Below are positions 1 to 64,000 of a stretch of DNA of 64,000 bases, in pieces. Positions within the stretch are counted from its first letter, which is position 1. Every line of letters starts with the position of its first letter. The DNA is from Isoptericola variabilis 225 (GTDB lineage: Bacteria; Actinomycetota; Actinomycetes; Actinomycetales; Cellulomonadaceae). The notes under the pieces were generated by a model. That model saw nothing but the letters and a program-made list of their open reading frames with translations. It had not been told where the DNA came from and ran no database searches. The stretch covers positions 868,001-932,000 of the forward strand of contig NC_015588.1 of NCBI RefSeq assembly GCF_000215105.1. Reading direction: 5' to 3'. A program made the translations under genes and the position numbers.

Positions 1-1
1 C

Positions 2-523
2 GACTCCGCCGTGTTCCCGGGCCAACAGGGTGGCCCGCTCATGCACGTGATCGCCGCGAAGGCGGTCGCGTTCAAGGTCGCCGCGACGGACGGGTTCAAG
101 GACCGTCAGGAGCGCACGGTGCGCGGCGCGAAGATCATCGCCGAGCGCCTCTCGCAGCCCGACGTCGCGGGCGCGGGCGTCTCCGTCCTCACGGGCGGCA
201 CCGACGTCCACCTCGTGCTCGTCGACCTGCGGAACTCCGCGCTCGACGGCCAGCAGGCCGAGGACCTCCTGCACGACGCCGGCATCACGGTCAACCGCAA
301 CGCCGTCCCGTTCGACCCGCGCCCGCCGCGCGTCACCTCGGGTCTGCGCATCGGCACGCCGGCGCTCGCGACGCGTGGGTTCGGCGACGCCGAGTTCACC
401 GAGGTCGCCGACATCATCGCGACCGCGCTGCGCGACGGGGCGTCCGCCGACGTCGAGGGCCTGTCGGCGCGCGTCGCGAAGCTCACGGCCGACTTCCCGC
501 TCTACCCGGGGCTCGCCCAGTGA
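2..523 (+). CDS. glyA: Serine hydroxymethyltransferase, 3' part (5' end outside window)
   Basis: About 173 C-terminal codons of a PLP-dependent serine hydroxymethyltransferase, which interconverts serine plus tetrahydrofolate with glycine plus 5,10-methylene-tetrahydrofolate in the cytosol. The visible part opens with the family-typical [12 protein letters not shown] stretch and ends in the small C-terminal domain (...LYPGLAQ). The PLP-binding lysine lies upstream of the window. The frame runs in from the left edge without a start, so the gene is cut by the window and not broken. Its TGA overlaps the GTG start of folD by 4 nt, so the two are probably co-translated and both feed the one-carbon folate pool. 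Confidence 0.95.
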
Positions 524-1404
524 CGGCGCAGAAGCTCGACGGCAAGGCGACCGCCGCGGCGATCAAGGACGAGCTGCGCACCCGGGTCGCGGCGCTGCGC
601 GAGCGCGGCGTCGTGCCCGGGCTCGGCACGCTGCTCGTCGGGGACGACCCGGGCTCGCAGTGGTACGTCGCGGGCAAGCACCGCGACTGCGCCGAGGTCG
701 GCATCGAGTCGATCCGCGAGGACCTGCCCGCCGACGCGACGCAGGAGGAGATCGAGGCCGCGGTGCGCCGGCTCAACGAGGACCCCGCCTGCACGGGGTT
801 CATCGTCCAGCTGCCGCTGCCCAAGGGCATCGACACCAACCGCGTGCTCGAGCTCGTCGACCCGGCCAAGGACGCCGACGGCCTGCACCCGACCAACCTC
901 GGCCGGCTCGTGCTGCGCGTGGGCGACGAGATCGACTCGCCGCTGCCCTGCACGCCGCGCGGCATCATCGAGCTCGTCGAGCGGCACGGGGTGTCGCTCA
1001 AGGGCAAGGAGGTCGTGGTGCTCGGCCGCGGCGTGACCGTGGGGCGGCCCATCGGGCTGCTGCTCACGCGCCGCGCGGTCAACGCGACGGTGACGCTCAC
1101 CCACACGGGGACGCAGGACCTCGCGGGGCTCGTGAAGCGGGCCGACGTCGTCGTCGCGGCCGCGGGCGTCAAGGGGCTCGTGACGGCCGACATGGTCAAG
1201 CCCGGCGCGGTGCTCGTCGACGTCGGCGTCTCGCGCGAGACCGACCCGGAGACGGGCAAGTCGCGCGTCGTCGGCGACATCCACCCCGACGCGCTCGAGG
1301 TGGCCGGCTGGTACTCGCCGAACCCCGGCGGCGTCGGGCCCATGACCCGCGCCATGCTGCTGGCCAACGTCGTCGAGACGGCCGAGCGCCTCTCGGCGAA
1401 GTAG
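520..1404 (+). CDS. folD: Bifunctional methylene-THF dehydrogenase / methenyl-THF cyclohydrolase
   Basis: 294-aa FolD, of normal length. It oxidises 5,10-methylene-THF with NADP and hydrolyses the product to 10-formyl-THF. Expected catalytic positions are visible: Tyr49 and Lys53 in SQWYVAGK, Gln97 in FIVQLPLP, Asp120 in DADGLHP, and a PGGVGPMTR motif near the C-terminus. The GTG start at 520 overlaps the glyA stop (GTGA), which fixes the start by translational coupling. The stop codon TAG (1402-1404) is not in ordinary sequence: it is part of the first copy of a 20-nt tandem repeat that continues downstream. Confidence 0.97.
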
Positions 1405-1587
1405 CGCACGATCCGCCGAGGTAGCGCACGATCCGCCGAGGTAGCGCGTTCTCGCTCGAGGTAGCGCACGGGGAGGGCGCGCGCTCGAATGAATCGGTCG
1501 CTGCGCTCCCTCTGCTCTCGCGCGCACCCTCCCCGTGCGCTACCTCGCGGGCCGGGGCGCTACCTCGGCAGATGGTGCGCTCCCTCG
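1401..1587. repeat. Mirror array 1: tandem GTAGCGC units followed by inverted units, 20-nt period
   Basis: Four direct units start at 1401, 1421, 1441 and 1461; the first two are identical 20-mers (GTAGCGCACGATCCGCCGAG). Three inverted units (GCGCTACCTCG or GCGCTCCCTCG) start at 1537, 1557 and 1577, again exactly 20 nt apart. The arm 1457-1484 pairs with 1520-1547 over 27 of 28 positions, so transcription would give a strong long hairpin. The folD stop codon is the TAG of the first unit. Because 20 is not a multiple of 3, successive units place TAG in all three frames. The region 1405-1670 holds no gene. Confidence 0.85.
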
Positions 1588-1670
1588 CGGGCGGGAGCGA
1601 TGAGTCCCGGCGGGCGCCGGCGTCGTACCTCCAGAGCCCTCGACCGGCGAGGGCGCCGAAGGAGGCAGTC

Positions 1671-2153
1671 ATGGTGTCCGTACGCACCCACCTGTGGTTC
1701 GGCAACGACCGGGCGCACGAGGCGGCCGAGTTCTACGCGAAGCACATCCCGGGCTCGTCGGTCGGGCGGATCATCACGGCGCCGGAGGGCATCCCGGACG
1801 TCGCGCCGGGCGCCCCGTTCATCGTCGAGTTCACCGTCGCCGGCCTGCCCGTGATCGGCCTCAACGCCGGCCCCAACTTCCAGCTGGACGAGGCGTTCTC
1901 GTTCTACCTCGACGTCGAGACGCAGGACGAGGTGGACCACTTCTGGGAGGTCCTCACGTCCGACGGCGGCGAGCCCGGCCCGTGCGGCTGGTGCAAGGAC
2001 AAGTTCGGCGTCAGCTGGCAGGTCATCCCGAAGCGGCTCGAGGAGCTGTGCGGCGACTACACGACCGAGGCGAACATGCGCGCGACGCAGGCGATGCTGC
2101 AGATGGGCAAGATCGACATCGCCGCCCTGGAGGCCGCGTACCGCGGTGAGTGA
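1671..2153 (+). CDS. VOC-family (PhnB / 3-dmu-9_3-mt type) protein
   Basis: 160 aa, of the vicinal-oxygen-chelate fold often named PhnB or 3-demethylubiquinone-9 3-methyltransferase-like. It opens with THLWFGNDRAHEAAEFY, the beta-alpha opening of this family, and contains the family-typical CGWCKDKFGVSWQ block. Members are usually small dimeric proteins of unknown substrate, and the methyltransferase name is not evidence of activity. The ATG at 1671 is chosen because GGAGG (1660-1664) sits just upstream. A longer frame from 1572 runs through the repeat array and is not credible. It lies between folD and an exonuclease, with no functional clue from context. Confidence 0.85.
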   Translation: MVSVRTHLWFGNDRAHEAAEFYAKHIPGSSVGRIITAPEGIPDVAPGAPFIVEFTVAGLPVIGLNAGPNFQLDEAFSFYLDVETQDEVDHFWEVLTSDGGEPGPCGWCKDKFGVSWQVIPKRLEELCGDYTTEANMRATQAMLQMGKIDIAALEAAYRGE

Positions 2154-2180
2154 GGCTCGCCACGCACGGCGGTGACCCGG

Positions 2181-2201
2181 CACCCCGGCGTCGTCGGGGT
2201 G
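2181..2201 (+). terminator. Short GC hairpin, possible terminator
   Basis: CACCCCG (2181-2187) pairs with CGGGGTG (2195-2201) around a 7-nt loop, 27 nt after the VOC gene stop and 16 nt before the exonuclease start. There is no T-tract, so it may be a weak terminator or chance in GC-rich DNA. Confidence 0.3.
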
Positions 2202-2217
2202 TGGTGGGATAGCCCGC

Positions 2218-3030
2218 GTGCTGACCGTCGCCACCGCCAACGTCAACGGGATCCGCGCGGCCTTCCGCCGTGGCATGGAGGCCTGGATCGCCGCCCGCAC
2301 GCCCGACGTCCTGCTGCTGCAGGAGTGCCGCGCGCCCGACGACCTCGTGCGCGAGCACCTCGACGGCTGGCACGTCGTGCACCAGGCGTGCGAGCTCAAG
2401 GGCCGCGCGGGGGTCGCGATCGCGTCGCGGCTGCCGCTGCGCGCGGTGCGCGTCGGCCTCGGCGGCTACGGCCCGGCGGACGTCCCCGAGCCGCCGGGCG
2501 ACACCGGCCGGTGGATCGAGGCCGACGTCGAGCTGCCCGACGGCGACCTGCTCACCGTCGTCTCGACGTACATCCACTCCGGGACCGCGGGCACGCCGAG
2601 CATGGACGCCAAGTACGCCTACCTCGACAAGGTCACGGCCCGCATGACCGAGCTCGCCGCGGCCGAGCACCCGGCGCTCGTCGCGGGCGACGTCAACATC
2701 GCGCACCGCACCGTCGACATCGCGAACTGGAAGGGCAACCTCAAGAACGCGGGCTTCCTGCCCGAGGAGCGCGCCTACGTCGACCGCTGGCTCGACGAGC
2801 TGGCCTGGACCGATCTCGGGCGGGCGCACGGGGGAGAGGGCCCGGGCCCGTACACGTGGTGGTCGTGGCGCGGCCAGTCGTACACCAACGACCGCGGCTG
2901 GCGGATCGACTACCAGCTCGCCAACCCGGTGCTCGCGCCGCGCGCGGTCAAGGTCGAGGTCGACCGCGCCCCGACGTACGAGGCGCGCTGGAGCGACCAC
3001 GCGCCCGTGGTGGCCACGTACGACCTCTGA
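2218..3030 (+). CDS. xthA: Exodeoxyribonuclease III (AP endonuclease family)
   Basis: 270-aa Mg-dependent exonuclease III / AP endonuclease of the endonuclease-exonuclease-phosphatase fold, acting in base excision repair: cuts 5' of abasic sites and removes 3' blocking groups. Motifs in order: TANVNGIRAA (Asn8), LLLQECRAP (Glu36), a YIHSGT loop, GDVNIAHRTVD, YTNDRGWRIDYQLA and the C-terminal SDHAPV with the catalytic His. Length is normal. GTG at 2218 is the only sensible start before the first core strand (LTVATANVNG). No strong Shine-Dalgarno is seen, so the mRNA may be leaderless or very short-leadered. Confidence 0.93.
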   Translation: MLTVATANVNGIRAAFRRGMEAWIAARTPDVLLLQECRAPDDLVREHLDGWHVVHQACELKGRAGVAIASRLPLRAVRVGLGGYGPADVPEPPGDTGRWIEADVELPDGDLLTVVSTYIHSGTAGTPSMDAKYAYLDKVTARMTELAAAEHPALVAGDVNIAHRTVDIANWKGNLKNAGFLPEERAYVDRWLDELAWTDLGRAHGGEGPGPYTWWSWRGQSYTNDRGWRIDYQLANPVLAPRAVKVEVDRAPTYEARWSDHAPVVATYDL

Positions 3031-3092
3031 CACGCCGCCGTCGCCGGCCGTCCGCAGGCCGAGGTGAACGTGTGATGCACACAGCCGGGCCT

Positions 3093-3136
3093 GTTCACCT
3101 TCTCGTGACCTTCGGTCCGGCGCCGCTTCACCCGCC
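3093..3136 (+). promoter_or_regulatory. Candidate PHO box (11-nt direct-repeat units) before the Na/Pi transporter
   Basis: GTTCACCTTCT (3093-3103) and CTTCACCCGCC (3126-3136) resemble the GTTCACC-type 11-nt units bound by PhoP in actinomycetes. They lie exactly 33 nt apart, three units in phase. The unit between (CGTGACCTTCG) is a weaker match. AGGTGAAC at 3062-3069 is the inverted complement of GTTCACCT. Position upstream of a phosphate transporter fits, but the match is partial. Confidence 0.35.
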
Positions 3137-3211
3137 GCTGCTCTACTCGCCGTCGTACGAGGAGCGCACGGGGCGCCGACCGGGTGCCCACCCTCACGAC
3201 GGGAGCACCCG

Positions 3212-4468
3212 ATGACCGACGTCATCACGCGGACGTCCGCGGAGCCGGCCACCACCCCCGCCCCGGCAGGCACGTCCGGGCAGACGCCCACGGCACCCCG
3301 GCTGGTCAGCCCGTTCGAGCGTCTGGGCCTGCGCGGCCGGGCGCTGCGGACGGCCAACCGGCTGGGCGTCGTCGCCGGCGTCTACCTCCTCATCACGGCC
3401 GTCAACCTCATCGGCTCGGGCTTCAAGACGGCGACGGGCGACTCGGCCGAGAGCCTCTTCGCGTTCGCGTCGAACCCGTTCGTCGCGCTCATGGTGGGCA
3501 TCCTGTTCACCGCCGCGGCCCAGTCGTCGTCGACGACGACGTCGGTCACCGTGGGCCTCGTCGCCGGCGGCCTGCCGATCGAGATCGCGATCCCGATGCT
3601 GCTCGGCGCCAACGTCGGCACGACGCTCACCAACACCCTCGTGAGCCTGGGCGCGGCCCGCGACCGCGTCGCCTTCCGCCGCGCGTTCTCGGCCGCGACG
3701 GTCCACGACTTCTTCAACCTCATCGCGGTCGCGATCTTCCTGCCGCTCGAGCTCGGGTTCGACGTGCTCGAGCGCAGCTCGGCGTGGGTCGCGGACCAGA
3801 CGTCAGGCTCCGACGGCGGTCTCTTCGCGGCCGTCTTCGGCGGCCTCGGCGGCGTGATCTCCGCCGGCACCAAGCCGCTGTCCGACGCCGTCAAGCACGG
3901 GACGGAGCTCATCCCCGGCGCCTGGCACGGCATCGTCATGATCGCGCTCGGCGTGGCGCTCATCCTCGCCGTCATCAGCTTCCTCGGGACGCTCCTCAAG
4001 GTGCTCATGGTCGGCAGGGCGGCGACCGTCCTGCACGCCGCCATCGGCCGCGGCCCGGTCTCGGGCGTCGCGAGCGGCGCGGCCGTGACCGTCATGGTCC
4101 AGTCGTCCTCGACCACGACGAGCCTCATGATCCCGCTCGCGAGCTCGGGCGCCTTCTCGCTGCGCGAGATCTACCCCTTCACGGTCGGGGCCAACATCGG
4201 CACGACGATCACGGCCCTCATCGCGGCGTTCGCCTTCACGGGCGCGGAGGCCGAGGTGGCGCTCCAGGCGGCCTACGTGCACCTGCTCTTCAACGTCTAC
4301 GCCGCACTGGTGATCTTCTGCCTGCCCGGGATCCGCGAGCTGCCGCTGCGCGCCGCGACGTGGCTCGGCACCGTGGCGAGCATCAACAAGCTCTGGGCCG
4401 CCGCCTGGGTGCTCGGCGTGTTCGTCCTCGTGCCGGCCGCGCTCATCGGTGCGACCGTGGTGTGGTGA
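3212..4468 (+). CDS. Na/Pi cotransporter family protein
   Basis: 418-aa integral membrane sodium-phosphate cotransporter (PF02690-type, NptA-like) with two inverted homologous halves. Each half carries the signature QSSSTTTS, at residues 104-111 and 297-304, within multiple hydrophobic segments. The N-terminal ~45 residues are Pro/Thr-rich and cytosolic-looking. Many bacterial relatives have a C-terminal PhoU-like domain; this one lacks it and instead overlaps a small coiled-coil gene. Start ATG 3212 has GGGAG upstream. Possible PHO boxes precede it. Substrate is inferred from family. Confidence 0.92.
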   Translation: MTDVITRTSAEPATTPAPAGTSGQTPTAPRLVSPFERLGLRGRALRTANRLGVVAGVYLLITAVNLIGSGFKTATGDSAESLFAFASNPFVALMVGILFTAAAQSSSTTTSVTVGLVAGGLPIEIAIPMLLGANVGTTLTNTLVSLGAARDRVAFRRAFSAATVHDFFNLIAVAIFLPLELGFDVLERSSAWVADQTSGSDGGLFAAVFGGLGGVISAGTKPLSDAVKHGTELIPGAWHGIVMIALGVALILAVISFLGTLLKVLMVGRAATVLHAAIGRGPVSGVASGAAVTVMVQSSSTTTSLMIPLASSGAFSLREIYPFTVGANIGTTITALIAAFAFTGAEAEVALQAAYVHLLFNVYAALVIFCLPGIRELPLRAATWLGTVASINKLWAAAWVLGVFVLVPAALIGATVVW

Positions 4469-4755
4469 CGACCGACCGACCGGGCGAGGACGCCGTCCCC
4501 TCCGTCGAGGAGCAGCTCGAGCAGATCCTGCGCGAGGCCGAGGCCCGCGTCGCCGAGCTGCGCCGTCGCCTCGAGGAGCACCGCCGCGAGGCGGCCCAGC
4601 ACGCCGAGGTCGACCGGCTGTCCGAGCACCTCGCCGCCGCGACCGTGCGGTGGAGCGAGGTGCGCGGCTTCTTCGACGAGGTGATCACCGAGCTGCGCGC
4701 GCCCGACGCCGCGGCGCCCGAGCCGACGTCGGACCCGGACGCCCGCGAGCACTGA
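4465..4755 (+). CDS. Small coiled-coil protein coupled to the Na/Pi transporter
   Basis: 96-aa protein that I do not recognise as a named family. It begins at a GTG overlapping the transporter stop (GTGA, 4465-4468), so it is probably translationally coupled. The middle (about residues 15-60) is highly charged with heptad-like spacing (EEQLEQILREAEARVAELRR), suggesting a long helix or coiled coil. The C-terminal tail is Pro/Ala/Asp-rich. Inference: it may take the place of the helical PhoU-like domain that many Na/Pi cotransporters carry in cis. The long frame from 3184 that contains it is mostly a shadow of the transporter gene. Confidence 0.7.
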   Translation: MTTDRPGEDAVPSVEEQLEQILREAEARVAELRRRLEEHRREAAQHAEVDRLSEHLAAATVRWSEVRGFFDEVITELRAPDAAAPEPTSDPDAREH

Positions 4756-4785
4756 CACCCGCGCCGGCCGTCCGTGGAGGCGGAG

Positions 4786-6021
4786 CTACGCGGCGGGGGC
4801 CGACGGCGGGGCGAGGAGGAAGCCGGGCGCCCGCAGCCCGGCGTCGTCGAACGCCTGCTGCACGGCCGCGACGACGGCGTCCACGTCCCCGGCGCGCACG
4901 AGGGCGATCGCCGACCCGCCGAAGCCGCCGCCCGTCATGCGCGCGCCGAGCGCACCGGCCGACGTCGCGGCCTCGACGACGAGGTCGAGCTCGCGCGCCG
5001 ACACCTCGTAGTCGACCCGCAGCGACGTGTGCGACGCGAGCATGAGCGGGCCGACCTCGTCGACCTTGCCCGCGCGCACGAGCTCCGCGAACTCGGCCGT
5101 GCGCGCGATCTCCGTCACGACGTGCTGCACGCGACGGCGCAGCACGCCGTCCGGGTCGTGCTCGGCCAGCGCGTCGAGCGCCTCGGGCAGGCCCTCGGCC
5201 GGGACGTCGCGCAGCGAGTCGAGGCCCAGGAGGGCGGCGGCCTTCTCGCACGCCGCACGCCGGGCGGCGTACTGGCCGTCGACGAGCGCGTGCTCGGCGC
5301 GCGTGTCCACGACGAGCAGCGCGAGGCCGGCGGCCTCGAGGTCGAACGGCACCCGGGTGGCCGACTCGAGCGGCGACAGGCCCGGCCGGCAGTCGAGCAG
5401 CAGCGCGTGGCCCTCGGTGCAGCGCAGCGACGCCGCCTGGTCCATGCCGCCGGTCGGGGCGCCCGCGATCTCGTTCTCGGCGCGCACGCACGCGGCGGCG
5501 AGCTCGGCGCGCCCCGCGTCGTCGTCGGCCAGTCCCAGGCCCGCGACGTCGTCGAGCGCCACGGCGACCGCGCACTCGAGCGCGGCCGACGACGACAGGC
5601 CCGCGCCGAACGGCACGCACGAGTCCACGACGGCGTCGAAGCCGGGCACCTGGTGCCCCGCCCGGCGCAGGGCCCACGCGACGCCCGCGACGTACGCGCC
5701 CCAGCCGCTCACCGCGCCGGGCGCGACCTCGGACAGGCGCGCGGTCCATGTCTCGCCCGGCGCCTGCGCGGACGCGAGCCGCACGACGTCGTCGTCGCGC
5801 CGGCGCAGCGCGACGTACGTGCGGTGCGGCAGGGCGATCGGCAGGGCGAGGCCCCCGTTGTAGTCGGTGTGCTCCCCGATGAGGTTGACCCGGCCCGGCG
5901 CCGACCACACGCCGTCGGGCGCACCGTCGTCGGAGGCGCCGAACGCGTCGGCGAACAGGGCGCGCACGCGGCGTGCGCCCTCGTCGGCGGGCCAGGACTC
6001 GAGCCAGTCAGGGGACGTCAT
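4786..6021 (-). CDS. galK: Galactokinase
   Basis: 411-aa GHMP-family galactokinase: phosphorylates alpha-D-galactose to galactose-1-phosphate, first committed step of the Leloir pathway. Signatures: galactokinase motif GRVNLIGEHTDYNGG (about 43-57), ATP-binding GHMP loop VPFGAGLSSSAALE (136-149), and a late MTGGGFGGSAIAL loop. ATG at 6021 (MTSPDWLESW) precedes the usual N-terminus; an upstream frame to 6072 reads unlikely sequence. No galT or galE is adjacent, so the pathway genes are scattered. It converges with the coiled-coil gene at a 30-nt gap. Confidence 0.95.
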   Translation of the reverse strand: MTSPDWLESWPADEGARRVRALFADAFGASDDGAPDGVWSAPGRVNLIGEHTDYNGGLALPIALPHRTYVALRRRDDDVVRLASAQAPGETWTARLSEVAPGAVSGWGAYVAGVAWALRRAGHQVPGFDAVVDSCVPFGAGLSSSAALECAVAVALDDVAGLGLADDDAGRAELAAACVRAENEIAGAPTGGMDQAASLRCTEGHALLLDCRPGLSPLESATRVPFDLEAAGLALLVVDTRAEHALVDGQYAARRAACEKAAALLGLDSLRDVPAEGLPEALDALAEHDPDGVLRRRVQHVVTEIARTAEFAELVRAGKVDEVGPLMLASHTSLRVDYEVSARELDLVVEAATSAGALGARMTGGGFGGSAIALVRAGDVDAVVAAVQQAFDDAGLRAPGFLLAPPSAPAA

Positions 6022-6081
6022 GGCGGACAGTATCCCGTGCACCGGCCGGTGCCCGCGGACGTCTGCCCGCACTGAGACGCC

Positions 6082-7227
6082 TCAGCGCGAGACCGGCTGG
6101 ATCCCCAGCTGCATGCCCGCGAGCCCGCGGGACCGGGACGCGAGGGAGCGCGCGACGTCGCGCAGGACGCGCGCACCGGCCGACTCGGGGTCGGCCAGGA
6201 CGACGGGCGTGCCGTCGTCGCCGGCCTGCCGGACCGCGACGTCGAGCGGCACCTGGCCGAGCAGCGGGACGTCGGTCCCGACGGCGGCCGAGAGCCGCTC
6301 GGCGACCCGGCGCCCCCCGCCCGAGCCGAACACCTCGAGCCGCGTGCCGTCGGGCTGCTCGAGCCACGACATGTTCTCGACGACGCCGACGACGCGCTGC
6401 GAGGTCTGCGTGACGACCGACCCGGCACGCTCGGCGACCTCCGCGGCCGCGGCCTGCGGCGTCGTGACGACCACGATCTCGCTGCCCGGCAGGAGCTGCG
6501 CCACCGAGATCGCGATGTCGCCGGTCCCGGGCGGCAGGTCGAGCAGGAGCACGTCGAGGTCACCCCAGAAGACGTCGGCGAGGAACTGCTCGAGCGCGCG
6601 GTGCAGCATCGGGCCGCGCCACACGACGGGCTGGCCCTGCGGCACGAACATGCCGATCGAGACCACCTTGACGCCGTGCTCGATCGGCGGCAGGAGCATC
6701 GAGTCCACGCGCGTGGGCTGGCGGTCGACTCCGAGCATGCGCGGGATCGAGAAGCCGTAGATGTCGGCGTCGACCACGCCCACCGACAGCCCGTCGGCGG
6801 CCATCGCGGCCGCGAGGTTCGCCGTGACCGACGACTTGCCGACGCCGCCCTTGCCCGACGCGATCGCGTACACCTTGGTCAGCGAGCCGGGCTGCGCGAA
6901 CGGGATGACCGGGTCGCCCGTGCCGCCGCGCAGCCGCGAGCGCAGCGCCTGACGCTGCTCGGGCGTCATCACGCCGAGGTCGACGTCGACGCCGGTCACG
7001 CCGTCGAGCGCGCCGACCGCGGCGCTCACGTCGCGCACCAGCGTGCCCTTCATGGGGCACCCCGCGACCGTGAGGTCGACGCCCACCGTGACCCGTCCGC
7101 CGTCGTGCACGTCGACCGAGCGCACCATGCCCAGGTCGGTGATCGGACGCCGGATCTCGGGGTCGACGACGGAGGCGAGCGCCGCGCGGACGCGCGCGGC
7201 GAGGTCGGGCGAGCCGGTGGTCGTCAT
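6082..7227 (-). CDS. mrp: Mrp/NBP35-family Fe-S carrier ATPase
   Basis: 381-aa P-loop ATPase of the Mrp/ApbC family, thought to carry or transfer Fe-S clusters to apoproteins in the cytosol. An N-terminal DUF59/MIP18-like domain (about 7-100, with VDPEIRRPI and Cys57 in AGCPMK) is followed by the MinD-like ATPase domain. The deviant Walker A SGKGGVGKSS lies at about 124-133, then VDADIYGFS and LLLDLPPGTGD. Its start at 7227 is followed on the coding strand by normal core sequence. No suf genes are adjacent, although sufE-like and rhodanese genes occur at 61 kb. Confidence 0.93.
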   Translation of the reverse strand: MTTTGSPDLAARVRAALASVVDPEIRRPITDLGMVRSVDVHDGGRVTVGVDLTVAGCPMKGTLVRDVSAAVGALDGVTGVDVDLGVMTPEQRQALRSRLRGGTGDPVIPFAQPGSLTKVYAIASGKGGVGKSSVTANLAAAMAADGLSVGVVDADIYGFSIPRMLGVDRQPTRVDSMLLPPIEHGVKVVSIGMFVPQGQPVVWRGPMLHRALEQFLADVFWGDLDVLLLDLPPGTGDIAISVAQLLPGSEIVVVTTPQAAAAEVAERAGSVVTQTSQRVVGVVENMSWLEQPDGTRLEVFGSGGGRRVAERLSAAVGTDVPLLGQVPLDVAVRQAGDDGTPVVLADPESAGARVLRDVARSLASRSRGLAGMQLGIQPVSR

Positions 7228-7282
7228 GCCTCGATCCTACGGACCGCGGCGGGCGGCCCCGGACCGCGCGGGGGCGGGCGCC

Positions 7283-7798
7283 TCAGCGCGGGCGGTCGCG
7301 CTCGCCGTCGGCCGGGGCGCCCCGCTCACGCTCGGTGATCTCCTCGAGCAGGTTGCGGATCTCGGAGCGCACGAAGTCGCGCGTCGCGACCTCGCCCAGC
7401 GCGATGCGCAGCGACGCCATCTCGCGGGCCAGGTACTCGGTGTCGGCGAGGTTCCGCTCGGCGCGCTGGCGGTCCTGCTCGGCGGTGACGCGGTCGCGGT
7501 CGTCCTGACGGTTCTGCGCGAGCAGGATGAGCGGCGCGGCGTACGAGGCCTGGAGCGACAGCATGAGGGTCAGCGCGGTGAACCCGTTCGCCGCGGAGTC
7601 GAAGCGCAGCGGCTCGGGCCCCCAGGAGTTCCAGGCGAGCCACACGGCGCAGAACACCGTGAGGTAGACCAGGAACCGCGCGGTGCCCAGGAACCGCGCG
7701 ATCGCCTCGGCCGCCTTGCCCGCCGCGTCCTTCTCGACCCGGGGGCGGGGGATGAGGGAGCGGCGGATCTCCTTCGGCTGGTCGAGCGGGTCAGCCAC
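7283..7798 (-). CDS. DUF1003 membrane protein
   Basis: 171-aa protein of the DUF1003 family. A basic N-terminus is followed by two hydrophobic segments (about 38-60 and 70-95), the first containing VYLTVFCAVWLAWNSWG and the second SLQASYAAPLILLAQNRQDDRDR, a block typical of DUF1003. The C-terminal half is a charged, probably helical cytoplasmic region. Function is unknown. It overlaps the upstream MgtE-N/CBS gene by 8 nt, which implies one operon; this pairing is common in actinobacteria, so a link to magnesium or other divalent cations is plausible but unproven. Confidence 0.9.
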   Translation of the reverse strand: MADPLDQPKEIRRSLIPRPRVEKDAAGKAAEAIARFLGTARFLVYLTVFCAVWLAWNSWGPEPLRFDSAANGFTALTLMLSLQASYAAPLILLAQNRQDDRDRVTAEQDRQRAERNLADTEYLAREMASLRIALGEVATRDFVRSEIRNLLEEITERERGAPADGERDRPR

Positions 7799-9065
7799 GC
7801 GGCACCTCCTCGAGCTGCTCGTCGTCGTGCTGCTCGCGCCAGTCGTCGGGGAGGATGTGGTCGAGCACGTCGTCGACCGAGACCGCGCCGAGCAGGCGCT
7901 TCTGCGAGTCGAGCACCGGCAGGGCGAGCAGGTCGTAGGCCGCGAGCAGGCGCGTCACCCGGCCGATCGGCGCCTCCGGGGTGAGCCACTCGGTGTCGTC
8001 GTCGAGCACCGAGCCGATCGCGGCGTGCGGGGGCTCGCGCAGCAGCCGCTGGAAGTGCGCGACGCCGAGGAACCGGCCGGTCGGCGTCTCGAGCGGCGGG
8101 CGCACGACGAACACCATTGAGGCGAGCGCGGGCGGCAGGTCCTGGCGGCGGATGTGCGCGAGCGCGGTCGCGATCGGCGTCTCCGGACCGAGGATCACCG
8201 GCTCGGTCGTCATGAGACCACCCGCGGTGTCCTCGGCGTAGGCCAGCAGCCGACGGACGTCCTCGGCCTCCTCGGGCTCCATGAGCTCGAGCAGCCGGGC
8301 GGCCTGCTCGTCGGGCAGCTCGTGCAGGAGGTCGGCCGCGTCGTCGGGCTGCATGGCCTCGAGGACGTCGGCCGCACGGTCCGAGTCGAGCGCGGACAGG
8401 ATGGCGACCTGGTCGTCCTCGGGCAGCTCCCCGAGCACGTCCGCGAGCCGCTCGTCGTCGAGCGCGGCCGCGACCTCGAGCCGGCGCACGTCGCCGAGCT
8501 CGTGCAGCGCGTCCGCGAGGTCGGCGGGGCGCAGGTCCTCGTACGCCTCGAGCAGCCGGGCCGCGCCCTGCTCCTCGGCCGACGTCGCGAGCCCGGTGAC
8601 GGCGTCGACCGGCACGACGAGCGTCTCGCCGCGCCGTCGCAGGCCGATGCCGCGCTGGCCATGCCTGCGGCGCACGAACAGCTGGTCGACGAGCCAGTCG
8701 CCCGTGCGCTGGCGGGAGATCGACAGGTCCTCGATGGTCGCCTCGCCCGAGCCGTCCTTGAACCGCACGGTCCGGTCGAGCAGCTCACCGAGCACGAGGG
8801 ACTCCATGGCGCGCTTCTCGAACCGGCGGATGTTCACCAGGCCCGTCGTGATCACCTGACCGCTGTCGATGCTCGTGACGCGCGTCAGGGGCAGGAAGAT
8901 GCGGCGCCGGCCCGGGACCTCGACCACGAGACCGACCGCGCGGGGCGGGCCCTTGGCCCGGACCAGCACCACGACGTCGCGCACGCGGCCCACCTGGTCG
9001 CCGATCGGGTCGAAGACCGGCGTCCCCGCGAGCCGCGCGACGAAAACTCGGGTCGTTGCGCTCAC
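7791..9065 (-). CDS. PRC-barrel / MgtE-N / CBS protein without transporter domain
   Basis: 424 aa. N-terminal PRC-barrel-like segments (GDQVGRVRDVVV, about 18-30), then an MgtE N-terminal superhelical region (LADALHELGDVRRLEVAAAL; LPEDDQVAILSALDSDRAAD), then a CBS pair (GGLMTTEPVILGPETPIATA...SVDDVLDHILPDDW). In true MgtE channels this cytosolic module senses Mg and gates a five-helix pore; here no transmembrane segment follows, so it is not a transporter by itself although often annotated as one. GTG 9065 (VSATTRVFVARLAG) is chosen; the frame to 9209 adds atypical sequence. Probable operon with the DUF1003 gene. Confidence 0.85.
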   Translation of the reverse strand: MSATTRVFVARLAGTPVFDPIGDQVGRVRDVVVLVRAKGPPRAVGLVVEVPGRRRIFLPLTRVTSIDSGQVITTGLVNIRRFEKRAMESLVLGELLDRTVRFKDGSGEATIEDLSISRQRTGDWLVDQLFVRRRHGQRGIGLRRRGETLVVPVDAVTGLATSAEEQGAARLLEAYEDLRPADLADALHELGDVRRLEVAAALDDERLADVLGELPEDDQVAILSALDSDRAADVLEAMQPDDAADLLHELPDEQAARLLELMEPEEAEDVRRLLAYAEDTAGGLMTTEPVILGPETPIATALAHIRRQDLPPALASMVFVVRPPLETPTGRFLGVAHFQRLLREPPHAAIGSVLDDDTEWLTPEAPIGRVTRLLAAYDLLALPVLDSQKRLLGAVSVDDVLDHILPDDWREQHDDEQLEEVPRG

Positions 9066-9135
9066 GCTGGTCAGCCTACGCGGCGGACCGCGAGCCGGTG
9101 TGGTGGCAGGGCCCGGCGTACGACAGACTGGGGCG

Positions 9136-9897
9136 ATGACGTTCAGCCGGTCCAGCGCTCCGCGCGTCCCCACGCCCCCGCGCGGCGACGAGGTCGCCGC
9201 GTACGACACCTACCTCGAGGCCCAGCAGGCCGTGGACTTCCTCTCCGACGAGAAGTTCCCCGTCCAGCACGTGACGATCGTGGGCACCGACCTGCGCATG
9301 GTCGAGCGCGTCACCGGTCGGCTCACGTACGGGCGCGTGGCGCTCGCGGGCGCGCTGTCGGGCGCGTGGTTCGGCTTCTTCGTTGGCTTGCTGCTCACCT
9401 TCTTCGGCGGCCCCGAGGCGGGCGGTGTGATCTTCGCGGCGATCGCGCTCGGCGCCGGCTTCGGCCTGCTGTTCTCGGTGCTGTCCTACGCGTTCACCGG
9501 CGGAAGCCGCGACTTCACGTCCCAGTCGCAGATCGTCGCGTCGACGTACGCGATCCTGTGCGCGACCGAGCATGCCGGCGAGGCCCGCTCGCTGCTCCTG
9601 AAGTCTCCCGGCGGCCTGGGCAAGGCCCGCCAGACGACGACGCCGGCCGCGCCGGTGCGCACGGGACCCGACCCGCGGTGGACGACGCCCACCGGCGAGC
9701 CGCGCTACGGCGCGATGCGACCGGCGTCGGGCACGCCCGCGACGCCGCGGCCGGCGACGCCGGAGCAGGCTTCGGGGCAGACGCCGGAGCAGCGGCCCGA
9801 GCAGCCCGACGACGCGTCCCCGGAGCAGCCCGCGCCGCCCGCGCGCCCGTCGTCGGACCCGTACGCACCGCCGTCGGAGGACGACCGCCGGTCCTGA
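9136..9897 (+). CDS. General-stress-protein-17M-like membrane protein
   Basis: 253 aa. Residues 20-70 (AYDTYLEAQQAVDFLSDEKFP; VTIVGTDLRMVERVTGRLTYGR) match the general stress protein 17M / YflT-like domain. Two Gly-rich hydrophobic helices follow (about 75-95 and 100-125). The C-terminal ~90 residues are Pro/Glu/Arg-rich and low complexity. Actinobacterial relatives are membrane proteins of unknown function. Divergent from the MgtE-N/CBS gene, with about 70 nt between starts. ATG 9136 begins the compact N-terminus. Role in stress is family naming only. Confidence 0.8.
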   Translation: MTFSRSSAPRVPTPPRGDEVAAYDTYLEAQQAVDFLSDEKFPVQHVTIVGTDLRMVERVTGRLTYGRVALAGALSGAWFGFFVGLLLTFFGGPEAGGVIFAAIALGAGFGLLFSVLSYAFTGGSRDFTSQSQIVASTYAILCATEHAGEARSLLLKSPGGLGKARQTTTPAAPVRTGPDPRWTTPTGEPRYGAMRPASGTPATPRPATPEQASGQTPEQRPEQPDDASPEQPAPPARPSSDPYAPPSEDDRRS

Positions 9898-9982
9898 CCA
9901 CGGCTGTCGGTCCCGCCTCGCTGTCGGTGCCACCTCGTAGGGTGGCGCCGGCGGACTCGAGGACCGACGGGGAGGTGGGCGC

Positions 9983-12900
9983 GTGCTGCACGTGCACCGT
10001 TCCGAGCGCGCGGACGCGCTCGTGGCGCCGCTCGCCGCCGTGCTCGCGCCCCCGCCGTCCGACCCGTTCACGCCCGACGTCGTCGCGGTGCCCACGCGCG
10101 GGGTCGAGCGGTGGCTCGCGCAGCGCCTGGCCCACCACCTCGGCACGGGGCCCGACGGCGAGGCCGGCGTCTGCGCCAACGTCGAGTTCGCCTCGCCCGC
10201 CCGGCTCGTCGCCGACGTCGTCGCGCGCCTCGGCGGGCACGACGCCGAGTCCGACCCCTGGCAGGCCGAGCGGTTGACCTGGACGGTCCTCGAGGTGCTC
10301 GACGACGCGGTCGGCGAGGCCTGGGCCGCGCCGCTCGCGCGGTACCTCGGCGCGGACGACGTGGCCGAGGGCACCGCGGGCGACGCCCGCCGCGGGCGCC
10401 GGCTGGGCGTCGCGCGCCGCCTCGCCCGCCTGTTCACCTCGTACGCCGCGCAGCGGCCCGACATGGTCGCCGCGTGGGCGGGGGAGTCCGCCGCGGGGAC
10501 GCCCGACGTGCCGACCGACGTGCCGACCGACGTGCCGACCGACCTCGCATGGCAGGTCGAGCTCTGGCGGCGCGTGCGCGAGCGCGTCGGCGAGCCGGGC
10601 CCCGCCGAGCGGCTCGCGGGCGTCGTGCGCGCCGTCGTGGAGCGGCCGGACGAGGTGGACCTTCCCGAGCGGGTCTCGGTGTTCGGGCCCACGCGCCTGC
10701 CCGAGGATCAGCTGCGGGTGCTGCACGCGCTCGGCGCGCACCGCGACGTCCACCTGTGGCTGCCGCACCCCTCGCCCGCGCTGTGGGACCGCGTCGCGGC
10801 GGCGGGGCCGGCGGCCGCCCGGCGGCGCGAGCAGGTCGTGCATGCGCGTCACCCGGTGCTCGCCTCGATGGCGCGCGACGCGACCGAGCTGCAGGTGCGG
10901 CTCGCGCGCCTCGCCGTCGGCGGCGAGGCGCACGCGCACGCGCACCACCCGGCGCCCGAGCCGCCGTCGACCCTGCTCGGCGAGCTCCAGCGCCGGCTGC
11001 GTGCCGACGACGCCGCGAGCCCGCCGGCCGAGCTCGACCCGGCGGACCGGTCGGTCGAGGTGCACGCGTGCCACGGCCTGGCCCGCCAGGTCGAGGTGCT
11101 GCGCGACGTGCTCGCCGGGCTGCTCGCCGACGACCCGACGCTCGAGCCGCGCGACGTCGTCGTCATGTGCCCCGACGTCGAGGCGGTCGCCCCGCTCGTC
11201 GCCGCGACGTTCGGGCTCGCCGACGGCGACGGCGACGCGGCCGGCGCCGCGCACCCGGGACAGGCGCTGCGCGTGCGCGTCGCGGACCGCTCCCCGCGCC
11301 AGGTCAACCCCGTGCTCATGCTGCTCGCGACGCTGCTCGACCTCGCCGACGGCCGCGTGACCGCCTCGGAGGTGCTCGACCTCGCGGCCTCCGAACCGGT
11401 GCGGCGGCGCTTCCGGCTGTCCGACGACGACCTCGCCCGGGTCCGCGACTGGGCGGTCGAGGCCGGCGTGCATTGGGGCGAGGACGCGTCGCGCCGCGCC
11501 CGGTTCGGGCTGCCCGCCGTCCGGCAGGGCACGTGGGACACGGCGCTCGACCGCATCCTGCTCGGCGCCGCGATGGCCGAGGAGGACCACCGCTACGTCT
11601 CCTCGGCGCTGCCGCTCGACGACGTGGACAGCACCGACGTCGACCTCGCGGGCCGCCTCGCCGAGCTGCTGGACCGGCTCCGCACCGTGCTCGCCGACCT
11701 CGACGGCGCCCGCCCCCGCGACGCGTGGCTCGACGCGCTCGACCGCGCGATCACGCTGCTCGCCGACGCCGCGCCCACCGAGGAGTGGCAGCTGTCGCAG
11801 GCGCGGCGCGTGCTCGCCGACGTGCGCGTCGCGGCGGCCGGGCACGACGGCGTCCTGCTGCGGCTGCCCGACGTGCGGGCGCTGCTGGCCGACCGGCTCC
11901 AGGGCCGTCCGACGCGCGCCGGGTTCCGCACCGGCGCGCTCACGGTCTGCTCGCTCGAGCCCATGCGGGCGGTCCCGCACCGCGTCGTGTGCCTGCTCGG
12001 GCTCGACGACGGCGCGTTCCCGCGCGGGGGTGCCGAGGACGGCGACGACGTCCTGCTGCGCGACCCGTGCGTGGGCGAGCGGGACCGGCGCAGCGAGGAC
12101 CGCCAGCTGTTCCTCGACGCCGTCTCCGCCGCGTCCGAGCGGCTCGTCGTGCTGTACAGCGGGGCGGACGAGCGCACGGGCGCGCCCCGTCCGCCCGCGG
12201 TGCCGGTGGGGGAGCTGCTGGACGCGCTCGACGCCGCGGCGCGCCGGCGTGACGGGCGGCCCGCGCGCGAGCACGTCCTGGTCCGGCACCCGCTGCAGCC
12301 CGTGGACGAGCGCAACTTCGCCGCGGGCGCGCTCGGCCGGCCCGGTCCGTTCAGCTTCGACGCGCACGCGTTCGCGGCCGCCGTGGCGGGCCGCGGCGAG
12401 CGCGTCGACCGGGTGCCCTTCCTGCGCGAGCCGCTGCCGCCCGCCGAGCCCGAGGGACCAGGCGCCCAGGTGGACCTCGACGACCTGGTCGCGGCGCTCG
12501 AGCACCCGGTCCGGTGGTTCCTGCGGCGCCGCCTGCAGGTGTCGCTCGCGGGCGAGGCGGACGACGTCGACGACCGCCTGCCGCTCGAGCTCGAGCCCCT
12601 GGGCCAGTGGCCGCTCGGGGAGCGGCTGCTCGGCGCGCTGCTCGACGGCGTCGAGCCGAACCGCGCGCTCAACGTCGAGTGGCGGCGCGGGGAGGTGCCG
12701 CCCAAGGAGCTGGGCCGCGCCACGCTGCTCGCGGTCCAGGAGAAGGTGCTGCCCGTGGCGCAGGCCGCGCACCGGTACGCGGGCGAGCCGGCGTCGGGCG
12801 TCGACGTCACGGCCGAGCTGCCGGGCGGCGCCGTGGTGACCGGGACGGTCCCCGGCGTGCGCGGCGACGTCGTGCTGCGCTCGACGTTCTCCAAGCTCGG

Positions 12901-13396
12901 GCCCAAGCACCGCCTGCGCGCGTGGGTCCAGCTGCTCGCGCTCGTCGCCGCGCGCCCCGAGACGCCGTGGCGCGCGGTGACGATCGGGCGGGCGCCCGTG
13001 CGCGCGCCGCGCGCCGCCGTCTCGACCCTGCGCACGCCGACCCGTGCGGAGGCGCTGCGGCACCTCGGCGAGCTCGTCGCCCTGCGGGACGCCGCCGCGC
13101 GCGAGCCGCTGCCGCTGCCGGTCGCGTGCGCGTGCGCCTACGCGACGAGCCGCGACGGCGGTGCGGAGGAGGTGCAGGCGCTCGAGGCCGCGTCGCTCGA
13201 GTGGTCGCAGGGCTTCGAGCGCACCGACGACCACCACGTCCTGTGCTGGGGCGCCGGCGCGACGCTGCGCGAGGTCGCGGGCGTCCCCTCGGCCGCCGAG
13301 CGGGCGTGGTGGCCCGAGGAGCGCACGCGGCTCGGGGTGCTCGCGCGGCGCGTGTGGCAGCCGCTGCTCGCGCACGAGGAGACGGTGACGCTGTGA
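9983..13396 (+). CDS. recC: Exodeoxyribonuclease V, gamma subunit (RecC)
   Basis: 1137 aa, the Chi-scanning subunit of RecBCD, a processive helicase-nuclease that resects double-strand ends. N-terminus LHVHRSERADALV with VPTRGVERWLAQRLA is typical of RecC; internal helicase-like folds lack Walker motifs, and the C-terminal region contains the ALEHPVRWFLRRRL block preceding the degenerate nuclease-like domain. Starts at GTG 9983 with GGGGAGG upstream. A 12-nt sequence is repeated three times inside it (PTDVPTDVPTD). Its stop overlaps the recB start by 4 nt, placing recC-recB-recD in one operon. Confidence 0.93.
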   Translation: MLHVHRSERADALVAPLAAVLAPPPSDPFTPDVVAVPTRGVERWLAQRLAHHLGTGPDGEAGVCANVEFASPARLVADVVARLGGHDAESDPWQAERLTWTVLEVLDDAVGEAWAAPLARYLGADDVAEGTAGDARRGRRLGVARRLARLFTSYAAQRPDMVAAWAGESAAGTPDVPTDVPTDVPTDLAWQVELWRRVRERVGEPGPAERLAGVVRAVVERPDEVDLPERVSVFGPTRLPEDQLRVLHALGAHRDVHLWLPHPSPALWDRVAAAGPAAARRREQVVHARHPVLASMARDATELQVRLARLAVGGEAHAHAHHPAPEPPSTLLGELQRRLRADDAASPPAELDPADRSVEVHACHGLARQVEVLRDVLAGLLADDPTLEPRDVVVMCPDVEAVAPLVAATFGLADGDGDAAGAAHPGQALRVRVADRSPRQVNPVLMLLATLLDLADGRVTASEVLDLAASEPVRRRFRLSDDDLARVRDWAVEAGVHWGEDASRRARFGLPAVRQGTWDTALDRILLGAAMAEEDHRYVSSALPLDDVDSTDVDLAGRLAELLDRLRTVLADLDGARPRDAWLDALDRAITLLADAAPTEEWQLSQARRVLADVRVAAAGHDGVLLRLPDVRALLADRLQGRPTRAGFRTGALTVCSLEPMRAVPHRVVCLLGLDDGAFPRGGAEDGDDVLLRDPCVGERDRRSEDRQLFLDAVSAASERLVVLYSGADERTGAPRPPAVPVGELLDALDAAARRRDGRPAREHVLVRHPLQPVDERNFAAGALGRPGPFSFDAHAFAAAVAGRGERVDRVPFLREPLPPAEPEGPGAQVDLDDLVAALEHPVRWFLRRRLQVSLAGEADDVDDRLPLELEPLGQWPLGERLLGALLDGVEPNRALNVEWRRGEVPPKELGRATLLAVQEKVLPVAQAAHRYAGEPASGVDVTAELPGGAVVTGTVPGVRGDVVLRSTFSKLGPKHRLRAWVQLLALVAARPETPWRAVTIGRAPVRAPRAAVSTLRTPTRAEALRHLGELVALRDAAAREPLPLPVACACAYATSRDGGAEEVQALEAASLEWSQGFERTDDHHVLCWGAGATLREVAGVPSAAERAWWPEERTRLGVLARRVWQPLLAHEETVTL
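10505..10540 (+). repeat. Three 12-nt tandem repeats inside recC
   Basis: Three perfect copies of GACGTGCCGACC, encoding Asp-Val-Pro-Thr repeats in a linker of RecC. In frame, so copy-number change would only shorten or lengthen the loop. Confidence 0.9.
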
Positions 13397-16300
13397 GCGA
13401 GACGCTGGACCTCACCCCGCTGGCCCCCGCGGTGTTCGACGTGTGCGGCGAGCTGCCGACCGGCACGACGGTGCTCGAGGCGAGCGCGGGCACGGGCAAG
13501 ACCTTCACGATCGCGGCCCTCGCGACGCGGTACGTGGCCGAGGGCGTCGCCGAGCTGCCGGAGCTGCTCCTCGTGACGTTCGGCCGGGCCGCGACGTCGG
13601 AGCTGCGCGACCGGGTGCGCGACCGGCTCGTGCGCACGGAGCGCGCGCTGCGGTCGCCGGACGCCCGGGAGTCGGCCGACGCCGTCGTGCGGCACCTGGC
13701 CGACTGCGACGACGCCGAGCTGGCCCTGCGGCGTGAGCGGCTCACGCGCGCTCTGTCCCAGTTCGACGCCGCGACGATCGCGACGACGCACGGCTTCTGC
13801 CAGCAGATGCTCACGACGCTCGGCACGGCCGCCGACGTCGACCCGGACGCGAGGTTCGTCCCCGACCTCACCGACCTCGTCGACGAGGTCGTGGACGACC
13901 TGTACCTGCAGCGCTACGCCGACCAGGCCGAGCCCGTGCTGCGGCCGTCCGACGCCCGGCGCGTCGCCGCCGAGGCCATGTCGGACCCCCAGGCGCGGCT
14001 CGAGCCCGCGACGGCCGACCCGGGGTCGCCCGCGGGCCACCGCTACGCGTTCGCGCGCGACGTCGTCGACGAGGTCGACCGGCGCAAGCGCGAGCGCCGC
14101 CTGCTCGACTTCGACGACCTGCAGACGCGGCTGCGCGACGCCCTCGCCGACCCGGCCGGCGGCCCGGCCGCGGCCGCGCGCGTCCGGGCCCGGTACGCCG
14201 TCGTGCTCGTCGACGAGTTCCAGGACACCGACCCGGTGCAGTGGGAGATCCTGCGCACCGCCTTCCACGGCCACCGCACGCTCGTGCTCATCGGCGACCC
14301 GAAGCAGGCCATCTACGCGTTCCGCGGCGGCGACGTCGTGACCTACCTCGCCGCGCGCGCCGACGCCACGACGACCGCCACGCTGGGCCGCAGCTGGCGC
14401 AGCGACGCCCCCCTCCTGCGTGGGCTCGAGACCGTGCTGCGGGGCGCGGCGCTCGGCGACGAGCGGATCGTCGTGCGCCCGCTCCAGGCGCAGCACATGG
14501 GCCGGCGGCTCGACGGCGGCGCGCCCGTGCGGATCCGGCACGTCACGCGCGAGCCGCTCGGCGTGCGGGGCACGCGCAACGCGGCGATCGGCGCGGTCCG
14601 CGAGCTCGTCTACGCCGACGTCGCCGCCGACGTCGTGCGGCAGCTGCGCTCGACGCGGCTGCGCGACGGCGAGGCGTGGCGGCCTCTGCAGCCGGGCGAC
14701 GTCGCGGTCCTCGCGCGCCGCAACGCGGACGCCGCGGCGGTCCGCGACGCGCTCGTGGCGGCCGGGGTGCCGGCCGTCGTGTCGGGGCTGTCGAGCGTGT
14801 TCGGCACGCCCGCCGCCCAGGACTGGCTCACGCTCCTCGGCGCGCTCGAGCAGCCCGGCCACCACGGGCGGGCGGCCGCGCTCGCACTCACGCCGTTCGT
14901 CGGGTGGGACGCGGCCCGGCTCGCCACCGCCACCGACGCGGAGCGCGACGAGCTCTCCGACACCGTGCGCGCCTGGGCGCGCGCGCTCGCCGACAAGGGC
15001 GTGGCGGCGCTCCTCGAGGCCGTCGCGGCGGGCGGCGTCGCCGAGCGGCTGCTGCGCACCGCCGCGGGCGAGCGCACGCTCACGGACGTGCGGCACGTCG
15101 GCCAGGCCCTCCACCTCGCGGCGGTCGAGGGCAGGCTCGGCCCCGCCGCCCTCACGGACTGGCTGCGGCGGCGGATCGCCGAGGCCGGCGAGGACTACGC
15201 CGAGGAGCGCAGCCGCCGCCTCGAGACCGACGCGGCCGCGGTGCAGGTCGTGACCGTCCACGCGAGCAAGGGGCTCGAGTTCCCCGTGGTGTACGTGCCG
15301 TTCGCGTGGGACCGCTACGAGGACAGCCGCCGCCCGCCCGTCGCGCTGCGGTTCCACGACGACCTGGGCGCGCGCATCCTGCACGTCGGCGGCCAGGACG
15401 ACGTGCACCACAAGGCCGCGCTCGAGCGGCACCTCGCGGAGGACCGCGGCGAGGACCTGCGCCTGCTCTACGTCGCGCTCACGCGGGCCGCGAACCAGGT
15501 CGTGACGTGGTGGGCGCCGTCGAACAACTCCGGCCGGGGCGCGCTGAGCCGTGTGCTGCTCGGGGACCACGCCCCGGGCATGCAGCCGCCCGGGCACGTG
15601 CCGCAGCCCACCGACGAGGCCGTGGCGCAGCGGCTCGCGGCGCTCGCGGCGGCGTCGGACGGGACGGTCGCCGTCGAGACGGTCACGGCCCGCCCAGAGC
15701 CGGTGCGGTGGACGGCGCCGGCCGAGTCGCGCCCCGACCTGGGCGTGGCGCGGTTCGACCGACGGCTCGACCTCGCGTGGCGGCGCACGTCGTACAGCGG
15801 CCTCACCGCCGCGGCGCACGAGCACCCCGGGGTCGCGAGCGAGCCCGAGGAGCCGGGCGTGCAGGACGAGGTCGACGTCGCGCTGCGCGGCGCGGCCCGC
15901 GCCGACCACCCGGCGCGCGCCGTCGTGTCGCCCCTGGCCGACATGCCCGCCGGCGCGGCGTTCGGCACGCTCGTGCACGAGGTGCTCGAGCACGTCGACA
16001 CCACCGCGCCCGACCTGCGGGCCGAGATCGCCCGGCGCTGCGCCGAGGCGGGCGCCGCACGCATGCCCGGCGTGGACGACGACGAGCTCGCGGCCGCGCT
16101 CGAGGTGGTGCTGGACTCGCCGCTCGGGCCGCTCGCGGGCGGGCGGACGCTGCGCGAGGTGCGCCCAGCCGACCGGCTGGCCGAGCTCGAGTTCGAGCTG
16201 CCCCTTGCGGGCGGGGACACGCCCCGCGGTGCGTCGCGGCTCGATGACGTCGCGGCGCTCCTGCGCCGCCACCTCGCTCCCGACGACCCCTTCGCGCCCT

Positions 16301-16758
16301 ACCCCGACCTGCTGGAAGCTCTCGGGGAGTCCCGGCTGCGCGGGTACCTCACGGGCAGCATCGACGCCGTGCTCCGGGTGCGGTCCGTGGACGTGGGCCC
16401 CGACGGCGGCCCGCGCTACCTCGTCGTGGACTACAAGACGAACCGGCTCGGCGTGCCGGACGAGCCGCTCACCGCCTGGCACTACCGCCCCGAGGCCATG
16501 GCCGAGGCCATGATGCGCGCGCACTACCCGCTGCAGCTGCTGCTCTACCTCGCCGCGCTGCACCGCTTCCTGCGGTGGCGCCAGCCCGGGTACGACCCCG
16601 ACGTCCACCTCGCCGGCGGGCTCTACCTGTTCGTGCGCGGCATGTGCGGCCCGAGCACGCCGGTGTTCGACGACGGCCCCGCGGGCGTCATGGCGTGGCG
16701 CCCGCCCGCCGGGCTCGTCGCCGCGCTGTCCGCCCTGCTCGACGGGAGGTCGACGTGA
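13393..16758 (+). CDS. recB: Exodeoxyribonuclease V, beta subunit (RecB)
   Basis: 1121-aa RecB: 3'-5' SF1A helicase plus the single nuclease of RecBCD. Walker A ASAGTGKTFT lies near the N-terminus, motif II is VVLVDEFQDTDPVQW, a late helicase motif is VTVHASKGLEFPVVYVP, and the C-terminal RecB-type nuclease has LVVDYKTNRLG with its Asp and Lys. GTG 13393 overlaps the recC stop (GTGA). The frame is open further upstream to 12514, but that part reads recC sequence in the wrong frame. Length is close to that of other actinobacterial RecB proteins. All helicase and nuclease residues I can check are intact. Confidence 0.95.
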   Translation: MSETLDLTPLAPAVFDVCGELPTGTTVLEASAGTGKTFTIAALATRYVAEGVAELPELLLVTFGRAATSELRDRVRDRLVRTERALRSPDARESADAVVRHLADCDDAELALRRERLTRALSQFDAATIATTHGFCQQMLTTLGTAADVDPDARFVPDLTDLVDEVVDDLYLQRYADQAEPVLRPSDARRVAAEAMSDPQARLEPATADPGSPAGHRYAFARDVVDEVDRRKRERRLLDFDDLQTRLRDALADPAGGPAAAARVRARYAVVLVDEFQDTDPVQWEILRTAFHGHRTLVLIGDPKQAIYAFRGGDVVTYLAARADATTTATLGRSWRSDAPLLRGLETVLRGAALGDERIVVRPLQAQHMGRRLDGGAPVRIRHVTREPLGVRGTRNAAIGAVRELVYADVAADVVRQLRSTRLRDGEAWRPLQPGDVAVLARRNADAAAVRDALVAAGVPAVVSGLSSVFGTPAAQDWLTLLGALEQPGHHGRAAALALTPFVGWDAARLATATDAERDELSDTVRAWARALADKGVAALLEAVAAGGVAERLLRTAAGERTLTDVRHVGQALHLAAVEGRLGPAALTDWLRRRIAEAGEDYAEERSRRLETDAAAVQVVTVHASKGLEFPVVYVPFAWDRYEDSRRPPVALRFHDDLGARILHVGGQDDVHHKAALERHLAEDRGEDLRLLYVALTRAANQVVTWWAPSNNSGRGALSRVLLGDHAPGMQPPGHVPQPTDEAVAQRLAALAAASDGTVAVETVTARPEPVRWTAPAESRPDLGVARFDRRLDLAWRRTSYSGLTAAAHEHPGVASEPEEPGVQDEVDVALRGAARADHPARAVVSPLADMPAGAAFGTLVHEVLEHVDTTAPDLRAEIARRCAEAGAARMPGVDDDELAAALEVVLDSPLGPLAGGRTLREVRPADRLAELEFELPLAGGDTPRGASRLDDVAALLRRHLAPDDPFAPYPDLLEALGESRLRGYLTGSIDAVLRVRSVDVGPDGGPRYLVVDYKTNRLGVPDEPLTAWHYRPEAMAEAMMRAHYPLQLLLYLAALHRFLRWRQPGYDPDVHLAGGLYLFVRGMCGPSTPVFDDGPAGVMAWRPPAGLVAALSALLDGRST

Positions 16759-18689
16759 GCGCCCCGACCGTGGCCGTCCCGCCCGCGTCGTCCGCGACGA
16801 CGGCGGGCGACCCGCGCCTCGCCCTGCACGCCGGCCCGCTGCTCGCCGAGCACAACCGCGCCGGCATCGTCTCGGCCGCCGACGTGCACGTGGCCCGGCG
16901 CCTCGGCCGGCTCGCCGGAGAGCCCGACGAGCGCGTGCTGCTCGCGGTGGCGCTCGCGGTCCGGGCCGTGCGCTCGGGGTCGGTGTGCGTGGAGCTCGAC
17001 GACCGCGAGGCGCTCGCCGTGCCCGAGGCCGAGGACGCCGCGCCCGCCGGGGACCTGCGCTGGCCGGAGCCCGCCGAGTGGCGCGCCGCGGTCGAGGCGA
17101 GCCCGCTCGTGGCCGTAGGGCCGGACGGACCCGCCGACCGCCCTGCGCGCTGGGTCGACGGCCGCCTCTACCTCGACCGGTACTGGCGCCACGAGATGGT
17201 CGTCCGGCGCGAGGTCGACGCGCGACTCGACGGCCTCGCGCCCGACGCCGCCGGCCTCGACGTCGACCGCGCCGCCGCGGCGGTGCGCCGCCTGTTCCCG
17301 GCCGCGGGCGACACGCGGCAGCGGCTGGCGGCGGCGACCGCGCTGCTCGCGCGCGTCACGGTGCTCACGGGCGGGCCGGGGACGGGCAAGACGACGACGG
17401 TCGCCCGGCTGCTGGCCGTGCTCCAGGACGTGCTGGGTGACGGCGGCCCGCTGCGCGTCGCGCTCGCGGCGCCCACGGGCAAGGCGGCCGCGCGGCTCCA
17501 GGAGGCGGTCGCCGAGGCGCTCGACGGGCTCGACGCCGCCGACCGGGAGCGCGTCGGGAGCCCGGCCGCGACGACCATGCACCGGCTGCTCGGCTGGCGG
17601 CCCGGATCCTCGACCCGGTTCCGGCACGACGCCGGGCACCACCTGCCGCACGACGTGGTCGTCGTCGACGAGACGTCCATGGTCTCCCTGCCGCTCATGG
17701 CGCGGCTGCTCGAGGCGCTGCGCCCCGACGCGCGGCTCGTGCTCGTGGGCGACCCCGACCAGCTCGCCTCGGTCGAGGCCGGCGCGGTGCTCGGCGACCT
17801 CGTGGCCCGGCCGCCCGTCGCCGACGCGCTCCCGACGGCGCTCGCGCGCCTCGTGCCGGGCGACGTGCCCGGCGGTGCCGACGGGGACGGCGAGGACCTG
17901 CGCCGGCTGCGCAACGGCGTCGTGCGCCTGGTCACGGTGCACCGTCAGCGCCCCGACAGCGCGATCCTGCCGCTGGCGACCGCCGTGCGCGAGGGCGACG
18001 CCGACGAGGCGTTGCGGCTCCTGCGCGCCGGCGGCGCGGACGTCGAGTTCGTCGAGGTCGCGGGCGAGCGCCCCGACGAGGACGAGGTCGCCGCCCTGCG
18101 TGCGGACGCGGTCGGGTGCGGCGGCGCGCTCGTCGCCGCGGCACGGGCGGGCGACGCCGGGGGTGCGTTGCGCGCGCTCGAGCGCCACCGGCTACTTCTG
18201 GCGCACCGACGCGGGCCGGCCGGCGTCGCGCACTGGGACCGTCTCGTCGAGGAGTGGGTCGCCGAGGCGGTCGGCGACGACGGCGGGCACGGCGCCTGGT
18301 ACGCCGGGCGGCCGCTGCTCGTGACCACGAACGACCGCGACACGGGCCTCTACAACGGGGACACCGGCGTCGTCGTCGCCGACGGCCGCGGCGGTCTCGT
18401 GGCCGCGTTCGGCAAGCCCGCGTCGCCGCTGCTCGTGCGGCCGCACCGGCTGCCCGACGTCGAGACCGTGCACGCCATGACCGTGCACCGCGGGCAGGGC
18501 AGCCAGTTCGACCGGGTGACGCTCGTCCTGCCGCCCGCGACGTCGCCGCTGCTCACCCGTGAGCTGCTCTACACCGCGGTCACCCGGGCACGCTCGCACG
18601 TGCGGATCCTCGGCACCGAGGACGCGGTGCGCGCCGCCGTCGGGCGGCCGGTGCGTCGAGCGAGCGGCCTGCGCCGCCCGCTCGGCTGA
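16755..18689 (+). CDS. recD: Exodeoxyribonuclease V, alpha subunit (RecD)
   Basis: 644-aa RecD, the 5'-3' SF1B helicase of RecBCD. An N-terminal helical domain (LAEHNRAGIVSAADVHVARRL) is followed by Walker A LTGGPGTGKTTTVARLL, Walker B VVVDETSMVSLPLMARLLEAL, and C-terminal motifs VHAMTVHRGQGSQFD and TAVTRARSHVRILG. GTG 16755 overlaps the recB stop (GTGA), so all three subunits are translationally coupled. Intact and of normal length. It converges with pepP at only a 10-nt gap, so transcription of the two may interfere or share termination. Confidence 0.95.
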   Translation: MSAPTVAVPPASSATTAGDPRLALHAGPLLAEHNRAGIVSAADVHVARRLGRLAGEPDERVLLAVALAVRAVRSGSVCVELDDREALAVPEAEDAAPAGDLRWPEPAEWRAAVEASPLVAVGPDGPADRPARWVDGRLYLDRYWRHEMVVRREVDARLDGLAPDAAGLDVDRAAAAVRRLFPAAGDTRQRLAAATALLARVTVLTGGPGTGKTTTVARLLAVLQDVLGDGGPLRVALAAPTGKAAARLQEAVAEALDGLDAADRERVGSPAATTMHRLLGWRPGSSTRFRHDAGHHLPHDVVVVDETSMVSLPLMARLLEALRPDARLVLVGDPDQLASVEAGAVLGDLVARPPVADALPTALARLVPGDVPGGADGDGEDLRRLRNGVVRLVTVHRQRPDSAILPLATAVREGDADEALRLLRAGGADVEFVEVAGERPDEDEVAALRADAVGCGGALVAAARAGDAGGALRALERHRLLLAHRRGPAGVAHWDRLVEEWVAEAVGDDGGHGAWYAGRPLLVTTNDRDTGLYNGDTGVVVADGRGGLVAAFGKPASPLLVRPHRLPDVETVHAMTVHRGQGSQFDRVTLVLPPATSPLLTRELLYTAVTRARSHVRILGTEDAVRAAVGRPVRRASGLRRPLG

Positions 18690-18699
18690 GAACCGGGCG

Positions 18700-20280
18700 T
18701 CAGCCGCGCAGGGACGCCATCCAGGCCTCGACGTCCTCGGGACGCCGGGGGAGCGCGGCGGAGAGGTTCTCGTTGCCGTCCTCGGTCACCAGGACGTCGT
18801 CCTCGATGCGCACGCCGATGCCGCGGAACTCCTCGGGGACCGTGAGGTCGTCCGCCTTGAAGTACAGGCCCGGCTCGATCGTGAAGATCATGCCCGGCTC
18901 GAGCACGCCGTCGAGGTAGAGCTCGCGGCGCGCCTGCGCGCAGTCGTGCACGTCGAGGCCGAGGTGGTGGCTCGTGCCGTGCACCATCCAGCGGCGGTGC
19001 TGCTGGCCCTCGGGCGACAGCGCCTCCTCGGCGGGCACGGGCAGCAGGCCCCACTCCTCGAGCCGCTCCGCGATGACCTTCATGGCCGCGGCGTGGATGT
19101 CGCGGAAGCGCGTCCCGGGCTTGGCGACCTCGAACGCGGCGTCCGCGGCGTCGAGCACGGCGGTGTAGATCTTCCGCTGGACCTCGGTGAACTCGCCGTC
19201 GACCGGCAGCGTCCGGGTCACGTCCGCGGTGTACAGGGAGTCGACCTCGACGCCGGCGTCGAGCAGCACGAGCTCGCCGGGCCGCACGACGCCGTCGTTG
19301 GTGATCCAGTGCAGCGTCGTGGCGTGGTCGCCCGCGGCCGCGATGGTCTCGTAGCCGACCGCGTTGCCCTCGAGGCGGGCGTAGGAGTCGAACGTCGTCT
19401 CGATGACGCGCTCCCCGCGGCGGTGCGCGACGGCGCGCGGCAGCGCCCGCACGACCTGCTCGAAGCCCTCGATCGTGCGCGCGACGGCCTCGCGCATGTG
19501 CTCGATCTCGAGCGCGTCCTTGACGAGCCGCAGCTCCGACGTCGCCTCGACGAGCGCCTCGTCGGAGACCTCGTCCGACTCCTCGAGGCCAGCCTCGGCG
19601 CGGATCGCCTCGACGAGCGCGTCGATGGCCTCGTCCGCGCCCGTGACGACGACGATGCGCACGCCGTCCGCGCCGACGTCCTTCGCGAGCGCGTCGCGCA
19701 GCTCGTCGACGTGCCGGGCCTCGATGCCCGTCAGCGTCGTGACGTCCTCGAGCGTGGGGCGCGCGCCGACCCAGAACTCGCCGTACCGCGCGTCGGCGTA
19801 GAACTCCTCGTTGTCGCGCGGCGCCAGCGGGCGCACGTAGAGCACGGCGTGGTGGTGCGACGGCGTGCCGTCGGCGCCGGGGTCGCCCTCACCGTCGGCC
19901 ACGGGATGCAGCACCAGCACGGCGTCGGGCTCGTGGTCGGTGCCGAGGCCCGTCAGGTGCGCGAACGCCGAGTGCGGGCGGAAGCGGTAGTCCGTGTCGT
20001 TCGAGCGGGTCTTGAGCGGGCCGGCGGGGATCACGAGCCGCGTGCCCGGGAAGCGGGCCGACAGGCGCGCGCGACGCTCGGCGGTGAACGGCACGGCGCG
20101 CGACGGCTCGACGCCGAGGTCGGGCCGCGGTGCCCACCCCGACATCACGAACTGCTTGAACGCCTCGGACTGCGGCCGCTGCGAGCGGTTGCTCCCGCGG
20201 TCGGAGACCGTCTCGGCCCGGGTCTCGGCGGGCGGGGTCTCGGACGGGGTCGTCGGGTCGACAGGGGTTGCGTCGGTCAT
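18700..20280 (-). CDS. pepP: Xaa-Pro aminopeptidase (aminopeptidase P, M24B)
   Basis: 526-aa dinuclear-metal peptidase removing an N-terminal residue next to proline. The N-terminal domain contains RFPGTRLVIPAGPLKTRSND. The pita-bread catalytic domain shows the metal ligands in LLDAGVEVDSLYTADVTR (two Asp), HGTSHHLGLDVHDC (His), IFTIEPGLYF (Glu) and GIGVRIEDDVLV (Glu). ATG at 20280 (MTDATPVDPT) is chosen; the open frame to 20379 would be built from the 20-nt repeat array and is rejected. The array therefore sits immediately upstream of this start. Confidence 0.93.
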   Translation of the reverse strand: MTDATPVDPTTPSETPPAETRAETVSDRGSNRSQRPQSEAFKQFVMSGWAPRPDLGVEPSRAVPFTAERRARLSARFPGTRLVIPAGPLKTRSNDTDYRFRPHSAFAHLTGLGTDHEPDAVLVLHPVADGEGDPGADGTPSHHHAVLYVRPLAPRDNEEFYADARYGEFWVGARPTLEDVTTLTGIEARHVDELRDALAKDVGADGVRIVVVTGADEAIDALVEAIRAEAGLEESDEVSDEALVEATSELRLVKDALEIEHMREAVARTIEGFEQVVRALPRAVAHRRGERVIETTFDSYARLEGNAVGYETIAAAGDHATTLHWITNDGVVRPGELVLLDAGVEVDSLYTADVTRTLPVDGEFTEVQRKIYTAVLDAADAAFEVAKPGTRFRDIHAAAMKVIAERLEEWGLLPVPAEEALSPEGQQHRRWMVHGTSHHLGLDVHDCAQARRELYLDGVLEPGMIFTIEPGLYFKADDLTVPEEFRGIGVRIEDDVLVTEDGNENLSAALPRRPEDVEAWMASLRG

Positions 20281-20300
20281 GCGCCCAGTCTCGCACCCGC

Positions 20301-20478
20301 GAGGTAGCGCATTCTCCGCCGACGTAGCGCGTTTCTCGGCGACGTAGCGCGTTTCTCGGCGACGTAGCGCGTCTTTCACCGACGTAGCGCGCGACGTCGC
20401 GGGATGCAGCGCTACCTCGGCGTGCGGAGCGCTACCTCGGCGTGCGGAGCGCTACCTCGCCGCGGGGTGCGCTACCTC
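20301..20478. repeat. Mirror array 2: five direct and four inverted GAGGTAGCGC-type units, 20-nt period
   Basis: Direct 10-mers GAGGTAGCGC or GACGTAGCGC begin at 20301, 20321, 20341, 20361 and 20381. Inverted 10-mers GCGCTACCTC begin at 20409, 20429, 20449 and 20469. Every interval within a block is exactly 20 nt. The stop codon of the downstream-encoded hydrolase (minus strand TAG, 20472-20474) is inside the last inverted unit. Direct units carry TAG on the plus strand in all three frames, and the inverted units do so on the minus strand. The unit matches array 1 at 1.4 kb. Confidence 0.88.
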
Positions 20479-21290
20479 GCGGGGACCGGAGAGGGGGAAT
20501 GGGTGCGGGAGAACTCGCGCAGAGCCCGGTCGAGCACGCGGTTGAAGGCCTCGGGGGCGTCGGTGTTGACGTCGTGCCCGGCGCGGGGGACGACGACGAG
20601 CGCGCCGCGCTCGGCCGCGGCCAGGTGGCGCGCCTCCTCGAGCCGCATGCGGTCGCGGGCGCCGTTGACGAGCCACACCGGCGCGCGCGCGGCACGCAGG
20701 TCCGCCACGGACGAGCGGCCGGCGAGCTGGGTGAGCGCGTCCGTGACGACGTCCCACCCGGGGGTGTAGACGCTCGAGGACCGGGGCCCGCCGAACGCCG
20801 CGGCGTCGGCGCCACCGGCCACGGAGCGTCCCGTCGCCAGCGCACGCCAGCGCGTCCCGGCCCGGCGCACGTACCGGCCGACCGCCGTCGTGCCGGCGAC
20901 CGTGACGCGCGCGACGTCGCGGAACAGCGCGACGGGCTTGCCCCGCGGGTCGGACGAGCAGCCCGCCGCCACGATCCCGGCGAGGGGCGCACCGCCGTCG
21001 GACGCGTGGCGCGCCGCCCAGCCCAGGCTCGTGTACCCGCCGAGCGACAGACCCACGAGCGCGACGGGCCGTCCGTCGAACGACTCGACCGCCTCGTCGA
21101 TGACCTCGAACGCCCGGGTGAGCGAGAAGCGCTCGTCGTACCGCGCGCCGTGCGCGGGGAGGTCGACGGCGACGGCCGGGTGACCGGCGTCGCGCACGTG
21201 CTCCAGCTGATGCGCCCAGATGGCCGACGAGGTCCGCATGCCGTGGACGAACACGACGGCGGGGGCGGGGTGAGGGCGGTGTGCAGTCAT
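20472..21290 (-). CDS. Alpha/beta-fold hydrolase
   Basis: 272-aa alpha/beta hydrolase. The first strand and oxyanion region is AVVFVHGMRTSSAIW, and the nucleophile elbow is ALVGLSLGGYTSLGWAARHA with Ser in GLSLGG. A late VVVPRAGHDVNTDAPEAF supplies the catalytic His. Substrate cannot be told: esterase, lipase-like and peroxidase members share this pattern. ATG 21290 (MTAHRPHPAP) is chosen over the longer frame to 21449, which overlaps the divergent PHP gene. The last three codons plus stop lie in repeat array 2. Confidence 0.85.
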   Translation of the reverse strand: MTAHRPHPAPAVVFVHGMRTSSAIWAHQLEHVRDAGHPAVAVDLPAHGARYDERFSLTRAFEVIDEAVESFDGRPVALVGLSLGGYTSLGWAARHASDGGAPLAGIVAAGCSSDPRGKPVALFRDVARVTVAGTTAVGRYVRRAGTRWRALATGRSVAGGADAAAFGGPRSSSVYTPGWDVVTDALTQLAGRSSVADLRAARAPVWLVNGARDRMRLEEARHLAAAERGALVVVPRAGHDVNTDAPEAFNRVLDRALREFSRTHSPSPVPAR

Positions 21291-21395
21291 CCCTTCGATC
21301 GTCCCGTGCCGGTTCGGCGCTCGCCTGTGCGCACCCGGCGGACCGTGTGGAGACCTCGTGCGGACCGTGCGAGCCGGCCGGTCCCGCGCCCCGCA

Positions 21396-21401
21396 TATCC
21401 T
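21396..21401 (+). promoter_or_regulatory. -10-like hexamer 7 nt before a GTG start
   Basis: TATCCT ends 7 nt before the PHP gene GTG at 21409, a spacing expected for a leaderless transcript. No clear -35 is seen. TTGGAG between them could also act as a weak Shine-Dalgarno. Confidence 0.35.
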
Positions 21402-21408
21402 TGGAGCC

Positions 21409-22263
21409 GTGATCGACCTCCACACCCACTCGTCGGTGTCCGACGGCACCGACGAGCCCCGTCAGGTGGTGGAGGCGGCGGCCGCGGCGGGCCTGACCGT
21501 CGTCGCCCTCACCGACCACGACACGACGGCCGGCTGGGACCAGGCGGCGCAGGCCGTGGCGGAGCACGGGGTCGCGCTCGTGCGCGGCACGGAGGTCTCG
21601 ACCCGCGTGCGCACGCCCGACGGCGCGAGCATCAGCGTGCACCTCTTGTCGTACCTGCACGACCCGACGAACCCGGCGCTCGCCGACGAGCTCGAGCGCA
21701 CGCGCGCGTCGCGCCGCACCCGTGCGCGCGCGATGACGGACCTGCTCGCGCGCGACTTCCCGATCACGTGGGACGACGTCGTCGCGCAGACCGGCGACGG
21801 CACGACCGTCGGCCGGCCGCACCTCGCCGACGCGCTCGTCGCGCTCGGCGTCGTCGCGACGCGCGAGGAGGCGTTCGCCACGGTGCTCCACCCGGGCGCG
21901 CCGTACTACGTGCCGCACTACGCGCCCGACGCCGAGGTGGCGGTCCGCGCCGTCCGCGCGGCCGGCGGCGTCCCGGTCATGGCGCACCCCGGCGCGGGTG
22001 CGCGGGGACGCGTCGTGGCGGACGAGACGATCGCGGAGCTCGCCGACGCGGGACTCGCGGGTCTCGAGGTCGACCACCGGGACCACGACGCCGCCACCCG
22101 CGCGCACCTGCGCGACCTCGCCTCGGCGCTCGGGCTGTTCGTGACGGGGTCGAGCGACTACCACGGCACCGGGAAGCTCAACCGGATCGGCGAGAACACG
22201 ACGGCACCCGAGGTGCTCGAGACGATCGAGGGGGAGGGCGCACTGCCCGTGGTCCGGCCGTGA
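21409..22263 (+). CDS. PHP-domain phosphoesterase (YciV/TrpH-like)
   Basis: 284-aa metal-dependent phosphoesterase of the PHP superfamily. Ligand motifs are in order: DLHTHSSVSDGT near the N-terminus, VVALTDHDTTAGWDQA, VPVMAHPGAG, and TGSSDYHGTGK near the C-terminus. Relatives of the YciV/TrpH type act on short RNA or DNA 5' ends or on nucleoside 3',5'-bisphosphates; which applies here is not visible. GTG 21409 gives the exact family N-terminus. The stop overlaps the marC start (GTGA), so the two are probably co-translated. Confidence 0.9.
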   Translation: MIDLHTHSSVSDGTDEPRQVVEAAAAAGLTVVALTDHDTTAGWDQAAQAVAEHGVALVRGTEVSTRVRTPDGASISVHLLSYLHDPTNPALADELERTRASRRTRARAMTDLLARDFPITWDDVVAQTGDGTTVGRPHLADALVALGVVATREEAFATVLHPGAPYYVPHYAPDAEVAVRAVRAAGGVPVMAHPGAGARGRVVADETIAELADAGLAGLEVDHRDHDAATRAHLRDLASALGLFVTGSSDYHGTGKLNRIGENTTAPEVLETIEGEGALPVVRP

Positions 22264-22889
22264 GCTGGTTCGACGTCGTGGTGTTCACCGAGGTGTTCGT
22301 CACGCTGTTCGTCATCATGGACCCGCCGGGCACCGTCCCGGTGTTCCTCGGCCTGACGTCGACGATGACCGCGAAGCAGCGCAACCGTGCCGCGCGCCAG
22401 GCGATCCTCGTGGCGTTCGGCGTCATCGTCGTGTTCGCGGTGTTCGGGCAGCAGGTCCTGCACTACATGGGCATCTCGCTGCCGGCGCTGCAGGCGGCGG
22501 GCGGCCTGCTGCTGCTCGTCGTCGCGATGGAGCTGCTCACGGGGAAGATGGAGTCGGCCGAGCCGTCGGGCAACCAGTCCGTCAACGTGGCGCTCGTGCC
22601 GCTCGGCACGCCGCTCCTCGCGGGGCCGGGCGCGATCGTCGCGACCATGGTGTTCGTCCAGCAGACCCGGGGCGACGACGACGCGCTCGCCCAGGTCCTC
22701 GCGATCGCCGCGGCGATCGTGGCGGTGCACGTGGCGCTCTACCTGTCGATGCGGTTCGCCAACGTGCTGCAGCGCCTGCTGCGCGACTCGGGCGTCACGC
22801 TCGTCACGCGCATCTCCGGCATCCTGCTCGCGGCGATCGCGGTCCAGATGATCGCGACGGCGGTCACCGAGTTCGTGCGCGCCGCCTGA
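22260..22889 (+). CDS. MarC-family integral membrane protein
   Basis: 209 aa with six predicted hydrophobic helices, typical of MarC (PF01914). The N-terminal FVIMDPPGTVPVFLGLT and the internal VNVALVPLGTPLLAGPGAI are characteristic conserved loops. Despite the historic name, MarC proteins have no proven role in multiple antibiotic resistance and their substrate is unknown. The GTG start overlaps the PHP gene stop. The same pair (PHP then MarC) in tandem suggests a conserved actinobacterial operon, but a functional link is not evident. Confidence 0.92.
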   Translation: MSWFDVVVFTEVFVTLFVIMDPPGTVPVFLGLTSTMTAKQRNRAARQAILVAFGVIVVFAVFGQQVLHYMGISLPALQAAGGLLLLVVAMELLTGKMESAEPSGNQSVNVALVPLGTPLLAGPGAIVATMVFVQQTRGDDDALAQVLAIAAAIVAVHVALYLSMRFANVLQRLLRDSGVTLVTRISGILLAAIAVQMIATAVTEFVRAA

Positions 22890-22907
22890 TCCCGCGGGCG
22901 CGCCGGC

Positions 22908-23207
22908 TCAGACCCCGACGGGCTCGAGCGTGACGACGACCTCGTCACCCGGGCCGATGCCCTCGGCCTGCCGGACCGCGCGCTTGAGCGGCAGGACGTA
23001 GCCCTGCTCCTGCTTCGACGGGAAGACCGACGTCGACCACGTCGTCGAGCCGACCGTCACGCGGACCCTGATCGAGCCGAAGCCGCGCGGCGGCAGCGGG
23101 AGGTCGGCGAGCTGGTCGGACTCGTCGGGAGGCACGGTCACGAACCACCACGAGTCGTCGGACCGCGCGTCCCACTGCCACAGCGGTGCCGTGAACGTCA
23201 GGCGCAT
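22908..23207 (-). CDS. DUF1905 domain protein
   Basis: 99 aa, a single DUF1905 beta-barrel-like domain: LWQWDARSDDSWWFVTVP, then RGFGSIRVRVTVGSTTWSTS and VLPLKRAVRQAEGIGPGDEV. These blocks define the family. Unknown function; some homologues are fused to YdeI-like OmpD-associated domains, absent here. ATG 23207 starts directly before the core. It is convergent with marC and followed upstream (higher coordinates) by a large hairpin and the RNA helicase gene. Confidence 0.88.
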   Translation of the reverse strand: MRLTFTAPLWQWDARSDDSWWFVTVPPDESDQLADLPLPPRGFGSIRVRVTVGSTTWSTSVFPSKQEQGYVLPLKRAVRQAEGIGPGDEVVVTLEPVGV

Positions 23208-23251
23208 GCGGGCAGGCTACGCCGCGCCTCCGACAGCCTCCGGACAGCGCT

Positions 23252-23318
23252 GTGGGCGTGATCCTTGGTCCGCGATACCCGCTCGAAGCGGGTGAATCGG
23301 ACCAGAGATCACGCCCAC
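23252..23318. terminator. Nested three-stem hairpin downstream of the RNA helicase gene
   Basis: GTGGGCGTGATC (23252-23263) pairs perfectly with GATCACGCCCAC (23307-23318). Inside it GGTCCG pairs with CGGACC (23298-23303), and inside that ACCCGCT (23277-23283) pairs with AGCGGGT (23287-23293) around a 3-nt loop. Internal loops are small and symmetric (3/3 and 4/4 nt). It lies 17 nt past the helicase stop. A T-tract is absent, so a terminator role is likely but not certain. Confidence 0.6.
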
Positions 23319-23335
23319 GACAGAAGGCAGGAAGG

Positions 23336-24982
23336 TCAGCCTTCGCCACCGCCGCTGCGCGTACGGCGGCGACGCCGACGACGGGGCTGGCCCTCGCCGG
23401 ACGCGGCACCCTTGCCCGACGCCGGGCGCTCGCCCGGAGCCGAGCCCTCGGCCGAGGCCGAGCCGTCCGCGTGGGCGGCGGCGCCGTCGCGCGAGCCGGC
23501 ACGGCCGCGGCCGCCGCGCGAGCGCGACCGACCGCCGTCACGCCGCTCACCGTCACGCCGCTCGCCGCGGCCCTCGCCGCGCGGACCGCGCGAGGCACCC
23601 GGGGCTCCGCCGGTCTTGCCCGAGCGCTTGCCCGTCTCGCCGAGGTCCTCGAGCTCCTCGGCGTCGAGGCCGGCGAGCTGCTGCTTCTCCTTCGGCAGAC
23701 GGCCCTTGGTGCCCTCGGGGATGCCCAGGTCGGTGTACAGGTGGGGCGAGGTCGAGTACGTCTCGACCGGCTCCGGGTGGCCGAGGTCGAGCGTGCGGTC
23801 GATGAGCTGCCAGCGCGGCACGTCGTCCCAGTCGACGAACGTCACGGCCGTGCCCTTGTTGCCCGCGCGGCCGGTGCGGCCGATGCGGTGCAGGTAGGTG
23901 CGCTCGTCCTCGGGGCACTGGTAGTTGACGACGTGCGTGACGTCCTCGACGTCGATGCCGCGGGCCGCGACGTCGGTCGCGACGAGCACGTCGATGTGGC
24001 CGTGGCGGAACGCCCGCAGCGCCTGCTCGCGCGCGCCCTGGCCGAGGTCGCCGTGGATCGCGCCGGCGGCGAAGCCGCGGTCGCGCAGCTCGTCGCTCAC
24101 CTTGGCCGCGGTGCGCTTGGTGCGGGCGAACACGATCGTGCGGCCGCGGCCGTCGGCCTGCAGGATGCGCGCCAGGACCTCGATCTTGTCGAGCGCGTGC
24201 GCGCGGTACACGACCTGGCGCGTGTTCTTGACGGTCGCGCCCTGGTCGTCCGGGTCGGCGGCGCGGATGTGCGTCGGCTGCGACATGTACCGGCGGGCCA
24301 TCGAGACGACGGGGCCGGGCATGGTCGCGCTGAACAGCATGGTGTGCCGGACGGCGGGCGTGCGCGAGAGGATCTTCTCGACGTCGGGCAGGAAGCCGAG
24401 GTCGAGCATCTCGTCGGCCTCGTCGAGCACGACGGTCGCGGCGCGCGTGAGGTTGAGGTGGCCCTGGTTGAGCAGGTCGACCATGCGGCCGGGCGTGCCC
24501 ACGACGACCTCGCAGCCCGCCTTGAGCGCGTCGATCTGCGGCTCGTACGCGCGGCCGCCGTAGATCTGGACGATGCGGACGGACCGCTTCTTCGAGGCGG
24601 TCGCGAGGTCGTTGGCGACCTGGACGGCGAGCTCGCGCGTCGGCGTGACGACGATCGCCTGCGGCTTGCCCGGCGCCGGCAGGTCGTCGTAGCCGGGCTC
24701 GCCCGGCGCGACGACGCGGTGCAGCAGCGGGACGCCGAAGCCGAGCGTCTTGCCGGTGCCGGTCTTGGCCTGGCCGATGATGTCGTGCCCCTGGAGCGCG
24801 ACGGGCAGCGTCATCGCCTGGATGGGGAAGGGGTGCGTGATGCCGGACTCGGCGAGCGCCTCGACGATCTCGGGACGGACCCCGAAGTCGGCGAAGCTCA
24901 CGTCCTGGGCCTGGATGGCGGACGGCGTGCTCAGGTCGGGCTGGGCCGCGCTCGTCGCGGCCGCGGTGTCGGTGGTGGTCAC
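23336..24982 (-). CDS. DEAD-box ATP-dependent RNA helicase
   Basis: 548-aa RhlE-type RNA helicase. Q-motif region FADFGVRPEIVEAL with PFPIQAMTLP, motif I AKTGTGKT, motif II VVLDEADEMLDLGF, SAT motif FSATMPG, motif VI HRIGRTGRAG. The C-terminal ~110 residues are Arg/Gly/Ser-rich and disordered, typical of RNA-binding tails. GTG 24982 (MTTTDTAAATS) is preferred: AAGG lies about 7 nt upstream; an alternative start at 25018 has poorer support. It is divergent from the ferritin-like gene, the arrangement seen around mycobacterial rhlE. Confidence 0.93.
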   Translation of the reverse strand: MTTTDTAAATSAAQPDLSTPSAIQAQDVSFADFGVRPEIVEALAESGITHPFPIQAMTLPVALQGHDIIGQAKTGTGKTLGFGVPLLHRVVAPGEPGYDDLPAPGKPQAIVVTPTRELAVQVANDLATASKKRSVRIVQIYGGRAYEPQIDALKAGCEVVVGTPGRMVDLLNQGHLNLTRAATVVLDEADEMLDLGFLPDVEKILSRTPAVRHTMLFSATMPGPVVSMARRYMSQPTHIRAADPDDQGATVKNTRQVVYRAHALDKIEVLARILQADGRGRTIVFARTKRTAAKVSDELRDRGFAAGAIHGDLGQGAREQALRAFRHGHIDVLVATDVAARGIDVEDVTHVVNYQCPEDERTYLHRIGRTGRAGNKGTAVTFVDWDDVPRWQLIDRTLDLGHPEPVETYSTSPHLYTDLGIPEGTKGRLPKEKQQLAGLDAEELEDLGETGKRSGKTGGAPGASRGPRGEGRGERRDGERRDGGRSRSRGGRGRAGSRDGAAAHADGSASAEGSAPGERPASGKGAASGEGQPRRRRRRRTRSGGGEG

Positions 24983-25219
24983 TTGTGCCTTCGTGTGCTC
25001 GTCGGCGCGGGGGACCACGAGGTCTGGCCGCGGGTCGCACGCAGCGCCGAGGTGGTCGGCAGCCGATCGTGGAGGAACGTCGCGCGGTTCCGCAGGGACC
25101 TGCGGGCCGGCGCGGGGAGGTCAGCACGTGACGACCGGGCAACCGAGGTACGCGGCCCATGCTACTGGACGGCCCGTCGCGACGCCGAGCGGCCCGGCGG
25201 CGGGCGTGGCGCGACGCCC

Positions 25220-25225
25220 TATCCT
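25220..25225 (+). promoter_or_regulatory. -10-like hexamer 6 nt before a GTG start
   Basis: TATCCT ends 6 nt before GTG 25232 of the ferritin-like gene, compatible with leaderless transcription. The -35 region is GC-rich with no recognisable hexamer. Confidence 0.35.
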
Positions 25226-25231
25226 TGCCCC

Positions 25232-25945
25232 GTGAGCGAGCACCGAAGCACCCCGCCCAGTGCGGCGTCGACGACCGCGTCCGACGGCGGTCCGCAGGCC
25301 CTGCTCGAGCTGCTGGGGCTCGCGTCCTACACGGAGCTCGCGACGTTCGGGCTGCTCGCGAGCCGCTCGGTCGACGCCCCGGACCTCGCGACGCGGCAGA
25401 CGCTCGCCGAGGCGGCCGACCAGGCGCTCGGCCGTCAGCTGCGCCTGCTCGAGCTCGCGTCGGGGCACGGGGTCGGCGCCGTCGACCTCATGACGCCGTT
25501 CGACGGCTCCCTGACCGACTTCGACGCGCGGACCCAGCCGGGCAGCTGGTGGGAGGGCCTGCTCAAGGGCGCGGTCGGGCACGGCGTCGCCGCCGACCTG
25601 TGCACGACGCTCGCGCGCGGCCTGCCCGACGGTGACGCCGCGGCCGTGCTCGCGGTCGTGGAGGACGCGACGCGCGCCGACACGACCCTCCGGCTGCTGA
25701 CCGACGCCGCCGCGCGCGACGACGTGCTCGCCTCCCGGCTCGCGCTGTGGGGCAGGCGCGTGGTCGGCGAGGCCCTCACGCTCGTCCAGGCGCTGCTGAC
25801 CCGGCACCCCCGGCTGGCGGACCTCGCGAGGTCGGCCGCGCCCGGTGACGCGCCGGCCGCGGCGGGGGACGTGCCCTCGTGGCTGCTCGCGGCCCTCACG
25901 GCCGAGCACACGCGCCGGATGGACCGCATCGGCCTCGCGGCCTGA
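25232..25945 (+). CDS. Ferritin-like fold protein
   Basis: 237-aa all-helical protein of the actinobacterial ferritin-like family (related to the MiaE-like/rubrerythrin fold) found next to rhlE and DUF3107. Helices LLELLGLASYTELATFGLLASRS and LAEAADQALGRQLRLLELASGHG carry Glu and His residues spaced like diiron ligands, but the full E-ExxH set cannot be confirmed by eye. WWEGLLKGAVGHGVAADLCTTLARG is a typical block. GTG 25232 is the start (no earlier in-frame core). Function unknown. Confidence 0.85.
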   Translation: MSEHRSTPPSAASTTASDGGPQALLELLGLASYTELATFGLLASRSVDAPDLATRQTLAEAADQALGRQLRLLELASGHGVGAVDLMTPFDGSLTDFDARTQPGSWWEGLLKGAVGHGVAADLCTTLARGLPDGDAAAVLAVVEDATRADTTLRLLTDAAARDDVLASRLALWGRRVVGEALTLVQALLTRHPRLADLARSAAPGDAPAAAGDVPSWLLAALTAEHTRRMDRIGLAA

Positions 25946-25963
25946 CGCTCCGAGGACCTGAGG

Positions 25964-26188
25964 TCAGAGGGAGCCGAAGCCGACCGGCCGCTGGGCCCCG
26001 GTGCCGAGCTCGACGTACCCGATCGCCGTCGCGGGCACGATCACGCGACGCCCGCGGGAGTCGGTGAGCTCGAACGACGTGCCGCCGTCGAGCGCCTCCT
26101 TGACCGCCGCCGCGACCTCGTCCGAGGTCTGGTCGGTCTCGACGACCAGCTCGCGCGTCAGGTTCTGCACACCGATGGTGACTTCCAC
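25964..26188 (-). CDS. DUF3107 protein (TB9.4-like)
   Basis: 74-aa protein matching the DUF3107 family in full: MEVTIGVQNLTRELVVE at the start, then DEVAAAVKEALDGG and RRVIVPATAIGYVELG. Mycobacterial homologue TB9.4 (Rv3208A) lies in the same neighbourhood. Small, conserved, function unknown. It is divergent from adnA, with 173 nt between starts holding both promoters, and tail-to-tail with the ferritin-like gene. ATG 26188 has GAAGGAGA upstream on the coding strand. Confidence 0.92.
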   Translation of the reverse strand: MEVTIGVQNLTRELVVETDQTSDEVAAAVKEALDGGTSFELTDSRGRRVIVPATAIGYVELGTGAQRPVGFGSL

Positions 26189-26361
26189 GTTCTCTCCTTC
26201 GCGAGCTGCGCCGCCGACGGCGGCGCGACGGTCCTTCGAGTCGCCTCGATCGTAGCCGGGGCGCGGACGGCTCCCCGCCGCTTCCGCCGAGGGTGAAACG
26301 GTCGCGCCGCCCGAGCGCTCGCGGCCGGGTCGTGTCGGTGGGCCGTGGTCGAATCACACCC

Positions 26362-29300
26362 GTGGCATCCGCACCCGCGCAGCTCGAGCTCGTCCCGCCG
26401 TCGTCGACCGACGACGGCGGTCGCGTGCTGCTCGACCCGACGCAGGAGGCGGCGGTCGAGGCGGCGCTCGCCCGCTCCGTCACGCTCGTCGTCGGCGCGC
26501 CGGGCACGGGCCGCACGACGGTCGCCACCGAGATCGCGGTCCGCGCGCTCGACGCGGGCCTCGACCCCTCCCGCGTCCTCGTCCTCGCGGCGTCGCGGCG
26601 TGCCGCCGCCCGGCTGCGCGACCGCGTCACCGCGGCGGCCGGCCGGACGGTCGGGGCACCCATGGTCCGCACCGCGGCGTCGGCCGCGTTCGCCGTGCTG
26701 CGCACGCGTGCCGCGGCGCTCGGCGACCCTCCGCCGCTGCTCGTGTCGGGGCCGGAGCAGGACCTCGTGCTCGCCGAGCTGCTCGCGGGCCACCTCGCCG
26801 GGGAGGGTGCGCCGCTCGCGCTCCCGCCCGGTCTGCCCGAGGAGTCGCTGGGCCTGCGCGGACTGCGCCAGGAGCTGCGCGACCTGCTCATGCGCGCCGC
26901 GGAGCGCGGCCTCGGCCCCGCCGACCTCGACGAGCTCGGGCGCCGCCACGAGCGGCCCGAGTGGGTGCTCGCCGCGCAGCTCTACGAGGAGTACCTCGAC
27001 GTCACGGCGCTGCGCCTCGGCACGCCGGACGCCGGCGCGCGCTACGACCCCGCCGTGGTCGTCGACGAGGCCGCGCACGCGCTCGCGTCGTGGGAGGACG
27101 AGCTGGCGGGCGTGCCGCGCCCGGCGTGGGACCTCGTCGTCGTGGACGACTACCAGGAGGCCACGGTCGCGACCGCCCGGCTCCTGCACGTGCTGCACGA
27201 CGGCGGCGCGCGCCTCGCGCTGCTCGCGGACCCCGACTCCGCGGTCCAGGGCTTCCGCGGCGCGGCACCCGGGCTGGTCGGCCGCGCGGCCGCGCCCGCG
27301 CGCGGCGGCACGGTCGGCGCGTTCGACGCGCACACGGTCGTGCTCGGCACCGCGTGGCGCCAGGACGCCGCGCTCCGTACGGTCACGTCGGCGGTCACGC
27401 AGCGCATCGCGACCGTCTCCGGCGCGCTGCACCGCGGCGCCGCGCCGCGGCCCGACGACGGCGCCCCGGCCGCGCGCGTCGACGTCGCGGTGCTCGCGGG
27501 CGCGGCGCAGGAGGCGGCCTACGTGGCGCGAGAGCTGCGCGCCGAGCACCTGCTGCACGGCACGCCGTGGGAGCGCATGGCCGTCGTCGCGCGCAGCGGC
27601 GACCGGCTCGCCTCGTTGCGCCGCGACCTCGTGGCGGCGTCGGTGCCCGTCGCGCTGCTCGGCTCCGACCTCCCGCTGCGCGACGAGCCCGCCGTCGCGC
27701 CGCTGCTCGCGGCCCTGCGCGTGTGCGCGCCGGCGCCCGGCAGCCTCGAGGCCCTGCTGGGCGACGAGCTCGGCGACGAGGCGGTCGAGACGCTCGACCC
27801 GGAGACCGCCGCGCTGCTGCTCACCTCGCCGGTCGGCGGGCTCGACGCCGTCGCGCTGCGCCGCCTGCGGCGCGCGCTGCGGGCCGAGGAGATCGCGGGC
27901 GGCGGGGGGCGCTCGTCGGACGCGCTGCTCGTCGAGGTGCTCGGCGACCCCGCGCGCGCCGAGTCGCTGCCGCCGGCCGTCCGCCGCGCCCCGCTCGCCG
28001 TCGCGCGCGTCCTCGCCGCCGGCCGCGCGGCGGCCGCCGAGCGCGGGGCCACCGCGCAGACCGTCCTGTGGGCCGTCTGGGACGCGACGGGCCTCGCGCG
28101 CCGGTGGCGCGACGCGGCGCTCGCGGGCGGCCCGGCGGGCGTGCGCGCCGACCGCGACCTCGACGCGGTCCTCGCCCTGTTCCGCGCCGCGGAGACGTTC
28201 GTCGACCGCATGCCGGGTGCGCCCGTCGCCGCGTTCGTCGACTACCTCGCCTCGCAGGACCTGCCCGCGGACTCGCTCGCGGCGTCGGCCACGGGCGCGC
28301 ACGCGGTCGAGGCGCTCACCCCGGCGGGCGCCGCCGGGCGCGAGTGGGACGTCGTCGTCGTCGCGGGCGTGCAGGACGGCGTCTGGCCCGACCTGCGGCT
28401 GCGCGACTCGCTGCTCGGATCGCAGGCGCTCGTCGAGCTCCTCGCCGGTCGCGCGTCGGACGCGCACGTGCTCGGGCCCGAGGCGCGCAAGCAGGTGCTC
28501 GCCGACGAGCTGCGGGCCTTCGCCGTCGCGACGTCGCGCGCCCGCCGGCGGCTCCTCGTCACGGCCGTGGAGGACGCCGACGACAGCCCGTCGGTCTTCC
28601 TCGACCTGGTGGCGCCGCCCGGCGGGGAGGGCGCCCCGGCGCGCGACACGGAGGGCCCCGACCCCCGCCGCGTGACCGTCGGTCCGCCGCTCGACCTGCG
28701 CGGGGTCGTCGCGGCCGCGCGCGCCGAGCTCGTGCGCGCCGTCGCGGCCGGGGTGCCCGACGGCGGTGGGCGGCCCGCGGGTCCGGCACCGGGCGCCGCG
28801 GCACGGCTCCTCGCCGACCTCGCCGCGGCGGGCGTCCCCGAGGCCGACCCGAGCACCTGGTACGGCGTCGCGCCGACGTCGAGCGACGCGCCGCTGTGGG
28901 GCCCGGACGACACGGTCGCGGTCTCGCCGTCGAAGGTCGAGACGGTGACGACGTGCGGCCTGCGCTGGGCGCTCGAGGCCGCGGGCGGCACGCGCCCCGA
29001 CGCGGCGCACCAGACGCTCGGCACGCTCGTGCACGCGATCGCGGAGGACCTGCCGTCGGGGTCGCTCGCCGAGCTGCGCGCCGAGCTCGACCGGCGCTGG
29101 CCGCGGCTCGCCCTGCCGGACGGCTGGCCCGCACGCCAGCTGCGGCACCGCGCCGAGCGCATGATCGAGCGCCTCGCGGAGTACTACGCGGGCGCGGGCG
29201 AGCCGCTGCTCGTCGAGCCGGGCTTCGAGGTGACCGTCGGGCGCGCGCGCCTGCGCGGCAAGATCGACCGCGTCGAGCGCGCGGGCGACGACTCCGTGAC

Positions 29301-29661
29301 GGTGGCCGACCTCAAGACCGGCCGCAGCGCGCCGTCGAAGGCCAAGGCGGCCGAGCACCCGCAGCTCGGCGCGTACCAGCTCGCCGTCGAGGAGGGTGGG
29401 CTCGACCTGCCGCCCGGCACGCGCAGCGCGGGCGCGCAGCTCGTGTACCTGGGCACGCCCACGGTCTCGCCCACGGTGCGTGCGCAGCCCGCGCTCGCGC
29501 CGGAGCCGGACGGCACGAGCTGGGCGCGGTCGCTCGTCGAGGGCGCCGCCGACACCATGGCGTCCGCCCGCTTCACCGCCCGCGAGAACGACCTGTGCGC
29601 CGTGTGCCCGGTGCGGCGCTCGTGTCCCGTGCAGCCCGAGGGAAGGACCGTCGTCTCATGA
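26362..29661 (+). CDS. adnA: AdnA: helicase-nuclease subunit with degenerate motor motifs
   Basis: 1099-aa subunit of the AdnAB double-strand-break resection machine. UvrD-like N-terminal motor: Walker A reads GAPGTGRT (45-52, Arg51 where Lys is expected) and motif II reads DDYQ (262-265) instead of DEYQ, so this ATPase is probably weak or dead. The C-terminal RecB-type nuclease keeps VADLKTGRS and AYQLAV. Four cysteines (Cys865; Cys1079, 1082, 1088 as Cx2Cx5C) match an AddB-type Fe-S staple. GTG 26362 is chosen because the N-terminus then leads into LDPTQEAAVE; 26293 is an alternative. The stop overlaps adnB (ATGA). Confidence 0.92.
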   Translation: MASAPAQLELVPPSSTDDGGRVLLDPTQEAAVEAALARSVTLVVGAPGTGRTTVATEIAVRALDAGLDPSRVLVLAASRRAAARLRDRVTAAAGRTVGAPMVRTAASAAFAVLRTRAAALGDPPPLLVSGPEQDLVLAELLAGHLAGEGAPLALPPGLPEESLGLRGLRQELRDLLMRAAERGLGPADLDELGRRHERPEWVLAAQLYEEYLDVTALRLGTPDAGARYDPAVVVDEAAHALASWEDELAGVPRPAWDLVVVDDYQEATVATARLLHVLHDGGARLALLADPDSAVQGFRGAAPGLVGRAAAPARGGTVGAFDAHTVVLGTAWRQDAALRTVTSAVTQRIATVSGALHRGAAPRPDDGAPAARVDVAVLAGAAQEAAYVARELRAEHLLHGTPWERMAVVARSGDRLASLRRDLVAASVPVALLGSDLPLRDEPAVAPLLAALRVCAPAPGSLEALLGDELGDEAVETLDPETAALLLTSPVGGLDAVALRRLRRALRAEEIAGGGGRSSDALLVEVLGDPARAESLPPAVRRAPLAVARVLAAGRAAAAERGATAQTVLWAVWDATGLARRWRDAALAGGPAGVRADRDLDAVLALFRAAETFVDRMPGAPVAAFVDYLASQDLPADSLAASATGAHAVEALTPAGAAGREWDVVVVAGVQDGVWPDLRLRDSLLGSQALVELLAGRASDAHVLGPEARKQVLADELRAFAVATSRARRRLLVTAVEDADDSPSVFLDLVAPPGGEGAPARDTEGPDPRRVTVGPPLDLRGVVAAARAELVRAVAAGVPDGGGRPAGPAPGAAARLLADLAAAGVPEADPSTWYGVAPTSSDAPLWGPDDTVAVSPSKVETVTTCGLRWALEAAGGTRPDAAHQTLGTLVHAIAEDLPSGSLAELRAELDRRWPRLALPDGWPARQLRHRAERMIERLAEYYAGAGEPLLVEPGFEVTVGRARLRGKIDRVERAGDDSVTVADLKTGRSAPSKAKAAEHPQLGAYQLAVEEGGLDLPPGTRSAGAQLVYLGTPTVSPTVRAQPALAPEPDGTSWARSLVEGAADTMASARFTARENDLCAVCPVRRSCPVQPEGRTVVS

Positions 29662-32600
29662 CCTCCGAGCCCGCACCCCGCCCGGACGACGCCGACGGCC
29701 TGTTCGCCGACGACGTCTGGGCCGCGTTCGAGGCGCCGCGCGACGCGGCGCTCGGCTTCCCCGAGCTCGCGGCCGAGGCGGCGTCGCCCGAGGCCGGTCG
29801 CGCGCCGGAGCTGTCGGCGCGCGACATCGCCGCGCTCCTGGGCCGGCACGCGCCGACCGACGAGCAGGTCGCGGTCATCGAGGCCCCGCTCGAACCCGTG
29901 CTGGTGGTCGCGGGCGCCGGCTCGGGCAAGACCGAGACGATGGCGGCGCGCGTCGTGTGGCTCATCGCGAACCGGCTCGTCGAGCCCGAGGAGGTCCTGG
30001 GGCTCACCTTCACGCGCAAGGCCGCGGGCGAGCTCGCCGCGCGCGTCCAGTCCCGGCTCGCGCAGCTCGCGCGCGCGCAGGGCCGGGCCGCGTCGGCGCT
30101 CGACCTGCTCGCGCGCCCGACCGTCGCGACGTACAACGCGTACGCGGCCTCGCTCGTCGCCGACCACGGGCTGCGGCTCGGCATCGAACCGGGCTCCCGG
30201 CTCCTCGGCGAGGCGAACCAGTACCAGCTGGCCGCGCAGGTCGTGGAGTCCTGGGCCGACGACCTGGGCACCGACAAGGCGGTGAGCACGGTCGTCGGCG
30301 CGGTCCTGGCGCTCTCGGGCGCGCTCGGCGAGCACCTCGTGCCCGTCGACGAGGCGCGCGACCGGCTGCGCGAGCTCGTCGCCCACCTCGACGCGCTGCC
30401 CCTCGGCCCGCGGCAGAAGGCGCGCACCAAGGACGTCCAGGCGATCATCGACTCGGTCGCCGAGCGTGAGCGGCTGCTCGACCTCGTGGAGGAGTACCGG
30501 CGGCGCAAGCGTGCGACCGACTCGCTCGACTTCGGCGACCAGATCGCGTTCGCGGCGGACCTCGCGCGCACCGTGCCCGCGGTCGGGGCGCACGAGCGCG
30601 CCCGGTACCGCGTCGTGCTGCTCGACGAGTACCAGGACACCTCGTACGCGCAGGTCGAGCTGCTCGCCGGCCTGTTCGGCGGCGGGCACGCGGTCACGGC
30701 GGTCGGCGACCCGCACCAGTCGATCTACGGCTGGCGCGGTGCCTCGGCGTCGGGCCTCGCGCGGTTCCCCGAGCGCTTCCGCACGGCGGCGGGCGCGCCG
30801 GCCGCGGTCCGCTACCTCAGCACCTCGTGGCGCAACGACGCCGCGGTGCTCGCCGCCGCCAACGTCGCGTCCGCGCCGCTGCGCGAGCCGGGGCCGGGCG
30901 GGGCGCGCGTCGAGGTCCCGCCGCTCGACCTGCGCCCGGGCGCGGGGCCGGGGGCCGTGGCGGCGCACGTCGCGACGACGCTCGAGGAGGAGGCCGAGGC
31001 GGTCGCCGAGTGGGTCGCCGCCCGGTGGCGGCGCGCGGCGCGCCCCGACGGCTCCGACCGCGTGACCGCCGCGGTGCTGTGCCGGGCGCGGGCGCAGTTC
31101 CCCGCGGTCGAGGTCGCGCTGCGACGCCGCGGCCTGCCCGTCGAGGTGGTGGGCCTCGGCGGCCTGCTCTCGACGCCCGAGGTGGTCGACGTCGTCGCGC
31201 TGCTCGAGGCCGTGCACGACCCGTCCCGCGGCGACTCGCTCGTCCGGCTGCTCACCGGTCCGCGCGTCAACCTCGGCGCGTCGGACCTGCACGCGCTCGG
31301 GTCGTGGGCCGCCGACCTGGCGCGCACCGACGACCCGCACAAGCGCACGCGCGCCTCCTCGCCTCGGGCCGCCGCACCGCCGGACGGGACGCCGGACGAG
31401 ACGGCGGACGGGTCTGCGGACGAGACCGTCGACGAGACGACGGCGGACGAGACCGTCGTCGAGGGCGACGTCGTCGACCACCGGTCGGTCGTCGACGCGC
31501 TCGACGACCTCCCCGAGCCCGGCGTGCCCGCGCGCGACGGCCGCGTCCTGTCGCCCGAGGGCCACCGGCGCCTCACCGCGCTGGCGCGCGTGCTGCGCGG
31601 CCTGCGCGGGCTGACGTACCTGTCGCTGCCGGAGCTCGTCGTCCAGGCCGAGCGGGCGCTGGGCCTCGACGTCGAGGTCGCGACGGCCGACGTCCTGGCC
31701 GACCGCCTCGGCGGTGCGGCCGAGGGCGTCAGCCTGCGCGGGCGCGAGCACCTGGACGCGTTCCGCGACGTCGCGGCCTCCTTCGCGCAGTCGGCCGACG
31801 TCGCGACGCTCGGTGCGTTCCTCGCGTGGCTCGGCGTCGCGTCGGAGCAGGAGCGCGGCCTCGACATGCCCGTGCGCGAGCCCGACCCGGACGCCGTGCA
31901 GGTCATCACCGCGCACGCGTCCAAGGGCCTCGAGTGGGACGTCGTGGCCGTGCCCGGGCTCGTCGACGGCGTGTTCCCCAGCCAGGCGGAGTCCGCTCAG
32001 GGCCGCACGGACAGCGGCTGGCTCACGGACGTCACGGCGCTGCCGTACCACCTGCGCGGCGACGCCGAGGACCTGCCCGCGTTCCGCTGGGACCTCGCGA
32101 GCGACACGAAGGACCTCGCCGCGCGCCGCGACGAGTTCAAGCTCGACGCGGGCGCGCACCAGCTCGCCGAGGAGCGACGGCTCGCCTACGTCGCGTTCAC
32201 GCGCGCCCGGCGCGAGCTGTTCCTCACCGCCCACCGCTGGGGCACGGGCAGCAGGCCGCGGCGGCTCTCGCCCTTCCTCGTCGAGCTCGTGGAGGCGGGC
32301 GTCGTGTCCGCCGAGGGGTGGGCCGGCGAGCCGGACCCCGAGGGGCCCAACCCGCGCGACGCGCTCGAGGCGTCGGGCACGTGGCCGGCGGCCGACGACG
32401 CGGCACCCGGCTCGGCGCGCGACGTCCTGCGCGCGACGGCCGCGCTCGTCGAGCGGGCGGCCGTCGAGCGGGCGGAGGACGTGCGCGCCGCCGGCCGGCC
32501 GGACGAGGAGGCCGACCCGGTCACGGCGCCGGCCGGCGTCCTCACCGACGGCGCGGGCAACGACCTCGTCGAGCTCGCGCGCACCCTCCTGGCCGAGCGG

Positions 32601-33281
32601 GACGAGCGCACGGGACGCGCCGTCGAGCTGCCCGCGCACGTCTCGGCGTCGGGCCTCGTGCGGCTCGCGACCGACCGCTCGGAGTTCGCGCTGCAGCTGC
32701 GCCGCCCGGTGCCGAACGAGCCCACCGTGCACGCGCGCCGCGGCACCCGGTTCCACGAGTGGGTCGAGCAGTACTTCAGCTCCGCGTCCCTCGTCGACGT
32801 CGAGGACCTGCCCGGCGCCGAGGACGCCGAGCTGCCGGCCGACGCCGACCTCGAGGCGCTCCGCGAACGGTTCCTCGCCTCGGAGTGGGCCGGACGCACC
32901 CCGATCGCGATCGAGCAGGACGTCGAGACGCCCGTCGCCGGGGTGCTGCTCCGCTCGCGCATCGACGCCGTCTTCACCGACCCGGACGCGCCGCCGGCGG
33001 CGCCTGGCGAGCCGCAGCCGGTCGTCGTCGTCGACTGGAAGACGGGGCGGGAGCCGTCCGACCCCGAGGCGCGCGCCGCCCGCGAGGTGCAGCTCGCGGT
33101 GTACCGGCTCGCGTGGTCGCGCTGGACCGGGCTGCCTCTGGAGAAGGTGAGCGCCGCGTTCTGCTACGTCGCCTCGGGCGTCACGGTGCGCCCCGAGCGC
33201 CTGCTCGACGAGCACGAGCTCGAGGCCCTCATCCTCGGCACCGCGGACGACCACCGACGTAGCGAACGGTCGTCGAGATAG
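29658..33281 (+). CDS. adnB: AdnB: helicase-nuclease subunit
   Basis: 1207-aa active motor and second nuclease of AdnAB. Walker A GAGSGKT (86-92) and motif II DEYQ (323-326) are intact, GLTFTRKAAGELAARV and ITAHASKGLEWDVVAVPG follow, and the C-terminal nuclease shows VVVDWKTGREP and VQLAVYRLAW. No Fe-S cysteines are seen in this subunit. An acidic insert of Asp-Glu-Thr repeats (nt about 31384-31455) separates helicase parts. ATG 29658 overlaps the adnA stop. The last codons and the TAG stop (33279-33281) are built from repeat array 3, so the C-terminus RRSERSSR may be an acquired tail. Confidence 0.95.
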   Translation: MTSEPAPRPDDADGLFADDVWAAFEAPRDAALGFPELAAEAASPEAGRAPELSARDIAALLGRHAPTDEQVAVIEAPLEPVLVVAGAGSGKTETMAARVVWLIANRLVEPEEVLGLTFTRKAAGELAARVQSRLAQLARAQGRAASALDLLARPTVATYNAYAASLVADHGLRLGIEPGSRLLGEANQYQLAAQVVESWADDLGTDKAVSTVVGAVLALSGALGEHLVPVDEARDRLRELVAHLDALPLGPRQKARTKDVQAIIDSVAERERLLDLVEEYRRRKRATDSLDFGDQIAFAADLARTVPAVGAHERARYRVVLLDEYQDTSYAQVELLAGLFGGGHAVTAVGDPHQSIYGWRGASASGLARFPERFRTAAGAPAAVRYLSTSWRNDAAVLAAANVASAPLREPGPGGARVEVPPLDLRPGAGPGAVAAHVATTLEEEAEAVAEWVAARWRRAARPDGSDRVTAAVLCRARAQFPAVEVALRRRGLPVEVVGLGGLLSTPEVVDVVALLEAVHDPSRGDSLVRLLTGPRVNLGASDLHALGSWAADLARTDDPHKRTRASSPRAAAPPDGTPDETADGSADETVDETTADETVVEGDVVDHRSVVDALDDLPEPGVPARDGRVLSPEGHRRLTALARVLRGLRGLTYLSLPELVVQAERALGLDVEVATADVLADRLGGAAEGVSLRGREHLDAFRDVAASFAQSADVATLGAFLAWLGVASEQERGLDMPVREPDPDAVQVITAHASKGLEWDVVAVPGLVDGVFPSQAESAQGRTDSGWLTDVTALPYHLRGDAEDLPAFRWDLASDTKDLAARRDEFKLDAGAHQLAEERRLAYVAFTRARRELFLTAHRWGTGSRPRRLSPFLVELVEAGVVSAEGWAGEPDPEGPNPRDALEASGTWPAADDAAPGSARDVLRATAALVERAAVERAEDVRAAGRPDEEADPVTAPAGVLTDGAGNDLVELARTLLAERDERTGRAVELPAHVSASGLVRLATDRSEFALQLRRPVPNEPTVHARRGTRFHEWVEQYFSSASLVDVEDLPGAEDAELPADADLEALRERFLASEWAGRTPIAIEQDVETPVAGVLLRSRIDAVFTDPDAPPAAPGEPQPVVVVDWKTGREPSDPEARAAREVQLAVYRLAWSRWTGLPLEKVSAAFCYVASGVTVRPERLLDEHELEALILGTADDHRRSERSSR

Positions 33282-33349
33282 CGACCCGTCGTCGTTCAGG
33301 GCCGGTCGGACGGCGACGGCTCGCTATCTCGGCGACGGATCGCTATCTG
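33256..33349. repeat. Mirror array 3: GAGATAGCGA-type units, 19-nt period, over the adnB stop
   Basis: Direct 10-mers GACGTAGCGA (33256) and GAGATAGCGA (33275) are followed by inverted TCGCTATCTC (33321) and TCGCTATCTG (33340); both intervals are 19 nt. The adnB TAG (33279-33281) lies in the second direct unit, and the first unit is translated as part of adnB. This is the junction between convergent adnB and a phosphotransferase gene. The unit is a two-base variant of that in arrays 1 and 2. Confidence 0.82.
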
Positions 33350-33362
33350 GCGGGCCGAAGCC

Positions 33363-34286
33363 TCAGGCGGGGGCGTCCTCGCGGGTGGCCTCGTCGAGGT
33401 CCGCGAGCATCGACTCGGCGTCGGCGACGACGTCGGGCAGCCCGCGCCGCACGCCGTGCAGCAGCCACCGGGCGAGCGCGAGCTCGCCGACGAGCAGCGC
33501 CCGGTCGACGAGCCGGGGGTCGCTGAGCTCGGTGCGGCGCAGCTGGTACGCCTCCATGATCGAGTCGACGGCCTCGGGCGGCGCCGCGACGAGGAGCCAG
33601 GCGAGGTCGTCGGCCGGGTCGGCGACGCGCGCGTCGGACCAGCCGCTCATCGCGGTCACGCGCGTGCTGCTGACGAGGAGCTGGTCGGGCGCGAGGTCGC
33701 CGTGGACGACGACGGGCTTGAACCGCCACAGCGCGACGTCCTCGAGCGCGGCCTCCCAGCGGCGCAGCAGGGCCGGGGGCACCCGGCCCGTGGACGCGGC
33801 CTCGTCGAGCTCGACGAGGCGGCGCTCACGGTACTCGGCCGCGGTGTAGGACGGCAGGCCGCACGCCTCGACGACCGACGGCGGCAGCTCGTGCACCGCG
33901 GCGAGCGTCCGGCCCAGGTCGGCCGCGAGCCCCGGGCCCGGCCGCAGCGCGTCGACGTTCAACGGGGTGCCGGTGATGCGGCGGTGCACGACGGCGCGGC
34001 CGCCCTCGGGCAGCAGCGCGAAGCCTGCGACGCGCGGCACCACGAACGGCAGCACGCCGGCCTCGACGTACAGGTGGAGCGCCTCGAGCAGCTCGACCTC
34101 GGCCTCGAGCGCGGCCCCGGCGATGGTGTTCCGCGGGGCGCGCACCACCCACTCCTCGCCGTCGTGCGCGGCGACGACGGCGACGTCGTAGTCGCCCGGG
34201 ACATCCTCGGGGCGGACCGAGCGGGCGTCGAGACCCGGCACGGCCGCCGTCGCGAGGGCGGCGAGGGCGAGCGGACTGCGTGGCAC
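33363..34286 (-). CDS. APH-family phosphotransferase
   Basis: 307-aa protein of the aminoglycoside/macrolide phosphotransferase fold. An N-lobe with YDVAVVAAHDGEEWVVRAP is followed by the catalytic loop VVVHGDLAPDQLLV, where Gln replaces the usual Asn after HGDLxPx, and a metal-binding Asp in WSDARVADPADDLAWLL. Such genes flank adnB-nudC in many actinobacteria and are usually not proven resistance genes, so the macrolide label should not be assumed. ATG 34286. It converges with adnB across repeat array 3 and is divergent from nudC with about 50 nt between starts. Confidence 0.85.
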   Translation of the reverse strand: MPRSPLALAALATAAVPGLDARSVRPEDVPGDYDVAVVAAHDGEEWVVRAPRNTIAGAALEAEVELLEALHLYVEAGVLPFVVPRVAGFALLPEGGRAVVHRRITGTPLNVDALRPGPGLAADLGRTLAAVHELPPSVVEACGLPSYTAAEYRERRLVELDEAASTGRVPPALLRRWEAALEDVALWRFKPVVVHGDLAPDQLLVSSTRVTAMSGWSDARVADPADDLAWLLVAAPPEAVDSIMEAYQLRRTELSDPRLVDRALLVGELALARWLLHGVRRGLPDVVADAESMLADLDEATREDAPA

Positions 34287-34323
34287 CCGACCACCGTAGA
34301 GCCCGCCGACCCTCGCGAGCGGA

Positions 34324-34329
34324 TACGGT
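34324..34329 (+). promoter_or_regulatory. -10-like hexamer 7 nt before nudC GTG
   Basis: TACGGT ends 7 nt before GTG 34337, compatible with a leaderless transcript. No distinct -35. Confidence 0.33.
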
Positions 34330-34336
34330 CGAGGGC

Positions 34337-35278
34337 GTGTCCCCGCTCCACCTGCCCTTCACCCGCAGCGTCCACGACCGTGCGGCGCACCGCCGCACCG
34401 AACCCGGGCTGGTCGAGGAGCTCCTCGCCGACCCGGCCACGCGCGCGGTGCGGGTGCGCGGCGCCCGCGTCGCGGTGACCGACGACGGCGGTCGCCCGCG
34501 TCCCGTCCTCGCCCCGGCCGACGCGGTGGGCGCGCACGACGACGGCACGTGGCTCTTCCTCGGCGAGCACGACGGCGCGGGCCTCCTCGCGCTCGCGCTG
34601 CCCGACGACGGCGCGGCCGGCGCGCAGAGCGGCGTCGACGACGGGTCGGACGGCCGCTGGGCGGGCCTGCGCGAGCTGACGGCGCTGGACGACCTCGAGC
34701 AGGGGATCGTCGTCGAGGCGGTCGCGCTCGCGCAGTGGCACACGGCTCACGCGCGCTGCCCGCGCTGCGGCGCGCCCACGACGGCCGGGCAGGCCGGGTG
34801 GACCCGCGTCTGCGCGGTGGAGGACCGCGAGCTGTACCCGCGAACGGACCCCGCGGTCATCATGGCCGTCGTCGACGACGAGGACCGGATCCTGCTCGCG
34901 CACGGCGCGGCGTGGCCCGCCGGGCGGTACTCGACGCTCGCCGGCTTCGTCGAGCCCGGCGAGGGCCTCGAGCACGCGGTGCGTCGGGAGGTCGCCGAGG
35001 AGACCGGCGTCGTCGTCGGCGCCGGCCCCGACGACGTGCTCTACCGGGGGAGCCAGGCGTGGCCGTTCCCGGCGTCGCTCATGGTGGGGTTCCGGGCGCG
35101 TGCGGTGCGCACCGACGTGCGCGTCGACGACGACGAGATCACCGACGCGCGCTGGTTCACGCGCGCGGACCTCGTCGAGGCGGCGGAGGCGGGCGACGTG
35201 CGCCTGCCGGGCGCGCAGTCGATCGCGCGGGCGCTCATCGAGGAGTGGTACGGCGAGGAGCTGCCCGGCGCGTGGTGA
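34337..35278 (+). CDS. nudC: NADH pyrophosphatase NudC-type Nudix hydrolase
   Basis: 313-aa NudC family protein that hydrolyses NAD(H) to NMN(H) and AMP; relatives also remove NAD caps from RNA. N-terminal domain, zinc-ribbon region (Cys141, Cys144, Cys159, but Glu162 where the fourth Cys is expected), then a complete Nudix box starting GFVEPGEG (203-210) with REVAEETG (217-224). The NudC signature reads SQAWPFPAS (239-247), Ala replacing the usual Pro of SQPWPFPxS. So the family is clear but zinc binding and activity are in question. GTG 34337 fits the family N-terminus; the frame to 34280 is unlikely. Confidence 0.92.
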   Translation: MSPLHLPFTRSVHDRAAHRRTEPGLVEELLADPATRAVRVRGARVAVTDDGGRPRPVLAPADAVGAHDDGTWLFLGEHDGAGLLALALPDDGAAGAQSGVDDGSDGRWAGLRELTALDDLEQGIVVEAVALAQWHTAHARCPRCGAPTTAGQAGWTRVCAVEDRELYPRTDPAVIMAVVDDEDRILLAHGAAWPAGRYSTLAGFVEPGEGLEHAVRREVAEETGVVVGAGPDDVLYRGSQAWPFPASLMVGFRARAVRTDVRVDDDEITDARWFTRADLVEAAEAGDVRLPGAQSIARALIEEWYGEELPGAW

Positions 35279-35287
35279 GCGCGGGCG

Positions 35288-35566
35288 TCAGTTGGCCAGC
35301 GCGGCCTTGACCTCGGCGAGCGACGGGTTCGTCGCGGCGGAGCCGTCCGGGAACACGACGGTCGGCACGGTGCGGTTGCCGCCGTTGACCTGCTCGACGA
35401 AGGCCGCCGTCTCCGGCTGCTCCTCGATGTCGATCACCGTGTAGCCGATGCCCTCGGAGTCCAGCTGCGTCCGCAGCCGGCGGCAGTAGCCGCACCAGGT
35501 GGTCGAGTACATCGTGACGGTGCCGGGCTCGGGGAGCGTCGGGGTGGCGGTCGTGTCGGCAGGCAT
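35288..35566 (-). CDS. mrx1: Mycoredoxin (glutaredoxin-like, WCGYC)
   Basis: 92-aa thioredoxin-fold protein with active site WCGYC (24-28) and a cis-Pro loop NRTVPTVV, then NPSLAEVKAAL. These match mycoredoxin-1, which reduces mycothiol mixed disulfides using mycothiol; in mycobacteria mrx1 (Rv3198A) also lies beside uvrD2. ATG 35566 has AGGAGGA upstream on the coding strand. It is divergent from the helicase gene with only 63 nt between starts, and converges with nudC at a 9-nt gap. This implies a mycothiol-using host. Confidence 0.93.
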   Translation of the reverse strand: MPADTTATPTLPEPGTVTMYSTTWCGYCRRLRTQLDSEGIGYTVIDIEEQPETAAFVEQVNGGNRTVPTVVFPDGSAATNPSLAEVKAALAN

Positions 35567-35629
35567 CGAGCGGTCCTCCTGGGGACGACGGTCGGTGGGT
35601 GTCGGCGTCGGCTGCAAGAATCGCAACCG

Positions 35630-37672
35630 ATGTCCCTCGCCTCCAACACGACTGTTGCCTCGGTTCATCCCGACGCCGTCCTCGACGCCCTCGACCCCGA
35701 GCAGCGCGAGGTCGCGCTCGCGCTGACCGGCCCCGTCTGCGTGCTCGCGGGCGCGGGCACGGGCAAGACGCGCGCGATCACGCACCGCATCGCCTACGGC
35801 GTGCGCTCGGGCGCGTACAAGCCGACGTCGGTGCTCGCCGTGACGTTCACCGCGCGAGCGGCGGGGGAGATGCGCACGCGGCTGCGCGAGCTCGGCGTCG
35901 TGGGTGTCCAGGCGCGCACCTTCCACGCCGCCGCGCTGCGCCAGCTCGGCTACTTCTGGCCGCGCGTCGTCGGGGGCGCCCCGCCGCAGATCCTCGAGCA
36001 CAAGGCTTCCGCGGTGGCCGAGGCCGCCCGCCGCATCGGCGTGAGCGTCGACCGCGTCGCGGTGCGCGACCTGTCGTCCGAGGTCGAGTGGGCCAAGGTC
36101 TCGCTCGTCGTCGCCGAGGACTACGTGAAGGCGGCGCTCGCGGACGACCGTCCCGCGCCGTCGGGCTACGACCACCAGACGGTCGCTCGCCTCCTGACGG
36201 CCTACGAGGACGTCAAGACCGAGCGCGGCGTGATCGACTTCGAGGACGTCCTGCTCATGCTCGCGGACATGCTGTCCTCGCACCCTCAGGTCGCCGAGGA
36301 GGTCCGCTCGCAGTACCGGCACTTCGTCGTCGACGAGTACCAGGACGTCTCGCCGCTGCAGCAGTTTCTGCTCGACCAGTGGCTCGGCGGGCGGCGCGAG
36401 CTCTGCGTCGTCGGGGACCCGTCGCAGACGATCTACTCGTTCACGGGCGCGACGCCGCACTACCTGCTGGACTTCACGCGCACCTACCCGGACGCCCAGG
36501 TGATCCGGCTCGTGCGCGACTACCGCTCGACGCCGCAGGTCGTGCACCTGGCGAACGAGGTGCTGCGCCGCGGCCGCGTCGCCGGTGCGCTCGAGCTGCG
36601 CGCGCAGCGGCCGGCGGGGCCGCCCGTGTCGTTCACCGTGTACGACGACGACGAGGCGGAGGCCGCCGGGATCGCCGCGCGCGCGGGGCGGCTCGTCGCG
36701 GACGGCGTGCGCCCGTCCGAGATCGCCGTGCTGTACCGGACCAACGCGCAGTCGGAGGCGTTCGAGGCCGCCCTCGCCGACGCGGGCATCTCCTACCAGG
36801 TGCGGGGCGGCGAGCGGTTCTTCCAGCGCAAGGACGTGCGCGACGCGGTCGTGCTGCTGCGTGGCGCGGCCCGCTCGGCCGACGGAGACCAGCCCATGCC
36901 CGAGCTGGTGCGCGACGTGCTCACGTCGGCCGGCTGGTCGGAGCGCCCGCCCGCGGCCCGCGGCGCCGCCCGCGAGCGCTGGGAGGCCATGAACGCGCTC
37001 GTGGGCCTCGCCGACGACCTGGCGCGCGCCGGCACCGACGAGCAGCCCGCGACGCTGGCGACCCTCGTCGCCGAGCTCGAGGAGCGCGCCGCCGCGCAGC
37101 ACGCGCCGACCGTCGAGGGCGTCACGCTCGCGTCGCTGCACGCCGCCAAGGGGCTCGAGTGGGACGCGGTGTTCCTCGCCGGCATGAGCGAGGGGCTCAT
37201 GCCCATCTCGCTCGCGGAGACCGACCAGGCGGTCGCCGAGGAGCGACGCCTCCTCTACGTGGGGGTCACGCGCGCCCGCGTGCACCTCGAGGTCTCGTAC
37301 GCGCGCTCGCGCAACCCGGGCGGCCGCGCGTCGCGCAAGCGCACGCGCTTCCTCGACGGGTTGTGGCCCGACGAGCCGCGGGGCCGCACGGCCGGGCCCG
37401 GCACGCGCCGGCGGGGCCAGGCGCGCCAGCAGCTCACGGGCGAGGCGGACGTCGAGCTGTTCGACGCCCTGCGCGAGTGGCGCCTGTCCGTCGCACGCGA
37501 GACCGACAAGCCCGCCTACACGATCCTCGGGGACGCGACGCTCGCCGAGATCGCCGAGGTCCGGCCGTCGTCGATCGCGCAGCTGGCCAGGATCAACGGC
37601 ATCGGACCGGCCAAGATCGACCGCTACGGGGCGACGATCCTGGCCCTCGTCGCCGACGCCGGAAGCCCCTGA
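35630..37672 (+). CDS. uvrD2: UvrD2-like SF1 DNA helicase with HRDC domain
   Basis: 680-aa 3'-5' DNA helicase. Walker A GAGTGKTRAI follows LDPEQREVALALTGP, motif II is FVVDEYQDVSPLQQ, motif IV-VI region has LHAAKGLEWDAVFLAG and RRLLYVGVTRAR. The C-terminal region (about 590-675: VELFDALREWRLSVARETDKPAYTI; NGIGPAKIDRYG) is an HRDC domain, as in mycobacterial UvrD2. I do not see the CxxC-type cysteine linker of UvrD2, so orthology rests on HRDC and synteny. ATG 35630 is the first start; the upstream gap to mrx1 is short. The whiB7 promoter region follows the stop. Confidence 0.92.
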   Translation: MSLASNTTVASVHPDAVLDALDPEQREVALALTGPVCVLAGAGTGKTRAITHRIAYGVRSGAYKPTSVLAVTFTARAAGEMRTRLRELGVVGVQARTFHAAALRQLGYFWPRVVGGAPPQILEHKASAVAEAARRIGVSVDRVAVRDLSSEVEWAKVSLVVAEDYVKAALADDRPAPSGYDHQTVARLLTAYEDVKTERGVIDFEDVLLMLADMLSSHPQVAEEVRSQYRHFVVDEYQDVSPLQQFLLDQWLGGRRELCVVGDPSQTIYSFTGATPHYLLDFTRTYPDAQVIRLVRDYRSTPQVVHLANEVLRRGRVAGALELRAQRPAGPPVSFTVYDDDEAEAAGIAARAGRLVADGVRPSEIAVLYRTNAQSEAFEAALADAGISYQVRGGERFFQRKDVRDAVVLLRGAARSADGDQPMPELVRDVLTSAGWSERPPAARGAARERWEAMNALVGLADDLARAGTDEQPATLATLVAELEERAAAQHAPTVEGVTLASLHAAKGLEWDAVFLAGMSEGLMPISLAETDQAVAEERRLLYVGVTRARVHLEVSYARSRNPGGRASRKRTRFLDGLWPDEPRGRTAGPGTRRRGQARQQLTGEADVELFDALREWRLSVARETDKPAYTILGDATLAEIAEVRPSSIAQLARINGIGPAKIDRYGATILALVADAGSP

Positions 37673-37696
37673 GAAAAGTTCCCCCACGAATCTCCG

Positions 37697-37734
37697 AAAA
37701 AAGGGGTGGCGCTGGCGGGACCCGGGTCTATGCT
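37697..37734 (+). promoter_or_regulatory. whiB7 promoter of the WhiB7-responsive type
   Basis: An A-tract (37697-37702, AAAAAA) lies 3 bp upstream of the -35 position (37706-37711, GTGGCG, weak). A 17-bp spacer then leads to a -10 TATGCT (37729-37734). An AT-rich patch 3 bp before a -35 is the known signature of WhiB7-SigA promoters, so autoregulation is likely. Such A-runs are rare in this GC-rich window. Confidence 0.7.
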
Positions 37735-37809
37735 CGGAGAGTCCCTGACGGAGATGGCGCGCGCCGAGAGGCGCGGAGCCCGAGAGCAGTGAGGAGGTGG
37801 GTGCAAGAG

Positions 37810-37992
37810 ATGGACACGATGACCATGACCACGCTGGTGAACGCATCGTTCGGCTACGCGCCGGGGGAGAACTCTGCCCTCGTGCCGTGCCAGGCGGTCG
37901 TTCCCTTCCGTGCGCGTACGCACGTCGGAGCTGGCCTCATCGATCACGCCTTCGCACCCGACTCCGCACCCTGGATGCATCCGGTCTGTTGA
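37810..37992 (+). CDS. Upstream ORF (leader peptide) of whiB7, 60 aa
   Basis: A 60-codon ORF in the whiB7 5' leader. ATG 37810 has AGGAGGT at 37792-37798, 11 nt upstream; in-frame ATGs at 37819 and 37825 are alternatives. The peptide (starts MDTMTMTTLVNAS, ends WMHPVC) resembles no enzyme I know. Its stop codon (37990-37992) sits in the loop and 3' arm of a hairpin (CCGGTC 37981-37986 with GACCGG 37991-37996), just before a terminator. This is the layout expected for antibiotic-sensing attenuation: ribosome stalling would change folding downstream. Confidence 0.7.
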   Translation: MDTMTMTTLVNASFGYAPGENSALVPCQAVVPFRARTHVGAGLIDHAFAPDSAPWMHPVC

Positions 37993-38000
37993 CCGGTCCA

Positions 38001-38040
38001 GGCCGCGGAGTCCACCCGGGACCCGCGGCCCTCGTCTTTC
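38001..38040 (+). terminator. Attenuator terminator in the whiB7 leader
   Basis: GGCCGCGG (38001-38008) pairs with CCGCGGCC (38023-38030), continued by GTCC with GGAC across one bulged A and closed by a 5-nt loop; CTCGTCTTTC follows. A second possible fold uses GTCTTTCC with GGGAAGAAGAC just downstream and competes for the tail. The rest of the leader to 38156 holds no other gene I can support. Confidence 0.65.
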
Positions 38041-38156
38041 CGCCCAGGGAAGAAGACCTCACCAGGTCGCACGAACCGGCCCCCTGACGCCAGGGGGTCA
38101 CCCGCAGGTCCTGAACATCGACGTTCGCACCACCCATGGACCTGACGGAGGAACTC

Positions 38157-38528
38157 GTGCGTCTCGCACAGCTGTTGGACGAGCGGCTGCTCGACACGAT
38201 CCCCCAGGGCGGTTCCGGCCCCTGGACTCCCCATCAACCCCTGGCGCAGAGCCCGGACGAGGCGGCCGAGCTCGACCGCCAGTTCGCGGCGATGCTGCCG
38301 TGCCGCACCAACGACCCCGAGCTCTGGTTCGCCGAGCACACGGCGCAGGTCGAGGAGGCCAAGGCGCTCTGCCGCACCTGCCCGCTGCAGGCCGGCTGCC
38401 TCGCCGGTGCCCTCGAGCGCCGCGAGCCCTGGGGCGTGTGGGGCGGTGAGGTCTTCGTCGACGGCGTCGTGGTCGCGCGCAAGCGTGGTCGTGGTCGCCC
38501 GCGCAAGTCGGAGACCGTCGCCGCGTGA
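38157..38528 (+). CDS. whiB7: WhiB7 transcriptional regulator
   Basis: 123-aa WhiB-family [4Fe-4S] protein. Cluster cysteines Cys49, Cys72, Cys75 and Cys81 follow the C-Xn-Cx2Cx5C pattern, then the GVWGGE turn and a C-terminal AT-hook RGRGRP (about 110-115), the combination specific to WhiB7. WhiB7 binds SigA and activates resistance genes on ribosome inhibition. GTG 38157 is preferred because GGAGGAA (38147-38153) precedes it; ATG 38136 is in frame but lacks a Shine-Dalgarno. Regulation: the AT-rich promoter, uORF and attenuator upstream. Confidence 0.93.
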   Translation: MRLAQLLDERLLDTIPQGGSGPWTPHQPLAQSPDEAAELDRQFAAMLPCRTNDPELWFAEHTAQVEEAKALCRTCPLQAGCLAGALERREPWGVWGGEVFVDGVVVARKRGRGRPRKSETVAA

Positions 38529-38536
38529 CGGCACGT

Positions 38537-38556
38537 CCCGCCGGTCAGCCGGCGGG
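38537..38556. terminator. Bidirectional hairpin between convergent whiB7 and the ThiF gene
   Basis: CCCGCCGG (38537-38544) pairs with CCGGCGGG (38549-38556) with a TCAG loop that contains the ThiF-gene stop codon. It serves both convergent genes by position. Confidence 0.5.
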
Positions 38557-39600
38557 CACCAGACCGGTGCAGCCGCACCCCGGGTGCGGCTGCACCGGTC
38601 GTACCCGGGGCACGGCCTCGGGCAGCGCCACCTCGAGCGCGGCCCCCACGGCGGCCGGGCGCGCGCCGTCGAGCAGCGCCAGCACCTGCCCCGCCGCGAG
38701 CGCCGCCGCGTTCGCGGCCAGCGTCGTCTCCTGCGGCCGGTCGGGCTCGCGGCCGCGCAGCTGCTGCACGAGCCGAGGCCACCGGGCGTCGGCGTCCGCG
38801 ACGTGGCGGTGCGCGCACCGCACGCACGCCGAGCGCCCCGGCAGCACGAGCGGGCCGACCACGACGTCGGCCTCGCGCACCACCACCGGGAGGTGCGGGA
38901 CCCCGTCGCCCAGCAGCCGCCCGTACCGGTCGGGGTCGGCGACGTCAGGCTCCACGACAACCACCGCGTCCGGCTCGCGGCCGTCGACCTCGTGCACGAC
39001 GTCGGTGCGCGGGTGGCGCTCGGCGAGCAGCTCGGTCAGCGCCCGCTCGCGCGGCGTGCCGACGTCGTCGCGGCGGTAGCCGCCGAGCCCGGTGTCGCAG
39101 GTCTGCACCGGCCGCGGGTCGTCGAGGACGAGGGTCCCGACGCCGGCCGTGGCGAGGTGCAGCGCCGCCGCCGCACCGACCCGGCCGAGGCCGCAGAGGC
39201 CGACCGTGCGTCGCGCCCGCGCCGCGAGCGTGACCTGACCCGCGCCGTCGGGCCGCAGCGCTCCGAGCACGGCCGCGTCGGCCGCCCCGTCCGCGGGGGC
39301 GGTGATCCGGCCGGCGGGAGGGGGCGGCCCCACGAGGAACCCCGAGCGCTCCAGGAGCTCCAGGACCTCGGCCCGCCGCGCGTCCTCGACCGCCCACCGC
39401 CGCGCGGTCTGCTCGAGCGACCGGTGCCGCCGCGCGGCCGCCTCGCACAGCCAGGACGCCTCGGCGTCGGACAGCCCCGCGACCACGAGCGCCCACCGGT
39501 GGTCGGTCCCGAGCTGCACCTCGCCGTCGCCGCGGTCGAGCACGGCCGTCCCGGGCCGGAGCCGGACCTCTGCGCGCGCCTGCGTCATCGCCTCCGTCAT
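38545..39600 (-). CDS. ThiF/MoeB-like adenylyltransferase-fold protein
   Basis: 351 aa. The C-terminal two thirds has the Rossmann ThiF/E1 fold: VGLCGLGRVGAAAALHLATA with a GxGxxG loop, then TLVLDDPRPVQTCD and TACVRCAHRHV-like cysteines. It ends in a Cys-X-Cys (PGCGCTG). The N-terminal ~110 residues resemble the winged-helix-like part of actinobacterial ThiF / cyclodehydratase-type proteins. Substrate unknown; no sulfur-carrier protein or RiPP precursor is adjacent. ATG 39600 (MTEAMTQARA) is chosen over the frame to 39678. The 3' end of the gene carries a perfect 37-nt palindrome. Confidence 0.75.
   Translation of the reverse strand: MTEAMTQARAEVRLRPGTAVLDRGDGEVQLGTDHRWALVVAGLSDAEASWLCEAAARRHRSLEQTARRWAVEDARRAEVLELLERSGFLVGPPPPAGRITAPADGAADAAVLGALRPDGAGQVTLAARARRTVGLCGLGRVGAAAALHLATAGVGTLVLDDPRPVQTCDTGLGGYRRDDVGTPRERALTELLAERHPRTDVVHEVDGREPDAVVVVEPDVADPDRYGRLLGDGVPHLPVVVREADVVVGPLVLPGRSACVRCAHRHVADADARWPRLVQQLRGREPDRPQETTLAANAAALAAGQVLALLDGARPAAVGAALEVALPEAVPRVRPVQPHPGCGCTGLVPAG
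38563..38599. repeat. Perfect inverted repeat with 1-nt centre in the ThiF gene 3' end
   Basis: An 18-nt arm at 38563-38580 (starting ACCGGTGCAG) is exactly complementary to 38582-38599 around a single C at 38581. It encodes the C-terminal QPHPGCGCTG stretch. Confidence 0.9.
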
Positions 39601-39695
39601 GCGCGCCACTGTGGCACGGGCGCGGCGAGCGCCCCGGGCGTCGTCCACAGGCCCGGGGCCGTGTGGCACGAAACACATCGGTGACGTTTTTTCGG

Positions 39696-39701
39696 TACGG
39701 T
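39696..39701 (+). promoter_or_regulatory. -10-like hexamer 6 nt before a GTG start
   Basis: TACGGT ends 6 nt before GTG 39708 of the SprT-like gene, following a TTTTTT run (39688-39692 region). Compatible with a leaderless transcript. Confidence 0.4.
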
Positions 39702-39707
39702 CGTTCC

Positions 39708-40247
39708 GTGGCCCACGACGCCCCGACGTCCGTGGAGGTGCGCCGGAGTCGACGGCGGACCGCCACGGTGAGCGCCTACCGCGACGGTGAACGCACCATC
39801 GTCGCGATCCCGGCGCGCTTCTCCCGCGCCCAGGAGCAGGAGTGGGTGGCGAAGATGCTCGCCCGCCTCGCGGACAAGGAGCGACGGCGGCGGCCGTCGG
39901 ACGCCGAGCTCATGGCGCGTGCCCGGGAGCTGTCCGCCAAGTACCTCGACGGCCGCGCCCGCCCCACGAGCGTGCGCTGGTCCGCCAACCAGGGTCGCCG
40001 CTGGGGCTCGTGCACGCTCGTCGACGGCTCGATCCGCATCTCGACGCGCGTGCAGGGCATGCCCGCGTGGGTGCTCGACTACGTGCTCCTGCACGAGCTG
40101 GCCCACCTGCTCCACGCGGGGCACGGGCCCGAGTTCTGGAGCCTGCTCGACGCGTTCCCGCGGACCGAGCGGGCCAAGGGCTTCCTCGAGGGCGCGGCGT
40201 TCGTGCAGGACGAGTCGCTCGGCACGCCCGACGACGTCGACCCCTGA
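39708..40247 (+). CDS. SprT/YgjP-like (DUF45) zinc metallopeptidase
   Basis: 179-aa minimal zincin of the DUF45/YgjP type. The catalytic motif HELAHLLHAGHGPEFW supplies HExxH plus a third ligand His; SVRWSANQGRRWGSC with RISTRVQGMPAWVLDYV is the typical preceding block. Cytosolic, no signal peptide. Such proteins may be DNA-protein-crosslink or general proteases; function here is inferred only from fold. GTG 39708 gives the compact N-terminus; the frame to 39663 is rejected. It is divergent from the ThiF gene. Confidence 0.9.
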   Translation: MAHDAPTSVEVRRSRRRTATVSAYRDGERTIVAIPARFSRAQEQEWVAKMLARLADKERRRRPSDAELMARARELSAKYLDGRARPTSVRWSANQGRRWGSCTLVDGSIRISTRVQGMPAWVLDYVLLHELAHLLHAGHGPEFWSLLDAFPRTERAKGFLEGAAFVQDESLGTPDDVDP

Positions 40248-40269
40248 GCCGCGTCGGCCGTCGGCCGCG

Positions 40270-41811
40270 TCAGCCCTGAGCGGGGCGGTCCTCGCCCGCG
40301 GGCGCGTCGTCCCCGTCGTCGCCAACGTCGCCACCCCGGGCGTCACCGCCCGCCTCGCCGAAGATCTGGGCGAGCGCGGCGTCGACGTCGGCGTGCGCGT
40401 CGGCCTGGGCCGCGCGGCGGTCGAGGTAGCCGGCCGGGTCGTCGAGGTCGGCGGGCCCGGGCAGCAGGTCGGGGTGCTCCCAGACGGCGTCGCGGGCCTG
40501 CGGGCCGCCCGCATGCAGGACGTGCGCGAAGAGCGCGGCGGCGTCGCGCGAGCGGCGGGGCCGCAGCTCGAGCCCGACGAGCCCCGAGAACGTGTGCTCC
40601 GCCGGACCGCCCGCGGCGCGCCGCCGGCGCAGCATCTCGCGCAGCGGCACGGCGTGCGGCAGGTGGGGGAGGGCGGCGGTCGTGACGACCTCGCTCACCC
40701 AGCCCTCGACGAGCGCGAGCGCCGTCTCGAGGCGCAGCAGCGTCGCCCGCTGCTCCTCCGTGTGCTGCAGCCCGAACACACCGCCCGTGAGGGCGCCGCG
40801 CAGCGCCTCGGGGTCGGTCATGTCGATGTCGCGGACCTGCTGCTCGAGCACGTCGACGTCGATCGTGATGCCGCGCGCGTACTGCTCGACGAGGCCGAGC
40901 AGGTGCGCCCGCAGCCACGTGACGTGGGTGAAGAGCCGGGCGTGGGCCGCCTCGCGCAGCGCCAGGTAGAGGCGGACCTCCTCGAGCGGCGCGTCGAGGC
41001 CGTCGGCGAACGCGGCCACGTTGGTGGGCAGGAGCACGGTCGTGGGCTGGTCCAGCAGCGGCACGCCCACGTCGGTCGCGCCGAAGACCTCCCGCGAGAG
41101 CGTCCCGGCGGCCTGCCCGACCTGCATGCCGAAGACGGCGGCGCCGAGGCGGCGCATCATCTGCCCGGGGTCGAGCGCCCCGAGCGGGCCGAGGGCGCCG
41201 AGCGGGCCGAGGGCGCCGAGCGGGCCGAGGGCGCCGGCGGGCATGCCGGGCAGGCCGGGGAGCCCGAGCGCGTCGAGCTCGTCGCCGTCGCCGGGCAGCT
41301 GGTCGCGCAGCACGTCGGCGAGCGCCTCGGCGACCGACGTCGCGACCGGCGCGACGAGACGGTTCCACGCGGGCAGCGTCGCCTCGACCCACTCCGAGCG
41401 GCTCCAGGCGCGGTGCTGCCCGCCGGCGGGCGGCAGGTCCGTGACGACGTCGAGCCAGAGCTCGGCGACGGACAGCGCCTCGGTCGCGGCGCGTGCCTGC
41501 CCGCCGGTGAGCGACGGGTCGCCCTCGGCGACGGCGACCTGGCGGGCGACGTCGTGGGCGACGTCCTCGTTGACCGGCCCGTCGCCCGACGCGGACAGGA
41601 GCCGCTGGGCCTGCGCGAGGACGTGCTGCATCGCGGCGGGGTCGGGCGCGCCGGCGCCCGGCATGCCGGCGAGCGCGGCGGGGTCGAAGCCCTGGGCCCG
41701 CATCTGCGCCAGCACCTCGTCGGTCCGGTCGCCGAAGAACCCGGACAGCATCTCGCGCAGCATGCGCTCGCGCTCCTCGGCACCCTCGGGGTCGTCGGGC
41801 AGGTTGCTCAC
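40270..41811 (-). CDS. Zinc-dependent metalloprotease, DUF2342 family
   Basis: 513-aa zincin-like protein of the DUF2342 family (mycobacterial Rv3195 neighbourhood). A helical N-terminus (REMLSGFFGDRTDEVLAQM) precedes SEWVEATLPAWNRLVAPVA. The probable active-site helix is ALREAAHARLFTHVTWL with E-x2-H and a downstream His; GVFGLQHTEEQ follows. The family has been labelled coenzyme F420 biosynthesis-associated, without direct proof. A GALGPL hexapeptide is repeated three times (nt 41182-41235). ATG 41811. It is divergent from the PDZ/Lon protease across 188 nt in which I see no clear promoter. Confidence 0.88.
   Translation of the reverse strand: MSNLPDDPEGAEERERMLREMLSGFFGDRTDEVLAQMRAQGFDPAALAGMPGAGAPDPAAMQHVLAQAQRLLSASGDGPVNEDVAHDVARQVAVAEGDPSLTGGQARAATEALSVAELWLDVVTDLPPAGGQHRAWSRSEWVEATLPAWNRLVAPVATSVAEALADVLRDQLPGDGDELDALGLPGLPGMPAGALGPLGALGPLGALGPLGALDPGQMMRRLGAAVFGMQVGQAAGTLSREVFGATDVGVPLLDQPTTVLLPTNVAAFADGLDAPLEEVRLYLALREAAHARLFTHVTWLRAHLLGLVEQYARGITIDVDVLEQQVRDIDMTDPEALRGALTGGVFGLQHTEEQRATLLRLETALALVEGWVSEVVTTAALPHLPHAVPLREMLRRRRAAGGPAEHTFSGLVGLELRPRRSRDAAALFAHVLHAGGPQARDAVWEHPDLLPGPADLDDPAGYLDRRAAQADAHADVDAALAQIFGEAGGDARGGDVGDDGDDAPAGEDRPAQG
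41182..41235 (-). repeat. 18-nt tandem repeat, three copies, in the DUF2342 gene
   Basis: Three perfect copies of an 18-mer (GAGCGGGCCGAGGGCGCC on the plus strand) at 41182, 41200 and 41218, encoding the GALGPL hexapeptide. In frame, so expandable without frameshift. Confidence 0.92.
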
Positions 41812-41999
41812 TGCGGGCTCCTCAGTCGCTCTCGGGTGCTGCCGCGGCCGTCCGTCGGCCCGGTCGTGCTCGGTTCTGGCTCGGTCGACGCGGGTGGGCC
41901 GCGTCTCACGGTACCCACGCTCGACGCGCGGCAGCGGGGCGCGGTTCCCGGCTTTCGCTCTGGGCGCACCCGTCCGGCGCGTCGGGAGATGATGGGCCC

Positions 42000-43142
42000 G
42001 TGACGTTCGACCGCGACATCCTCGCGCCCGCCGAGCCCGCCGACCGCTCCGAGCCCGCCCTGGAGCCCGCTCCGCCGGCGACGCGCCGCACCGTGACTCT
42101 GACGCTCGGCATGCTCGCGACGGCGGTCCTGGCGGCTGTGTGCCTGGTCATGCCGACGGCGTACGCGGTCCGCACCCCGGGCCCCACGGTGGACACGCTC
42201 GGCGTCCAGGACCTTGCCGAGGGCGAGAGCGTGCGCGAGGTGCCGCTCGTGGAGATCTCCGGCGCCGAGACGTACGAGCCCTCCGGGCAGCTGCGCCTGA
42301 CGACCGTGTCCGTGTACGGCGGGCCGGGTGGCGACGTGCTGGTCGGCGACGTGCTGCTGGGCTGGGTCGCGGGCGACCGCTCGGTGCAGCCGGTCGAGGC
42401 GATCTTCCCGCGGGACCTCACGCCCGAGGAGCAGGAGGAGACGGGGCAGGCGGAGATGGTCTCCTCGCAGGAGAACGCGACCGTCGCGGCGCTCACCGAG
42501 CTCGGCTACGAGGTGCCCGCGACGCTCACGATCGTGGGGGCCGCGCCCGGGACCGGCGCCGACGGCGTCGTCGCGCAGGGTGACGTCGTGCGGACGATCG
42601 ACGGCGAGCCCGTCGTCACGCACCAGGGACTGCTCGGCGCGCTCGACCGCGTCACCCCGGGCGACGACGTCGTGCTGGGCGTGCTGCGCGACGGTGAGGA
42701 GGTCGACCTGACCATCACGACGGGCGAGGGTCACGGGCGTGCGGTGCTCGGCATCTACCTCGACCCGCAGTACGACTACCCGCTCGACGTGAAGATCCAG
42801 ATCGAGAACATCGGGGGGCCGAGCGCCGGCACCATGTTCGCGCTCGCGATCATCGACAGGCTGACCCCGGAGGACGAGCTCGGCGGCGAGGTCGTCGCCG
42901 GCACCGGCACGATGGACGTCGAGGGGAACGTCGGCGCCATCGGCGGCATCGAGCAGAAGATGCACGGGGCGGTGCGCGACGGCGCGCGGTGGTTCCTGGC
43001 GCCGTCGGGCAACTGCGACCAGGTGGTCGGCAGCGTCCCCGACGGGCTGCGGGTCGTCCCGGTGGCGACGCTCGCCGAGGCCCGCCAGGCGGTGGAGGCG
43101 ATCGGCGCCGGGGACGGCGACGCGCTGCCGACCTGCTCCTGA
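42000..43142 (+). CDS. Membrane-anchored PDZ / Lon-like serine protease
   Basis: 380 aa. One N-terminal transmembrane segment (about 36-60, LGMLATAVLAAVCLVMPTAY), then an extracytoplasmic region with a PDZ domain (GVVAQGDVVRTIDGEPV) and a C-terminal Lon-type proteolytic domain. The Ser-Lys dyad is visible: Ser275 in GGPSAGTM and Lys320 in IEQKMHGA, 45 residues apart as in Lon. No AAA domain. This is the Rv3194c-type protein, next to UPF0182 as in mycobacteria. GTG 42000 is the start. Confidence 0.92.
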   Translation: MTFDRDILAPAEPADRSEPALEPAPPATRRTVTLTLGMLATAVLAAVCLVMPTAYAVRTPGPTVDTLGVQDLAEGESVREVPLVEISGAETYEPSGQLRLTTVSVYGGPGGDVLVGDVLLGWVAGDRSVQPVEAIFPRDLTPEEQEETGQAEMVSSQENATVAALTELGYEVPATLTIVGAAPGTGADGVVAQGDVVRTIDGEPVVTHQGLLGALDRVTPGDDVVLGVLRDGEEVDLTITTGEGHGRAVLGIYLDPQYDYPLDVKIQIENIGGPSAGTMFALAIIDRLTPEDELGGEVVAGTGTMDVEGNVGAIGGIEQKMHGAVRDGARWFLAPSGNCDQVVGSVPDGLRVVPVATLAEARQAVEAIGAGDGDALPTCS

Positions 43143-43298
43143 CCTGCCGCCGGCCCTGCCGTGGTCGGGACCGCCTGTGGAGGGTCCGTCGACCACGCGT
43201 GCGTGAAACGTGGGAACCTGGGGTGAGGCCCGGTCGTTCACCCTGGACGACCAGCCGGTCCGCAGCCCTGTCCCGAGCACGAGCGAGGTGCCCGCACC

Positions 43299-46200
43299 GT
43301 GTCCTTCACCGCCCCGCCACGACGTCCCGGTCCGCCGACCACGCGACGCCGCAGCCCGTTGACCGTCACCGTCGCGGTCCTGGCCGCGATCGTCGTGGCG
43401 ATCCTGCTGCTGGCGAACTTCTGGACCGAGGTCCTCTGGTTCCAGACGCTCGGCTTCGGCAACGTCATCTGGACCCAGTGGATCGCGCGCGGCATCCTCT
43501 TCGCCCTCGGGTTCCTCCTCATGGGCGCGGCGGTGTTCACGTCGTTCTCCGTCGCGTACCGCGTGCGTCCCGTGTACGCGCCGTCGACGCCGGAGCAGGC
43601 GACGCTCGACCAGTACCGCGAGGCGGTCGAGCCGCTGCGCCGGGTCGTGACGATCGCGGCCCCGCTGCTCGTCGGCTTCTTCGCCGGCGTCGCGGCCGCG
43701 GCGCAGTGGCGCACCGTGCTCCTGGCGCTCAACGGCGGCACGTTCGGCACGTCCGACCCCGAGTTCGGCGTCGACCACGGCTTCTACGTCTTCACGCTGC
43801 CCGCGCTGCGCTTCGTGGTGGGCTTCCTCATGTCGGTCGTCGTGATCTCCGGCATCGCGGCCGTCGTGACCCACTACCTGTACGGCGGTCTGCGCCTCGG
43901 GCCGGTCCCCGCCGGCACCCCGCGCACGACGCCGGCGGCGCGCGTCCACCTGGCGATCATCGCGGCTGCGCTCATGCTGCTCGTCGGCGCCAACTACTGG
44001 CTCGACCGCTACTCGCTCCTGACGACGACGAACAGCCGGTACGACGGCGCGAGCTACACGGACGTGCACGCGGTCATCCCGTCCAAGGAGATCCTCACGG
44101 GCGTGGCCGTGCTCGTGGCGCTGCTGTTCGTGCTCGCCGCCTTCCGCGGCACGTGGCGCCTGCCGGTCATCGGCGTCGGGCTCATGGTCGTGTCGGCCAT
44201 CGCGATCGGCGGCATCTACCCGGCCGTCGTCGAGCGCTTCCAGGTCAACCCGAACGCGCAGCAGCTCGAGGCGCCGTACATCCAGCGCAACATCGACGCC
44301 ACGCTCCAGGCCTTCGGGATGGACGACATCGAGAAGCAGCAGTACGAGGCGACGACGCAGGCCGCGGCCGGCCAGCTGCGCGAGGACGCCGAGACGACGG
44401 CGTCGGTGCGCCTGCTCGACCCGCAGGTCGTGAGCCCGTCGTTCCGCCAGCTGCAGCAGAACAAGCAGTACTACAACTTCACCGAGAACCTCGCCGTCGA
44501 CCGGTACGAGATCGACGGCGAGGTCCGGGACACGGTCATCGCCGTGCGCGAGCTCAACCTCGACGGCCTGGGCGAGCGCAACTGGACCAACGACCACACC
44601 GTCTACACGCACGGCTTCGGCGTCGTCGCCGCCTACGGCAACGTCCCGGGCCCCGACGGCCAGCCCGCGTTCTTCGAGGGCGGCATCCCGACGCAGGGCG
44701 CGCTCACGGAGAAGGGCTACGAGCCGCGGATCTACTTCTCGCCGAGCACGACGACCTACTCGATCGTCGGCGCCCCCGAGGGGACGGAGCCGTGGGAGCT
44801 CGACTACCAGGCCGACGAGGAGGGCGGGCGCCAGATCCGCACCGCGTTCCCGACCGACGAGGTGTCGGCCGGCCCGGAGATCGGCACGTTCTGGCGCAAG
44901 CTGCTCTTCGCGCTGAAGTTCGGCGACGAGCAGATCTTCTTCTCCGACCGTGTCACGAGCGAGTCGCAGATCCTCTACGACCGCGACCCGCAGCAGCGCG
45001 TGGCCAAGGTGGCCCCGTGGCTCACGCTCGACAACAAGTTCTACCCGGCCGTGGTCGACGGTCGCGTCAAGTGGATCGTCGACGCGTACACGACGTCGGA
45101 CGCGTTCCCCTACTCGACGTCGATGCCCATGCAGGAGGCGACGACCGACTCCCTCACGCTCGCCGCGCAGGGCGTGCCGGTCGAGCTGCCGCCCGAGGTC
45201 AACTACATCCGCAACTCGGTCAAGGCGACGGTCGACGCGTACGACGGCTCGGTCACCCTGTACGCGTGGGACCCCGAGGACCCGGTCCTCCAGGCGTGGT
45301 CGGAGATCTTCCCGACGTCGCTGCGCCCCCTCGAGGAGATCTCCGGCGACCTGATGAGCCACATCCGGTACCCGGAGGACCTGTTCAAGGTCCAGCGCGA
45401 GCTGCTCACGCAGTACCACGTGACGGACGCGGTGCAGTTCTTCTCGAGCTCCGACGAGTGGGAGACCCCGGCCGACCCGGTGGCGAGCACCGAGACGATC
45501 GCCCCCAAGCAGCCGCCGTACTACCTGACGCTGCAGATGCCGGGGCAGGACCGGCCGGCGTTCTCGCTCACGAGCACGTTCATCCCCGGTGGCATCACCG
45601 ACCGCGAGATCCTCACCGGATATCTCGCCGTCGACGGCGACGCCGGGACCACGGGCGGCCAGAAGGCCGAGACCTACGGCCAGCTCAGGCTCCTCGAGCT
45701 GCCGCGCGATGCGACCGTGCCCGGCCCCGGCCAGGTGCAGAACAACTTCAACTCCAACCCGACGATCTCCGAGCAGCTCAACATCCTCGAGCGCGGTGCG
45801 TCGACGGTCGTGCGCGGCAACCAGCTGACGCTGCCCGTGGGCGGCGGTCTGCTGTACGTGCAGCCGGTGTACATCCAGTCGGCCGGCGGCACGCAGTTCC
45901 CGCTGCTGCGCCGCGTGCTCGTCGCGTTCGGCGACCAGACGGGGTACGCCGAGACGCTCGACGAGGCGCTCGACCAGGTGTTCGGCGGCGACTCGGGCGC
46001 GAACGCCGGCGACGCCGAGGGCGAGGAGGAGACCGACGTCCCGACAGACCCGGTGGACGTCGACCCCGGCGCCGAACCGGGGACCGGCGAGGAGCCCGAG
46101 CCCGAGCCCACGGAGACGACCGAGCCGACGACGCCCGCGCCGGGCGGCGGCGGCGACCCGCGCGCCCGCCTCGACGCGGCGCTGCAGGAGGCCAACCAGG

Positions 46201-46322
46201 CGCTCGCGGACAGCCAGGAGGCGTTGTCGTCCGGCGACTTCGGCGCCTACGGCGAGGCGCAGCAGCGTCTGAAGCGAGCCATCGAGGAGGCCGTCGCGGC
46301 CGAGGCCGAGCTCGAGGGCTGA
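43299..46322 (+). CDS. UPF0182 family membrane protein
   Basis: 1007 aa. N-terminal third with about seven hydrophobic helices (first at about 24-45, VTVAVLAAIVVAILLLANFW), then a large extracytoplasmic domain with conserved blocks such as YYNFTENLAVDRYEIDGEV and SPSTTTYSIVG, and an acidic Pro/Glu/Thr linker before a short helical tail. The whole matches UPF0182 (PF03699, Rv3193c-type); function unknown. GTG 43299 with GAGCGAGG upstream. It follows the PDZ/Lon gene by 156 nt and ends at a strong terminator. Confidence 0.95.
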   Translation: MSFTAPPRRPGPPTTRRRSPLTVTVAVLAAIVVAILLLANFWTEVLWFQTLGFGNVIWTQWIARGILFALGFLLMGAAVFTSFSVAYRVRPVYAPSTPEQATLDQYREAVEPLRRVVTIAAPLLVGFFAGVAAAAQWRTVLLALNGGTFGTSDPEFGVDHGFYVFTLPALRFVVGFLMSVVVISGIAAVVTHYLYGGLRLGPVPAGTPRTTPAARVHLAIIAAALMLLVGANYWLDRYSLLTTTNSRYDGASYTDVHAVIPSKEILTGVAVLVALLFVLAAFRGTWRLPVIGVGLMVVSAIAIGGIYPAVVERFQVNPNAQQLEAPYIQRNIDATLQAFGMDDIEKQQYEATTQAAAGQLREDAETTASVRLLDPQVVSPSFRQLQQNKQYYNFTENLAVDRYEIDGEVRDTVIAVRELNLDGLGERNWTNDHTVYTHGFGVVAAYGNVPGPDGQPAFFEGGIPTQGALTEKGYEPRIYFSPSTTTYSIVGAPEGTEPWELDYQADEEGGRQIRTAFPTDEVSAGPEIGTFWRKLLFALKFGDEQIFFSDRVTSESQILYDRDPQQRVAKVAPWLTLDNKFYPAVVDGRVKWIVDAYTTSDAFPYSTSMPMQEATTDSLTLAAQGVPVELPPEVNYIRNSVKATVDAYDGSVTLYAWDPEDPVLQAWSEIFPTSLRPLEEISGDLMSHIRYPEDLFKVQRELLTQYHVTDAVQFFSSSDEWETPADPVASTETIAPKQPPYYLTLQMPGQDRPAFSLTSTFIPGGITDREILTGYLAVDGDAGTTGGQKAETYGQLRLLELPRDATVPGPGQVQNNFNSNPTISEQLNILERGASTVVRGNQLTLPVGGGLLYVQPVYIQSAGGTQFPLLRRVLVAFGDQTGYAETLDEALDQVFGGDSGANAGDAEGEEETDVPTDPVDVDPGAEPGTGEEPEPEPTETTEPTTPAPGGGGDPRARLDAALQEANQALADSQEALSSGDFGAYGEAQQRLKRAIEEAVAAEAELEG

Positions 46323-46331
46323 CCCAGGCGA

Positions 46332-46367
46332 CCGAGGGCCGCCGTCCTGCGGGACGGCGGCCCTCGG
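46332..46367 (+). terminator. Strong hairpin after the UPF0182 gene
   Basis: CCGAGGGCCGCCGTCC (46332-46347) pairs over all 16 positions with 46352-46367 around a TGCG loop, 9 nt after the stop. No T-tract, as is common in GC-rich actinobacteria. Confidence 0.8.
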
Positions 46368-46425
46368 CGTCTCCGCGGGCGTCGGTGCGCCGCCTGTGAC
46401 CTGCGTCCCATGTGGCCGTTTCGAT

Positions 46426-46455
46426 TTGGTGTGGGCGGGTTCGGTGCCGTAATGT
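46426..46455 (+). promoter_or_regulatory. Candidate promoter of the initiator tRNA
   Basis: TTGGTG (46426-46431), an 18-bp spacer, and TAATGT (46450-46455), ending 12 nt before the tRNA. A close match to a SigA promoter. Confidence 0.5.
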
Positions 46456-46467
46456 TCAGGGAGTCGA

Positions 46468-46544
46468 CGCGGGGTGGAGCAGCTCGGTAGCTCGCTGGGC
46501 TCATAACCCAGAGGTCGCAGGTTCAAATCCTGCCCCCGCTACCA
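46468..46544 (+). tRNA. Initiator tRNA-fMet (CAT)
   Basis: 77-nt cloverleaf including an encoded CCA end. Acceptor CGCGGGG pairs with CCCCGC but leaves C1 unpaired against T72; the anticodon stem ends in three G-C pairs (GGG/CCC) around CTCATAA. An unpaired first position and three G-C pairs are the identity marks of bacterial initiator tRNA, so this is fMet and not elongator Met. Confidence 0.95.
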
Positions 46545-46568
46545 CGGGACACCGTCGACACGGTGTCG

Positions 46569-46604
46569 GACGAAGGCCCCCAGGTTCGCCTGGGGGCCTT
46601 CGTC
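46569..46604. terminator. 16-bp hairpin with TTCG loop after the tRNA
   Basis: 46569-46584 (GACGAAGGCCCCCAGG) pairs perfectly with 46589-46604 around TTCG. It lies between the tRNA and the convergent Rieske gene and can serve both. Confidence 0.85.
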
Positions 46605-46626
46605 GTGCTCGGGGTCCCGGAGCCCG

Positions 46627-47067
46627 TCAGGCCTCGTGCCCGGGCAGCGGCCGCCGCTCCAGCGGCGAGTTCGCCGGCCCCTGCAGCACCGCACCGTCGA
46701 CGGCGAACCGGGAGCCATGGCACGGGCACTCCCAAGCGGTCTCGGCGTCGTTGAAGTGCACCAGGCAGCCGAGGTGGGTGCACCGCGCGGAGACGGCGGT
46801 GAGCACGCCCGACGGGTCGCGCTGGGCGTCCTCGCCGAGCACGACGTCGGGACCGGCCGGGCCGTCGACGCCGGCGGCGCCGAGCGCGTCGGCCACGGGG
46901 GCGAGCACCGGGTCACCGGGCGTGGCGCGGAGCGCCTCGAGGAGCGCGGCGCTCACGTGGCCGCGCGGCCGGGGCACCGGCAGGCGCCACGGGGCCGCGG
47001 CGGGCGCCTCGTCGGCCGGGTGCACCTCCACGGGTGCGGTGTCGGTCGGCAGGGACGTCGTGGTCAT
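46627..47067 (-). CDS. Rieske [2Fe-2S] protein
   Basis: 146-aa soluble-looking Rieske protein. Ligand boxes CTHLGC (Cys96, His98, Cys101) and CPCHGS (Cys114, His117, with Cys116) are complete, followed by GAVLQGPANSPLERRPL. Residues 1-90 are Ala/Pro-rich and show neither a clear transmembrane helix nor a Tat twin-arginine signal, unlike QcrA. No partner oxidoreductase is adjacent, so the electron-transfer partner is unknown. ATG 47067. The neighbouring glycosyltransferase gene upstream on the same strand is broken. Confidence 0.88.
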   Translation of the reverse strand: MTTTSLPTDTAPVEVHPADEAPAAAPWRLPVPRPRGHVSAALLEALRATPGDPVLAPVADALGAAGVDGPAGPDVVLGEDAQRDPSGVLTAVSARCTHLGCLVHFNDAETAWECPCHGSRFAVDGAVLQGPANSPLERRPLPGHEA

Positions 47068-47139
47068 GGGGCCTCCCCGGTGCGGGCGGGCGGTGCCGCG
47101 GTGCGTCGTCGTGCGACCACGTGCTGGGTCGGCGGCGGG

Positions 47140-47896
47140 TCACTCGCTCGACGACGGCACCCCGGCGGTGTCGGCCGGCCGCGGCACCGGCTGGGTCGCG
47201 AGCACCGCGAGGTCGGCCAGGACCTGCTCGGGCAGGGTGCGGCGCCGCCGCAGCGCGGGCAGTAGGTCTGCCGCCGCCGCTAGCACGCCGCGGCGCTCCG
47301 GCCCGCCGGCTCGCAGGTCCTCGCCGAGCCGCCGGCCGACGTCGCGCCACGGCAGGCGCAGCACCGCGCTCAGCGTGCGCGACCGGGCGACCGCGCGTCG
47401 TCGTGCCGCCGCGTCGTGGCGCCGCGGCGACGGGTGGTGGTGCACGACGACGTCGGGCACGTGCACGAGGTCGAAGCCGTCCGCGGCGAGGTCCCACGCG
47501 AGACGCTCCTCCTCTCCCGGGAACCGCACGACGTCGTCGAACCCGCCCGACGCCAGGAACGCGTCGCGGCGCACCGTCGCCGCGCAGGCCATGAAGCCCA
47601 GGACCCGCGGTCCGGGCAGCGGGCGCCCACCACGAGTCGTCGTCGGCGAACGCGACGAACGGCGTGCGGGCGCGGCGCGCCCCGAGCGTCCGGCCCGCGG
47701 CCGCGAGGTTGCGGCCCGCCTCGACGACGTCGACGTGCGGGTGCGCGTCCCGCACGGCCTGCGGCGTGCCGTCGGACGAGCCGTTGTCGACGAGGACCAC
47801 CGGGGCGCGGTGGCGCCCGAGGCTCGCGACGAGCTCGTCGCGACGGTCGCGGCTCGCCACGACCACGGTCACACGGGTGTCCTCGATCGGCTGCAT
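47140..47896 (-). pseudogene. Glycosyltransferase family 2 remnant with internal deletion and frameshift
   Basis: The 5' part (ATG 47896) encodes a normal GT2 N-terminus: VTVVVASRDRRDELVASL, VDNGSSDGTPQAV and the FADDDSWW metal site. The 3' part, in another frame, continues with PGPRVLGFMACAATVRRDAFL and GGFDDVVRFPGEEERLAWDLA to the stop at 47140. The two meet at about 47610-47632. Roughly 45-50 residues that normally lie between these motifs (acceptor side) are absent, so this is a deletion of a non-multiple of three and not a single-base error. Product would be non-functional. Confidence 0.75.
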
Positions 47897-47994
47897 CCCT
47901 CCGTCCTATCCCCGTGCCGGGGCGGTCGCGCGTCGGACCCGTCTCCCGTAGGGTCGGTGTCACCCCGAGCAACGATCTCGACGAGGAGACACCG

Positions 47995-49047
47995 ATGCCG
48001 ATCCTGCCCCGCGTCCGTCCGTCCCGTCTCGCCGCCGCCGTCGCCACGGTGGCCGCCGTCGGTCTCGCCGCGCCGTGCGCGGCCGCCTCGCCCGACGGCG
48101 CCGGCGTGCTCGACGTCGGGACGTGCGTCGCGCCCGACGCCCGCCCGACCGTCGTCCTGCTCGACACCGACAGCGGCGTCGCGAACGCGACCCTGCCGGG
48201 CGGCTGCACGATCAACGACGTCATCGACGACGAGCGCACCTGGGAGGACCACGGGTCGTTCGTGACGCACGTGCGGGGCGTCACGGACGCCCTCGTCGCC
48301 GACGGCGAGCTCGGGCGGCGCGACGCCGCGCGCCTCGTCGCCGCGGCGGGCCGGTCCGACGTCGGCACCGTCCCGGGCTACCGGACGCTCTTCGACGGGA
48401 CCGCGACGTCGCTCGAGGACTGGGAGTACGCGGGCGTCGGCGGGTTCGACCTCACGGAGGACGGGTCGCTCGTCAGCCGCGCGGGCGCCGAGGGCGGTTT
48501 CGGCACGCTCTGGTACGTGCCCGAGGAGTTCGGCGACTTCTCGCTGCGCCTGCGCTTCCGCGACGACGCCCCCGGCGACGCCCGCGCCAACAGCGGCGTG
48601 CAGGTGCGCTTCCCCGCCCTGCACGGGCCGGTCGAGGGCTGCCCGACGACGTTCAACGGCAGCGAGACGGGCAACCTGTCGTGGATCGCCGTCAACTGCG
48701 GCCACGAGGTGCAGATCAACGACTCGCCCGAGACGGGCTCGAACGACCCGCGCAAGACCGGCTCGATCTACGGGTTCGCCGACCTGACCCTGGCCGAGGC
48801 CATGCCGACGCCCAAGGGGACGTGGAACGACCTCGAGGTGCGCGTCGTCGGGCAGCACTACACGGTGATCCGCAACGGCGTCGTCATCAACGAGTACGAG
48901 AACGTGCCCGGCGTCCCGTTCCCCGGGCGGCCGAACGACCCCGACTCGAGCAGCCGCGGACTCGTCGGCCACGTCGGCCTGCAGGCGCACGGGAGCGCGC
49001 CCGACGTCGTGTCGTTCCGGGACGTGCGGGTGCGGCCCCTCGACTGA
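47995..49047 (+). CDS. Secreted DUF1080 (3-keto-disaccharide hydrolase-like) protein
   Basis: 350 aa with a Sec signal peptide (about 1-36: basic start, then AAAVATVAAVGLAAPCAAAS). Residues 40-130 form an unassigned domain with two Cys (GTCVAPDARP; PGGCTIND). Residues 135-350 match DUF1080: YRTLFDGTATSLEDWEY, LWYVPEEFGDFSLRLRFR, NSGVQVRFP, WNDLEVRVVGQHYTVIRNG and the C-terminal GHVGLQAHGSAPDVVSFRDV. The family includes 3-keto-glucoside hydrolases and concanavalin-fold glycan-binding proteins; which applies is not visible. ATG 47995 has GAGGAG upstream. Confidence 0.82.
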   Translation: MPILPRVRPSRLAAAVATVAAVGLAAPCAAASPDGAGVLDVGTCVAPDARPTVVLLDTDSGVANATLPGGCTINDVIDDERTWEDHGSFVTHVRGVTDALVADGELGRRDAARLVAAAGRSDVGTVPGYRTLFDGTATSLEDWEYAGVGGFDLTEDGSLVSRAGAEGGFGTLWYVPEEFGDFSLRLRFRDDAPGDARANSGVQVRFPALHGPVEGCPTTFNGSETGNLSWIAVNCGHEVQINDSPETGSNDPRKTGSIYGFADLTLAEAMPTPKGTWNDLEVRVVGQHYTVIRNGVVINEYENVPGVPFPGRPNDPDSSSRGLVGHVGLQAHGSAPDVVSFRDVRVRPLD

Positions 49048-49201
49048 CGGGCGCGAGGGCGCGTCACGGGACGTCGCGAGCGGCGTGACCTGGGCTTACC
49101 GTCGTTGACACATCGACGCCGCCACGGCCACCGTCGGTCCCGGCCGACGCCGCCGCCGTCGACGGCACCGGCCCTGTCGAGCCGGAAGGAAGGTGACGAC
49201 G

Positions 49202-49746
49202 ATGCGCCGTTCCCGAGCCGTTCCCGTGATCGCCCTCGCGGGCGTCGCGGCACTCGCCGCGTGCACCTCCGACCCGCCCGCCGACGGTGGCGGCGACGGT
49301 GGCGGCGGCGAGGGCGGGGCTCGCTCGTCGGGCTCGTCGTCGTCTACGTCGCGCAGGTCGCCGCCGTGTCGATCTACATGCTGCGCAACTACTTCGAGAC
49401 GGTGCCGGTCAGCCTCGAGGAGGCCGCGGCGATCGACGGGGCGACCCGGGGCCAGGTGATCCGGAAGATCAGCATCCCGCTCGCGATGCCCGCGATCGTC
49501 TCCAACGCCCTGTTCATCTTCATGATCGCGTGGAACGAGTTCCTGTTCGCCCTGCTGTTCCTCGTCGAGCGCCGCGACCGGTGGACGGTCTCGCTCGGCC
49601 TGTCGCAGCTGTCGGGGAGCATCGAGGTGCCGACCACGGTCCTCATGGCCGGCTCGGTCATCCTCACGCTGCCGGTCGTCGTGCTGTTCTTCTTCTCCGA
49701 GCGGTACCTCGCGGGCGGGCTGACGGCAGGCGCCGAGAAGGGCTGA
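49202..49746 (+). pseudogene. Deletion fusion: sugar-ABC lipoprotein start joined to sugar-ABC permease end
   Basis: 49202-49315 encodes a lipoprotein signal and linker (MRRSRAVPV, lipobox LAAC, then Gly/Asp-rich), as at the start of a sugar-binding protein. From about 49318, in another frame, comes the C-terminal third of a MalG-type permease: SLVGLVVVYVAQVAAVSIYM, the EAA loop EEAAAIDGATRGQVIRK, then hydrophobic helices to GLTAGAEKG. Everything between, normally the rest of the binding protein, one permease and most of a second, is missing. The junction is in a GGCGGC-rich stretch. Non-functional relic. Confidence 0.78.
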
Positions 49747-49846
49747 GCCGCCGCCGACCCCTCGGCGAACCGTCGTCGTCGGGCGCATGATGGAAGCACG
49801 ACGCAGTGGTCGACGAGGAGCTCGACGAGGAGACGGAGGGACGGTC

Positions 49847-50380
49847 ATGAAGGCGTCGGTCGGTGACCGGATCGTGACGGCGTCCGGCGTGGTGGGTGCC
49901 GCGGTGCGCGAGGGGGTCGTGGTGAGCGTGCGCAACGCGGACGGCTCGCCGCCCTACCTGGTGCGATGGTCGGACACGGGGGACGAGACGCTGGTCTTCC
50001 CCGGTCCGGACACCGTGGTGCGGCACGGCGACGGCGGCGCGCAGGAGGGCGAGGCGGCGGGTGCCGCGACGGGGACGTCGGCGGGCCACGGGGTCCCGGC
50101 GCGCTCGACGACGTGGCACGTGCAGCTCACGCTGGTGGAGTCGCAGGGCAGCACGACGGCCGAGGCGACGCTCGTCGCGGGGCCGGCCGAGCACGGCGAC
50201 GTCGGGGCGCTGCGTGCCGTCGGGCACGCGCGCAAGGACCCGGGCGACGAGGAGGTGCCGGTGATCGGCGACGAGGTCGCCGCCGGTCGCGCGCTGCGCC
50301 GGCTCGCGGACGCGCTCCTCGGACAGGCCGAGCAGGACATCTCGGCGCGGACGGGCAACAAGGCGCACGTGCACCCCTGA
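49847..50380 (+). CDS. DUF1918-DUF1876 fusion protein
   Basis: 177 aa. N-terminal DUF1918 (residues 1-60: MKASVGDRIVTASG, REGVVVSVRNADGSPPYLVRW) is joined by a Gly/Ala linker to a dsRBD-like DUF1876 domain (about 90-175: TTWHVQLTLVESQGSTTAEATL, VPVIGDEVAAGRALRRLADALL). Both families are small actinobacterial proteins of unknown function, often encoded by separate genes. ATG 49847 follows GGAGG. Cytosolic. No operon partner is obvious. Confidence 0.83.
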   Translation: MKASVGDRIVTASGVVGAAVREGVVVSVRNADGSPPYLVRWSDTGDETLVFPGPDTVVRHGDGGAQEGEAAGAATGTSAGHGVPARSTTWHVQLTLVESQGSTTAEATLVAGPAEHGDVGALRAVGHARKDPGDEEVPVIGDEVAAGRALRRLADALLGQAEQDISARTGNKAHVHP

Positions 50381-50441
50381 GCCGCGCGCCGCTGGGCTAG
50401 GCTCGGCGTCGTCGCCCCACGTCAGAACGGAAGGCCTCGCC

Positions 50442-51314
50442 GTGCGCCCGTCCCGCCCCGCCCTCGCCGCCACCCTCGTCCCGGCCGTCGCCCTCGGGCT
50501 GGCGGCGTGCTCGTCGCCCGACGACGCCCCCGAGACCCCCGAGACCTCCGCGGCCACCGACGCCGCGGGCGGCGAGTGCAGCCCGGAGACGCTGCCCACC
50601 CTCACCGAGGGCACGCTGACCGTCGCCGCGGGGGAGCCGTACGAGCCCTGGTACGTGGGCGAGCCGACGAGCGGCGAGGGCTTCGAGTCGGCGCTCGTGT
50701 ACGCGGTGGCCTCCGAGCTCGGCTACGCCGAGGAGGACGTCGAGTGGGTCACGGTGACGTTCGAGCAGATCATCAGCCCGGCCATCAAGCCGTTCGACAT
50801 CGCGGCCTACCAGACGACGATCACGGAGGAGCGCGCCGAGGCCGTCGACTTCTCGAGCCCGTACCTCACGAGCCGCCAGGGCGTCATCGTCGCGGACGAG
50901 GGCGACTTCGCCGGTGCCTCGACGCTCGCCGACCTCGAGGGCGCGCGCGTCGGCGTGACGGCGTCGCAGACGTCGCTCGACGCCGCCGAGGCCGCGTGGG
51001 GCGACGCCGTCGAGATCGTGCCGTTCAACGCCGCGGGCGACGGCATGACCGCGCTGTCGTCGGGCACGATCGACGCGATGGTCATGGACGTCGACCAGGG
51101 CGTGGCCGCCTCGACCGTCTACTTCCCCGACACGCAGGTGATCGGCACCCTGCCGGCGACCGGCGAGCCGGAGCAGCTCGGCCTCGTGCTCGACAAGGAC
51201 TCGGAGCTCACCGACTGCGTGTCGCAGGCGGTCGAGGCGCTCGAGGCCGACGGCACGCTCGCCGAGCTGCGCACCGAGTGGCTCAAGTCGGACGACGTGC
51301 CCGAGCTGTCCTGA
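50442..51314 (+). CDS. Polar amino-acid ABC transporter, substrate-binding lipoprotein
   Basis: 290-aa family-3 solute-binding protein. Lipoprotein signal with lipobox LAAC (Cys23), then a Thr/Glu/Asp linker and the two-lobed domain (GTLTVAAGEPYEPWYVG; FDIAAYQTTITEERAEAVDFS; GARVGVTASQTS; SGTIDAMVMD). Delivers an amino acid, not identifiable by eye, to the permease encoded next. GTG 50442 with CGGAAGG upstream. First gene of a three-gene operon with permease and ATPase. Confidence 0.92.
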   Translation: MRPSRPALAATLVPAVALGLAACSSPDDAPETPETSAATDAAGGECSPETLPTLTEGTLTVAAGEPYEPWYVGEPTSGEGFESALVYAVASELGYAEEDVEWVTVTFEQIISPAIKPFDIAAYQTTITEERAEAVDFSSPYLTSRQGVIVADEGDFAGASTLADLEGARVGVTASQTSLDAAEAAWGDAVEIVPFNAAGDGMTALSSGTIDAMVMDVDQGVAASTVYFPDTQVIGTLPATGEPEQLGLVLDKDSELTDCVSQAVEALEADGTLAELRTEWLKSDDVPELS

Positions 51315-51336
51315 CGCCGGCGGAAGCACGCGCGCG

Positions 51337-52209
51337 ATGACCGACGCCTGGGTGCCGTCCGAGCGCGCCCGCGCGCGCGAGGCGTTCCGGCGCGCGCAGC
51401 ACCGCCGGGCGCTGCTCGTGGCGGGCGTCGCGACGGCGGTGCTGTGCGTCGCCGTCGTCCTCGTCGTCACCGGTGCGCCCGGGTGGGACCGCGCGCGTCG
51501 CGCGTTCTTCTCGCCCGAGCGGGCGTGGGAGGTCCTGCCCGACGTCGCGGCCGGGCTCGTGCTCAACCTGCGGGTCTGGGTCGTGGCGTCGGCCGTGGGG
51601 CTCGCCGTGGGACTGCTGCTCGCGGTCGTGCGCACCTCGCGGCTGCCCGCGCTGTTCCCGCTGCGCGTGCTCGCCACCGTCTACGTCGACGTGTTCCGCG
51701 GCGTGCCCGTGCTGCTCGTCCTGCTGCTCGTCGGGTTCGGGCTGCCGGCGCTGCGGCTCGAGTGGCTGCCGGTGAGCGCGGCCTTCCTCGGCGGGCTCGC
51801 GATCGTCCTCACCTACACCGCGTACCTCGCGGAGATCTTCCGCGCGGGCATCGAGTCGGTCCACCCCTCGCAGGTCGCGGCGGCGCGCTCGCTCGGGCTC
51901 ACGCGCGGGCAGGCGGTGCGCCGTGTCGTGCTGCCCCAGGCGGTGAGGAACGTGACCGCGCCCGTCGCGAGCGTGCTCGTGTCGTTGCAGAAGGACTCGG
52001 GCCTGATCTCGATCCTCGGTGCGGTCGACGCGATCCGCGCCGCCCAGATCGCCACGACGGGCGACTACAACTTCACGCCCTACGTGGTGGCCGGCGCGCT
52101 GTTCCTGCTCGTCTCGATCCCGCTGACCCGCCTCGTCGACGCGTGGTCGGCCCGGCAGGGCTGGCGCGGGGAGCTGCGCGGGGTGCCCGGGGCGGGGGTG
52201 CTGCGATGA
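51337..52209 (+). CDS. Polar amino-acid ABC transporter, permease
   Basis: 290-aa permease of the His/Glu/Gln type (HisM/GlnP). About five membrane helices; the first at about 22-47 after a charged N-terminus. The VFRGVPVLLVLLLVGFG block and the EAA loop (SVHPSQVAAARSLGLTRG) that docks to the ATPase are intact. ATG 51337 lies 22 nt after the binding-protein stop. Stop overlaps the ATPase start (ATGA), so the two membrane-complex parts are translationally coupled. Confidence 0.93.
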   Translation: MTDAWVPSERARAREAFRRAQHRRALLVAGVATAVLCVAVVLVVTGAPGWDRARRAFFSPERAWEVLPDVAAGLVLNLRVWVVASAVGLAVGLLLAVVRTSRLPALFPLRVLATVYVDVFRGVPVLLVLLLVGFGLPALRLEWLPVSAAFLGGLAIVLTYTAYLAEIFRAGIESVHPSQVAAARSLGLTRGQAVRRVVLPQAVRNVTAPVASVLVSLQKDSGLISILGAVDAIRAAQIATTGDYNFTPYVVAGALFLLVSIPLTRLVDAWSARQGWRGELRGVPGAGVLR

Positions 52210-52970
52210 GCGCGGCGGCGAGCGGGGAGCAGCCGCTGCTCTCCCTGCGCGGCGTGCGCAAGTCCTACGGCACGGGCGCCGCGCGCAAGGTCGTGCTCGA
52301 CGGGATCGACCTCGACGTCGCGGAGCACGCGTGCGTCGTCGTCGTGGGCTCGTCGGGGTCGGGCAAGTCGACGCTGCTGCGCGTCGTCGACCTGCTCGAC
52401 GACGTCGACGACGGTCAGGTCCTGCTCGACGGCGAGGACGTCGCCGACCCGTGGGTCGACGCGAACGCCGTCCGCGCCCGTCTCGCGATGGTCTTCCAGC
52501 AGTACAACCTCTTCCCGCACCTGCGCGTGCTCGACAACGTCACGCTCGCGCCGCGCGTCGTGCACCGCTGGCCGCGCGCCGAGGCCGAGCAGGCGGGCCT
52601 GGCGATGCTCGAGAAGGTCGGGCTCGCGCACAAGGCCCGCGCGTACCCCGACCAGCTCTCGGGCGGCGAGCAGCAGCGCGCGGCGATCGCCCGGGCGCTC
52701 GTGACCGGCCCGGAGCTGCTGCTGCTCGACGAGGTCACGTCCGCGCTCGACCCCGAGCTCGTCGGCGAGGTGCTCGACCTCCTGCTCGCCCTGCGCGACG
52801 AGGGCACCACGATGCTCGTCGCGACGCACGAGATGGGCTTCGCGCGCGACGTCGCCGACGAGGTCGTGTTCCTGCACGAGGGCCGGGTCCACGAGCGCGG
52901 CACCCCGGCCGAGGTCCTCGACGACCCGCGCCGCGAGCGCACGCGCGAGTTCCTGCGCCGGCTGCGGTAG
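52206..52970 (+). CDS. Polar amino-acid ABC transporter, ATP-binding protein
   Basis: 254-aa ABC ATPase of the GlnQ type. Walker A GSSGSGKST, Q-loop FQQYNLFPHLRVLDNVTLAP, signature LSGGEQQRAAIARAL, Walker B ELLLLDEVTSALDPE and H-loop VATHEMGFA are all complete; the FQQYNLFPHL sequence is typical of polar amino-acid importers. ATG 52206 overlaps the permease stop. No C-terminal regulatory domain. Confidence 0.95.
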   Translation: MSAAASGEQPLLSLRGVRKSYGTGAARKVVLDGIDLDVAEHACVVVVGSSGSGKSTLLRVVDLLDDVDDGQVLLDGEDVADPWVDANAVRARLAMVFQQYNLFPHLRVLDNVTLAPRVVHRWPRAEAEQAGLAMLEKVGLAHKARAYPDQLSGGEQQRAAIARALVTGPELLLLDEVTSALDPELVGEVLDLLLALRDEGTTMLVATHEMGFARDVADEVVFLHEGRVHERGTPAEVLDDPRRERTREFLRRLR

Positions 52971-52985
52971 GCGACCGGCGCGTCG

Positions 52986-53657
52986 TCAGGGCCGTGGTGG
53001 TGGGGGTGCCGTGGCTCCGGCGCGGTCGACGAGGACCGCGAGCTGTTCGCGCGAGGTGAGCCCGAGCTTGTTCATCGCCCGGCTCAGGTGGACCTTGACC
53101 GTCGAGTCCGCGAGGAACGTCAGCCGGGCGATCTCCGGGTTCGACAGCCCGTGCGGCAGGTAGGAGGCGACCTCGCGCTCCCGGTCGGTGAGCTGCTCGA
53201 GCCGCGCGAGGGCCTCGGCGCGGCGACCGTCGAGCCGCCGCCCGCCCTCGAGGTGCCGGATGACGGCGCCCGCCGCACCGTGGTCGAGCGCGCCCGCCCC
53301 GGCGGCGACCTGGCGGACGTGGTTCGCGATCCGGTCCGGGTCGTCGTCCTTGCCGAGGAAGCCCTGCGCGCCCGCGTCGAGGGCCGCCACGACGGTGTCG
53401 TCCGACCCGAACGAGGTCAGCGCGATGACCGCGGGCGGGTCGGTGCGCCGGCGCAGCGCGCGGATCGCGTCGAGCCCGCCGACGCGGCGCATGTGCAGGT
53501 CCATGAGCACGACGTCGGGACGGTGCGCGTCGACCGCCGCCGGCACCTCGTCGCCGTCCGTGGCCTCGCCGACGACGTCGATGCCCTGCCCCCGCAGCAC
53601 CGCGGTGAGCAGGCGGCGGACCATCGGGTCGTCGTCGACGATGAGCACTCGTGTCAC
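52986..53657 (-). CDS. NarL/LuxR-type response regulator
   Basis: 223 aa: receiver domain (phospho-acceptor Asp53 in VLMDLHM, acidic triad in IVDDDP, Lys in GFLGKDDD) and a C-terminal LuxR helix-turn-helix (LTDREREVASYLPHGLSNPE; STVKVHLSRAMNKLG). Partner is the histidine kinase encoded 31 nt upstream on the same strand. GTG 53657 (VTRVLIVDDD) is the canonical start; the frame to 53837 overlaps the kinase gene. Target genes are not evident; the ABC operon and the DUF4352 gene are neighbours. Confidence 0.92.
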   Translation of the reverse strand: MTRVLIVDDDPMVRRLLTAVLRGQGIDVVGEATDGDEVPAAVDAHRPDVVLMDLHMRRVGGLDAIRALRRRTDPPAVIALTSFGSDDTVVAALDAGAQGFLGKDDDPDRIANHVRQVAAGAGALDHGAAGAVIRHLEGGRRLDGRRAEALARLEQLTDREREVASYLPHGLSNPEIARLTFLADSTVKVHLSRAMNKLGLTSREQLAVLVDRAGATAPPPPRP

Positions 53658-53688
53658 GGACGCCGAGGCTACCGGCCGGGGCCGACAC

Positions 53689-54996
53689 TCAGCGTACGGA
53701 TGCGGTGTCCGCCTCCGGGTGCTCCGCGTCGACCCAGGGGAGGTGTGCTGCGACGACGTGCCGGCCGTCGTCGACGTGGACGTCGAGCGTGCCGCCGAGC
53801 GCCTGGACGCGTTCGCGCATGCCCGTGATGCCCGCACCGGTCCCCGGTGCGGCCGGCGCGGGCTCGTCCGTGAGGCGGTTGGTCACGCGCACGTCGACGC
53901 CCGTCGCGCGCGCCGCCCGCACCGTCACGTCGACGGGGGAGCCGGGCGCGTGCTTGAGGGCGTTCGTGACCGACTCCTGCACGATCCGGAACGTCGCCCG
54001 GGTCAGCGCCGGTGCCGCGGTGTGGCCGTCGGAGACGAAGATGCTGCTCGTGATCCCCGCGCCCCCGTCGCGCAGCCGCTCGAGCAGCGGGACGAGGTCC
54101 TCGAGGCTCGTGCCCGGCAGCAGGGTGCCGTCGCCGTCCCGCAGCGTCGACAGCAGGGTGCGCATCTCGGCGATCGCCCGCTGGGCCGAGGCGCGCACCT
54201 CCCGCGCCGCCTCGCGGGCCTCGGGGTCTTCCCCTCGCGCGACCTCGAGCGCGGACGCCTGCAGGGAGATGGTCGCGATGTGGTGCGCGACGGTGTCGTG
54301 CACCTCGCGCGCGATGAGCTCGCGCTCCTCCTGCCGCGTCATCCGGTCGCGCAGCACCGCGGTCTGCGCGACCTGCGCCTCGCGCGCCGCCTCGGCCGAC
54401 GCCTCCGCCACGCGCGCCCGGTCGGCGGTCGCGCGCGAGCGCCGCACGAGGCCCGCGGCGACGGACGCGCCGAGGAAGAACAGTCCCCAGAAGACGAACG
54501 AGAGCGTGCCGGGGGCGGAGGTCAGCGCGCCGCTCTCGTCGAACACGGCGAACACCCGGTGCTCCGGTGCTCGCAGCGCATCACGGACGAGGGCTGCTGC
54601 GGTGCCCGCCGCCGTCGCGGCCGTGCAACCGGCCACCGTCCTACGCGACGTCGACGTCGCGTAGACCCACGGCAGGGTCAGGAGCGCCGCCGACGAGTCG
54701 AGCGGGAGCAGGAGCGGTGCGGCCGACGCCGCGAGGTTGAGCTGGACCGGGTACCGGCGGCGCAGCACGAGAAGGCCCGCAAGGATCAGTCCGATCAGGG
54801 CGGCGAGGATCGCGAGACTCGTCGAGGCGTCCCCGGGCATGTCGGCCCACGCCGCGGCCGTGAGCGCGCTGAACGCCGAGACGGTCACCGCCACGACCGT
54901 CCCGCCGCGCGACGTCCAGCTCCGGCCCGGGGCGCGGTCGCCCGGTGCACGCCCGACGTCGGTCAGGCCGGCGTCGTGGGCAATGGGCTGGGACAT
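53689..54996 (-). CDS. NarL-type sensor histidine kinase
   Basis: 435 aa. About four to five N-terminal membrane helices (residues 35-185), a coiled linker, a HisKA_3 dimerisation motif EERELIAREVHDTVAHHIA with the phospho-His, and HATPase_c motifs RIVQESVTNALKHA and GAGITGMRERVQALGG. No large extracellular sensor domain, so it probably senses within or near the membrane. ATG 54996 (MSQPIAHDAG) is chosen; the open frame to 55731 is antisense to the DUF4352 gene. Operon with the response regulator. Confidence 0.92.
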   Translation of the reverse strand: MSQPIAHDAGLTDVGRAPGDRAPGRSWTSRGGTVVAVTVSAFSALTAAAWADMPGDASTSLAILAALIGLILAGLLVLRRRYPVQLNLAASAAPLLLPLDSSAALLTLPWVYATSTSRRTVAGCTAATAAGTAAALVRDALRAPEHRVFAVFDESGALTSAPGTLSFVFWGLFFLGASVAAGLVRRSRATADRARVAEASAEAAREAQVAQTAVLRDRMTRQEERELIAREVHDTVAHHIATISLQASALEVARGEDPEAREAAREVRASAQRAIAEMRTLLSTLRDGDGTLLPGTSLEDLVPLLERLRDGGAGITSSIFVSDGHTAAPALTRATFRIVQESVTNALKHAPGSPVDVTVRAARATGVDVRVTNRLTDEPAPAAPGTGAGITGMRERVQALGGTLDVHVDDGRHVVAAHLPWVDAEHPEADTASVR

Positions 54997-55186
54997 GCCG
55001 AGAGCGTACGTGCGGGCGCCGACACGGTGCGTCACCCGATCGGGCACGCGGCGGCCCGCCGGCGTACCCGGTCGGGTACGCGACCGTGCCCGGGCGGCCG
55101 ATGCCCGGCCGTGCGCAGCGCGACGAGGCTGGGCGCAGGCCGAGCCGAGCACGGCGTCGGCGGTGACCACGACCCGAGGAGGAGAC

Positions 55187-55888
55187 ATGTCCGACCAGAC
55201 CCCCGCCCCCGAGCCCGCTCCCACGCAGGCCGAGCTCAAGCGCCAGGCCCGCGAGGCCCGGGCGATCGCGAAGGCGAACCGCGGCTGGTTCGCGCGCCAC
55301 AAGATCCTCACCGCCCTCGGCGTGATGGTCCTCCTCGCCGTCGTGGTGTCGCTCTCCTCGGGCGGTGACGGCGACGCTCCCGCCGACGTCCCTCCCGCCG
55401 CGGCCGAGCCCGACGCCGCGGCCGAGCCCGACGCCGGCACGGACGGGCCGACCGAGGAGCCGGCCGACGAGGCCGCGCCCGAGGAGCCGGCCGGCGCGGC
55501 GATCGGCGAGCCGGTGCGCGACGGCAAGTTCGAGTTCACGGTCACGGCCGTCGAGCCCGGTGTCGCCGAGGTCGGCAGCGAGTACCTGAACAAGCAGGCG
55601 CAGGGCCAGTTCGTCCTGGTCCACGTCACGGTCGAGAACATCGGCGACGAGTCGCAGTACTTCTTCGCCGACAACCAGTACGCGTTCGACGCCGACGGCC
55701 GCCGCTTCTCGGCCGACTCCGAGGCGAGCATCTACCTCGAGGACTCGCAGTCCTTCGTCAACGAGATCAATCCCGGCAACACCGTCCAGGGCGTCGTGGT
55801 CTTCGACGTGCCCGCGGACGTGACGCTCACGTCGCTCGAGCTCCACGACTCCGCGTTCTCGGGCGGTGTCACGGTCGAGCTCGGCTGA
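55187..55888 (+). CDS. Membrane-anchored DUF4352 protein
   Basis: 233 aa: a short basic cytosolic N-terminus, one transmembrane helix (about 41-57, ILTALGVMVLLAVVVSL), an Ala/Glu/Pro/Asp linker of about 50 residues, then an extracytoplasmic DUF4352 beta-sandwich (GKFEFTVTAVEPGVAEVG; GQFVLVHVTVENIGDESQYF; GVVVFDVPADV). Function unknown; such immunoglobulin-like domains often accompany envelope stress or signalling genes. ATG 55187 has GAGGAGGAGA upstream. Divergent from the two-component operon, which suggests but does not prove co-regulation. Confidence 0.87.
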   Translation: MSDQTPAPEPAPTQAELKRQAREARAIAKANRGWFARHKILTALGVMVLLAVVVSLSSGGDGDAPADVPPAAAEPDAAAEPDAGTDGPTEEPADEAAPEEPAGAAIGEPVRDGKFEFTVTAVEPGVAEVGSEYLNKQAQGQFVLVHVTVENIGDESQYFFADNQYAFDADGRRFSADSEASIYLEDSQSFVNEINPGNTVQGVVVFDVPADVTLTSLELHDSAFSGGVTVELG

Positions 55889-55901
55889 CCTCCCCCAGAC
55901 C

Positions 55902-55934
55902 GGGTGCACCGGGTGCCCCCCGCCCGGTGCACCC
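55902..55934 (+). terminator. 12-bp hairpin after the DUF4352 gene
   Basis: GGGTGCACCGGG (55902-55913) pairs perfectly with CCCGGTGCACCC (55923-55934) around a 9-nt C-rich loop, 13 nt after the stop. Confidence 0.75.
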
Positions 55935-55938
55935 ACCG

Positions 55939-55973
55939 CGGCGCCCGTCGTCCGTATCAGGCGGCGGGCGCCG
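55939..55973 (+). terminator. Second hairpin before the DUF2235 gene
   Basis: CGGCGCCCG (55939-55947) pairs with CGGGCGCCG (55965-55973) around a 17-nt loop, with TGCTCTTCC after it. It may complete termination or fold in the leader of the next gene. Confidence 0.45.
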
Positions 55974-55998
55974 TGCTCTTCCTCGGGAGGAGGGAATC

Positions 55999-57183
55999 AT
56001 GCGACGACTCGTCCTGTGCTGCGACGGCACGTGGAACCACGCGGTCAACCCGCAGGTGTCGAACATCGAGAAGCTGGCGCGCGCGGTGCGCCCGGGCCTG
56101 GTGCCCGGGGCGGACGGGCGGCCGGACGCCGTCCAGGTCGTGGGCTACGTGGGCGGCGTCGGCTCCCGCGGCTACACGCTCGACCGGCTGGTCGGCGGCG
56201 CGTTCGGCTACGGCTTCACGCGCAACGTCGTGGAGGGCTACCGGTTCCTCGCGATGAACTACGCGCCGGGCGACGAGATCGTCGTCATCGGGTACTCGCG
56301 CGGCGCCTACACCGCGCGCAGCGTCGTCGGGATGATCTCGCAGGTCGGGCTGCTCACGCCCGAGGCCGTCGACGCGGGCCTGCTCTGCGAGGCCGAGCGC
56401 GTCTACCGGCTGCGCGCCGACGACGGCGCGGACGGCCCCGCGGCCGAGGCGGTGCGGCGCGAGAAGGCGCGGTTCAAGGCGGAGCACTCCTGGGACGCGC
56501 CGGTGCGGTTCCTCGGCGTCTTCGACACCGTGGGTGCGCTCGGGGTCCCCGTGCTGTCCCGGCGCAAGCACCGGTTCCACGACGTGCGGCTCTCGCCCAT
56601 GGTGCAGACGGCCCGGCAGGCGCTCGCGATCGACGAGCGCCGCATCACCTTCGCCCCGTGCCTGTGGGACGTGCCCGACGACGACGAGCCCGGCCGGGTC
56701 GAGCAGGTGTGGTTCCCGGGCACGCACGGCGACGTCGGGGGCGGCGGGGCGCGGTGCGGGCTGTCGGACCTCGCGCTCCGGTGGATGGCCGACGAGCTCG
56801 CGGCCGCCGGCGTCGTGCTCGACGAGCGCCGCCTGGCGAGCCAGACGTCCCGGCGCGCCCCGCTCCTGCTGCACCAGGACCCGCCGTGGTTCTTCCGGCT
56901 GGTCAACGGCGTCAAGCGGCTGCGGCCCCGGTACGAGCGGGTCGACGGCCGGGTCGTCTTCCGCCGCGGGCTGCGCGTGCTCGCGCTGCCGCGGCCGGAC
57001 GGCGGGTGGCGCGACGGCGTGCTGCTCGCCGACACGGCGCTGCGGCACGTGGTGCGCGACGACTACCTCATGCGCGCGCCGAACCTCGGCTGGTGGGTGG
57101 CCGACGCCGGCGGCGTCGAGCACGTCCCGACCGAGCACGTGCGCGCCGCGCGCGGCGACCTGCGCCCGCTCGTGCCCGTGTGA
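55999..57183 (+). CDS. DUF2235 alpha/beta hydrolase
   Basis: 394 aa, a DUF2235 (Tle1-like phospholipase fold) protein. Opens with RRLVLCCDGTWNH and VSNIEKLARAV, nucleophile elbow IVVIGYSRGAYTARSV with Ser in GYSRGAY, a second acidic block FLGVFDTVGALGVP, and WFPGTHGDVGGGG with the catalytic His. No signal peptide. In proteobacteria this fold includes T6SS lipase effectors; no T6SS exists here, so it is more likely a housekeeping or storage-related hydrolase (inference). ATG 55999 has GGGAGGAGGG upstream. Confidence 0.88.
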   Translation: MRRLVLCCDGTWNHAVNPQVSNIEKLARAVRPGLVPGADGRPDAVQVVGYVGGVGSRGYTLDRLVGGAFGYGFTRNVVEGYRFLAMNYAPGDEIVVIGYSRGAYTARSVVGMISQVGLLTPEAVDAGLLCEAERVYRLRADDGADGPAAEAVRREKARFKAEHSWDAPVRFLGVFDTVGALGVPVLSRRKHRFHDVRLSPMVQTARQALAIDERRITFAPCLWDVPDDDEPGRVEQVWFPGTHGDVGGGGARCGLSDLALRWMADELAAAGVVLDERRLASQTSRRAPLLLHQDPPWFFRLVNGVKRLRPRYERVDGRVVFRRGLRVLALPRPDGGWRDGVLLADTALRHVVRDDYLMRAPNLGWWVADAGGVEHVPTEHVRAARGDLRPLVPV

Positions 57184-57193
57184 CCGGACCGGG

Positions 57194-58597
57194 TCAGCGG
57201 GTGGGCACGAAGTCCTCGAGCGCCGACGGCGGGTCGGTGAGGTCGGGGTCGCGCTCGAGGTAGGCGCGGGTCTCGCGCACGATGAGGCCCGACAGGAGCA
57301 GCAGGCCGATGAGGTTGGGCAGCGCCATGAGGCCGTTGAGGACGTCGGCGACGCCCCAGACGAGCTCGAGCTCCCACAGCGCGCCGACGAGGCACGCGAC
57401 CGTGAAGAGCGCCCGGTAGGGGAGCGAGACGCGGATGCCGAACAGCGTCGTCGCGCACCGCTCGCCGTAGTAGGCCCAGCCGATCACGGTCGACAGCGCG
57501 AAGAACACGACGGCGATCGCGACCACGGCGCCGCCGATCGACGACAGCGGGCCGGACGACATCGCGGCGGCGGTCATCGCCGCGCCCTCCGCCTCGCCCG
57601 TCCAGGCGCCCGACGTGACGATGACCAGGCCCGTGAAGGTGACGACGACGAGCGTGTCGATGAACGTCTGCGTCATGGAGACCAGGCCCTGGCGCACGGG
57701 GTGGTGCGACTTGGCGGCGGCGGCGACGATCGCGGCCGAGCCGAGGCCCGACTCGTTGGAGAACAGGCCGCGGGCCACGCCGTACTGGAGCGCGAGCGCG
57801 ACGGTCGACCCGACGAAGCCGCCCGTGGCGGCCGTGCCGGTGAAGGCGTCGGTGAAGATCGTCGCGAACGCGCCCGGGATGGCCGTGACGTTGGCGCCGA
57901 GCACGAGGACGCCGGCCACGAGGTAGAGCAGGATCATCGTCGGGACGAGCGACGCGGTGACCGCGCCGATGCGCTTGATGCCGCCGACGAGGACGACGCC
58001 GACGAGCACCATGACGACCAGCCCCGTGGCCAGCGGCGGCACGCCGAACTGGTCCTCGAGCGAGGCCGCGATCGTGTTGGTCTGCGTCATGTTGCCGATG
58101 CCGAACGCGGCGAGCGCGGCGAAGACGGCGAACGCGACGGCGAGGACCGCACCGACCGGCCCGCCGATCGCACGTCGCAGGTACTCCTGCGGCCCGCCGC
58201 GCTGCTCGCCCTTCTCGTCGACGACGCGGAACTTCGACCCGAGGAACGCCTCCGAGTACTTCGACGCCATGCCGACGAGCCCGGTGACCCACATCCAGAA
58301 CAGCGCGCCCGGGCCGCCGATGCCGATCGCCGTCGCGACGCCCGCGATGTTGCCGACGCCGACCGTCGCGGCGAGCGCCGTCGTCAGCGCCTGGTAGTGC
58401 GAGATGTCGCCCGCGCCGCCGTGCGCCTCCTTGCGCTGGACCAGGCCCAGGCGCAGCGCCGGTCCGAGCTTGCGGAACTGCAGACCCCGCAGGCGGACCG
58501 TGAGGAACAGGCCCGTCCCCAGCAGCAGGGGGATGAGGAAGAACGGGCCCCAGACGAACCCGGCCGTGCTGTCGACGATGTCGGCGAAGGTCTCCAC
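57194..58597 (-). CDS. Alanine/glycine:cation symporter (AgcS family)
   Basis: 467-aa Na-coupled amino-acid symporter. About ten to eleven hydrophobic helices; family blocks GDISHYQALTTALAATVGVG, GVATAIGIGGPGALFWMWV, KYSEAFLGSKFRVV and ARGLFSNESGLGSAAI are intact. GTG 58597 (VETFADIVDST) gives the usual short N-terminus; an alternative at 58624 adds nine residues. It converges with the DUF2235 gene at 10 nt and lies just downstream of an ABC-exporter remnant. Confidence 0.93.
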   Translation of the reverse strand: METFADIVDSTAGFVWGPFFLIPLLLGTGLFLTVRLRGLQFRKLGPALRLGLVQRKEAHGGAGDISHYQALTTALAATVGVGNIAGVATAIGIGGPGALFWMWVTGLVGMASKYSEAFLGSKFRVVDEKGEQRGGPQEYLRRAIGGPVGAVLAVAFAVFAALAAFGIGNMTQTNTIAASLEDQFGVPPLATGLVVMVLVGVVLVGGIKRIGAVTASLVPTMILLYLVAGVLVLGANVTAIPGAFATIFTDAFTGTAATGGFVGSTVALALQYGVARGLFSNESGLGSAAIVAAAAKSHHPVRQGLVSMTQTFIDTLVVVTFTGLVIVTSGAWTGEAEGAAMTAAAMSSGPLSSIGGAVVAIAVVFFALSTVIGWAYYGERCATTLFGIRVSLPYRALFTVACLVGALWELELVWGVADVLNGLMALPNLIGLLLLSGLIVRETRAYLERDPDLTDPPSALEDFVPTR

Positions 58598-58625
58598 GGG
58601 GCGAACGGTAACCCGGTGATCCACG

Positions 58626-59156
58626 TCACGGGCAAGTCGGCCGCCCTCGACGAGGACGACCGAGCCAGTCGAGGGCGCCGGCCGCGGGCCGGTAGCCCAT
58701 CGCGACGGCCGCGAGCACGACGAGCGTGACGGCGGCCAGCCCCTGCACGACGAAGCCGAGCACCTGGCCCGACAGCACCGAGCCCGGGGAGATGGCCATC
58801 GTCCGGAACCGCGCCATGATGCCGCCGTCGAGCACCGCGATGCGGTCGGCGAGCTGGTCGGCCTCCTCGAGGTACTGCGTGGTGAGCAGGATCGTGGTGC
58901 CGGCCGCCACGAGCGCCCGGACTTCGTCCCACAGGGTGCGACGGCTGCGCGGGTCGAGCCCGGTGGTGGGCTCGTCGAGGAAGACGACCGCCGGGCTGCC
59001 GACGAGCGTCATCGCGAGGTCGAGCTTGCGGCGCATGCCGCCCGACCACGTCGACACGGGCTTGCTCGCCGCGTCGGTCAGGCCGAACTGCGCCAGGAGG
59101 GCGTCGGCGCGCTCGCGCCCGTCGTGGCGGCCCAGGTGGTGCAGGGCCGCCAACAT
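58626..59156 (-). pseudogene. Remnant of a daunorubicin-type ABC exporter: ATPase fragment fused to permease fragment
   Basis: Starts inside an ATPase: [17 protein letters not shown], signature region [17 protein letters not shown], Walker [18 protein letters not shown] and H-loop [13 protein letters not shown] are present, but the N-terminal ~80 residues with Walker A are missing. After AVLDGG it passes in frame into the middle of an ABC-2 permease ([19 protein letters not shown]...). It ends soon after in unrelated residues. So three parts are gone: ATPase start, the ATPase end with permease start, and the permease end. A frame stays open, but transport is impossible. Confidence 0.78.
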
Positions 59157-59194
59157 ATGTGGTGTCGCGTGGCGTCACGCCGGATCGGCGCCGG

Positions 59195-59584
59195 TCAGCG
59201 GTCGTACTCGTCCTTGACGACGAGCACCGGCACGGGGGAGTCGAGCAGCACGCGCTGCGTCGTCGAGCCCATGAGGAAGGTCCCCATCGAGGAGCGTTTG
59301 CGCGACCCGAGGACCACGAGGGTCGCGCCGGACGCCTCGGTCGCGTCGAGGATCGCGTCGGCCGGCTCGGTGCCCTCCGGACGGACCGTCACGGGTTCGA
59401 CGTGGAGGTCGGGCGGGGCGTCGGCGAGCAGCGCGGCGAGGCCGTCGTCGACGGGCGACGCCGCGTGCTCGGGATGCAGGTCCAGGACCGCCAGGGGGAG
59501 CCGGCGTCGCGCAGCCTCGGCGACCGCCGTGCGGACGGCAGCCTCGCCGTGCGGCGACGCGTTGTAGGCCACGAGCACCGTCAT
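59195..59584 (-). CDS. Universal stress protein (UspA family)
   Basis: 129-aa single-domain Usp. First strand VLVAYNASPHGEAAVRTAV with the nucleotide-contacting region, and C-terminal ATP-binding signature VVLGSRKRSSMGTFLMGSTTQ (G-x2-G-x9-G[ST]-like), so it may bind ATP. ATG 59584 gives the usual start MTVLVAYNAS; a longer frame to 59692 reads into the antiporter gene. It overlaps that gene by 4 nt (ATGA), implying one operon with a cation antiporter. Confidence 0.9.
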   Translation of the reverse strand: MTVLVAYNASPHGEAAVRTAVAEAARRRLPLAVLDLHPEHAASPVDDGLAALLADAPPDLHVEPVTVRPEGTEPADAILDATEASGATLVVLGSRKRSSMGTFLMGSTTQRVLLDSPVPVLVVKDEYDR

Positions 59585-60720
59585 GGCGACCACTCTTGCA
59601 CACTCGCGGCGTCTCGCCGCCCGCGTCTCAGCCCGACCTCGAAGGCCGCGAGCGCGACGAGCCACAGCGCGGTGATGGGCAGGACGAACCACAGCATCGC
59701 GGTGCTGAACGGGCCGAGCGCGTCGTGCTCGGCGGCAGCGAGCAGGAGGTAGGCGACGTAGGCCGCGTAGAACGCGACGAACAGCACGCCCTCCCAGCGT
59801 GCGACCGCCTGGCCGGTGAACGCGACCGGCAGCAGCGCCAGCGCGACGGCGACCATGACCGGCACGTCGAAGTGCGCGGCGGCACGGTCGACGGCGACGC
59901 CGTCGGGCGAGATCAGCGCGGTGATCCCGAGCACCGCGCCGATGTTGAAGATGTTGCTGCCGACGATGTTGCCGACCGCGATGTCGCGCTCGCCCCGGAC
60001 GACCGCGACGACGCTCGTGGCGAGCTCGGGCAGCGACGTCCCGACCGCGACGACGGTCAGGCCCACGACGAGGTCGCTGACGCCCATCGCCGAGGCGATG
60101 CTCGTCGCCCCGCGCACGAGGAGCTGGGCGCCGACGACGAGGAGCGCGACCCCGACGGCGACCAGCACGACGTCGAGCAGGACGGAGCGCAGGCGGCTCG
60201 TGCGCAGCCGCGCCAGCCGGTCCCTCCCGGCCGGCTCGGTCGCCGCACTGGCCTCAGCGGTCGCACCGCCGCGCCGGGCCACGACGGCGGTCATGGCGAC
60301 GTAGCCGGCGAGCAGCGCGAGGAGCACGACGCCCTCGACGCGGCCGATCCCGCCGTCGAGCGCGAGGACCAGCATGAGCACCGACATCCCGACCATGACC
60401 GGGACGTCGACGCGCACGAGCTGCGAGCGGACGACGAGCGGGACCACGACCGCCGACAGTCCCAGCACGAGCAGGACGTTGACGATGTTGCTGCCCACCA
60501 CGTTGCCGACCGCGAGGCCGGGGGAGCCGGACAGGGCCGCGCCGGCGCTGACGGCCAGCTCGGGGCTCGACGTCGCGAACGACACCACCGTCAGGCCGAC
60601 GACGAGGGACGACATGCCGACCGTGCGGGCGAGCGACGCCGCGCCCCGCACGAGAGCCTCACCGCCCCCGACGAGCAGCACGAACCCGACCACCAGCAGC
60701 ACGACGCTCGTCAGGGTCAC
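59581..60720 (-). CDS. Calcium/sodium antiporter (CaCA family, YrbG-like)
   Basis: 379-aa exchanger with two homologous halves of about five helices. The alpha-repeats are recognisable: VVGLTVVSFATSSPELAVS and VVGLTVVAVGTSLPELATS, each followed by GNVVGSNIVNVLLVLG or GNIVGSNIFNIGAVLG. The conserved acidic residues in the SSPE and SLPE turns are present. Ion specificity cannot be read directly. ATG 60720. Translationally coupled to the following UspA gene. Confidence 0.94.
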   Translation of the reverse strand: MTLTSVVLLVVGFVLLVGGGEALVRGAASLARTVGMSSLVVGLTVVSFATSSPELAVSAGAALSGSPGLAVGNVVGSNIVNVLLVLGLSAVVVPLVVRSQLVRVDVPVMVGMSVLMLVLALDGGIGRVEGVVLLALLAGYVAMTAVVARRGGATAEASAATEPAGRDRLARLRTSRLRSVLLDVVLVAVGVALLVVGAQLLVRGATSIASAMGVSDLVVGLTVVAVGTSLPELATSVVAVVRGERDIAVGNIVGSNIFNIGAVLGITALISPDGVAVDRAAAHFDVPVMVAVALALLPVAFTGQAVARWEGVLFVAFYAAYVAYLLLAAAEHDALGPFSTAMLWFVLPITALWLVALAAFEVGLRRGRRDAASVQEWSP

Positions 60721-60793
60721 GCCGCCAGGGTACGGGCGACGCCCGCGTCACGCCGCGCACCGACGGGCCTCGCCCGCGACCGGGCGGGCGCCG

Positions 60794-61243
60794 TCAGGCG
60801 GCGAGCTGCTCGCGCACCTGCCGCTTGGCGCGCGTGAGCATGCCCGCCATGCCGCCGAGGCGCAGCGGGCTCACGGCCCGGGCCAGCCCGAGCATCTGGG
60901 GGAAGTCCTCGGGCACGTCGAGCACCTGCTGCGGCGTCAGGCCCGACAGGCCCTGCGCGAGGATCGACGCGAAGCCGCGCGTCGTCGGCGCCTCCTGCGG
61001 GGCGGTGGCGTAGAAGCGCACGACGTCGCCCTCGACCTCCGCGAACGCGCGCACGGGGGACTGGCACTCCTCGACGCGCTCGAGCAGGCCCGGCGCCGCC
61101 TCGTACCGCGCCGGCAGGTCGGGCAGCTCGCGCGAGAACTCGAGCAGCAGCTGCAGGCGGTCGCGCTCGCCGAGCGCGAGGAAGTCGTCGCGGATCTCGG
61201 CGAGCGAGTCGGGCAGCCGGTCGGTGGTCGCGGCGTCGGTCAT
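60794..61243 (-). CDS. sufE: SufE-family sulfur-acceptor protein
   Basis: 149-aa SufE. The sulfur-accepting Cys60 is in VEECQSPVRAF, followed by the conserved VRFYATAPQEAPTTRGFASI. SufE takes persulfide sulfur from a cysteine desulfurase; here it sits downstream of a rhodanese, a pairing common in actinobacteria and suggestive of an alternative sulfur donor or acceptor. No desulfurase is adjacent. ATG 61243 starts the family N-terminus. Repeat array 4 separates it from the rhodanese gene. Confidence 0.93.
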   Translation of the reverse strand: MTDAATTDRLPDSLAEIRDDFLALGERDRLQLLLEFSRELPDLPARYEAAPGLLERVEECQSPVRAFAEVEGDVVRFYATAPQEAPTTRGFASILAQGLSGLTPQQVLDVPEDFPQMLGLARAVSPLRLGGMAGMLTRAKRQVREQLAA

Positions 61244-61272
61244 GGGTCCAGTCTCTCCCAGGTTCGGACACG

Positions 61273-61344
61273 GATCAGGTCGGCAGTCCGGGATCCGGTC
61301 GGCAGTGCGGACTGCCGACGGGATGCGGGACTGCCGACCTGATC
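61273..61344. repeat. Mirror array 4: two direct and two inverted GGTCGGCAGT units, 19-nt period
   Basis: GATCAGGTCGGCAGT (61273-61287) and GATCCGGTCGGCAGT (61292-61306) are 19 nt apart; ACTGCCGAC follows at 61311 and, 19 nt on, ACTGCCGACCTGATC at 61330-61344. The outer copies pair perfectly over 17 bp (61273-61289 with 61328-61344). It has the same layout as arrays 1-3 but an unrelated unit, and lies 14 nt past the rhodanese stop. Confidence 0.85.
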
Positions 61345-61358
61345 GGGCGGCGTCGGGC

Positions 61359-62288
<930 letters not shown>

Positions 62289-62383
62289 GGGGGTTCCTTC
62301 CTCGGGGCCGGCCGGCGGTGCGTGGCCGCTGTCTGTCCGGGGGCCACTGTAGGGACCGGTTCACGTGCGGCGACACCGCGTGT

Positions 62384-62406
62384 CCACGATGTGGGACCAC
62401 GATGTG
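62384..62406 (+). repeat. Direct repeat CCACGATGTG, 13-nt spacing, upstream of a regulator gene
   Basis: Two identical 10-mers at 62384-62393 and 62397-62406, with a weaker third (CGCGATGGG) next. Each is partly palindromic (CCAC/GTGG). They lie in the divergent region between sseA and the GAF regulator and could be an operator. Confidence 0.45.
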
Positions 62407-62490
62407 AGACGCGATGGGGACTGGTGCCCTGCGCCACCGTGCGCGGACGGCCTACACTGCCGGAACCGGGACGACGACGTCGGAGGCGAC

Positions 62491-63738
62491 ATGGGGCACC
62501 CTCGGACGACCAGCACGGTCCGCGACGCACGCCGGCTGCGCGCGGCCCACGAGACCTTCCTGTCGACGGGCACCCTGCCGCCCGGGATCGACCCGGTCGT
62601 CGCCGAGTCCTGGCACCGCTCGCTGACGAGCGGGGTCGACCCCGACGAGCCGCGCACCGTCGTCGGGCTCGACGGCGAGGACCTCGAGACCTACCGCGCC
62701 TCCCACCCGCTCGCCGCCGCGATGCCGGTCGTGCGCGAGCTGCTCGTCGAGGCGGCGACCGACGAGGGCCTCGTCGTCGCCGTGTCCGACGACGTCGGTC
62801 GCCTCCTGTGGGTCGAGGGCAACCTGCGCGTCCGCTCGGCCGTGGACCGCGTCGGCTTCGTCGAGGGCGCCCTGTGGTCCGAGGACCGGGTCGGCACCAA
62901 CGCGCCCGGGACCGCGCTCGCCACGCGCCGCGCGGTGCGCGTCGTCGGCGCGGAGCACTTCTCGCGGCCCGTGCAGGAGCTCAGCTGCGCGGCCGCGCCG
63001 GTCCGCGACCTGCGCACCGGCGGCGTGCTCGGCGTGCTCGACGTCACCGGCGGCCAGGCGGCCGGCTCCCAGATGGTCCTGTCGCTCGTGCGCGCGGTCG
63101 CCGGCAGCGCCGAGCGCGAGCTCGCCCGTACGGGCGCGCCGTGGTCCGCGGCGGACGCCCGCGGGCCCGCGGTCGACCTCGAGGTGCTCGGCTCGCCGCG
63201 CTGGCTGCCCGACGGCGGACGCGCGCTCTCGCTGCGCCACGCCGAGATCCTGCTCCTGCTCGCCGAGCACCCCGAGGGCCTGTCGGCCGACGCGCTCGCG
63301 GTGCTGCTGCACCCCGGCGACCTGTCCGACGTCACGGTGCGGGCCGAGGTCTCGCGCCTGCGTCGCGTCGTCGGGCCCGTGCTCGCCGGGTCCCGGCCGT
63401 ACCGGCTCGCCCGCCCGCTGCGCACCGACGCCGGCGCGGTGCGCGCCGCGCTGGCCGCCGGCGACGTCGCCGGGGCGCTCGCGGCCTACCGCGCCCCGCT
63501 GCTGCCACGCTCGGTGGCGCCCGGCGTCGAGCGGCTGCGCGCCGAATTGTCGGCCGAGGTGCGGTGCGCCGTGCTCGCGAGCCACGACGTCGACGTGCTC
63601 GACGCCTGGACGCGGCACCCCGACGCCGCGGACGACCTCGAGGCCTGGACCGCGCTCCTGCGGCGCGCCGAGCCCGGCAGCCCGCGCGCGGCCCGGGCGC
63701 GCGCCCACGTCACGGTGCTCGACACCGCCCTGCGCTGA
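62491..63738 (+). CDS. GAF-domain transcriptional regulator (AcoR-like, without AAA domain)
   Basis: 415 aa. An N-terminal region typical of acetoin-type regulators (RRLRAAHETFLSTG; VAESWHRSLTSGVDP) is followed by a GAF domain (about 85-200: GRLLWVEGNLRVRSAVDRVGF; APGTALATRRAVRVVGAEHF). No sigma-54 AAA domain follows; the C-terminus instead has LSLRHAEILLLLAEHPEGLSA and VTVRAEVSRLRRVVG, a probable winged-helix. This type sits next to aldehyde dehydrogenase genes in actinobacteria and is expected to control them. ATG 62491 follows CGGAGG. Confidence 0.85.
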   Translation: MGHPRTTSTVRDARRLRAAHETFLSTGTLPPGIDPVVAESWHRSLTSGVDPDEPRTVVGLDGEDLETYRASHPLAAAMPVVRELLVEAATDEGLVVAVSDDVGRLLWVEGNLRVRSAVDRVGFVEGALWSEDRVGTNAPGTALATRRAVRVVGAEHFSRPVQELSCAAAPVRDLRTGGVLGVLDVTGGQAAGSQMVLSLVRAVAGSAERELARTGAPWSAADARGPAVDLEVLGSPRWLPDGGRALSLRHAEILLLLAEHPEGLSADALAVLLHPGDLSDVTVRAEVSRLRRVVGPVLAGSRPYRLARPLRTDAGAVRAALAAGDVAGALAAYRAPLLPRSVAPGVERLRAELSAEVRCAVLASHDVDVLDAWTRHPDAADDLEAWTALLRRAEPGSPRAARARAHVTVLDTALR

Positions 63739-63849
63739 GCCCGCGCCGTCCGCCGGACGCTGCAACGGTCGTGCAACCCTCCGACTCCTACCGTCGCACC
63801 CATCCGGCGCACGGAAGCGCCGCGACAGTGCGATGCGAGGAGGCAGAGC

Positions 63850-64000
63850 ATGACCGTCTACGCAGCCCCGGGCCGGCCGGGGGCGATCGCCGAGTACAAG
63901 GCCCGCTACGACCACTGGATCGGCGGGGAGTACGTACCGCCGTCGAGCGGCGAGTACTTCGAGAACTTGAGCCCCGTGACCGGGCAGCCGTTCACCGAGG
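63850..64000 (+). CDS. Aldehyde dehydrogenase, 5' end (cut by window)
   Basis: First 50 codons of an NAD-dependent aldehyde dehydrogenase: MTVYAAPGRPG, YDHWIGGEYVPPSSGEYFEN, LSPVTGQPFTE. The IGGEYVPPSSG and SPVTGQ blocks are the usual ALDH N-terminal strands; the catalytic Cys and Glu are beyond the window. The start has GAGGAGGCAG directly upstream. Likely target of the preceding GAF regulator. Confidence 0.88.
   Translation, partial: MTVYAAPGRPGAIAEYKARYDHWIGGEYVPPSSGEYFENLSPVTGQPFTE

Follow-up and report, generated by a model that had tools for sequence, protein, structure and literature searches.

A repeat array at the folD stop codon of Isoptericola variabilis 225 is part of a REP-like repeat family that recurs at gene ends throughout the genome

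The repeat array that overlaps the stop codon of folD in Isoptericola variabilis 225 has counterparts throughout the genome, and together they make up a family of REP-like repeats found at the 3′-ends of genes. The family is characterised by its placement, its periods, a conserved core and sites shared between species, all of which were observed directly. The best overall reading, which we favour only tentatively, is that the units are REP-like phased sites for a putative DNA-binding protein and may form a boundary against transcriptional read-through. The starting point was a 64 kb stretch of DNA (the window; bases 868,001–932,000 of the single 3.31 Mb contig of this genome, here G000), for which a reading made from the sequence alone, without database searches, was available.

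The folD gene (520–1404, plus strand; Pfam PF00763 and PF02882) ends in a TAG at 1402–1404. The sequence-only reading had described four direct and three inverted units with an exact 20-nt period, and every step within each half is indeed 20 nt. The direct half (1398–1467, plus strand) consists of units at 1398–1407 (GAAGTAGCGC, one mismatch), 1418–1427, 1438–1447 and 1458–1467, and the inverted half (1537–1586, minus strand) of units at 1537–1546, 1557–1566 and 1577–1586, the outermost (1577–1586) with one mismatch. An inner segment of 69 nt (1468–1536) lies between them. It also held true that the folD stop is the TAG inside unit one, that TAG occurs in all three frames (those at 1402, 1422 and 1442 are each in a different frame), and that the inner arms, 1457–1484 and 1520–1547, match at 27 of 28 positions. 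The pattern GTAGCGCN{7,13}GTAGCGC matched 11 times in the window and not once in 100 dinucleotide shuffles; hence, the array is not due to chance. The RNA of the array (201 nt) folds at −142 kcal/mol (z −8.7), and none of 200 shuffles folded as low. Despite this strong hairpin, no T-run terminator was found at this array. A search of Rfam with the array returned seven matches at E values up to 1, all to miRNA families and the best scoring 42.9 bits against a gathering threshold of 124, which we read as chance matches of the kind given by a long hairpin. The next gene (1671–2153, plus strand) matches Pfam 3-dmu-9_3-mt (PF06983), and the sequence from about 1598 to this gene resembles its counterpart in two other genomes of the genus, G005 and G014.

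The window also includes a second mirrored array at 20301–20478, which the sequence-only reading did not mention. Its direct half (20301–20390, plus strand) has five units, and the outermost unit of its inverted half (20389–20478, minus strand) contains the TAG stop of a gene of the alpha/beta hydrolase family (20472–21254, minus strand; PF12697). The start of an aminopeptidase P-like gene (18700–20280, minus strand; PF00557 and PF05195) lies just beyond the array.

A search of the whole genome, which had been proposed for units recurring at 19–21 nt, found hundreds more units forming one family. The pattern GTAGCGCN{13}GTAGCGC gave 221 forward and 224 reverse matches, or 445 pairs of units spaced exactly 20 nt apart, and a reversed-pattern control gave none. 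Forward matches are dense at 0–0.6 and 2.68–2.97 Mb and few at about 1.2–2.5 Mb; the last is at 2,964,873, and there is none from 2,964,900 to 3,307,740. To characterise the family, 54 stretches around matches were fetched (586 kb including the window), using all 221 forward matches and those reverse matches that were among the matches listed, so that arrays matching only in reverse may be missing. As the stretches were chosen for holding arrays, rates derived from them are not genome rates. Genes were called with our own codon log-odds script, which gives reliable stops where the ORF is real and approximate starts.

The fetched stretches contain 568 units and 121 half-arrays of at least two units (60 plus and 61 minus strand, with two to nine units each), and the step between units was exactly 20 nt in 431 of 447 cases. 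A weighted profile of the units gives close to 2 bits for ten of the twelve positions of the core, and little constraint on the spacer. In the core, CGAGGTAG, the fourth base can be G, A or C, as can the third base of the unit, and the suffix is CGC in this species. Exact 10-mers outside arrays numbered five in the fetched stretches, compared with 2.6 expected, and as lone cores are thus not in excess, several sites together appear to matter. The spacers are 8–9 nt long and often repeated within one array; their 8-mers included 257 distinct sequences in 120 half-arrays, with the commonest in only seven. Short, often repeated spacers and the inversion of half of the units rule out a CRISPR array, in agreement with the original reading. 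Spacer identity was 0.60 between neighbours, 0.35 between mirror partners and 0.38 between random halves, and super-units of 40 nt occur in some arrays. Among 120 half-array representatives, the strongest dependences link near-neighbour spacer positions and none runs across a stem. The folding energy of a unit (−4.1 kcal/mol, versus −3.4 with the spacer shuffled) indicates a slight folding tendency only.

Fifty mirrored pairs have less than 2.5 kb between the halves. The inner gap is 6–9 nt in 18 of these and ranges from −2 to 1,383 nt in the remainder, and it may contain a hairpin, a whole gene or a repeat. For 21 of the 121 half-arrays, no opposing half lies within 2.5 kb, and the two halves of one pair face outward. 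The folD array shares its 69-nt inner segment with the array at genome positions 2868398–2868626 (at 2868488–2868556, in reverse orientation, with 90 % identity over 69 of 69 aligned positions), and G016, a further genome of the genus, also has it at the orthologue of that array. A segment of 87–90 nt, 76–87 % alike between copies, lies between the halves of four arrays (19369–19455, 372295–372381, 2761092–2761179 and 2925578–2925664); its palindromic end also matches partly elsewhere, and the G016 orthologue of the array at 19369–19455 is without it. Eight mirrored pairs (151378–152790, 571095–572317, 1110633–1111640, 1194309–1194934, 2259578–2260145, 2889763–2890915, 2912433–2914072 and 2964763–2965782) span 428–1,383 nt and enclose one or two called genes each, all on the plus strand in seven of the eight. 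A transposon with arrays as its ends was considered for these and set aside, rather than disproved, as by eye the enclosed genes resemble ordinary ones.

The sequence-only reading would have fallen if units lay at random positions with no link to stop codons. Instead, 95 of the 111 gene 3′-ends that flank arrays lie no more than 20 nt from the edge of the array, compared with 9 of 43 gene 5′-ends. In 40 of the 121 half-arrays the TAG of a unit is the stop codon of a gene on the same strand (33 in unit one and 7 in unit two). A further 44 start 1–20 nt past a same-strand stop, 10 lie further away, and 27 face no same-strand gene end. Among the half-arrays further from the stop, visual inspection showed a hairpin between the stop and the array at 151378, 1604337 and 2543692. 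TAG is the stop of 45 of 89 array-bearing genes and of 49 of 434 other called genes (p 2e-15), and 44 of the 89 end in TGA. Arrays were present in 77 of the 516 intergenic intervals of the fetched stretches; they occupied 38 of the 99 convergent intervals, 35 of the 322 co-directional ones and 4 of the 95 divergent ones (Fisher p 7e-4 for divergent versus the rest and 4e-9 for convergent versus co-directional). Some arrays have a separate hairpin next to or within them. Such separate hairpins were counted in 13 of 38 convergent intervals with arrays and 25 of 33 without (4 and 15, respectively, when shuffled). The placement extends to another genus: in 12 stretches of G130 obtained from period-20 matches, seven intervals were convergent, five co-directional and none divergent, and for 13 of the 19 flanking gene 3′-ends the array was no more than 20 nt away.

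Relatives were searched genome-wide at periods of 20–22, and reversed-pattern controls mostly gave 0–5 matches. At period 20, the GTAGCGC form found in I. variabilis 225 (445 matches) gave 180 matches in G017, 116 in G016, 18 in G005 and 8 in G008 among the 18 genomes of the genus, and 0–2 in the rest of the 221 genomes of the family. With the relaxed core CGAGRYAG at the same period, 11 of the 18 genus genomes have 15–286 pairs and the other seven none, and all 17 genomes of a second genus, g6, have 1–33 pairs. Pairs at period 22 were found in G010 (70), G012 (58), G011 (35) and G004 (11). Period 21 outnumbers period 20 in 15 of the 17 g6 genomes, the exceptions being G129 and G140; G128, for example, has 8, 242 and 1 pairs at periods 20, 21 and 22. 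Both genomes of genus g20 also have period-21 pairs (54 and 63). Thus, 12 of the 18 genus genomes carry arrays at one of these periods, and with at most one pair at periods 20–22 in the other six (G002, G003, G007, G009, G014 and G015) the element is dispensable. G215, of genus g24, gave 153 relaxed period-20 matches against 72 in the reversed control; it was left out of the cases, and may be rich in a different repeat. The bases that follow the core vary by species (CGC, GCAA, TAC, AA or AGCC) and are mixed in G005, G008 and G013, and in some relatives the core is GATAG.

Among 396 genomes drawn at the level of the order, a TAG-type core at periods 20–22 gave 0–3 matches in each genome outside the family, which we read as chance. 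The central-hairpin pattern matched 12 stretches in a search of named genomes that may omit records near our own; four are Isoptericola MAGs and eight are single palindromes in unrelated taxa. In viral contigs, the two-unit pattern was found in at least 120 stretches, most of them with one match.

Orthologous 3′-ends largely agree between species in whether they carry an array, though this agreement is overstated because both samples were drawn around arrays. For 59 ends from 20 stretches of G016, arrays are present in both genomes at 25, in neither at 33 and in G000 only at one, and for 27 ends from G005 the corresponding numbers are 9, 16 and 2. Among the ends that carry arrays, 12 of 38 from G016 and 5 of 14 from G005 had no orthologue in our G000 stretches. 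In the more distant G130 (12 stretches), one of 19 array-bearing ends had an orthologue there, and it too carries an array. Unit number and spacers differ between species at shared ends. At 1129899, all three of G000, G016 and G005 have an array of direct units only. Behind nagB there are four inverted units in G000, at best one decayed unit (by eye) in G016 and none in G005. Thirteen folD orthologues share 87–100 % identity, and arrays of the wider family follow four of them (G000, G005, G004 and G011). Eight are without an array, several of these having ordinary or long hairpins by eye, and the G016 contig stops one base past the TAG stop. Four FolD copies at 42–45 % identity, a G005 paralogue and G017 (no match) were left out of this set, and related repeats lie behind two of the copies at 42–45 % (G002 and G012), with CAG in the two units of G002. 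Just past the folD stop in G009, G003 and G001 (loci L251, L254 and L261), long hairpins with shared ends like GACGAGCGTGC occupy the place that arrays have in other species, and are possibly a further repeat family.

The nearest known elements are the GTAG REPs, with REPINs and BIMEs. According to the published survey (PMC3733652), GTAG REPs are extragenic, lie at most 20 bp from the 3′-end of an ORF in gaps that are convergent or unidirectional, include GTAG in the unit, often supply the TAG stop codon, form pairs of opposite orientation with GTAG outside and occur in large clusters. The arrays share the extragenic 3′-end placement, the rarity in divergent gaps and the captured TAG. The survey also describes a palindromic body with stems of 5–13 bp and notes that REPtrons can be missing in some species (PMC3733652). 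The array unit has no such body (120 half-arrays) and RAYT is absent from the 18 genus genomes, and membership of the RAYT-driven REPs was therefore rejected. The GATAG core of some relatives is a further difference. The original suggestion of a REP-like repeat thus fits the placement but not the body or the transposase. The sequence-only reading was also not aware of a description of the architecture, and in this it was partly wrong. As the placement and the captured TAG equal those of GTAG REPs (PMC3733652), the kind was already known, and the construction as an array is what is new; no earlier description of phased 20–22 nt arrays at gene ends was found in the literature searched, which was mostly outside subscription journals.

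Other known repeats are more distant. Plasmid iterons, direct repeats of about 20–22 bp that are bound by the replication initiator, are likewise helix-phased but lie at the origin, whereas the arrays lie at gene ends chromosome-wide. The DNA uptake sequences of Neisseriaceae (PMC3630211) have a short core with species dialects and inverted pairs tied to terminators, but are thousands of dispersed single copies; the arrays are tandem, and dispersal of that kind was not seen, given the five single 10-mers in the fetched stretches. TTF-I sites also cluster as one short motif behind a transcribed unit, the mammalian rRNA genes, but at one eukaryotic gene family and with a known protein (PMC3772059), as opposed to many genes and a putative protein here. 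The TAACTGA direct repeats of Beggiatoaceae form many intergenic sets and contain stop codons, but their units are of seven bases and mostly just before start codons (PMC4679880).

The main rival to phased protein-binding sites, possible though doubtful in our view, is that the arrays are selfish, non-autonomous mobile repeats of the REP/MITE type without host function, tolerated after stop codons and amplified by replication slippage. Their placement and captured stops, equal to those published for the GTAG REPs (PMC3733652), point this way, as do the inner segments that recur in four arrays and, in opposite orientation, in two, and the nagB site occupied in G000 only. The likeness of neighbouring spacers and the 40-nt super-units are as expected from slippage. 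However, the Y1 transposase domain (PF01797) was found in none of the 18 genus genomes (a control was positive in 5 of 14), the many distinct spacers are not common to arrays as in a recent mover, and sites are largely common with G016, with a single discordance in a sample taken around arrays. A bidirectional hairpin terminator with a captured stop codon, the combined stop and terminator of the sequence-only reading, is less probable still. The folD array does form a strong hairpin, 18 of the 50 mirrored pairs have a 6–9 nt loop with perfect or near-perfect arms, and several array-less folD orthologues have a hairpin at the same place. But a hairpin needs complementary arms, not one genome-wide core, and this core, the direct-only array conserved in three species and spacers that pair between halves no better than random indicate that a hairpin alone is insufficient. 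The half-arrays without a mirror partner, the separate hairpins beside or inside some arrays and the missing T-run at folD also count against it.

Improbable, in our estimate, is a topological site, with arrays that attract gyrase, or some other protein that wraps DNA, to the region behind a transcription unit in the manner of E. coli BIME-2. A study of E. coli gyrase sites (PMC6379681) describes a G/C motif phased at 10 bp and an enrichment of the sites both in BIME-2 and after transcribed operons, which would suit such a role. The arrays favour convergent gaps, and the strongest harmonic in the AT profile of the unit is at 10 bp (2.43 versus 0.86 at 20 bp; 2.24 versus 1.57 for g6 units), but with a permutation fraction of 0.064 this signal is not significant and is suggestive only. 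Gyrase is also loosely sequence-specific, yet the array core is invariant and its suffix depends on the species. That a three-frame translational stop is the purpose of the period we consider scarcely credible. TAG at period 20 or 22 does cover all frames and TAG stops are over-represented in array-bearing genes, but the periods of 20, 21 or 22 do not follow the reading frame. As the period of 21 that predominates in g6 and g20 is a multiple of three and keeps TAG in one frame, a three-frame stop is not a shared purpose and is contradicted by these lineages; CAG in the two G002 units and the TGA stops of almost half of the array-bearing genes also weigh against it. Hence, of the proposed stop and terminator, the strong hairpin at folD stands, but the stop is not family-wide and the hairpin is not required.

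Phased binding sites at gene ends remain the explanation that we prefer. From the fixed two-turn period, the invariant core, the species-specific suffixes and the shared sites, we infer a sequence-specific protein that binds to DNA rather than to RNA, and a boundary function. Spacing by whole helical turns is a feature of direct-repeat arrays bound by proteins, and units at 20, 21 or 22 bp, depending on the lineage, would present their sites on one face of the DNA. Conservation of a direct-only array and spacers that are not complementary between halves suggest that it is the core that is kept and not a fold. With their units facing inward from the edge of the gene, arrays occupied by the protein would form a boundary at the end of a transcription unit and block read-through from both sides, and the captured TAG would be a by-product of an array abutting the reading frame. 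The arrays in four divergent gaps and the outward-pointing pair are at variance with this explanation, as is the dispensability of the element in six of the 18 genus genomes, and the mixed suffixes in G005, G008 and G013 are untidier than would be expected if each species had a single reader. The recurring inner segments and the variation at nagB would suit mobile repeats as well.

The usual explanation of REP-type repeats invokes RAYT transposases and hairpins. In at least two of the genera studied here, the gene-end niche of REPs is filled by repeats that have no palindromic body and a two-turn spacing, and the transposase is missing from the genus in which RAYT was looked for. An unlikely, more far-reaching possibility is that a lineage of Micrococcales possesses a DNA-level mark for gene ends, in which a dedicated protein would read phased, orientation-dependent arrays behind stop codons and halt RNA polymerase arriving from both directions; motif and reader would co-evolve, chromosome-wide, into dialects that differ by species. 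Because the motif, the period and the presence of arrays differ among close species, the reader should be findable by genome comparison, and if a protein does read the arrays, they would represent a new means by which bacteria mark the ends of transcription units or insulate them.
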